Shown here piece by piece: positions 1 to 29,699 of a DNA stretch of 29,699 nucleotides. The translations under genes were made by a program, and so were the position numbers. Under the pieces are notes generated by a model. It ran no database searches, was not told where the DNA came from, and worked only from the letters and a program-made list of their open reading frames with translations. The DNA comes from a virus. Location of the stretch: the IMG/VR virus record IMGVR_UViG_3300037140_000135, positions 1 to 29,699 of that record; one strand, 5' to 3'. Within the stretch, counting starts at the first letter, position 1. Each line of letters opens with the position of its first letter.

Positions 1-70
1 TGACGGTTTGCGAGGCTGCGTGGGCCACCGTAAATGCAAGGACCATAGACACAAGCACCGGCTTATACAT
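1..70 (-). CDS. Partial signal-peptide protein (runs off left edge)
   Basis: Only the first 23 codons are in the window. They read MYKPVLVSMVLAFTVAHAAS and onward: a short positive N-terminus, a hydrophobic core and an AHA-A type signal peptidase I site, so the product is probably exported. The ATG is at 70-68 on the minus strand. A run of G bases lies just upstream but there is no strong AGGAG. It starts right after a terminator hairpin (87-120), so it is probably a separate transcription unit from the genes to its right. The function cannot be read from this fragment; it could be a phage accessory gene or the first host gene beyond the phage. Confidence 0.5.
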   Translation of the reverse strand, partial: MYKPVLVSMVLAFTVAHAASQTV

Positions 71-86
71 TCGGACCCCCCGGTCG

Positions 87-120
87 AAAAGAAGGATGCT
101 GTGCGCCAGCATAGCATCCT
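87..120 (-). terminator. Rho-independent terminator, leftward
   Basis: On the minus strand an 8-bp perfect stem (AGGATGCT at 113-120 on the complement, AGCATCCT complement at 93-100) is followed directly by TCTTTT. It lies about 50 bp after the stop of the leftward gene ending at 170 and would end the small accessory cluster. Confidence 0.7.
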
Positions 121-169
121 ACGCGGCCCATACTAAGTTAGCTGTCTGCCGCTCGCCGCGTGACCCTGT

Positions 170-427
170 TCATTGACGGACCCGTCGCAAATAACCCAGC
201 CGCGTCAAAGCATCCTTAGTCCGTACCCTGATCACCATGTTTGGGTCCTTCTTCGACCTGGGCGGACGATAGATTCGAATCAGGAGACGAATCAAATTGC
301 GCAGCACAATGGGCTTGGCCGCCCTCTTCTGAACCAAATGGAAGAAATCGCCCGGCCTGGTCATCTTATTGGTGGCGACCACCTTTTCATCGTAGAGATG
401 GCTACTTAGTATTCCAGACTCTGGCAT
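170..427 (-). CDS. Hypothetical small basic protein
   Basis: I do not recognise this protein. The ORF is open from 469, with in-frame ATGs at 469, 436 and 427. I chose 427 because AAAGGAG lies about 10 bases before it, giving an 85-residue product beginning MPESGILSS. The C-terminal half is strongly basic (LIRLLIRIYRPPRSKKD, then RVRTKDALTRLGYLRRVRQ), which could suit nucleic-acid or membrane contact, but that is speculation. It is the last gene of a three-gene leftward cluster between two terminators and outside the late operon, a place where accessory or lysogeny-expressed genes are common. The start is uncertain and the gene itself only moderately certain. Confidence 0.45.
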   Translation of the reverse strand: MPESGILSSHLYDEKVVATNKMTRPGDFFHLVQKRAAKPIVLRNLIRLLIRIYRPPRSKKDPNMVIRVRTKDALTRLGYLRRVRQ

Positions 428-511
428 ATTTTCCATGCTCCTTTGAGCCGATTTCCTTGGTGACAACATAAGCCAATCCCCGACCCCCGTGGCGCAGGCT
501 CACAGAGAATA

Positions 512-856
512 CTACAGAAAATGCTTTATAACCGCACCGACTGCCGTCAGCACGCCTCCGACGAATATGATCGTGCCCATGCACCCGCTAGAAGCGGGCT
601 GATAGCTAGGGGCGGGCTGATATTTCGCGTACTCGTGGGTGATCTTGATTATTCGATCGTCGGCCCCGAAGAGCAACGCCATATGGCACCCTGGTGCCTG
701 CCACTGCAACAGGGTCTGGCCGAGGGCCATTCGACTGATCGACGTGGGGCCACACCCGACTCCCGCAATGATCTCAGCGGAGGTCTTTCCATTCAGGTCA
801 CCCAAAGCGATGAATCGCCGATGAAGCTCCCTGCCAGGAGCGGTAACATCTGTCAT
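512..856 (-). CDS. Hypothetical protein with C-terminal membrane anchor
   Basis: The 114-residue product has an N-terminal soluble part of about 65 residues with the pattern GKTSAEIIAGVGCGPTSIS, then TLLQW, then HMALLF and ITHEYAKY. That layout (G-K-s-x-x-E-I, G-x-P-T-S, TLLQW, ITHE) recalls a family of small bacterial hypothetical proteins I have seen but cannot name. A single hydrophobic segment (about residues 93-113) ends the protein, so it looks tail-anchored. The ATG at 856 is 3 bases after the stop of the upstream gene (860-862), so the two are probably translated together. Function unknown. Confidence 0.6.
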   Translation of the reverse strand: MTDVTAPGRELHRRFIALGDLNGKTSAEIIAGVGCGPTSISRMALGQTLLQWQAPGCHMALLFGADDRIIKITHEYAKYQPAPSYQPASSGCMGTIIFVGGVLTAVGAVIKHFL

Positions 857-859
857 GGT

Positions 860-1126
860 TCAAAACCCCGGACGCGGCGGAGGCGGCGGTGATTGAGGGG
901 CCATCTGCCGCCACTCGTCCTCAACCTGTGATTTTGTCTGGAACGATATTAATAGAAGAATGGCGAACACTGGGCTGAGGAATAAGCCAGCGCAGAGCCA
1001 CGCTCCCCCACTATACCCACGTCTGGTTGCTGCGGTCATGACCGCGAGCGAAGCCGCGATCCACCAAACAGCTCCTCCAAAAAGCGCCAAGGCAACGTAG
1101 TCCCAATCTAGCAAACGGGGCCTCAC
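860..1126 (-). CDS. Small two-helix membrane protein
   Basis: The 88-residue product has two predicted transmembrane helices, about residues 10-32 (VALALFGGAVWWIAASLAVM) and 44-62 (WLCAGLFLSPVFAILLLI), joined by a short positively charged loop (ATRRGYSGGA). A polar tail ends in a proline run. The start is a GTG at 1126-1124; no in-frame ATG lies nearby and the ribosome-binding site is weak. It heads the small leftward cluster between terminators at 1243-1275 and 87-120. Because the following gene also carries a membrane anchor, the pair may act at the inner membrane, for example in superinfection exclusion, but nothing in the sequence shows this directly. Confidence 0.6.
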   Translation of the reverse strand: MRPRLLDWDYVALALFGGAVWWIAASLAVMTAATRRGYSGGAWLCAGLFLSPVFAILLLISFQTKSQVEDEWRQMAPQSPPPPPRPGF

Positions 1127-1242
1127 AGTGTTTCTCGAATGGAGGAAGCATATCAGACGGCCCGGGGGATGAGGCTCTCGGCTACCAAGCCGCCGAGAAG
1201 GCTATCTGCACGCTGCCGATACACCTACATCTTAGTGCACGG
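1127..1242. other. Intergenic region with 7-bp inverted repeat
   Basis: No gene seen. The stretch must hold the promoter of the leftward three-gene cluster, because a terminator lies just upstream of it, but I find no convincing -35/-10 pair. A perfect inverted repeat TCTCGGC/GCCGAGA (1176-1182 and 1192-1198, 9-base loop) sits about 50 bp before the GTG start and lacks a following T-run on either strand, so it may be a regulatory hairpin or operator. Confidence 0.35.
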
Positions 1243-1275
1243 AAAAGACCCCGCCACCTGGTAGGGGTCGCGGGG
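1243..1275 (-). terminator. Rho-independent terminator of the late operon
   Basis: On the minus strand the 6-bp GC stem CCCCGC/GCGGGG (1270-1275 and 1249-1254) is followed by TCTTTT. An alternative overlapping stem GACCCC/GGGGTC uses 1264-1269 and 1247-1252. It lies about 90 bp after the last lysis gene and should stop the long leftward structural transcript. Confidence 0.75.
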
Positions 1276-1362
1276 CCAAAAGCGATGCATGAGCTTTACG
1301 TTGAGTCGACCGTATCCTGCTAACTAGCTGAAGTCAAATAACTTTTCGTCACCTGAAGAAGG

Positions 1363-1626
1363 TTACTTCGGCGGCTGCGGAGTCAATGGTGACTTGGTAA
1401 ACAGGCCGATCACGGACACGAGCGCACCACCCAAAAAGGTGTGAGCCAGCAGGATGTGCCCCTCGGCGGTGAATAGAATCTCATGACCACCGCGAAGGAG
1501 TTGCATCACGTCAGCGGAGGCACCGGTGACGATGGCTACGGTGGCGGTCTTGACGTAGGTCTCGACCTTCATGAAGTCGGCCTTGAGGGTGGGGAGGGCT
1601 GCGGTGATGCGTTCTACGATCTTCAT
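1363..1626 (-). CDS. Candidate holin, small membrane protein
   Basis: The 87-residue product begins MKIVERITAAL. I chose the ATG at 1626 because AGGAG (complement of 1634-1638) stands 7 bases before it; a longer reading from 1662 has no such site. The protein has one clear hydrophobic helix near the C-terminus (ILLAHTFLGGALVSVIGLF, about residues 59-77) and a second weakly hydrophobic stretch (YVKTATVAIVTGASADVM, about 24-41). Its start is 2 bases past the endolysin stop, and its ribosome-binding site lies inside the endolysin gene, so translation is coupled. Small size, membrane segments and position beside the lysin suggest a holin, but no family signature is visible, so this is inference. 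Confidence 0.55.
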   Translation of the reverse strand: MKIVERITAALPTLKADFMKVETYVKTATVAIVTGASADVMQLLRGGHEILFTAEGHILLAHTFLGGALVSVIGLFTKSPLTPQPPK

Positions 1627-1628
1627 AG

Positions 1629-2147
1629 CTACACTCCTGGTTTGGCCGCGCGGGTGAGCCACGATGCCAGTTCGTTAGGGGATGCGTGGTCGATGAGAGC
1701 AACCCGGCGGTAGTAAGCCTGGGCGAGGTCGATGAGCTTGGCGATGAGCGAGCTCTCAGGGATCTGGTTGATCGCGGCGACGGATGCTGGACCCATATGC
1801 CCGTCGATCGCGATGGTGGCACCGAGCGACACCGCGACCTGCTGCGCGAGCTCCTGAGCCTCGTGGGCTCCGCAGTTCACGGATAGGTCAAGCAGCTTGT
1901 TGGCGAAGGCCTGGGAAGTGATGCTGCCGATGTAGAGCGGCTGCCCATACTCGGACTTGTAGAGTTGCTGCGCCTGTGCCAAAGCATAGAGCGCCGGGCA
2001 GGTATAGAACGACGGGTCGAGGTTCGGGTGATACTTCTGCGCGATGCCGTAGCGGGTCATGCCACCACGGTCGGTGGTGACCTTCCCCGTCATCTTCTCG
2101 TCCTCGTTGTGGAGGACGTACAGCGTTGCCTTGTTGACATCTGCCAA
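1629..2147 (-). CDS. Endolysin, glycoside hydrolase family 108 type
   Basis: The 172-residue product is predicted to cleave peptidoglycan glycan strands at lysis. The N-terminal third carries the GH108 signature: a Glu (E17) followed nine residues later by D26-R-G-G-M-T-R-Y-G-I, matching the family pattern E-G-G...D-P-G-G-x-T-x-x-G-I. E17 is therefore the likely acid catalyst. A C-terminal part reading IDGHMGPASVAAINQI fits the family's peptidoglycan-binding domain with its D-G-x-x-G-P-x-T/S motif. The start is TTG at 2147-2145, preceded at about 7 bases by GAGAGAGG; no in-frame ATG is near. There is no signal peptide, so release would need a holin, and the next gene is the candidate. Confidence 0.85.
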   Translation of the reverse strand: MADVNKATLYVLHNEDEKMTGKVTTDRGGMTRYGIAQKYHPNLDPSFYTCPALYALAQAQQLYKSEYGQPLYIGSITSQAFANKLLDLSVNCGAHEAQELAQQVAVSLGATIAIDGHMGPASVAAINQIPESSLIAKLIDLAQAYYRRVALIDHASPNELASWLTRAAKPGV

Positions 2148-2162
2148 GATGAACCTCTCTCT

Positions 2163-5100
2163 CTATACGTGCAGCGGGTGGACGCCCCGATAGGTGCTGG
2201 CCTGGATGACGATGTAGACCAGCTCCAAGCTCAACCCGTTCGTCGCGCCGCTCGCGACGGGGCTGACAGCGATCTCGACCTGCACCTGGCTCATGTCTGT
2301 ACCAGCAGGCAGTGAGTAATCAACCTCCGCCACGGACATAAGACCGGGGGCGGCTTGCGTCGCGACCACGGTCCAGGTTGCACCGTTGTCATACGAGATG
2401 GAGACGGTAAACTGACCACCTGCCCCGCTCACCAATCCTTGGTTTGCAAAGCCGAGCGTCAAGCCGGAGGCACCTGCACAGATACCCGTCGCGCCAGCAG
2501 AGTTGATGAAGCCCGAATAGATGATGTCGGTGCCCAGCGTCTCCGGGACGGACGGCACATACACCGAGCCGAGCAGCGCGTACTGTCCGGAGTACAGCCC
2601 CGACGTCGAGTAAGGGACCATCGGATTAGTGGTGAAGAAGGCTGCACCGTGCTGCTGGTCGGCGTACGCAGATGGATACCAAGGCCCGGTGGTAGCGGTC
2701 CCGCCACCGTACACAGCCGTGACGAGCGAACCGATAAAAAAATAGCCAGGCTTGTTGAGGAAGTCGGCCTGGTTCTGCGTCGCGATGGCCGTCACCGCGC
2801 CGCCTGCGAACGTCGGATCGATGTAATACACGTAGTAGAGCTGGTTCTGATTGAGGCCAGCGAGCGGGTAGTTGGACGGCGACACCGAGAGAGTCTGGTT
2901 GCCGATCGGCGCGGTGAAGGGCAGCCCATAGATCGAGGCGGTGCCGCCGACGTAGGCGACGGAAGTGAGACTCGTCTGTGCCAACGCAGTCTGCTTGAGA
3001 ACGGTGAGGACGGTGCCCACGAGGAAGCCATCGATCTCCACCCACGCTGATGTCGCGCCGCTGGGTCGCACCGATCGGATGCGGAAATCGTAGGTCAGGC
3101 CGGAAGACACTCCACCAACGAACGTGCTGGTCTGGCTGACATCGACCGATCCGCCGTTGAGCCACGGCCCATTGCCGAGGTCACGGTCGACGAGCTGGTG
3201 CTGGACCTGGATCTGTGTGACGCGGACATCAAGCGGAGTTTCCCACTGCACCTCGACGCGCGGCTGCACAACGCCGTCGAGTCCGATCAGCGCCGTAGCC
3301 AATGAGGAGGTCAGCGACATGTTGGTCGGCGGCGCGGGGGTATAGTCCTGCTGCGCCGGTGTGGAGGGAACGTCGTACACGGTGAGCTCTTCAGTCGGCG
3401 ACCACTCGTAGACCGACGGATCGGTCTCGATCACGTTGACGCTGACACCGATGCTGAGGGCCTTGCTGTCATCCTGTGTGTTGCCCACCTGCTCGCAGGT
3501 GAAACCCACTCCGGTGATCTCAAGGGCCTTGTCGGCGAACCCGAGATCGGCGAAGTTGAGCTGCATCACATCGCACGGCTGCTGCTTGTATGCGTTGAGG
3601 CTCATGTGCAGTGTGCCCGACCCCTGCTGCCGATTGCGCATCAGGAAAATCTTGGCCACACGCTGAGCCTGGGTCACCGAGATGACGGTGCTGAGGACGA
3701 GCTCCTTCGCGAGCTGGCGGCCACCATCAGCAGCCAGAAGTGCGTCGGACGCGTAGCCGTGCAGCACATCGCAGGCGTACTGCGGATAGTTGGTGGGCTG
3801 GTACGCGTACGGAAAGTTGTCCTGCTGCTGACCGTCGTAGAAGAGGTTCGAATCGTACAAATTTCCGGCCACGTTGAACGGGTAGTTGGGTGCGGTATAC
3901 GTCCCGTTCACGCGGTTGAAGAGATCGCGGATGCTGCGGTACGGCGTCCAGGTCGGTGCTGCGGTGAACGAGTTGGCGTCGTAGGTGGCAGACACGCCCT
4001 GGTAGTAAGCAGGCCAGATGAACCACTCCCCACCGATGCGGCTGAGACGTCCAGCAGCGCCGGGCATCATGGAGGCCAGCGCGTCACCCGGGCCAACACC
4101 ACTGTCATAGTGGTAGTTCGTGGTGTATGCAGCCTCGCCACAGCAGCGCCACCACTGCGGATATTGGTCGGGCTCGTACGCGGTGTTGTCGCCTGCGTCG
4201 GTCAGGTTGACGTAGGTGAGGCCGCCAAAGGTGACGCTCTGCCTGCCGCTGTAGGTCACGGTCGGGTCCCACGCGCCCATCGCAGTGGCTCCGCTCGACA
4301 ATGCGGCGACCGGCATGATTTCATCGCAGATGTTGGCCGCCGCGATGAGTTGGAGCTGGTTGACGCTAGGATCACCGAGGCCAAACTGTGTGTCGGTCAG
4401 AACGTCGGCGCAGATGAGCGCCCAGTTGCTCGTGAACTTGTAAGTGCTGTCGCGCGGGTCCCACACGTTGGATTTTCCGTTCACCGTGAACCGGATCTCA
4501 GGCTGCGACGGGAACATCGTGGTGCTGTATTCAAGCTTGAGATACACGTAGGTGCAGCCACCAACCCAAGGGCTGTCGCCGGTTGTCGGGTCGTAGCCCC
4601 ATGATGGATCGTTGGCGGTCAAGCCGCCGATCACGTCGCCGGGAAGTTGGTCGCCGTACCGTGCCTCGCAGTAGCCGAGTCCGCCGAAGTCATATTGCAC
4701 GCCATTCGGACCCGTGTGTGATCCAGACGCGAAGCTGCCTCCGAAGTTCACGCCGTTGCGCGTGGTGTTCCCTACCCCGCCGTTGAAGAAGACCTGGCGG
4801 CCATCGAGGTAGAGGGCCTCGATCGAGTCGCACACGTGTCCGGCGAGGATGATGACAAAGTTCTGCTGATCCTTATGGCTGCCCGTGGTGGAGTTGAAGA
4901 TTTCGACACCGCCCACGCGCTGCTGCCCATAGATGACTTGCCTGAACGCGGCAGTCTGGCGCGTGGTGATGTTCATCCCACGATTCGAGGTCAAGGCACT
5001 CGCAATCGCCGCCGCCTCCATGGAGACGCCGCCCAGCGTTACGGCTGCAATTGCGGACATCGTCGTGGCGCTGCTGCCCATTACACCCAGCAACGCGCTC

Positions 5101-5189
5101 TCGGCGGCGAGGCCTGCTCCTCCGGTCAGCACGGCAAATGCCGCAGCGCCGATCCCGACGAGTACCGCGCCTTCGACTGCTTTTGACAT
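2163..5189 (-). CDS. Tail tip / central tail hub protein (lambda J-like)
   Basis: The 1008-residue product should form the tip of the tail and contact the host receptor. It begins with a long Ala/Gly-rich hydrophobic stretch (about residues 8-66), as seen in many J-like and Rcc01698-like hub proteins. This is followed by a large domain containing QVIYGQQRVGG and LAGHVCDSIEALYLDG, motifs typical of phage tail tip proteins of this class. A fibronectin type III-like domain spans about 620-726 (PPTNMSLTSS to WVEIDGFLVG). The C-terminal 280 residues are unlike anything I can name and are probably the variable receptor-binding part. It follows the NlpC/P60-like gene with abutting stop and start codons (5190/5189) and precedes the lysis genes, the usual position for J. 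Confidence 0.85.
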   Translation of the reverse strand: MSKAVEGAVLVGIGAAAFAVLTGGAGLAAESALLGVMGSSATTMSAIAAVTLGGVSMEAAAIASALTSNRGMNITTRQTAAFRQVIYGQQRVGGVEIFNSTTGSHKDQQNFVIILAGHVCDSIEALYLDGRQVFFNGGVGNTTRNGVNFGGSFASGSHTGPNGVQYDFGGLGYCEARYGDQLPGDVIGGLTANDPSWGYDPTTGDSPWVGGCTYVYLKLEYSTTMFPSQPEIRFTVNGKSNVWDPRDSTYKFTSNWALICADVLTDTQFGLGDPSVNQLQLIAAANICDEIMPVAALSSGATAMGAWDPTVTYSGRQSVTFGGLTYVNLTDAGDNTAYEPDQYPQWWRCCGEAAYTTNYHYDSGVGPGDALASMMPGAAGRLSRIGGEWFIWPAYYQGVSATYDANSFTAAPTWTPYRSIRDLFNRVNGTYTAPNYPFNVAGNLYDSNLFYDGQQQDNFPYAYQPTNYPQYACDVLHGYASDALLAADGGRQLAKELVLSTVISVTQAQRVAKIFLMRNRQQGSGTLHMSLNAYKQQPCDVMQLNFADLGFADKALEITGVGFTCEQVGNTQDDSKALSIGVSVNVIETDPSVYEWSPTEELTVYDVPSTPAQQDYTPAPPTNMSLTSSLATALIGLDGVVQPRVEVQWETPLDVRVTQIQVQHQLVDRDLGNGPWLNGGSVDVSQTSTFVGGVSSGLTYDFRIRSVRPSGATSAWVEIDGFLVGTVLTVLKQTALAQTSLTSVAYVGGTASIYGLPFTAPIGNQTLSVSPSNYPLAGLNQNQLYYVYYIDPTFAGGAVTAIATQNQADFLNKPGYFFIGSLVTAVYGGGTATTGPWYPSAYADQQHGAAFFTTNPMVPYSTSGLYSGQYALLGSVYVPSVPETLGTDIIYSGFINSAGATGICAGASGLTLGFANQGLVSGAGGQFTVSISYDNGATWTVVATQAAPGLMSVAEVDYSLPAGTDMSQVQVEIAVSPVASGATNGLSLELVYIVIQASTYRGVHPLHV

Positions 5190-5633
5190 TTAAACGCTCC
5201 AGCTACGGGTGATGTGAGTGATGGGCAGGCGGATCAGACCTTCGGGGCCGACCGAGATGACGTGCTTGCCATTGAGGTGGACCACGCCTGCGATCTGCGT
5301 GCCGCCGTTGTCGATGACGACCAGATCGCCGACCTTGGCCATCAGCGGATGCAGGTGCTCGACCAGGCCATGCTTGGCGGCGCAGTGAGCCGCAGCGTCA
5401 CCGACAGTTGTGCCACCGGTTACGGTCTTGATGAGGGCGAAGGCCTCAGCTTCGGTGCTGTACTTCCCACGGAAGTCATCCGCGATGTCGGTGCCGGTGT
5501 TGGCGAGGATGGCGTTGGCAGCGCCGATGCAGCAGTCGTGCGTGCCCCAGGCAAAGGGGGTGTGAGCGTGCTTGCGAAGGTGGCCATCGAAGGCGCGAGT
5601 CTTCCACTGTTCGTGTTTTGCAAGTGTTGGCAT
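5190..5633 (-). CDS. NlpC/P60-like tail protein (DUF6950 type)
   Basis: I start at the ATG at 5633, 5 bases after the stop of the preceding tail gene; the longer reading from 5684 overlaps that gene in a shadow frame. The 147-residue product has PFAWGTHDC (Cys34 as presumed nucleophile) and later GDLVVID (about 101-107), the layout of NlpC/P60-like proteins of the DUF6950 family. Such genes usually lie just before the tail tip gene, as here, like lambda K. The probable role is in tail tip assembly or in opening peptidoglycan during DNA entry. The later catalytic His is most likely in GVVHLNGKHV. Family assignment is good; activity is inferred. Confidence 0.75.
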   Translation of the reverse strand: MPTLAKHEQWKTRAFDGHLRKHAHTPFAWGTHDCCIGAANAILANTGTDIADDFRGKYSTEAEAFALIKTVTGGTTVGDAAAHCAAKHGLVEHLHPLMAKVGDLVVIDNGGTQIAGVVHLNGKHVISVGPEGLIRLPITHITRSWSV

Positions 5634-5638
5634 AAGGG

Positions 5639-6193
5639 TTAGCTTCCCCACCGATTGGCGGTGTCGCCGAGTTGCTCCACCCACGACATCGAGGAGTCGT
5701 GCGGGTAGTAGAGCCGCTGGTCGGCGGATGTGTAGCGGCGCATGCTGGGGCGGGCGAGGTCGAGCATCCGGCTCTCCAGCGCGAGGGAGATGGAGATCGT
5801 GTCAACGCCCGGAGTAACTGTGGGCACATCAACCAGTCCGGAGAATTGCAGATACGGAGTGCCGATCAGCACGCACTGTGGAGTCACCAGGCCGAACCAT
5901 ATCTTCGCCGGTGCGCCAGGCTGGATGTCAGTCAAGCACTCGGCGAGGAGGATGGGATCGATGCCGCTCAGGGTGACCGTGGTGCCCTCTGCTGCAACCT
6001 CAACGCCCTCGGTGATGACGGCGATCGAGCCGAGCGAACCAACGCCCTTAAATGTCTGCGCATCCCAGACCAGATCGCCCGGGCCGGACCAGATGTACTT
6101 GGTCGAGGAGCGGAACGTGAGCATCGCCATCCGCACAGGAAAGATGAGCCCGGCGGTGATGGCGGCGGCGAGTGTGGAGTCGAGGTCACGCAC
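5639..6193 (-). CDS. Minor tail protein (DUF2163-like, lambda L position)
   Basis: The 184-residue product reads WSGPGDLVWDAQTFKGVGSLGSIAVITEGVEVAAEGTTVTLSGID in successive short blocks. This is a pattern I know from phage tail proteins near the tail tip, where a W-G-x-G-D/L...G-x-G-x-L-G-x-I segment is followed by a beta-rich domain. It sits between the M-like minor tail gene and the NlpC/P60-like gene, matching lambda L or the baseplate-hub family DUF2163. The stop of the upstream gene (6194-6196) abuts its ATG at 6193, and its own stop is 5 bases before the next start, so the tail tip genes are tightly coupled. The exact family is less sure than the role. Confidence 0.7.
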   Translation of the reverse strand: MRDLDSTLAAAITAGLIFPVRMAMLTFRSSTKYIWSGPGDLVWDAQTFKGVGSLGSIAVITEGVEVAAEGTTVTLSGIDPILLAECLTDIQPGAPAKIWFGLVTPQCVLIGTPYLQFSGLVDVPTVTPGVDTISISLALESRMLDLARPSMRRYTSADQRLYYPHDSSMSWVEQLGDTANRWGS

Positions 6194-6841
6194 TTAGCGG
6201 TACTCCAGGATGGGAAAGCTGAGGCGAGTCGTGCGGCCTGAATCCGAGCTCCACGTGCGCTTGTTTGAACCAAGTCGGAAGAGCCCAGCGGGACTGGCGA
6301 GGATGATTGGGGCGCTCGCTACGGGAGCTTCACGCAGCGATGGCCAGATGTTGAGCGTGGCGTTGCCGGAGGAGTCCGAGTTGACGATGTCGAGGTTGCG
6401 ATGAAGCCGGTAGCCGACTTGCAGCATGTCTCCCGGAAGCAGGAGGCCGACCTTCCCGGGAGTCCAACCGGTGGTGTGCAGGACCTGCGATCCGAACGAG
6501 TCCACCGGAGTCGCCGGGCATATCGGAGTGCCAAGAGGGTTGCCGCGCGGCGCGGTCTTCATGGGGTCGCAAATCTGGATGGCATTGGCCATTCCCCGGC
6601 ACTCCATGAGCGCTGAGATCCAAACGTCGGCCTGGGCCTGGGTCAGCGGAGGCAGCGTCATCGTGCCGCTCCACATGTCAGCGCCGATCCACTGCTGTGC
6701 CTGCGTCTGCCCCGTGTAGGGCGAGCTGACGATCGCAACGGCGTCCGTGAAGTTGAACTCCACCGACGCAAAGGCAGAGCTCGGCGGCAGCGCTACGAGC
6801 GTGACGGGATTACCGGCGAGCGTGATGGTCGTAGTGCTCAG
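6194..6841 (-). CDS. Minor tail protein (lambda M position), probable CTG start
   Basis: A conventional start would be the GTG at 6763 (189 residues). However, the frame upstream of it is open and protein-like, reading STTTITLAGNPVTLVALP and then SSAFASVEFNFTD, which matches the usual N-terminus of this tail family (short Ser/Thr run, I-T-L-x-G-N-P-V). The frame meets a TGA at 6883-6881, and the only near-cognate start in between that keeps this segment is CTG at 6841. The product would then be 215 residues. The region TGQTQAQQWIGADMWSGTM followed by LTQAQADVWISAL is typical of this phage family. The gene lies between a coiled-coil membrane protein and the L-like tail gene. The product is a tail tip component; the start is the uncertain point. 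Confidence 0.7.
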   Translation of the reverse strand: MSTTTITLAGNPVTLVALPPSSAFASVEFNFTDAVAIVSSPYTGQTQAQQWIGADMWSGTMTLPPLTQAQADVWISALMECRGMANAIQICDPMKTAPRGNPLGTPICPATPVDSFGSQVLHTTGWTPGKVGLLLPGDMLQVGYRLHRNLDIVNSDSSGNATLNIWPSLREAPVASAPIILASPAGLFRLGSNKRTWSSDSGRTTRLSFPILEYR

Positions 6842-6894
6842 GGAGGGCTGCTTTCTGTGCGCGGAGGCGCGAGAGCGCTCTCAGAGCGAGAGGG

Positions 6895-6916
6895 CTCGTA
6901 GAACGATCCGGAAGTC
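6895..6916 (-). repeat. 22-bp directional intergenic element, copy 1
   Basis: On the minus strand: GACT, then TCCGGATCGT, then TCTACGAG. It lies in the gap between the coiled-coil gene and the M-like tail gene, about 54 bp before the latter's proposed CTG start. Confidence 0.7.
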
Positions 6917-6948
6917 AGAACTCTTGAAGTTGGTGTGTTGAGAACTGC

Positions 6949-7302
6949 TTAGGTGGAGTGCTCGATGCGGTCCATGCGGGCCTCCTGGAGGCGATTGACC
7001 GTCTCCCACTCCGGTCGCGGGACGATCGTTTCGCAGACACGCGTGAGGTTGCGCATCGTCTCGTCGAGCCTGGGCAAGATGTCGAGCTTCTCCGCTACGC
7101 CGTCGATCTTCCCGCCCAACTCATCGAACTTCTTGTCGTGAGTGGCCTGCACCGTCTCCACCTTGACCATGCGCTCGTTGTAGGAGAGCGAGCGCTTAAT
7201 CAGCCAGCCCAGACCGGGGACAGAGAGCGTAAGTAGTCCGGCCAGCAGGCGTAGCAGCAGGGAGTCATCCGGGAGAGCGAGCATGGCGGTGGTGGTCCTC
7301 AT
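6949..7302 (-). CDS. Membrane-anchored coiled-coil protein
   Basis: The 117-residue product has an N-terminal transmembrane helix (about residues 14-34, SLLLRLLAGLLTLSVPGLGWL), then a long polar helix with heptad character (about 42-115). The helical part, with KVETVQATHDKKFDELGGKI and MRNLTRVCETI, resembles the layout of small XhlA-type phage membrane proteins, though I see no firm family motif. ATGs at 7302 and 7284 are both possible and neither has a strong ribosome-binding site. It stands alone between two directional intergenic elements rather than overlapping its neighbours, and is the last gene of an inserted block (fibre, secreted protein, this) between tape measure and tail tip genes. 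It could be a second lysis-type membrane protein. Confidence 0.6.
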   Translation of the reverse strand: MRTTTAMLALPDDSLLLRLLAGLLTLSVPGLGWLIKRSLSYNERMVKVETVQATHDKKFDELGGKIDGVAEKLDILPRLDETMRNLTRVCETIVPRPEWETVNRLQEARMDRIEHST

Positions 7303-7340
7303 GGGAGTGGTGGGTGGAGTCTCACCGAGTAAGTGGGACT

Positions 7341-7362
7341 CCTACACAACGATTCGGAAGTC
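7341..7362 (-). repeat. 22-bp directional intergenic element, copy 2
   Basis: On the minus strand: GACT, TCCGAATCGT, TGTGTAGG. It lies 38 bp before the ATG of the membrane-anchored coiled-coil gene. Confidence 0.7.
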
Positions 7363-7429
7363 GGTTTTGCTGCATGGACATCTAGGACCGGGGAAGTCCG
7401 GGGCACAGTCGGAGACGCTATGCAGACCT

Positions 7430-8191
7430 TTAGAAATGCTGCACAGAAAGACCGAGCCAAACCCAAGCGGCGGTGGAGTTACTCCCGCCGGGCCAGCTAA
7501 AATCGTGGGTCACGCTAGTTGCGCTCACCGTGGAGTGATCCGATGCAAAACCGTAGTACCCATCGGAATCAAACGCCGAACCATCTAACGTGTTGCCCGT
7601 TTGCGTCACCGTGCCAGCAGAGCCGATGGTAACCACTGCAGATAGCGTCAGATCACCGAGGCTGGACGTGACGGTATGGTTTCCTGTGGTCTTTACCTGA
7701 CTGGTAGAAGTGGCTGACACGTAGCTTCCGGAGCGGACGCAAGTGCTGGTGTTTGCACCTGTGAAAGACACCATGTTGACGACGACCTCGTAGCCAGCGG
7801 GGGAAGTCAACACAAGCGTGTTGGACCCCGTCGGTGGGTTCCCCAGCCACCAAACATCCACTGCACCAGCGTCACTGTACGAGTCGGTCCCGGTTGCCCG
7901 CCCCACCTTCGTCATGGAGACGCCGCCGTAGGTCACTGCTGTCGTGCCGGAGGAGTAGTTGCCAAAATCGGCGTCATCCGAGATGATTGCGAAGGCACAG
8001 ACATTGGACCCGGAGTTGACGGTGAAGGAGTTGGACAAACCCGTCGCGGGCGTGTTGCCGTTGTTGAAGGCCACACTGACCACGCTGGCTGGTGGTGCGA
8101 AGTTCCGGTTTCCGACCTGCCACTGACCGCCGCCCATCGCCAATAAGGGGAGCAGGCACAGCATGCTTAGCACGACGCTTAGCTTTTTCAT
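7430..8191 (-). CDS. Secreted beta-rich protein of unknown function
   Basis: The 253-residue product starts with a classic signal peptide (MKKLSVVLSMLCLLPLLAMG), with cleavage probable just after residue 20. The mature part is rich in Ser, Thr, Gly and Val with short beta-strand-like blocks (VTYGGVSMTKVGRA, VDVWWLGNPPTGSNTLVL). Both the composition and the W-W-L...P-P-x-G-x-x-x-L-V-L block recall extracellular beta-sandwich domains found near phage fibres and on bacterial surfaces; I cannot name the family. Its ATG abuts the stop of the collagen-like fibre gene, so it is translated with it. A phage structural-region protein exported by the host is unusual; it might alter the cell surface or bind the fibre. 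Function is unknown. Confidence 0.65.
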   Translation of the reverse strand: MKKLSVVLSMLCLLPLLAMGGGQWQVGNRNFAPPASVVSVAFNNGNTPATGLSNSFTVNSGSNVCAFAIISDDADFGNYSSGTTAVTYGGVSMTKVGRATGTDSYSDAGAVDVWWLGNPPTGSNTLVLTSPAGYEVVVNMVSFTGANTSTCVRSGSYVSATSTSQVKTTGNHTVTSSLGDLTLSAVVTIGSAGTVTQTGNTLDGSAFDSDGYYGFASDHSTVSATSVTHDFSWPGGSNSTAAWVWLGLSVQHF

Positions 8192-11100
8192 TTACTTGGC
8201 ACTCACATTCCACGTCACGGACCCCGGAGTTATGGAGGCTGACGTCGGGTTGACGATGTAGTAGTTGAGTTGCCCGGCAGTCGGCCAGGCGATGAAGTAC
8301 AGGGACCCAGCACCCCACCCAGCCACTCCGGATATGTCGGAGGATGGGCAGATGACAACGGTCGAGGTTGTAAGTAGTCCCGTCATCGTCGCCGTGTAGA
8401 CGGATGACTTGGAGTTCGCGGAAACCGCTGTCGTCGCCGTGGTGATCTGGATGTTGGCGATGCTCGCAGCAGCCGGTCCCGTCGGTCCGGTTGGGCCGGG
8501 CACGGTGCTGGCAGCGCCTGTTGCGCCTGTCGCGCCTGTTGCGCCAGTAGGACCGGTGGCACCGGGAGCCGAAAAGAGCGCCCAGTTGGACCCCACCACG
8601 GGCGTGCTGTAGTTGCTGCCCACGGCGGTGCTGATGTATACGGACCCGTTGTAGCTGACCAGAGCGCCCAGACTGACTGGACCCCCAGCCCATGCCCCAA
8701 CCCATGCGACGTTTGACGCCGCGCCAGTTGGACCCGTCGGTCCGGTGGGGCCGGTAGGTCCGGTCGCGCCGATGCTTGCTACCAGATACCAGGGGTAGCC
8801 GGACGAGGGAAGGGGGCCTAGTGTATTGGCAACGATGCAAACGTAGGACGACCCCAAGTAGCTGACTGCCTGCCCGACCTGATAGTAGGAGCTGATGCTC
8901 CAACCACCCAGCCAGGTCACTCCAACCGGACCGGTAGGCCCAGTCGCGCCCGCTGGCACCGTGAAGTTCAGGATGGCCGCCGTAGACGTTCCCGTGTTGG
9001 TGACGGCTGCGGTGCCGGTGCTGGTGGTGCCGATCGAAACTGTGGCAGAGCCGCTTGTACCTGCCGCGCCGGTTGGCCCGGTGGGTCCCGTCGGGCCGGT
9101 GGCTCCGGTCGTGCCAGCGCCAGTAGCTCCAGTTGGTCCTGTTAGTCCGGTTGGGCCGGTCGGCCCCGTTGCTCCCGTTGCTCCCGCCGTGCCAGCCGTA
9201 CCCGTGGTGCCCTGAGCACCCGTTGCACCTGTTGCTCCAGTGGGGCCAGTTGGGCCTTGCGGCACCGTAAAGTTAAGGATGGCAGCGGTGTCGGTACCTG
9301 AGTTAGTGACGGCGGCTGTGCCTGTGCTCGTCGTGCCGATGGCCACGGTTGCAGAGCCATTGGCTCCGCTGGCACCAGTCGCGCCGGTAGAACCGGTTGG
9401 CCCAGTCGGACCGGCGGCTCCGGTAGCCCCTTGCGCTGCGACGAGCGACCATGCGGTGGGGTAAAGCGCGGGCTGAGCATTGGAGTTGTCACCGATTGCG
9501 ATGTAGGTCGATCCGAGGTAGCTGACCACCTGGTTGGTGTAATAGGCATGGCCGCTGCCTACCCATGCACCCACCCATGTCCCAGCGCCTCCCGCCGGGC
9601 CAGTTGCTCCGGTCGCCCCCGTGCTGCCCGCTGTGCCCGTCGCGCCTGCTGTGCCGGTGGCTCCGGTTGCTCCGGTTGCTCCGGTGGGTCCGGCAACGGT
9701 CGAGGCCGCGCCAGTCGCTCCGGTTGGGCCAGTAGGGCCGGTCACGCCAGTTGGGCCAGTGGCACCGATGTTCCCCGTCGCACCTGTTGCACCTGTTGCT
9801 CCGGCCACACCCGTGGCTCCGGCAGTTCCTGTCGGCCCCGTAGCGCCGGTCGAGCCTTGAGGCCCGGTCGGTCCAGCTACCGTCGATGCTGCACCCGTCG
9901 CGCCAGTGGGGCCGGTGAGGCCGATAGCGCCGGTGGCACCCATTGGTCCAGGTACGGTCGAAGCGGCTCCAGTAGCACCCGTTGCACCGGTTGGCCCAGC
10001 CGGGCCAGTGGCACCCGTCGGGCCAGGAACTGTGGAGGCCGCGCCAGTAGCGCCAGTCGCGCCGGTGGCTCCAGCGACGGTCGCAACCACTGGCGTCCAG
10101 TAGGAGGGGTTGGTGGTCGGCAGCCAACCGGTGTTGGCAGCCACGGCTATGTACAGCGAGCCGCTCGCCATGACGGTGTCGTTAATCGAGTAGGTGTAGG
10201 TGGACGACCAGTTGCCCTTATAGACGGGCACCCAGGCGGTACCTGCTGCACCGGTCGCTCCGGTTGGCCCAGTGGCACCGGTCGTGCCTGCACCTGTGGC
10301 TCCAGCGGGGCCGGTGGGGCCTTGTATGCCCTGAGCGATCTCGACCCAGTAGATGCTGCCCGTATAGGGAGCCTGGGAAATGTTTGCGGCGATGCAGAGC
10401 CAAGATGAGGTCCCGTAGAAGACCGCTTCATTCACAACGTAAGCGACGCCGGAGGTCCACGATCCCTCAAAGACTATGCCTGCCGATGCCGCGCCAGTGG
10501 GGCCTGTGGGGCCTGTAGCTCCGGCTGCCCCGGTGGCACCCGTTGCGCCCTGAAAGGTCAGCATCCAGTACATGCTGGAGTCGAAGGGAGCAGGCTGGGC
10601 CGTGTTTGCAACGACGCAAATCCAGGAGGAGCCAAGGTAGGTGACTCCGTCCCCCGGCACATAAGCGTACGTTGAACTCCAGTCACCGCGCCATGCCATT
10701 CCAATCGGGCCGGTTGCACCCGTGGGGCCGGTGAGGCCTGTGGCTCCCGTCAGACCAATGCCTTCTGGGCCTGTGGGGCCAGCGGAGCCAGTGGGGCCTG
10801 TGCTGCCTACCTGTGCGAGCAGGGACCAGTAGGACGGGTTTGTGGCCGGGGTAAAATTTTGGTTGCTGACGGTGCTGATCCAGGAGGCACCTGCATAGCT
10901 GACACCGGAGCCCACCGGATAGGTGGTGGTCGAGCTCCATGCGCCGGTCCAGGTGATGCCCGCCGGGCCTGTGGCTCCGGTAGAGCCTTGGATGCCCTGC
11001 GGGCCGGTCGGACCGATGGGGCCGGTGACGCCTTGGATACCTTGCGAGCCAGTCGGTCCCGCCGGAATCCCGAAGTTGATGATGGCGGCAGAACTTGTGC

Positions 11101-11773
11101 CTACATTTGTTACAGTTGGGCTTGCTCCGGCAGCAAGCGCGGTCGCTGTGCCTGAGGTGATCGAGATCGAAGGGGTAGCACCAGTTGCGCCTGTTGCGCC
11201 GGTAACTCCCGCCGCCCCCGTTGGGCCAGTCGGGCCAGCGACCGTAGAAGCTGCGCCCGTAGCGCCCGTGGGTCCGGTAGCGCCTGCGGGTCCAGTGGGG
11301 CCGGTGGCTCCCTGGGGTCCCGTCGCACCCGTCGCTCCTGAGCCGCCGGTGCCGGTGCCGCCTGAGCCCACCTGCTGGTAGGTAACCATAGTGCCCAGAT
11401 TCGGAGCGGCGCTGTCGAAGTCGAAGGTGGCTCCCGTCGGCTGGATGGTGTAGCCCGGGCCAAGGATGTTTTCGCCAGTCAGTGGGTCGATGATCGAGAC
11501 GGCGTACCCGATGTTGATCGGGTCGGTCAGCGAGACGTCGGGAAGCTGTGGAGCGATGCCCGTGTAGTCGGCAACCATGACGCCATCGACGACGGGAAAT
11601 GAGATTGGCCGCGTGACCATCTGACCGCTGCCATTCACACGAAAACTGATCGGCGTGTTGGTCAACGTGCTGACAGCCTGGAACTCGATCTCACCGACGC
11701 TGAGAAGCTGGCCGAGGAGCGATCCATAGATGTTCGAAGCCGTGATTAAAGTGAAGCCTGTTGCTGCGGGCAT
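8192..11773 (-). CDS. Collagen-like tail fibre with repeated carbohydrate-binding-like modules
   Basis: The 1193-residue product has an N-terminal attachment domain of about 130 residues, then long Gly-X-Y tracts ([17 protein letters not shown] and variants) expected to form collagen-like triple helices. Seven modules of about 50 residues interrupt the tracts between about residues 270 and 1070. Each has the pattern W-x-G-x-W-S-S-x-x-x-Y, then a Val/Gly-rich strand with Y-x-G-S-S-W/Y-I, and W at the end, like carbohydrate-binding module family 5/12. Three more modules read [21 protein letters not shown] or similar. The C-terminal 90 residues are a distinct cap. The ATG at 11773 has AGGAG 6 bases before it. 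The product should bind host surface glycans. It lies after the tape measure gene rather than after the tail tip gene. Confidence 0.88.
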
Positions 11774-11787
11774 GAGTGTCTCCTGCT

Positions 11788-11809
11788 GCTATAAAACGAT
11801 CTGGAAGTC
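11788..11809 (-). repeat. 22-bp directional intergenic element, copy 3
   Basis: On the minus strand: GACT, TCCAGATCGT, TTTATAGC. It fills the gap between tape measure stop and fibre start; its 3' end runs into the fibre ribosome-binding site, 14 bp before the ATG. Confidence 0.7.
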
Positions 11810-11825
11810 GGCTTGTTGAGAGCTA

Positions 11826-14165
11826 CTATCCGCGCGAGGGGCGGCGCAGCTTAGCTTCGCGGGTGGCCTGGACGGAGCCAGCCATCAGGTGAGGAGCGGC
11901 GGTACGGATGCCACGCTGTACCTGGGCGTCAACCTGCGCAGGATCGGTCGCACCACGCGCGTCGATCGCACCCGGGTGGAAGATGATGTCGCCGCTGGAC
12001 CCGCTGGTGAGCTTGTGGTTGGGTGTGACGTGGCCAGATCCTGAGGGGTTGAAGAGTTCTGGACCGTTCTCACCCACGATGCTCGGGCCGGACAAATAGC
12101 CACCGTCCGCGAACCCTGGGAGAACCGACTTCAACAAGGTGCCGAAGAATCCGCCCAGCTTGCCCGCTGTGCCACTGGCTGCTCCGCCGAGTGCGCTAGT
12201 AGCCGCGCCTACTGCACCGCCGACGGACTTGGTGGCGGAGGCGAGCGAGTCCATGATGACGTGCATGGGGTTGGACTTGGTCCCCATCTTGCCCATGCCG
12301 GGGATCATGCCGATCAGAGCGCTTTCGCCTTTTTGCAGGCCAGTGGTCGCCACGTTCTTGAACACATCGCTGCCAAACTGTTTGAAGTTTGTCGACTTGC
12401 CCATCATGCCCTGGATGAGCTGTGCGTTGAGGCTGGTGAGCGTCGAGTTGACCAGCGTACGCATCTGGGCTGCGCCGTCGCGTGATGCGGCCACGAACTC
12501 ACGCAAGGCATCCGCAGCGCCGCCGAAGGCAGTCTCCGAGTTGGTCTTCCATTGGTCCGATTGCGCGGTGCGAGCGGCCTCACCTTGGATGCCGGTGATC
12601 TTCACATTGCGCTGTTCCTGGTTTGCCGCACGCTGCTCGGGCGTCATGCTGGCATCATTGTTGTCGGCAGTCCACTCAGGGCCTCCGACCTTCAAAGCAG
12701 CAATCTGGGCGGCGTAGTTAGCGGCGTGCGCGGCGGCCATCTGTACAGCGGCGTCATGCTTTGTGATTGCGCCGGTGGCAAGGTCGTGGGCGGTGGCCTG
12801 CTCAGCCATCGCCTCGGAGTTCTTCTCGGTCGCCAGCGTTGAGGCAGCCTTATAGTCGGCGGTGCGATGATCCTGCGAATCCATCTCGTCGGAGAGGCGC
12901 TGCATCAGGTCATCTTGCTTCTTGATTTCTTCGGCAGACTTGGCCGCTGCCTCGCGCTCCTTATTCCAGCGCTCTTCGAGCTCCTTGTACAGCGCCTGAT
13001 TGGCTTCGCCGATGTGTGCGTTGACGACGCGGAGAACCTCAGGGTATTTCTGGGCGGGTTCGACCAGGCTCTGCCAGTAGGTGCGCTGCTGCAAGGTGGA
13101 CACGTCTCCCTGCTCCTTCATCAAGGTCATGCCGTCGGTCATGCTGTGGAGCATGTCCTGGATCGCCTTCTCGCGGGCAGCCTTGGCCTCGGCGGCGATC
13201 CGCTTAGCATCCTCGGCGGCCTTCTTCGCCGCTTCGTCCTTGGAGGCTTGCGCCTCGGAGGCAGCATGATTGGTCGAGGCGGCCTCCCCATCTTTCTCTT
13301 GGATCAGAGTAGTGATGATCCCTTCGTCGGCGGCGATACCGGAGCCGTACTGGTTGCCGTAGTTCTTGTTGACCATTGCGTCGTGGTCGCGCTGGCGATC
13401 TCCCAAGTAGCCATCGCGCCTTGCTGCCATGGCCGTCTTCGTAGAGTCAGCAAGCCCTGTGTTCCCGTCATGCTGCGCTTTCGCCAGAACGTAAGCATCG
13501 TGGGCCTGCGTCTTTGCGTACTCCTTGTAAGAGTCGTCAACGTCGCCAGTACCTACCTTGCCCAACAGAATCGCCCAGCCCGTGAGGTGGTTCTTGGACA
13601 GGAGCTCTTCGACCTTTGCGTTCGCTGAAACAACAGACTCGGCGAACTTGTCGGTCGCCTCCTTGGCTTCATCGATCCCGGTCTTGAGACCGTCCGTGGG
13701 TTTGTGCTCAAACGCTGCGTGCGCATCGTTGAGCTTGTCCGTCAGGACGTTGATCGAGTCAGTGGCAGTCTGCTGCGAGAGGTTCAGCGCGGCGAAGCCA
13801 TTGGCGATGGCCTGCGGCATCGCTCTAACTTTTTGGACGAACTCAACTACCTTCGTGCCCAGGCCGATAATCATCGAGCCCATGGCGACAGCGCCCATGA
13901 TCGGAAAGGCCATCTTGAGAGCCGAGCCAACGCCGGGAATCATGGTCAGGAACCGAGCGATGGCGCGGTTATTGTTCCCGAGTGGATTTTCAAGCTGGCG
14001 GACTGCGGTGGCCGACGCTTGCATGGAACTGACCGTGCTTGCGCCCGCGCCCTTAGCCCGACCGGCGAACACATCGAGCTGGGCTTGCGCCTCCTTGATG
14101 GCGGCGGAGTACGTGGCGCTGTTCAGGCGCAGAACGATATTTACTCCACCCGCTTCTTCTGGCAT
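11826..14165 (-). CDS. Tail tape measure protein
   Basis: The 779-residue product sets tail length and lines the tail tube before DNA ejection. Evidence: great length, directly downstream of chaperone and gp10-like genes, mostly alpha-helical Ala/Lys/Glu-rich sequence with coiled-coil stretches (about 270-470), and a hydrophobic segment at about 70-110 (IPGVGSALKMAFPIMGAVAM and following). The C-terminus carries the motif FADGGYLSGPSIVGENGPEL, very common in lambda-type tape measure proteins. The ATG at 14165 abuts the stop of the preceding gene (14166-14168), so it is translationally coupled. The length implies a fairly short siphovirus tail by the usual 1.5 angstrom-per-residue rule, roughly 115 nm. 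Confidence 0.92.
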   Translation of the reverse strand: MPEEAGGVNIVLRLNSATYSAAIKEAQAQLDVFAGRAKGAGASTVSSMQASATAVRQLENPLGNNNRAIARFLTMIPGVGSALKMAFPIMGAVAMGSMIIGLGTKVVEFVQKVRAMPQAIANGFAALNLSQQTATDSINVLTDKLNDAHAAFEHKPTDGLKTGIDEAKEATDKFAESVVSANAKVEELLSKNHLTGWAILLGKVGTGDVDDSYKEYAKTQAHDAYVLAKAQHDGNTGLADSTKTAMAARRDGYLGDRQRDHDAMVNKNYGNQYGSGIAADEGIITTLIQEKDGEAASTNHAASEAQASKDEAAKKAAEDAKRIAAEAKAAREKAIQDMLHSMTDGMTLMKEQGDVSTLQQRTYWQSLVEPAQKYPEVLRVVNAHIGEANQALYKELEERWNKEREAAAKSAEEIKKQDDLMQRLSDEMDSQDHRTADYKAASTLATEKNSEAMAEQATAHDLATGAITKHDAAVQMAAAHAANYAAQIAALKVGGPEWTADNNDASMTPEQRAANQEQRNVKITGIQGEAARTAQSDQWKTNSETAFGGAADALREFVAASRDGAAQMRTLVNSTLTSLNAQLIQGMMGKSTNFKQFGSDVFKNVATTGLQKGESALIGMIPGMGKMGTKSNPMHVIMDSLASATKSVGGAVGAATSALGGAASGTAGKLGGFFGTLLKSVLPGFADGGYLSGPSIVGENGPELFNPSGSGHVTPNHKLTSGSSGDIIFHPGAIDARGATDPAQVDAQVQRGIRTAAPHLMAGSVQATREAKLRRPSRG

Positions 14166-14669
14166 CTAGGACTTACCTTTCCGTGCTGCTGCTTTCTCGA
14201 TCTCTTGACCGAGCGTGGTGATGATGGTCTGGGTTACTTCCGCGCGAGAAGCCTCCCACGCAACTCGGATAAAAGGGTGAGCAGCGACTTCTCCGACCTG
14301 AGAGCCAGGTCCTCTGGTCTTTCCGGTCTTGAAGAGGCGGGATCGACCGCCGCGTACGAGTCGGTGTCCGTACTCAACCCAGCGGGCAACATGGGACGTA
14401 AGTTTGCCCGGGCCAACGATCGCTGCGTATGCACCTTGGGCGTCCTTCTTCAGGCGGATGATGATGTCGCTTCGGAGTGCGCCGTCAGGGAGGATTCCAC
14501 CGGTGCTGTCCTTCTCGGGAGCACGCTCGGTGATGGCGGCTTGCTCGATAACCGCGCCAGCCTTGAGTGCAGTGCGGATGCAGCGGTCGGCCTGTTTGGT
14601 GGCCATGTCGTCGAGCTTCGCCTGGAGCTCTGCGAGGCCTGTGATCGAGATGTCGATTCCGTCGGCCAT
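14166..14669 (-). CDS. HK97-gp10 family phage protein
   Basis: The 167-residue product matches the HK97-gp10 family: an N-terminal start (ISITGLAELQAKLDDMATK), then TALKAGAVIEQAAITERAP (G-A-x-x-I-x-x-x-A...P), a central beta-rich segment with YAAIVGPGKLTSHVARWVEYGH, and a C-terminal AAHPFIRVAWEASRAEV motif. All four are hallmarks of this family. The role is in neck or tail completion. In HK97-type genomes this gene normally lies between the head-tail joining protein and the DUF3168 tail terminator; here it sits between the chaperone frames and the tape measure. ATG at 14669, 3 bases after the chaperone stop. Confidence 0.8.
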   Translation of the reverse strand: MADGIDISITGLAELQAKLDDMATKQADRCIRTALKAGAVIEQAAITERAPEKDSTGGILPDGALRSDIIIRLKKDAQGAYAAIVGPGKLTSHVARWVEYGHRLVRGGRSRLFKTGKTRGPGSQVGEVAAHPFIRVAWEASRAEVTQTIITTLGQEIEKAAARKGKS

Positions 14670-14672
14670 GGG

Positions 14673-15059
14673 TTACGCTTTCTTTGCGTTCAAGTTGGGG
14701 AACATGGCTCGGATGCCGGTGTCGATCTCTTTGAGCCGCTTCTTCGTCATCCGCTTGCGCTTCGTGCCGACGTTGAGGGCCTTGGTTGTCTTGGCCCACT
14801 CGGATGGCATGAACTCCTTGGCGGAGGTGGGCTTCTCGGCAGACTTGAAGCCGGTGTTCGCGACCCATGATGTGAGCTGCGCGAACATGAACTCGTTCGC
14901 GACGGTCTCTACCTTCTTGCGCTTCAGCAAAGCGTCGTATTGGCGCGGAGTGAGCGCCCAGAACTGTTCGTCGGTGAGCCGGAGATCGTGTTTCGCAACC
15001 GCCCAGAAATGAAGCCAAGTCGCCGCAGCATCGGGTTCTACTCCGCCTGCGGCTCGATG
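14673..15059 (-). CDS. Tail assembly chaperone, frameshifted C-terminal part (lambda T-like)
   Basis: This frame is open and conserved-looking well upstream of any start codon. It reads WLHFWAVAKHDLRL, then TDEQFWALTPRQYDAL, then KRKKVETVANEF, the last part of which resembles the second chaperone frame of siphophages. The first ATG, GTG or TTG in the frame is a TTG at 14930, after the LTPRQYDAL block, so independent initiation would lose it. It is therefore most likely translated as a -1 frameshift product from the upstream chaperone gene: about 120 residues from that gene plus 128 from this frame, about 248 in all. Such fusions guide tail tube polymerisation on the tape measure and are absent from virions. 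Confidence 0.8.
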   Translation of the reverse strand, partial: HRAAGGVEPDAAATWLHFWAVAKHDLRLTDEQFWALTPRQYDALLKRKKVETVANEFMFAQLTSWVANTGFKSAEKPTSAKEFMPSEWAKTTKALNVGTKRKRMTKKRLKEIDTGIRAMFPNLNAKKA

Positions 15060-15062
15060 GGG
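15022..15062 (-). promoter_or_regulatory. Probable -1 ribosomal frameshift signal
   Basis: On the minus strand a CCCC run (15062-15059) lets tRNA-Pro on codon CCC slip back one base with perfect re-pairing. Five bases on, a 7-bp perfect stem GCCGCAG/CTGCGGC (15053-15047 and 15028-15022, 18-base loop) encloses the zero-frame TAG stop. Slippery run, short spacer and stable hairpin, in the overlap of two chaperone frames in the -1 relation, fit programmed frameshifting. The run is not the textbook X-XXY-YYZ heptamer. Confidence 0.65.
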
Positions 15063-15418
15063 TCCGCTGGATCGGGATCTGCGAGGGACGCGGAGTATGC
15101 GTTCGCGATGCCTTCGAAGATAGCTCCGAGGTTGCGGATGGTGACTAGCTTGATGACGGCCTCGACGGTGATCTTCGGGGTGTCAGTAATCATCGCTGCG
15201 TACAGCAACGGCACGACGCGCTCGGCGTCCATGTTGGAGAGATCCAGGCAGTGGAGGAGGTTGACGATGACGCCCTGCTCGCGGAGGTTCTTCTGCGCCA
15301 AGGCTAAGGCGGCGAAGGAGTAGACCAGGTGGTACTTCTTGCCGTCGAGGGTAATCGGGACGAGTGGGAGCGTGGGATCGGTGCCGGGTACATTGGCGAC
15401 CTTTGCGGCTTTGGACAT
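15038..15418 (-). CDS. Tail assembly chaperone, short form (lambda G-like)
   Basis: The 126-residue product lies directly after the major tail protein and before the tape measure region, the fixed place of the tail assembly chaperone. After a short Lys-rich N-terminus it reads LVPITLDGKKYHLVYSFAALALAQKN (given here only as a landmark around residues 20-45), the typical start of this class, in which a beta-hairpin (LDGKKYHLVY) leads into helices. The C-terminus is Asp/Pro-rich (LADPDPADPIEPQAE), and the frameshift site lies within it. ATG at 15418 with AAGGAG 4 bases before. A minority of ribosomes should shift -1 near 15059 and make the longer fusion. Confidence 0.8.
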   Translation of the reverse strand: MSKAAKVANVPGTDPTLPLVPITLDGKKYHLVYSFAALALAQKNLREQGVIVNLLHCLDLSNMDAERVVPLLYAAMITDTPKITVEAVIKLVTIRNLGAIFEGIANAYSASLADPDPADPIEPQAE

Positions 15419-15508
15419 GAGGCTCCTTGTTGCAGGTGAGGAGACGGCGGACCAGCATGGGTGAGCTCTCGCTGTACGCCCATGCTGGTCCAGTACCCGT
15501 CAGTTCGT

Positions 15509-15982
15509 TTACGCGCCTTCGGTGATCGTCCACGCGCCGTCGATGTCGATCGTGACGGTCGCATCGGCCTGCTTGGTGAGGCTGAGATCAAATCCACCGG
15601 CCTCGGTGACTACGCCCGAGAGCTTGATGAGGTCTCCGGTTGCAGTCTGGCCTGCAGCAGTGTTGGGCACGAGCTGGATTTCGAAGTTGTACAGTGACCC
15701 GGCGGCGCAGGCGGCGACGCAGGCAGCCTGGCCTGGGTCATTGCTGACGCGCAGGGTCGTGAAGGTGAAGGTTCCGTAATCGACGATCGTGCCGAGCTTG
15801 CGCTTGACGTTGGCCGCGAACGTGGACACATCAGTAACTGCACCCTTCATGCCGGAGAACTTCGCGTCGGTGATCGCACCAACGGGGAGGAAAGTCTCGG
15901 TGCCAGTCGAACCCGTGATGCCACCGATGGACACAACGGTCCCGGCTCCATTCGCTTGTGCTTTGCTCGGTACGTTTGCCAT
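15509..15982 (-). CDS. Major tail (tube) protein
   Basis: The 157-residue product is predicted to build the tail tube. It reads NGAGTVVSIGGITGSTGTET near the N-terminus, then TDAKFSGMKGAVTDVSTF and a C-terminal AGGFDLSLTKQADATVTI, an arrangement of beta strands with a D-x-S-x-F motif typical of lambda V / HK97 major tail proteins. The position between the DUF3168 gene and the tail chaperone genes confirms the role. ATG at 15982 with AGGAG 7 bases before it. A directional intergenic element (16028-16049) lies about 45 bp upstream. There is no obvious Ig-like C-terminal extension. Confidence 0.87.
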   Translation of the reverse strand: MANVPSKAQANGAGTVVSIGGITGSTGTETFLPVGAITDAKFSGMKGAVTDVSTFAANVKRKLGTIVDYGTFTFTTLRVSNDPGQAACVAACAAGSLYNFEIQLVPNTAAGQTATGDLIKLSGVVTEAGGFDLSLTKQADATVTIDIDGAWTITEGA

Positions 15983-16027
15983 GGTGTAACTCCTGAGGTG
16001 ATGCGGTTGGGTGAGGAAAAATGTGGG

Positions 16028-16049
16028 CCTACTAAGCGGTTTGCTAGTC
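16028..16049 (-). repeat. 22-bp directional intergenic element, copy 4
   Basis: On the minus strand: GACT, AGCAAACCGC, TTAGTAGG. It sits in the 96-bp gap between the tail terminator gene and the major tail protein gene, 45 bp before the latter's ATG. This is one of the more diverged copies. Confidence 0.6.
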
Positions 16050-16078
16050 AGGTCATCGAAACTTGCTGTGCTGGGTGG

Positions 16079-16450
16079 TTACAGATTGCTGAAGACGTAG
16101 AACTCTTGCATGGCGCGGTAGCTAAGCGGCGCGTCGTCGAAAAGGTCGTGTGGACCGATGGACTGGATGGTCATGTTGTCATCGCGGTAGTTGCCAAGCG
16201 CATCAACGACTGCCTTGCGCAGGGTCACCGCATCGGAGTAGGTGTCGCCGAAGCAATTCACTTCCACGCGGCGTTTGTTCGGGCCGCCTGAGTCGAACGT
16301 GGGGGTGGATGACCCCGTAATGATGCTGTACTCGATCGCGGGCAGCGTGGGGTTGTTGGGCATCCGGAGCGGATAGATGCGCGGCCCGCAGATGGCCTTA
16401 ACGCCAGCATCAGAGGACAGCGCGGTGGCGAAGCAGAGTTCGATGAGCAT
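16079..16450 (-). CDS. Tail terminator / completion protein (DUF3168)
   Basis: The 123-residue product has the DUF3168 layout: a helical start (IELCFATALSSDAGVKAI) leading to the GPRIYPLRMPNNPTLPAI block (G-x-R-I-Y-P-x-x-x-P-x-x-x-x-x-P-x-I), then YSIITGSSTPTFDSGG with RRVEVNCFGDTYSDAVTL. These features mark the family that caps the tail tube and joins it to the head. The ATG at 16450 overlaps the TAA of the preceding head-tail joining gene by one base (TAATG), so the pair is translationally coupled. It is followed by the major tail protein, the standard HK97 order. Confidence 0.85.
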   Translation of the reverse strand: MLIELCFATALSSDAGVKAICGPRIYPLRMPNNPTLPAIEYSIITGSSTPTFDSGGPNKRRVEVNCFGDTYSDAVTLRKAVVDALGNYRDDNMTIQSIGPHDLFDDAPLSYRAMQEFYVFSNL

Positions 16451-16800
16451 TACTCTTTCGCTCCGATCTCGTACGCGAGAACCACGATCTCTTTGTTGGC
16501 CTGCTCGGTATTGAGCACCGCCTCGATGTTGTAGGTGTGGATTACGCCCGTGACCTGCTCCTTGTACACAACGCGCTGGTTGGCGGCGATGACGACGGAG
16601 GACGTGTACCGCAGGGTTACGCGGTGGGTGACCTTCGAAACGAACTCAGCGGTGGCGTTGATGAGCTGCGAGTTCTGCACGGAGATGTTTGCCCAACAGG
16701 CGTAGACCTGGGTCCACGTCTGCAGTTCCTGGCCAAACGAGTCCTGCGCGGTGGTCTGCGATTGAATCGCGATACGACGATTGAGTTTTCCGGCCTGCAT
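16450..16800 (-). CDS. Head-tail joining protein (head closure)
   Basis: I start at the ATG at 16800, which overlaps by one base the stop of the connector gene before it (TAATG). The longer open frame up to 17289 is a shadow of that gene. The 116-residue product begins MQAGKLNRRIAIQSQTTAQD and has the family's WTQVYACWANISVQ and RVTLRYTSSVVIAANQRVVY blocks. This is the phage head-tail joining family (Phage_H_T_join, SPP1 gp16 / HK97 gp7-9 type). It closes the connector after packaging and receives the tail. Gene order connector, joining protein, DUF3168, tail tube supports it. Confidence 0.85.
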   Translation of the reverse strand: MQAGKLNRRIAIQSQTTAQDSFGQELQTWTQVYACWANISVQNSQLINATAEFVSKVTHRVTLRYTSSVVIAANQRVVYKEQVTGVIHTYNIEAVLNTEQANKEIVVLAYEIGAKE

Positions 16801-17465
16801 TAGCGGTACCCGAACATGACGACCTTCTCGCCGGAGAGCAGGGCGTCGAAGCCGAGAGGAATATTCTTGAGGTTGGCGTCGGTCGAGTTCTCGCGGTTGG
16901 CATAGAAGTGACCGACAAGCAGCAGGATGGCCATGACCACAGTTGCGGGGCACGTGTTGACGTCGGTGCCATCGCCATACGATCCGGCCACGAAGGTAAT
17001 CGCGATCGAGCCCGGCATGAAGTTGGAGACGGCGGGCCATGCAGCCCCCTGCACCGGCGTGATGCGGCCCGGAGTGGAGCTGGTGTCCACGGTGTAGGTG
17101 GTAGGGTCGAGCGTCTGCTCCTCGCCGGTGTTGTCCACATACGTGATCGAGGCGACCGAGACAAGGTTCGCGCGAGGGATGTCGATCGTCAGCCTGTCCC
17201 AGAAGCCGTAGGGATAGGCGGACTGCTCGGCGGGGTTGGTCGTGTGGTAGCTCCAGGAGGCCGGGAAGAAGTCGAGGGTGCGAACCCATGTCTGGTTGTA
17301 AAACGCGCGGTGCGTGACCTTCTCTGCGTGGGCGCGGGCGGCGGAGATGTACACCGCGATCAGGGCGTCGTCATCATTGAAGTCGACGCGGCACTGGCTC
17401 TTGGCGAGCGCGACGGTGACCGGCTCGACCGTGGGAGGAGTCACGAGTTTGAGGCTGAGTGGCAT
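16800..17465 (-). CDS. Head-tail connector (HK97 gp6 / phiE125 gp8-like)
   Basis: The 221-residue product begins MPLSLKLVTPPTVEPVTVAL followed by CRVDFNDDDALIAVYISAAR: the family start P-P-x-x-E-P-V-T-L-x-E-A-K-x-x-L-R-V, D-x-x-D-D-x-x-I-x-x-x-I-x-A-A-R. It continues with AHAEKVTHRAFYNQTW, a central beta insertion and a C-terminal helix (VVMAILLLVGHFYANREN). The central part is typical of the phiE125 gp8 branch, which is longer than HK97 gp6. It forms the ring under the portal. The ATG at 17465 abuts the stop (17466) of the preceding small gene. Confidence 0.87.
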   Translation of the reverse strand: MPLSLKLVTPPTVEPVTVALAKSQCRVDFNDDDALIAVYISAARAHAEKVTHRAFYNQTWVRTLDFFPASWSYHTTNPAEQSAYPYGFWDRLTIDIPRANLVSVASITYVDNTGEEQTLDPTTYTVDTSSTPGRITPVQGAAWPAVSNFMPGSIAITFVAGSYGDGTDVNTCPATVVMAILLLVGHFYANRENSTDANLKNIPLGFDALLSGEKVVMFGYR

Positions 17466-17654
17466 CTATGGCCTGACGGCGCGTTCGCGCTTGCGCTTTG
17501 GTGGAGTGGGGTCCGCGTTGAGCGTCCAGGCTTGGGCGTGACCTTCCGCGATGAGCTTCTTGGCGACGGCGTCGGGCAGGTCGAACAGCTCGTTGGTCAG
17601 GAGCGGCTGTGAGGAGAGATCCGACAGGAAGGTCTTCGTGACGCGAATCTGCAT
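17466..17654 (-). CDS. Small protein between capsid and connector genes
   Basis: The 62-residue product reads MQIRVTKTFLSDLSSQP, then ELFDLPDAVAKKLIAEGHAQAW and ends in a basic tail (PPKRKRERAVRP). The LPDAVAKKLIAEGHA segment resembles short phage proteins between capsid and connector genes that carry a V/L-x-x-x-x-A-x-x-L-I-x-x-G-x-A motif, as in the small head-completion ORFs of many HK97-type phages. The role is unknown; a head-completion or packaging accessory function is plausible. GAGG lies about 10 bases before the ATG. The gene is separated from the capsid gene by a strong hairpin at 17691-17714. Confidence 0.7.
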   Translation of the reverse strand: MQIRVTKTFLSDLSSQPLLTNELFDLPDAVAKKLIAEGHAQAWTLNADPTPPKRKRERAVRP

Positions 17655-17690
17655 GTAGTGGGGGCCTCGGTACGAGGGTGAAGTTGGGCT

Positions 17691-17714
17691 GGGCGGCCCA
17701 GGTTCGAGCCGCCC
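17691..17714 (-). terminator. Stem-loop after the major capsid gene
   Basis: A perfect 7-bp GC stem GGGCGGC/GCCGCCC (17691-17697 and 17708-17714, 10-base loop) lies 13 bp after the capsid gene stop. No T-run follows on either strand, so it is more likely an mRNA-stabilising or partly attenuating structure than a full terminator. Its position would favour high capsid expression over downstream genes. Confidence 0.5.
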
Positions 17715-17726
17715 GTCCAGGGTTGG

Positions 17727-18887
17727 TTAGAGAGTTGCGAGCTTCAGGATCGGGTGAGTGCCCGCATCCGTTGCGTGTCCACCGATACGGCTGTAGGCCA
17801 CGAAGATGGTCTCCAGGCTGTCGATGAAGCGATCATCCGAACGACGGATGCTCATCGGACCATCGGTGCGGAGCAAGTAGCCCGCATTGAAGTCGCCGTA
17901 GAGCACGCCCGTGTTGCCCGAGGTGAAGGCCGTGGGGAGCGCCTGCGCCAGGGTGATCGGGCGACCGAGGATGTGATCCAGCACGCCTGAGTTCGGGTTG
18001 GGGATGAAGAGCGGACGGCCCAGCGTGTCCTTCAGGCCCATGACGCGGGCGCGGGTGGTGTTGTTCATCACCCAGCTCGCATTGGCCTCGTAGGCCGGAT
18101 CGAGCGCCGAGTAGATGGCGACAAAATCGTCGTATCCAATCAGGCCAGCCGTCTCAGAGGTTGCACCGAGAGTTGCACCCGACACGACGGAGGCCACGTT
18201 CTGACCGTTGCCGTTGGCGAGCAAATACTCCAGGCCACGGTAATAGCGCACGCCGAACTTCTCCTTCAGCCAGGTCGCGAGATCGAAGGAGTTGTCTTCG
18301 AGCTCCTGGTAGGAGACCTTCACGCTGGAGGCGATGGTGTCCACCTGCATGATGAAGCCGCTGGTCGCCGGATCGGCTTCGCCCACAACCGTGTTTTCGC
18401 CGGTCATGGTGACGAGGGTGTTGCCGGTGTCGTTGGTCATGCCGACCTTCAACGGTGCGCCGCTCATGTCGGTAACTTTCTTTCCGACCAGCGTGACCAT
18501 GTTGCCGACGAGCTTCTGGGCGTCCACGATCTGCGTGTTGAAGAGCTGCGGGATGACCGCGCCCATCGAGGTGGTGGTTAGGTCGCGCTTCTCACCCGTG
18601 CGGATGTAGTGCTCGAATGCACGAACTTCGGCGGCATCCTTCTCGGCCTTCTCGGACGAGCCTGCGGCAGGAGCGCCACGGGGCGGACGGACGGTGGAGC
18701 GGGATTCGAGCTCGAACTTTTCGAGCTTCTGGGCGAGGTTGATGTCGGCTTCGAGAACTTCGACATCCGCGACCATCTTCGTCGCCTGAGCACGCTGCTC
18801 GGGTGTTACCTTGTCGCCGAGAACCAGCGCCTGAGCGTCGGTGATCAGCTTTGTGCGCTGTTCGCACATGTCCTTGATAGTTGCCAT
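17727..18887 (-). CDS. Major capsid protein, HK97 fold
   Basis: The 386-residue product builds the head shell. The N-terminal 85 residues are a charged coiled coil (the delta domain used as internal scaffold), followed by a Pro/Gly/Ser-rich linker (RPPRGAPAAGSSEKAEKDAA), near which the prohead protease would cut. The mature part begins around FEHYIRTGEKRDLTTTSMGA and reads IPQLFNTQIVDAQKLVGNM, VSYQELEDNSFDLATWLKEKFG and NDTGNTLVTM, standard features of the HK97 family. ATG at 18887 with AAGGA 6 bases before it. It follows the protease gene after an unusual 203-bp gap. Confidence 0.93.
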   Translation of the reverse strand: MATIKDMCEQRTKLITDAQALVLGDKVTPEQRAQATKMVADVEVLEADINLAQKLEKFELESRSTVRPPRGAPAAGSSEKAEKDAAEVRAFEHYIRTGEKRDLTTTSMGAVIPQLFNTQIVDAQKLVGNMVTLVGKKVTDMSGAPLKVGMTNDTGNTLVTMTGENTVVGEADPATSGFIMQVDTIASSVKVSYQELEDNSFDLATWLKEKFGVRYYRGLEYLLANGNGQNVASVVSGATLGATSETAGLIGYDDFVAIYSALDPAYEANASWVMNNTTRARVMGLKDTLGRPLFIPNPNSGVLDHILGRPITLAQALPTAFTSGNTGVLYGDFNAGYLLRTDGPMSIRRSDDRFIDSLETIFVAYSRIGGHATDAGTHPILKLATL

Positions 18888-19090
18888 GGTGGGTCCTTCA
18901 TCCGCGCGTGATGCGCAGGCGGTACTGGTTATGGCCCGGACTACGGGCGAGGGATGGCAAGGTGCGGGAGGGTTGCTTGCGGTTGCAGGACAGCGTCGGC
19001 GTCAGGCCGGTGCTTCAACTGCGACAAGTTGTCGGTTGCGATTGAACGCACAGCGCTGGGCTGACCGGGGCACCTTGCAGAGGTCGGGTG
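18888..19090. other. 203-bp gap before the capsid gene, with palindrome
   Basis: No gene is seen on either strand. The gap holds a near-perfect palindrome CGACAAGTTGTCG (19022-19034) and is the longest gap within the head genes. It could be a leader or a promoter region giving extra capsid transcript; I see no clear -35/-10 pair and no copy of the 22-bp element. Confidence 0.4.
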
Positions 19091-19873
19091 TTACTTGCTC
19101 CTCAACGCGAGGAGCTTGAGGCGAATCTCCATGTTGGCGACCCACTCACGTTGCTCATCGTCGTCGGCGGTATCTACTAGAGGGGCCACCGCTGGCTTTG
19201 GGGTGGGCTTGCTACGGCACTCGCCGCAGTTAGGGTCGTCACAGTCCTCGTTGGAACAGTTGGCGCAATCTTCGCCGTCACTGTCGGCACACGCTGTGCA
19301 GGGGCACTTGCACCCGGCGTTGCGTTTCTCACGGATCTTGCTGCGCATCTCGATCGGCGCGGAGCGGAGGGAGAGGCTGGTGTCGGCGTATGCGGGCAGG
19401 CAGGTTGCGGTGATCTCGTACAGGTCAACGTCGAGCAGAGTGCGGATGTAGCGGCCTGTGGAATCTTCCGACCAGACGTCGGCCTGGCAGATGAAACCGA
19501 AGGAGCAGCCACTGATGTCGCCGCGCTCGATGAGGACGATGAGGTCACGGGCGGCTTGAGTGTCTGGCAGAACGCAGGAGAACTTGAGGCCCGTCGAATC
19601 AGTGGAGAGGGTCAGCGTACCGGAGCTGGTGCGGCCCAGGACGAGGCTGGTGTCGTGCGAGTAGAGGCAGATGACGTCGGGTGATTCGGTAAGGCTGCGC
19701 TCAAAGGCGGTCGGAGCAACCATCTCGAAGAAGCCGCCCATGTCGCAGCTCAGCGAGTTGAACACCGCTGCATAACCGGAGAGAACGCGGCTGCCGTCAG
19801 CATTGGTAGCGACGCGGAGTTCGATCGCTTTTATCTGGCGGACTTCATGCTTCGGTGTCGGCTGCTTGGGCAT
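19091..19873 (-). CDS. Prohead maturation protease with cysteine-rich tail
   Basis: I start at the ATG at 19873 because AGGAG lies 5 bases before it; open frame continues to 20062 but overlaps the portal gene. The 260-residue product matches HK97 gp4-type serine proteases: LSGYAAVFNSLS, FERSL, the YSHD motif (His73), LVLGRTSSGTL, then SGCSFGF (Ser124 as likely nucleophile) and DLYEIT. It cuts the capsid delta domain after shell assembly. Unusually, residues 188-219 hold nine cysteines (188, 190, 192, 195, 203, 206, 211, 216, 219) mixed with Asp and Asn, which looks like a metal-binding knuckle. A helical end (VANMEIRLKLLAL) follows. Confidence 0.88.
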   Translation of the reverse strand: MPKQPTPKHEVRQIKAIELRVATNADGSRVLSGYAAVFNSLSCDMGGFFEMVAPTAFERSLTESPDVICLYSHDTSLVLGRTSSGTLTLSTDSTGLKFSCVLPDTQAARDLIVLIERGDISGCSFGFICQADVWSEDSTGRYIRTLLDVDLYEITATCLPAYADTSLSLRSAPIEMRSKIREKRNAGCKCPCTACADSDGEDCANCSNEDCDDPNCGECRSKPTPKPAVAPLVDTADDDEQREWVANMEIRLKLLALRSK

Positions 19874-19880
19874 TGGTGCT

Positions 19881-19902
19881 CCTATATATGTGTCCGGTAG
19901 TC
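19881..19902 (-). repeat. 22-bp directional intergenic element, copy 5
   Basis: On the minus strand: GACT, ACCGGACACA, TATATAGG. It lies between the portal stop and the protease start; its final TATAGG forms part of the protease ribosome-binding site (TATAGGAG), 7 bp before the ATG. Confidence 0.7.
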
Positions 19903-19934
19903 GGAAGACCGGATTTAACTTCAGTTTTTCTTGG

Positions 19935-21689
19935 TTAGGCCGCGTTGACGCTTTGCTCTGCTGCGAAAGCGGCTGCATCACGTGCGGCATTAATGACGAG
20001 CGACCGAACAGCCTTGCTGAACTCGGACCCAGCGAGGCTGTCCTCGTCTGCGGGGATATCAACTACGCCGTCCGCACAGCGCTTAGCCATAGAGCGGCAG
20101 ACAGCTTCAACATGCTTGTCGATACCTCCCGAGGGCATCACAGACAGTCCGTTTTTAGTCATCGCGGCGTCTTGCGCGGCTCCGGCGATCGAGCGTAAAA
20201 CCGGGCTAAACAGGGCTGTAATGGCTTCGAAGTCGCGCTTATCACGCTTAATCAGGCGTCCGAACGCATCGCGGTAGACGAGCAGGTAAGCGGAGGTGTA
20301 CTTGGCCAATACGGAGCGCTCTTCGGCTGTAGGTGCGGGATCGGTTGCGGGGTCCACGGGCTCGGTGGGATCGCCTGCGGTCAGTGCCAGCGGTTGGTCT
20401 TGTAGCGACTCGGTGTCGAGCAGGCGCTCAGCGTTTTGGTAGTTCACCGCGACGATGTAGGCGTCTCCAACTTCACCGATCGGGTTCTCGCCCAGCTTGC
20501 GACGGATGTCGTTGACCGAAAACCAGCCGCCCTGGCGGCCAGCGGTGAAGCCTGCGGACTGCGAGGTGATGTCCCCGCGCAGACGCTCAGAGATGTCGAA
20601 CTCGACTTGAAACTTTCCGGCGTTGCGGCCATTGGTCGGCAGAAGCTTGCGGGCAACTTCACCTTCGATACGGCCCAGGTAAGGGCGGAGTGTGTCCACT
20701 ACATACATCAGCGCCTGCTGCTCGGCGTTGGCGTTGGACATCTTCGAGGTGTCGCCAACCATGTGCGGGGGCACGCGGAAGAGCGCCGCGATCTCGGTCC
20801 GCTGGTATTGCCGGATTTCAAGAAACTGGGAGTCCTTGTTACTGATGGAGATGGGCGTGTACTTCCAGTCACCGGGGAGCACTGCTGTACTTCCCTGCTT
20901 GTCGCCGCCCTGCGTGCGGTTCCAGGAGTCGCGGGCCGCCTGAAGCGCTGGGTCGTCTGTCTCGAACTCCGTGATGGTCGAGAGCACGCCGGAGGGTCTT
21001 GCACCATTTCCGAAAAACCGTGCGCCCTGCTTCTCCGCCGCGCGTGCCAGGCCGATGCCTTGACGTGCAAGTGAGATTGGGGACAGACCTTTGACCCCGT
21101 CGAAGGAAAATAGTGGGACGTGGATCATGTTGGCCGAAGCGATGGTGCGGCTCTTGCCGGTGCCATCCATGCCATCCGTTGTCTCGTAGACCAGATCACC
21201 CCCACCCTTGCCGTCTGCGGTGCGTGCCGTGCGTTTTGGTTCTGTGAGCTGTGGATGGAGTGGCCACAGGGCGACCACCTTTTGGGACGCGTCGCGCTGG
21301 ATCTCGGCATAGCAGTTGCCGGTGAGGGCGAGTGCGCCAACCATTGATTCCCAGAATGTGAATGCGGTCATCTCGGGGTTGGGGGAAACGCCGAGGAGCT
21401 GGGCGAGATCATGGTTGGTGCTCTCCTTGCGGCCCTTGTCGATTAACTCGTAGACCTTGACGGGGAGGCTGGCGACGGACTCTGAGAGGACGCGGACGCA
21501 GGCATAAACGGTGGCCTGCTGCAACGCGGTGCTGATGCTGACACTCTCGCCGGATGCAGTGGGCTCACCACCGATGGCCCACGCCCAGAAACCTGAGGAG
21601 GACAGCGGGATCGCGGGATTGCCGAGGGGGTCGCCGGAGGAGCGGAGTTCGGTCGCAAAGTTTTTAAGTGCGGTTGTGATCTTGCCCAT
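19935..21689 (-). CDS. Portal protein, HK97 gp3 family
   Basis: The 584-residue product forms the dodecameric portal through which DNA is packaged. Motifs: ALQQATVYACVRVLSESVAS (A-x-x-x-x-A-V-x-x-C-V-x-x-I-x-x-x-I-A), ALTGNCYAEIQRD, VALWPLHP, then the core MIHVPLFSFDGVKGLSPISL (I-x-H-x-x-x-x-x-x-D-G-x-x-G-x-S-P), GNGARPSGVL and FRVPPHMVGD. This is the typical HK97 gp3 family order. The last 150 residues are an added helical region (SVLAKYTSAYLLVYRDAFGR onward) beyond the usual core of about 400-430 residues. ATG at 21689 with AAGGA about 11 bases upstream. It sits between terL and the protease. Confidence 0.92.
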   Translation of the reverse strand: MGKITTALKNFATELRSSGDPLGNPAIPLSSSGFWAWAIGGEPTASGESVSISTALQQATVYACVRVLSESVASLPVKVYELIDKGRKESTNHDLAQLLGVSPNPEMTAFTFWESMVGALALTGNCYAEIQRDASQKVVALWPLHPQLTEPKRTARTADGKGGGDLVYETTDGMDGTGKSRTIASANMIHVPLFSFDGVKGLSPISLARQGIGLARAAEKQGARFFGNGARPSGVLSTITEFETDDPALQAARDSWNRTQGGDKQGSTAVLPGDWKYTPISISNKDSQFLEIRQYQRTEIAALFRVPPHMVGDTSKMSNANAEQQALMYVVDTLRPYLGRIEGEVARKLLPTNGRNAGKFQVEFDISERLRGDITSQSAGFTAGRQGGWFSVNDIRRKLGENPIGEVGDAYIVAVNYQNAERLLDTESLQDQPLALTAGDPTEPVDPATDPAPTAEERSVLAKYTSAYLLVYRDAFGRLIKRDKRDFEAITALFSPVLRSIAGAAQDAAMTKNGLSVMPSGGIDKHVEAVCRSMAKRCADGVVDIPADEDSLAGSEFSKAVRSLVINAARDAAAFAAEQSVNAA

Positions 21690-21718
21690 GCGCGAGGAGT
21701 CCTTGGGGGGAGTAGGCC

Positions 21719-21740
21719 CCTATAGAGGTTTCTTAAAGTC
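21719..21740 (-). repeat. 22-bp directional intergenic element, copy 6
   Basis: On the minus strand: GACT, TTAAGAAACC, TCTATAGG. It lies between the terL stop and the portal start, 29 bp before the portal ATG. The middle is diverged but both ends are conserved. Confidence 0.65.
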
Positions 21741-21765
21741 CGTTTGTTCAAAAGAGGGTCCCGAT

Positions 21766-23463
21766 TTACATCACGAAGGGCATGAAGTGTTTCTTCTTTG
21801 GCTTGAGCACGACCACCATGGCGCGGGACAGGGCGCATACCAGTGCGGAGATGCCGTCGATCTTCTCGGTGGACTTCGCCTTGTCCGGCTTGCAGGAGCC
21901 GGTGGCGTCCATGTCAGCGACCAGGTTCGAGGCCATCCACCGCAGAACCGGGTTATCGAGGTGCGTGATCTCGTGCTTGAGGATCAGCTCCAGCATCCGC
22001 TTGGTGGGTCCGGCGAGTGATGGGAAACCCTGGCGCACGGGCGAGACGATGAAGCCGTTCTCCTGAAGCCAGGTCGCAGTCTCCTGGCAGTTCCATGGGT
22101 CATAGGCGATCTCGCGGATGTCGTAAACGTCAGAGAGTTCTTTGATCTTGAGCCGTATCGCGTCGTAATCGATGACGTTGCCGGTGGTGAGGTTGAAGAG
22201 CCCCTGACGCTTCCAAACATCGTAGGGAACCCGGTCCTTCTTGCAACGTTTCTCGATGTTGTCCTGTGGCAAAAAGAAGTGCGGCAACACTACCCATTGC
22301 GTGCGATCGCCCCACGGTGGAAAGAGGAGATCGAAGGCGGAGATGTCGGTGGTGGTGGAGAGATCCAGGCCGCCGAAGCATGGGTTTCCCTTAAGTGAGG
22401 CGATGTCGATCTTCGCGTTGCACTGGGTCCACTCCTCCATCGGGATGTACGCGACAGATGCCTGGGTCCAGATGCCGAGGCGGAGGCGGAGCACGCCGTT
22501 GAGGCTGGCAGGATCACCCTTAGCTTTGTTGATAGCTTCGGCGAGCTCCTTCACCTGGACGGAGACACCCAGGTTGGGGTTTGCCTTGATCCAGAGCGCG
22601 GGGTCTTCGAAGTTGAGCTCGTCGCCCGGGTCAAGTCCGCATACCCAAGCGAACCACTCGTCGGCCTGGTGGACGCCGGAGAGAACCTTCTCGCTGTAGT
22701 TGTGTTGCTGCTTGCAGAGCGACTGCTCTCCGGAACCGGCGGTGGTGATGACGATGAAGATCGGCGAGCGGCGCTTGCCGAGGGCGTTGGCCAGCACGTC
22801 CCAGAGCTTGCGCCCCGACGGACCCCAGGCATGGAGTTCGTCGACGATGATCGCTTGAGGCCGAGGCCCGTCAAGGGAGTCTTCGTCGCTGGACAGCGGC
22901 ATGAACTTCGCTGCTGTGCCCGCGATGTGAAGATTGTCACGGAAACTCTTGATGCGCGACTTGAGCGCCGGGGATGAGGCGACCATGCGCTCGGCCTCGC
23001 TGAAGACGATGCGAGCCTGGTCCTTCTTGGTGGCGACCGAGTAGACTTCTGCGCCGGGCTCGCCGGAGCCGATGAGTTCGAACAGGCCGATGGCGGACGC
23101 GAGGAAGCTCTTGCCGTTGCCCTTCGCAAGCTCGATGTATGCAAACTTGAAGCGGCGGTAACCGGTGTCGGCCCAGCGCCAGCCGTAGAGTATCCAGAGC
23201 ATCGCCTGCTGCCACGGTGCTAAGACTACGATCTGCCCGGCCCATTCACCTTGGGAGTGGTGGCAGAACGTCTGGATGAACCGAATGATGCGCTGGCCTT
23301 GCTTCGGGCTGAACTTGAGATTCCGCAAGTGGCCATCGACAAGATCCTGCCGGTGGCGCTCGCAGGCGAGGCGCACGAGTTCGGAGGTGTTTATCTTGCC
23401 GTCGAGGACGTCCTGAATGTACTGCTCAGGTGTGTTCAGCTTCGGAATGTTGAGGGCGACCAC
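21766..23463 (-). CDS. terL: Terminase large subunit
   Basis: The 565-residue product is the packaging motor. The ATPase domain has Walker A AKGNGKS (113-119), a variant common in HK97-type terminases, and Walker B IIVDE (205-209) followed by HAWG. A coupling-type segment VITTAGSG lies further on. The C-terminal nuclease begins about residue 355 (FGGLDLSTTTDISAF, first acidic residue in GLD) and includes EIAYDPWNC. The start is GTG at 23463, with no strong ribosome-binding site; in-frame sequence reaches back to the terS stop without an ATG. A directional element overlaps the start codon region. Two conserved gene positions, terS upstream and portal downstream, support the call. Confidence 0.95.
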   Translation of the reverse strand: MVALNIPKLNTPEQYIQDVLDGKINTSELVRLACERHRQDLVDGHLRNLKFSPKQGQRIIRFIQTFCHHSQGEWAGQIVVLAPWQQAMLWILYGWRWADTGYRRFKFAYIELAKGNGKSFLASAIGLFELIGSGEPGAEVYSVATKKDQARIVFSEAERMVASSPALKSRIKSFRDNLHIAGTAAKFMPLSSDEDSLDGPRPQAIIVDELHAWGPSGRKLWDVLANALGKRRSPIFIVITTAGSGEQSLCKQQHNYSEKVLSGVHQADEWFAWVCGLDPGDELNFEDPALWIKANPNLGVSVQVKELAEAINKAKGDPASLNGVLRLRLGIWTQASVAYIPMEEWTQCNAKIDIASLKGNPCFGGLDLSTTTDISAFDLLFPPWGDRTQWVVLPHFFLPQDNIEKRCKKDRVPYDVWKRQGLFNLTTGNVIDYDAIRLKIKELSDVYDIREIAYDPWNCQETATWLQENGFIVSPVRQGFPSLAGPTKRMLELILKHEITHLDNPVLRWMASNLVADMDATGSCKPDKAKSTEKIDGISALVCALSRAMVVVLKPKKKHFMPFVM

Positions 23464-23484
23464 TACTAGAGGGATTTGGAAGTC
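23463..23484 (-). repeat. 22-bp directional intergenic element, copy 7
   Basis: On the minus strand: GACT, TCCAAATCCC, TCTAGTAG. It fills most of the gap between terS and terL; its last base is the first base of the terL GTG start codon. Confidence 0.7.
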
Positions 23485-23493
23485 GGAATGTTG

Positions 23494-23988
23494 CTATTCG
23501 TCTTCTGCACCGAGGTCGGCCATGAACTCCACGAACGGATCAACGGCTGCGGCCTCGCCCAGATTGATTCGCGATCGCGATGATGGATCGAAGCCGAACA
23601 GAGAAGATGCTCGCAACATACCGGTCATCGCTTCCTTCGCGATCGAGGTGGCCGGGTGACGCTTGACCTTGTGGCCTACAACGACGCCCGCGACGATGAT
23701 GGGTTCCTTCCAGGTCTGGCCGTCGGCGGTGATGATCTCTTCTGCGCTGCGCCAACGCGCATACGACTGGCAGTAGGCGGAGAGTGCGGCGGTGTCGACG
23801 CTGCGGAGCATGTCGAGTGCGGCGAGATCCTTGACGACCCTGCGCCACTCGGCTTTCGCGGTCGAGGTCAACCAGACTGGGCACTTCGGCGTGCCTGTGA
23901 ACTTGGGTTCGCTTTTATTGAGTGCCCGCTTACCTGGGTTTCCTCGCAGGGTCTTGATGGCAGTCGGAAGTGGAGGCGGTCCGGGCAT
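23494..23988 (-). CDS. terS: Terminase small subunit, P27 family
   Basis: I start at the ATG at 23988; the open frame runs to 24219 but that part overlaps the oppositely oriented Rap1a-like gene. The 164-residue product begins PGPPPLPTAIKTLRGNPGKR (P-x-x-L-K-x-L-x-G-N-P-G-K-R), the signature of P27-type small terminases. It continues with a helical domain (TAKAEWRRVVKDLAALDML) and AALSAYCQSYARWRSAEE, also typical. It recognises phage DNA and loads the large subunit. The ribosome-binding site is not evident, and the start lies only 43 bp from the divergent Rap1a-like gene, so its own promoter would have to overlap that gene. Confidence 0.9.
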   Translation of the reverse strand: MPGPPPLPTAIKTLRGNPGKRALNKSEPKFTGTPKCPVWLTSTAKAEWRRVVKDLAALDMLRSVDTAALSAYCQSYARWRSAEEIITADGQTWKEPIIVAGVVVGHKVKRHPATSIAKEAMTGMLRASSLFGFDPSSRSRINLGEAAAVDPFVEFMADLGAEDE

Positions 23989-24031
23989 ATTGTTTGTGAT
24001 ACGGTTTCGTGATTCTGGTATCGTTACGGGC

Positions 24032-24433
24032 ATGATCCCCTTGGTGGTATTAGCCGCTGCACTCATGCAAACGCCGACGAGCATAGACCCCGAAGACAGA
24101 GGATCTAATCTGTACGAATCATGCAAGGCAGGTCTAAGGCCGATGGATGGGACAAGCTCGGTGCCGATGACAGACATGGCCCAAGGGAGAGTTTGCCAGG
24201 CATTCATATCGGGCTTCATTAAAGGTCTTCAATATGCGAAGGACGATCCGGTCTGTGCAGACGCAGCTTCCGTGGGAACGTTGATGCGCGTGTACGTTCT
24301 CTATATGGAGCAAAATCCAGAGAAGATGGACGAGCCGAAAGAGTACGGTCTTACCTCGGCGCTCACGAGTAGGTATGCTTGCCCGAGCTATATCAAATCG
24401 ATCACCAAGCAGCCGAAACCGAGCAAGAAGTAG
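24032..24433 (+). CDS. Rap1a/Tai-like immunity-family protein (probable moron)
   Basis: This 133-residue gene is the only convincing plus-strand gene in the late region. A short signal peptide (MIPLVVLAAALMQTPTS) precedes a domain with four cysteines (31, 55, 75, 117), the block RVCQAFISGFIKGLQYA and, further on, VGTLMRVYVLYMEQNPEKM and LTSALTSRYAC. The order C...C-x-x-(F/Y)-x-x-G, then a helix with V-x-x-Y-x-x-x-x-P-E-x-x, then L-x-x-A-L-x-x-x-(Y/F)-(A/P)-C fits the Rap1a/Tai family, periplasmic proteins that neutralise type VI secretion effectors. A TGGTATCGT extended -10 lies upstream. Base composition is visibly less GC-rich than its neighbours. A hairpin follows. The family call is from memory of motifs; the role in a phage is inferred. 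Confidence 0.75.
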   Translation: MIPLVVLAAALMQTPTSIDPEDRGSNLYESCKAGLRPMDGTSSVPMTDMAQGRVCQAFISGFIKGLQYAKDDPVCADAASVGTLMRVYVLYMEQNPEKMDEPKEYGLTSALTSRYACPSYIKSITKQPKPSKK

Positions 24434-24520
24434 GACGTTGAAAACTCTCCAACCTGCGGGCATACGCGTGAAGCCCGTGTGTGGTCGCCCGTTCTAAAGG
24501 ACTTAACCTTCATCGACCCC

Positions 24521-24540
24521 CTACCCCTACGGGGTGGTAG
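24521..24540. terminator. Hairpin between convergent genes
   Basis: An inverted repeat with arms CTACCCC and GGGGTGGTAG (7 bp with one bulge, or 5 bp ACCCC/GGGGT with a 3-base loop) lies where the Rap1a-like gene and the HNH gene converge and overlaps the HNH stop. It may end transcription from both sides; no T-run is present. A weaker stem CGGGC/GCCCG lies at 24457-24477. Confidence 0.45.
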
Positions 24541-24907
24541 TTGTAACCAAGGGAGTTACGCTTTGGTGCTCACCGCGCTCAGTCTCGATGGCGTGACACG
24601 GGCGGCAGACGCTGAGCAAGTTGTCGATGTCGAGGCGTAGATCCGGTCGAAGAACGATGCTGAGAATGTGGTGAACATCAAGCGCGGGAGTTGCGCGTCC
24701 GGCCTTGAGGCATATCTGGCAGAGATAGCAGTCCCGCTTGAGGGCTTGAATCCGGATGCGCTTCCAGGCGGCATCATATCCACGGCTGGAGCTCGACCCC
24801 TTGTAACGGACCGGATCGGTGCTGACCCCATGGTCAGGACAATACCGGTCGGCGCTGAGTGCTGGGCAGCCTTGGTGCAGGCACGGGCTGGGTGCGGCGA
24901 AGGGCAT
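24527..24907 (-). CDS. HNH endonuclease (packaging-associated)
   Basis: The 126-residue product has an N-terminal zinc-finger-like cluster (C9, C14, C23, H26), then the HNH domain: CYLCQIC (Cys60/63/66), LDVHHI with His79-His80, NLLSVCRPCH with Cys101, Cys104 and His105. The first HNH histidine is in the DVHH pair and the Asn is in DIDNLL. Small HNH proteins next to terminase genes help terminases cut concatemeric DNA at genome ends in cos-type siphophages such as HK97 (gp74). The position directly ahead of terS (with the Rap1a-like gene in between) fits. ATG at 24907; the ribosome-binding site is weak. Confidence 0.85.
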   Translation of the reverse strand: MPFAAPSPCLHQGCPALSADRYCPDHGVSTDPVRYKGSSSSRGYDAAWKRIRIQALKRDCYLCQICLKAGRATPALDVHHILSIVLRPDLRLDIDNLLSVCRPCHAIETERGEHQSVTPLVTTTTP

Positions 24908-24961
24908 AAGGTTGTCGTCGTCGTGCTGCTGCTCTACTTGAGGAGAGCTGGGAGGCCATCA

Positions 24962-25030
24962 CGCGAACTGAGCACGTAGGTGAAGTCGTGGACAAGCGCG
25001 GAACAGCAGCACGGCGACAAAGGTGTTCAT
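24962..25030 (-). CDS. Possible 23-residue leader peptide
   Basis: A 23-codon frame (MNTFVAVLLFRACPRLHLRA and three more) runs from the ATG at 25030 to a TGA at 24961-24959. The ATG overlaps copy 8 of the directional element, and the TGA overlaps another ATG (TGATG). There is no good ribosome-binding site. It fills the only gap between the early pair and the HNH gene. It may be a translated leader, or nothing. Confidence 0.2.
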
Positions 25031-25047
25031 CTAACGATCCAATAGTC
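25026..25047 (-). repeat. 22-bp directional intergenic element, copy 8
   Basis: On the minus strand: GACT, ATTGGATCGT, TAGATGAA. It lies 17 bp after the stop of the 77-residue gene and ahead of the HNH gene. The last eight bases are diverged. Confidence 0.55.
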
Positions 25048-25064
25048 CGTCTTCGTGAATCACC

Positions 25065-25298
25065 TTACTTTTGCGGAAGGTGATCCATGACGGTGACTGG
25101 ATGTCCGCCCCATCGCCAGCTTGCGACAATGGCGACTGCAGCGTCATGGGCCGGGTGATTCTCCTCCACGAAGGCGTCCATGATGTCCTGGTCGGATGGG
25201 CGAAGACTCGGGCAGCCAGCGGTCTGCTGGGCGCGTGTACGGCGGTCAGCTTTGATGGCGTTGACGACGTTGGCAAGGGTCGAACGGGCTAGGCTCAT
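25065..25298 (-). CDS. Hypothetical protein, 77 residues
   Basis: I do not recognise this protein. It begins MSLARSTLANVVNAIKADRR, continues with PSDQDIMDAFVEENHPAHDA and ends WRWGGHPVTVMDHLPQK. It looks soluble and mostly helical. The start is well supported: AGGAGG lies 6 bases before the ATG at 25298, and the ATG overlaps the TGA of the upstream gene (ATGA). It is the second gene of a leftward pair just inside the control region, so it may be an early gene or the head of the late transcript. Another open frame on the same strand here (25031-25276) lacks such a site. Confidence 0.65.
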   Translation of the reverse strand: MSLARSTLANVVNAIKADRRTRAQQTAGCPSLRPSDQDIMDAFVEENHPAHDAAVAIVASWRWGGHPVTVMDHLPQK

Positions 25299-25501
25299 CG
25301 TGTGCCTCCTGCGACGTGATCGTGCATGTCGGCGATGGCGGCGAGGATCAGATCAGCGGCGAGCTCCAATTTGTTGAACCTGGAGCGTATCTCGATGAGG
25401 ATGTCGGAGACGGGCGGCTGGGCGGGTGCTGGGAACTCAACGGTCTGAGTCGCGCCGGTGAGCAATGAGACTAGGAGGGCGGATGGCTGGATCGGGAGCA
25501 T
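25295..25501 (-). CDS. Hypothetical protein, 68 residues
   Basis: The 68-residue product reads MLPIQPSALLVSLLTG, a Pro/Ala-rich linker (EFPAPAQPPVSD), then a helical region ILIEIRSRFNKLELAADLIL and DMHDHVAGGTR. No family is recognised. It is the first leftward gene after the control region, with a directional element (25514-25535) 12 bp before its ATG, and its TGA overlaps the next ATG. The helical C-terminal half could mediate oligomerisation. This would be the first gene of the leftward transcript, whose promoter must lie in 25.5-25.7 kb. Confidence 0.6.
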   Translation of the reverse strand: MLPIQPSALLVSLLTGATQTVEFPAPAQPPVSDILIEIRSRFNKLELAADLILAAIADMHDHVAGGTR

Positions 25502-25513
25502 TGGTTTGTACCT

Positions 25514-25535
25514 CTGATAGAGGCATCCGGTAGTT
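25514..25535 (-). repeat. 22-bp directional intergenic element, copy 9
   Basis: On the minus strand: AACT (first base diverged), ACCGGATGCC, TCTATCAG. It lies 12 bp before the ATG of the first leftward gene and contains a CCTCT/AGAGG inverted repeat at its 3' edge. Confidence 0.6.
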
Positions 25536-25537
25536 CA

Positions 25538-25563
25538 TTAATCTGATCACGTCGATTAAATCG
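25538..25563. promoter_or_regulatory. Operator-like palindromes at the left of the control region
   Basis: A perfect inverted repeat TTAATC/GATTAA (25538-25543, 25554-25559; 10-base centre) overlaps a second palindrome CGATT-A-AATCG (25553-25563). They lie just upstream of the first leftward gene, where a leftward promoter is expected (ATTAAT could be a -10), so repressor binding is plausible. Confidence 0.45.
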
Positions 25564-25603
25564 TCTTGGTGACGTTGCCGGGTCCAGCATCACGGGAGGC
25601 CAT

Positions 25604-25619
25604 GACAGTAATAACTGTC
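25604..25619. promoter_or_regulatory. 16-bp palindrome GACAGT-AATA-ACTGTC
   Basis: A perfect 6-bp inverted repeat with a 4-base centre, operator-like, about 60 bp before the first TGACATG copy. With the preceding T it starts TGACA, the same five bases as the array unit, so one protein might read both. Confidence 0.5.
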
Positions 25620-25681
25620 GCGGAAGGCGGGATCAGGTAATGGGGCTGGGGAGTGTGTTGCAGGAGGCCTGGTCCGAAAAT

Positions 25682-26090
25682 CATGTCACTTTCGGTAAAC
25701 ATGTCAGAGGCGTCCTCTTAAAGTGACATGGGCGTAACTAACTCATACCACATGTGTTACCAAAAACACGTCAAAAACATGTCACCCCATGTCAGTAGGG
25801 TGACATGGTACCTAACCGATCTGGATTCAGTACCTTACTACTAAAAAATATGTGTATGTATGTGTACAGGAGATTTTAAATAGGTTTTTGAGTTTACACA
25901 CATATATAGGGGGGTGACATGTTTACATGTTGCTGATTCTTATAGAGCCCCCTGACATGACCATGTCATCCGTCATCCCCCGAACCTCCCTCCTCTTCTT
26001 GTTATCAATAACATAGCCGCCCGCGCCCTCTCGCCCCTTGACATGATCCAGTGACATGCCCCTGACATGCACCCCTCGCCCCTTGACATG
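25682..26090. repeat. Array of 13 TGACATG / CATGTCA copies
   Basis: Exact 7-mers begin at 25682, 25700, 25778, 25788 and 25962 (as CATGTCA) and 25724, 25801, 25915, 25953, 26039, 26052, 26063 and 26084 (as TGACATG), with a one-base variant at 25767. Both orientations and spacings of 9-24 bases occur within clusters. The last cluster includes a 16-bp direct repeat CTCGCCCCTTGACATG (26030-26045, 26075-26090). The first and third copies form an 11-bp inverted repeat (CATGTCACTTT/AAAGTGACATG). No convincing gene covers the array. It lies between divergent transcription units beside replication genes: iterons of an origin, or an operator field. Confidence 0.85.
25848..25905. other. AT-rich segment with inverted repeat between array clusters
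   Basis: The stretch between the left and right TGACATG clusters is strikingly AT-rich for this genome. It carries ATATGTGT (25848-25855) and its complement ACACATAT (25898-25905), plus a second TATGTGTA in between. This would suit a DNA-unwinding element of an origin, or a divergent promoter region. Confidence 0.45.
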
Positions 26091-26266
26091 CCCTCCCGCA
26101 GCTTCTCCTTCACCTCCTCCGGCTCCAGGCCACCTCTACTACTCCACACCCTCATAGTCAAAAAACGCGGTTCTCTATCACATTGCGATAAAGATTGTCA
26201 ATAATAATTCGACGAGGGGTGTAACTTTTTTACGCCCTCCACATCTTAGAAGTATGAGGTAACAAA
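26091..26266 (+). promoter_or_regulatory. Probable rightward promoter/operator region
   Basis: No gene seen. Close to the start of the winged-helix gene lies an imperfect palindrome TATCAC-ATT-GCGATA (26176-26190) followed by AT-rich TAATAATAAT. A TTGCGA could be a -35 with TAATTC as a -10 at 16-base spacing; the match is weak. GAGG stands 7 bases before the ATG at 26267. Confidence 0.4.
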
Positions 26267-26818
26267 ATGACCGCCGTAGCCCAGACCGCCCCCAAGAAGC
26301 TGACCGCCGTGGCCCGACTCATGCTCCGAGTCCTGGCTTCCAACCTCGACCGTCCGCGCACGCTGCTGGAGATCGAGCGCCTGACCCCATGCTCACACGC
26401 CAGCGCCAGCATCCTCACTCGACGGCTTGAGTCGGCGGGACTACTGAAAAGTTTTGCTCCGGAATTTGGAGTCCCCCGGACGTACACCATCGCCTCCGTC
26501 AGCCTGCTCACCAGTCCGACGTCACCCCTGCACGACGAGCCCCTGGCCACGCTCCTCCGCGACCTGGAGCCCACCGTCACCAAGCCCCTCACCTGGGCCG
26601 AGGTCCACTCGACCCTCCTCGCCCTCGTCGGCAGCGAGCCCGTCACGGAGGGGGAGCTTATCCTCCAAAGTGGCCTCGCCCCCGCCATCGTCACCGACTG
26701 GTTGTTCGCCGCTGGAGCAAATAGGCAGATCGCCACCGAGTGCCGCGAGCTCACCGCCGAAGAGACCTTCAACAGCCCTCTGGGCGTGAACGCCCTGAAA
26801 ACCTACACCCTCATCTAA
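26267..26818 (+). CDS. Winged-helix DNA-binding protein
   Basis: The 183-residue product has an N-terminal winged-helix domain (about 12-76): a helix ARLMLRVLASNLDRP, then TLLEIERLTPCSHASASIL (helix-turn-helix) and LTRRLESAGLLKSF followed by a Gly-Val-Pro-Arg wing and TYTI strand, much like MarR/MngR-type DNA-binding folds. A second, similar winged-helix-like segment may follow (TWAEVHSTLLALVGSEPVTE to VTDWLFAAGANRQI). It is the first rightward gene beside the TGACATG array, so it is the best candidate to bind it, either as a repressor/activator or replication initiator. ATG at 26267 has GAGG 7 bases upstream. The DNA-binding fold is well supported; the target is inference. Confidence 0.7.
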   Translation: MTAVAQTAPKKLTAVARLMLRVLASNLDRPRTLLEIERLTPCSHASASILTRRLESAGLLKSFAPEFGVPRTYTIASVSLLTSPTSPLHDEPLATLLRDLEPTVTKPLTWAEVHSTLLALVGSEPVTEGELILQSGLAPAIVTDWLFAAGANRQIATECRELTAEETFNSPLGVNALKTYTLI

Positions 26819-26821
26819 CCC

Positions 26822-26836
26822 GGACGAAATCCGTCC
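26822..26836 (+). other. Small hairpin after the winged-helix gene
   Basis: GGACG/CGTCC with a 5-base loop (26822-26826, 26832-26836), 3 bp after the stop and without a T-run. A tandem GACCGTAA repeat follows at about 26859-26874. In the 165-bp gap I see nothing else; the next gene has an AGGAG about 12 bases before its ATG. Confidence 0.35.
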
Positions 26837-26983
26837 ATCTACACCACCTCGCCCGCCGACCGTAAGACCGTAAGCAAGCAGGGCACGTAAGCTCACTCTC
26901 CTTCCTCCGCCAGCATCGAGGGGCCTAACCCGCCCCAGTACCACTCATCACCGCCACCGCGCGGACAGGAGACCTACGTCAAA

Positions 26984-28438
26984 ATGGCAACCGTCGAACA
27001 AGTCGAAGACATCTGTGACCTCGGCCCCTCCACCGTCCCGGTCATCTCGGACGCATGGGAGCCACCTTCCCCTGAGCCTCTCCCGCCCCCCTTTGTCCAG
27101 CCGGTCACAGAGTACGACATGGATTGGAGTTGTGGGTATGGTGCTTTAGCCGACGCCGCACGCACCCTCCACGAGCCGCCAGGCCTCTCCTACTCCGTCA
27201 TGCTCGCGCTATACAGCTCGCAGGGCATTCCCGATGACAGCAGGGCCAACTTGACCACCCGCTCCACGGTGTACGTCGTCATCGCCGCTGGCACCGGCGT
27301 CGGCAAATCCCGCGTCATGGACAAGGGGCTCCGCACCTTGCGCGGCAGCAACGGTATGTTGCTCCGCGACGACCCCCGCCGCGTCAAGCGCTTCACGGCG
27401 AGCTCCGCCCCCGGACTGCAAGACCGGTTGGTCCTGGAGGTCCCCGAGGGCCAGAAGCCTATAATCGACGCCTTCGGTCGCCCAGGGCTCCCCAACAACT
27501 GCCTCCTGCACCTCAACGAGCTGAACGGCCTGCTCAACAACTTGAAAATCCAGAACTCGAACTTGCCCGACATGCTCACGGATTTGTGGGACGGCAACTA
27601 CGTCTCCACCGGCACCGGCAAGCAGCAGCGCAATACCAACGCACACATCTCGATCATGGGAGCGGTGCCTTGCCGGACGCCAACAGAGTTCGGCCTTAAG
27701 TTTCAAGCAGCCACAATGGGTGGGCTTTTTGACAGGCTCATCGTCGTGCCCCAAACCCGGAAGTGGAGCTTCTCCTCCAACTGGCAGCCCACGCCCGTCA
27801 CCATCACGCCCTGGGAGTCCACGCTCCCACCGGAGGCGCTGGCCGCCGTCGATAAGTGGAGTGCACAGATGGAGGCTGCAATCCTCCTGAGTGATCCTGA
27901 CTCCGATGTAGTAGCTCTGCTCCCCCGGCTCAGTGAAAATGCACGGAGGGTGGCGCTCCTCAGCGCAAGTGCCAATCATGAGTCAGTAGTTTCAGACGCC
28001 TGCATCCAGGCCGCGCTCAGGTTCGCCACCTGGCAACTTAAGGTCAAGGGGGACTGGGCTGGTACCGGCGCGGAGAACCCGATCGCCGCCGCCGAGGACA
28101 TCCTCACCAAGGCGTTTAAAAGGATTGAGGCCCGCGACATCGAGAAGATGGGGCCTGAGTCCGGGAAGGACCGGTACTACGCCTACAACTACCTCATGTC
28201 GTCGCTTAACTTACAGCGCACCCATCGAAACATCGGTTCCGGGATCTTCCGCTCGGCCTGGGACTCGATGACCTCCCTGGGCGTACTGCAGGAGGAGCCC
28301 CAGGAGGAGGAGAAGCAGCAGACCGACGGATCGTTCCAGATCGTCCCAGTCCCGGGAAAATTCACGAAGCGCCGCCGCCTCTATCGCTCCACATTTAATT
28401 CCACGGTCAGCTCGCAACTGGTGGCCGACGATGAATAA
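26984..28438 (+). CDS. DUF3987-like P-loop ATPase, probable replicative helicase
   Basis: The 484-residue product has Walker A GTGVGKS (103-109) and a Walker B-like CLLHLNE (173-179), the Asn replacing the usual Asp before Glu. After a Pro-rich N-terminal region (25-40) comes an Arg-rich patch (RDDPRRVKRFTASSAPGL), then QRNTNAHISIMGAVP with GGLFDRLIVVPQ, a Thr-Asn-x-x-x-x-x-x-G sensor-1-like strand and an arginine-finger-like F-D-R. This order matches DUF3987-type phage ATPases, commonly paired with primases and proposed to act as helicase or loader. The C-terminus is a helix-rich wing (KDRYYAYNYLMSSL). It overlaps the primase start by 8 bases, so both are made together. Confidence 0.75.
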   Translation: MATVEQVEDICDLGPSTVPVISDAWEPPSPEPLPPPFVQPVTEYDMDWSCGYGALADAARTLHEPPGLSYSVMLALYSSQGIPDDSRANLTTRSTVYVVIAAGTGVGKSRVMDKGLRTLRGSNGMLLRDDPRRVKRFTASSAPGLQDRLVLEVPEGQKPIIDAFGRPGLPNNCLLHLNELNGLLNNLKIQNSNLPDMLTDLWDGNYVSTGTGKQQRNTNAHISIMGAVPCRTPTEFGLKFQAATMGGLFDRLIVVPQTRKWSFSSNWQPTPVTITPWESTLPPEALAAVDKWSAQMEAAILLSDPDSDVVALLPRLSENARRVALLSASANHESVVSDACIQAALRFATWQLKVKGDWAGTGAENPIAAAEDILTKAFKRIEARDIEKMGPESGKDRYYAYNYLMSSLNLQRTHRNIGSGIFRSAWDSMTSLGVLQEEPQEEEKQQTDGSFQIVPVPGKFTKRRRLYRSTFNSTVSSQLVADDE

Positions 28439-29699
28439 CCCCAGCATCACCAAATTCGAATACGACCAGAAGGTCAGCCGCATCACCCGGTTCCTGTCCA
28501 CCCTGTTCGAGCGCGGCGACCTGGTCGAGATCCGTAGCTGGGGCACGCCCGACGGTAAGACCCGACGCATCCTCACCGCCGACTTTAACATAGCTGCAAG
28601 GGCCGCCGTGATGATTGAGAGGCGTGGCGGCAACGTGGGCTACGTCACCAACCCCATTAACCCCGAGCGCTGGTATGCGCGGAACGTCCTCCGGGACTTC
28701 CGCGACACCTGCCACGAGGCCGCGTGGCAGACGGCGAAGGACCCAGACGTCTGCCTCAGGAATACCATGTTCGTCGATGTAGACGCCCGCCGTCCGGACA
28801 CCAAGATCGCCGCCACACCCGAGCAGGTCGCGGCCACGCTGGTGGTGGCGCGGAAGGTGGAGGCCTTCCTCTGCAACGAACTTTCCTGGGCAGAGCCGAT
28901 CCTCGTCAGCAGCGGAAACGGCCACCATCTTCTGTTCAAGACCCGCTACGACCTCAAGGGCGAGCAGTGGGTGAAAGCACTCGGCTATCTCTCCAAGACT
29001 TTCTCCACGCCCGACGCCGACATCGATGTCAAAGTAGCCAACCCATCCCGCCTAGCGAGGATGCCGTGGTGCATTAATATAAAATCGGGCCGCGAAGCCT
29101 CCGTCCTCAGTTATCCCGCCAACCTCCAGCCGGTGATGTACGGCCAGATATGGAGCTTGTCGGAGAAGGCAGGCGCAAGTCCAATTGGTCGTGCGACTGG
29201 CACCAGCGCTCTTCTCCACGCAGACTTCGACTGCGAGGATTTTATCGAGGCCTTCCCGGACCAGTTCGGCGAGTTGCTCAACGTCACCGACGACGGCCCC
29301 TTGACCTACTGGTCGACTTCGATTTGTCCGATCGCCGGTCGTGAGCATAGCAACCAGCCTGGCCACGGCCATAATTGCATCATCACCGGCGGCCCATCCG
29401 GGCTCGGGTTCCAATGCTTCGCGTGTGAAGGCACCATCGGCGATGTTCTCCGGCTCCTGCGTGAGCAGACCGGCCACGGGTACGACAGGCCCATCTGGGT
29501 TGGCGATGATGACGACCACTCCGCCGACGCCTGGGACTCCGACCTTAAAGTTTGGGTGCCCCTGGAGGAGCTCGACAAACGCTGGGGAGATCAGGCCCCA
29601 ATAATGGCGGACCACGGTAAAACCCCCTGGCTGGACGCCGCCCCCGCCTTCGCCCACACATACACCATGCCCACCGTCACCAAGGCCGCCCCGGCCCGC
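28431..29699 (+). CDS. AEP-type primase/PrimPol, cut by window end
   Basis: The frame is open from the ATG at 28431 to the window end (423 codons, no stop). It has the archaeo-eukaryotic primase motifs: FVDVDARRPD (Asp116, Asp118 for metal binding), SSGNGHHLLF (161-166, S-G-x-G-x-H), and DIDVKVANPSRLARMPW (Asp at about 197-199, R-L-A-R-x-P). Downstream lies a Cys/His-rich segment (C-P-I-A-G-R-E-H, then C-I-I-T-G-G, then FQCFACEG), probably a zinc ribbon. The gene overlaps the end of the ATPase gene by 8 bases. Such a primase with a DUF3987-type ATPase suggests self-primed replication of the phage genome. The C-terminal part is missing here. Confidence 0.82.
   Translation, partial: MNNPSITKFEYDQKVSRITRFLSTLFERGDLVEIRSWGTPDGKTRRILTADFNIAARAAVMIERRGGNVGYVTNPINPERWYARNVLRDFRDTCHEAAWQTAKDPDVCLRNTMFVDVDARRPDTKIAATPEQVAATLVVARKVEAFLCNELSWAEPILVSSGNGHHLLFKTRYDLKGEQWVKALGYLSKTFSTPDADIDVKVANPSRLARMPWCINIKSGREASVLSYPANLQPVMYGQIWSLSEKAGASPIGRATGTSALLHADFDCEDFIEAFPDQFGELLNVTDDGPLTYWSTSICPIAGREHSNQPGHGHNCIITGGPSGLGFQCFACEGTIGDVLRLLREQTGHGYDRPIWVGDDDDHSADAWDSDLKVWVPLEELDKRWGDQAPIMADHGKTPWLDAAPAFAHTYTMPTVTKAAPAR

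Follow-up and report, generated by a model that had tools for sequence, protein, structure and literature searches.

A candidate multi-site replication origin built from TGACATG heptamers in an uncultivated tailed phage

Introduction

Replication origins are commonly made up of multiple initiator sites placed next to an AT-rich unwinding element (PMC5043065). In lambda ori, with its O-protein sites, and in other phage origins embedded in initiator genes, arrays of sites and an AT-rich unwinding element lie at the replication genes, and in lambda-type origins the array is inside the gene of a winged-helix-type initiator. The iteron origins of plasmids such as RK2, P1 and F, which use Rep_3 initiators, likewise combine repeated sites, an AT-rich element and an adjacent winged-helix gene, their iterons being mostly direct and helically phased (PMC5043065). 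In some phages a short asymmetric site is also repeated many times as stoperators, which in L5-type mycobacteriophages are dispersed over the genome (PMC9283540). The locus described here shares two features with iteron origins, i.e., many near-identical short sites in one place and an AT-rich region at the array, and its repeated word, TGACATG, is unusual and has so far no assignment. The first-pass annotation of this DNA, made from its letters alone, could not assign the heptamer to any known initiator or repressor, and our literature search, which found TGACATG as a word in a single, unrelated paper only, agrees with that statement.

The heptamer array

The window analysed is the whole stretch of IMG/VR record IMGVR_UViG_3300037140_000135, 29,699 nucleotides in length. 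Thirteen exact copies of TGACATG lie at 25682-26090, eight on the plus and five on the minus strand. The left cluster (25682-25807) holds six sites, four on the minus and two on the plus strand (25682-, 25700-, 25724+, 25778-, 25788- and 25801+), the middle cluster (25915-25968) holds three (25915+, 25953+ and 25962-), of which the last two form an inverted pair at 25953-25968 (TGACATGACCATGTCA), and the right cluster (26039-26090) consists of four direct copies (26039+, 26052+, 26063+ and 26084+) with spacings of 13, 11 and 21. Over the rest of the 29,699 bases the heptamer occurs only at 6674- and 21910-, each time within a late gene, which is the chance level.

The first-pass annotation had held that 13 copies in about 410 bp lie far above chance and that an equal density elsewhere would speak against any special role. 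Both the count and the comparison bear it out, with 32 sites per kb in the array vs 0.07 per kb in the rest of the record, and with 15 sites in the full record vs 4.3 +/- 1.9 in whole-record shuffles, of which 0/100 reached 15. Under a first-order Markov model, the 760-bp intergenic region is expected to hold 0.19 copies (maximum 3 in 2000 runs), the top count for any 7-mer across 300 Markov simulations of this region was 6, and the Poisson probability of the array is ~6e-20. TGACATG is the most clustered 7-mer in the record, the runner-up being CCGGAGC with 8. Copies with one mismatch number only 3 in 25400-26400 vs ~2.6 expected by chance, and no conserved bases flank the heptamer among the array copies; since conservation does not extend outside the heptamer, the repeat measures exactly 7 bp and is no remnant of a longer one that has decayed.

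The successive spacings (18, 24, 54, 10, 13, 114, 38, 9, 77, 13, 11 and 21) show no helical phasing (Rayleigh R 0.38 at 10.5 bp), and the sites are not mostly direct, the right cluster alone being uniform in orientation. Around the AT-rich core, 4/6 left sites are on the minus strand and 6/7 right sites on the plus strand, a polarity that is only suggestive at these numbers.

The core itself (25808-25914), a candidate DNA unwinding element, separates the left and middle clusters. As the first-pass annotation had noticed, the clusters flank an AT-rich stretch, and this stretch proves to be the extreme of the record, as the lowest-GC 40-, 60- and 100-bp segments all fall between these two clusters, the 60-bp one at 25835-25894 with 25% GC vs a record mean of 61%. 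A second AT-rich stretch, at 26150-26230 just upstream of the gene for P0001, contains the second-lowest 60- and 100-bp segments and a weak promoter-like match, and another promoter-like match, at 25707-25680, overlaps heptamers. A high AT content would equally be expected at promoters. The intergenic region holds no long ORF on either strand, the array region holds no DnaA boxes at one mismatch or fewer, and Rfam and tRNA scans gave no matches. GC skew flips sign at the array (25300-26500), being positive leftward and negative rightward; as this switch tracks the divergent gene direction, it was left out of the origin evidence.

Gene neighbourhood and relatives

The array is intergenic and lies between divergent operons, late genes running leftward and replication genes rightward, an arrangement that the first-pass annotation had read correctly. 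The late operon starts with two small overlapping ORFs (25295-25501 and 25065-25298, minus strand) with no family match above threshold and continues with an HNH endonuclease gene (24527-24907, minus strand; PHROG 144), the small terminase gene (TerS; 23494-24219, minus strand; PHROG 83), TerL, portal, protease, capsid (Phage_capsid), tail genes and an endolysin. The endolysin is a glycoside hydrolase 108, which presumably hints at a Gram-negative host; no host assignment was obtained from TerS neighbours in GTDB genomes. In the tail region, a 1193-aa protein (8192-11773, minus strand) carries a dozen collagen-repeat and six CBM_5_12 carbohydrate-binding stretches and is probably a tail or host-attachment protein.

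On the rightward side, the first gene encodes P0001 (183 aa; 26267-26818, plus strand), probably a tandem winged-helix protein and a candidate initiator or array-binding protein. Its winged-helix matches are sub-threshold (Pfam MarR_2 at 13-61 and DprA_WH at 105-143), NCBIfam, PHROG and PDB searches gave no match, and an AlphaFold run without alignment was uninformative (pLDDT 38). P0002 (484 aa; 26984-28438, plus strand) is a DUF3987-like P-loop ATPase, with a Pfam score of 26.7 bits at a cut-off of 27, and is probably the replicative helicase. P0003 (28431-29699, plus strand), of at least 423 aa and truncated by the record end, is apparently an archaeo-eukaryotic-type primase/polymerase, judging by motifs read by eye, i.e., VDVD, SGNGHH and a C-terminal Cys/His cluster; tblastn returned remote matches to a DNA polymerase from a phage and to proteins of archaeal plasmids, and a Pfam search gave no match.

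Relatives of the three proteins were sought in different subsets of IMG/VR, GTDB genomes, phages and plasmids, and no independent relative of the array together with the P0001-P0003 module was found in the collections searched. What was recovered comprises a 100% identical fragment (L009/L011/L091), one P0002 relative at 25% (L010, with DUF3987 at 58 bits), which has no comparable TGACATG array, and remote primase matches. The L091 contig carries the same 7,326 bp, including the array, at 100% identity; this argues against an assembly artefact and, coming from the same phage, is silent on conservation. Contig L012 resembles the record in TerS (64% protein identity) and in TerL DNA (69%), and TGACATG is absent from it over 7.4 kb, including 1.8 kb upstream of TerS.

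TGACATG arrays in other viruses

IMG/VR was searched for heptamer triplets alone, in direct and mixed orientation and with gene content ignored. Among the matches listed, direct triplets were mostly in-frame Asp-Asp-Met codon repeats, and direct-orientation arrays of this kind were set aside as peptide repeats. Such in-frame runs (e.g., L112, L134 and L185) encode Asp-Asp-Met in large ORFs and are a trap for naive heptamer searches. Hand grouping of the mixed triplets and the remaining direct ones among the matches listed left ~30 distinct arrays other than simple peptide repeats. Six of these, in unrelated phages, lie inside replication-initiator or replisome-organiser ORFs (L150, L160/L188, L116, L202, L280 and L304), and in all but L202 the spacing is largely not a multiple of three and both orientations are present, so these repeats act as DNA and not as peptide repeats. 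Another five among the matches listed adjoin replicative helicase or primase genes, namely DUF3987 with an NrS-1-like primase-polymerase (L298), D5 (L158), VapE (L110), DnaB-N (L166/L300), and AAA_25 and helicase (L274). The L298 array is ~1.7 kb from its DUF3987/NrS-1-like primase-polymerase protein, whose helicase family is that of P0002 and which is 38-44% identical to primase/helicase proteins from several cultured phages. Three arrays among the matches listed lie beside terminase genes (L262, L272 and L266), and many of the remaining ones have no annotated neighbour.

In L110, L158 and L290, an AT-rich core has a pair or triple of heptamers on either flank. The array of L290, a 72.7-kb viral contig, comprises nine ATGACATG sites in mixed orientation around such a core (1928-2163), and its neighbours are genes without assigned function. 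Arrays of TGACATGTCGGGATGC- or TGACATGTCAAAGACT-type units with a ~16-bp period were seen in L276 (5307-5425), L277 (2058-2164) and L141 (11-113), contigs of 56-60% GC.

The reversed heptamer GTACAGT served as a control, and in the same mixed geometry it gave 35 stretches vs 30 for TGACATG, with a similar spread of cluster sizes after allowing for peptide repeats. This comparison gives no support to the notion that arrays of TGACATG are more frequent than those of other words, and since the control is about as frequent, TGACATG is not singled out as a special origin word. Among the seven GTACAGT families with scanned neighbours, none falls within an ORF recognised as an initiator, and one is near a helicase; the gap to TGACATG in replication-gene placement is in the expected direction and too small for significance, and the two sets were unequally scanned. 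What the survey does indicate is that replication genes are a frequent location of such arrays; it is no proof that TGACATG is special. GTACAGT arrays in mixed orientation round AT-rich DNA also occur in the unrelated phages L324 (884-1273), L310 (2593-2819) and L331 (4786-5011), the last two in similar gene contexts and that of L310 near a head maturation protease.

A probable origin and its alternatives

We consider the array at 25682-26090 to be probably a multi-site replication origin of this tailed phage. This reading is favoured by the replication-gene neighbours, by the location of the record's most AT-rich stretch within the array and by the TGACATG arrays in or beside replication genes of unrelated phages. 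An initiator, most likely the neighbouring winged-helix protein P0001, would bind the heptamers cooperatively; the sites flanking the AT-rich core would keep it in a nucleoprotein complex and aid its melting, after which the DUF3987-like helicase P0002 and the primase P0003 would be loaded and copying would proceed outwards. Because the array sits between divergent operons, binding of the initiator probably also controls the early promoter of the initiator's own operon. The first-pass annotation had offered an iteron-type origin or a multi-site operator; its origin is the choice we favour, and the label iteron-type is only partly right, the orientation being mixed and the spacing irregular. 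Several observations count against an origin: no independent relative with the module turned up in the collections searched, the distant DUF3987 relative lacks the array, control arrays are similar in number, short arrays of mixed orientation are no rarity among phages, three TGACATG arrays lie at terminase genes, the sites are not all direct or phased, and P0001 has no confident family match.

The main rival, which we judge unlikely, is a multi-site operator through which P0001, or a repressor encoded beyond the record end, would switch divergent early and late promoters without any role in replication. An operator would share all features of an origin except strand opening and can coexist with one, and it suits the location of the array exactly between divergent operons, the similarity of P0001 to MarR-type winged-helix domains and the overlap of the promoter-like match at 25707-25680 with heptamers. 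However, 13 sites over 409 bp are many for a single divergent promoter pair, there is no excess of sites elsewhere in the record, unlike the genome-wide stoperators of mycobacteriophages (PMC9283540), and the mixed TGACATG arrays within the initiator genes of other phages are not divergent-operon promoters. No integrase or repressor was recognised among the scanned ORFs of the record, which is incomplete, being cut on the replication side. It is improbable that the array serves instead for partition, as the centromere of a plasmid-like prophage to which a ParB-like protein, encoded past the record end, would bind. The parS loci of extrachromosomal prophages are also short-repeat arrays near replication genes, as in Miko and Rachaly, with five direct repeats downstream of repA (PMC7157519), but neither ParA nor ParB was found among the proteins scanned, and an origin explains the AT-rich core better.

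A packaging (cos/pac) site, at which the small terminase would recognise the heptamers, is suggested by the starts of the TerS and HNH genes within ~1.5 kb of the array, by the HNH protein gp74, which boosts cos cleavage in HK97 (PMC11331095), and by the arrays that adjoin terminase genes in three other viruses. We nevertheless hold it to be very improbable, because no heptamer stands in the 7.4 kb of L012, which has a related TerS, even if TerS specificity could have drifted, and because HK97 TerS requires one 15-bp site and no array (PMC11331095); the other fetched TerS-family viral loci also have no three or more TGACATG within 500 bp. As for a chance or peptide-repeat artefact, Asp-Asp-Met-type codon repeats do account for the majority of direct-orientation TGACATG arrays among the viral matches listed, but the array of this record is intergenic, of mixed orientation and of non-triplet spacing, and chance is refuted by the site counts, so that such an artefact has next to no probability.

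The origin reading offers an origin that can be tested, together with a candidate initiator, for a phage replication module to which no close relative turned up in the searched collections. The module comprises a winged-helix protein, a DUF3987-like helicase and what appears to be a primase; the feature itself is of an ordinary kind. If the heptamer is an initiator site, TGACATG could flag origins in several other uncultivated phages. The broader proposal that TGACATG is a common initiator site in unrelated phages, reached by convergence or exchange and served by different winged-helix initiators and helicases (DUF3987, D5, VapE or DnaB-type), appears doubtful.

Comparison with known systems

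A winged-helix-type initiator is suspected in this phage as in lambda-type origins, but the array lies upstream of the candidate initiator gene and not inside it. The iterons of lambda are longer inverted repeats (PMC5043065), whereas the asymmetric repeat described here spans 7 bp and occurs in both orientations, and the helicase and primase types differ from those of the lambda O/P system. Unlike the dispersed L5-type stoperators, the heptamers are confined to one intergenic region. In L290, L158, L110 and L298, too, TGACATG copies of both orientations surround AT-rich DNA, and the arrays of the last three lie beside D5, VapE or DUF3987 replication genes; no P0001 homologue was found in these four contigs, and the inner heptamers of L158, L110 and L290 point towards the AT-rich core from either side, whereas in this phage most point away. 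Plasmid iteron origins depend on Rep initiators, and P0001, with its sub-threshold winged-helix matches, gave no match to a Rep family in the searches made. The mixed orientation and irregular, unphased spacing place the array outside the classical iteron family, yet it may work like one.
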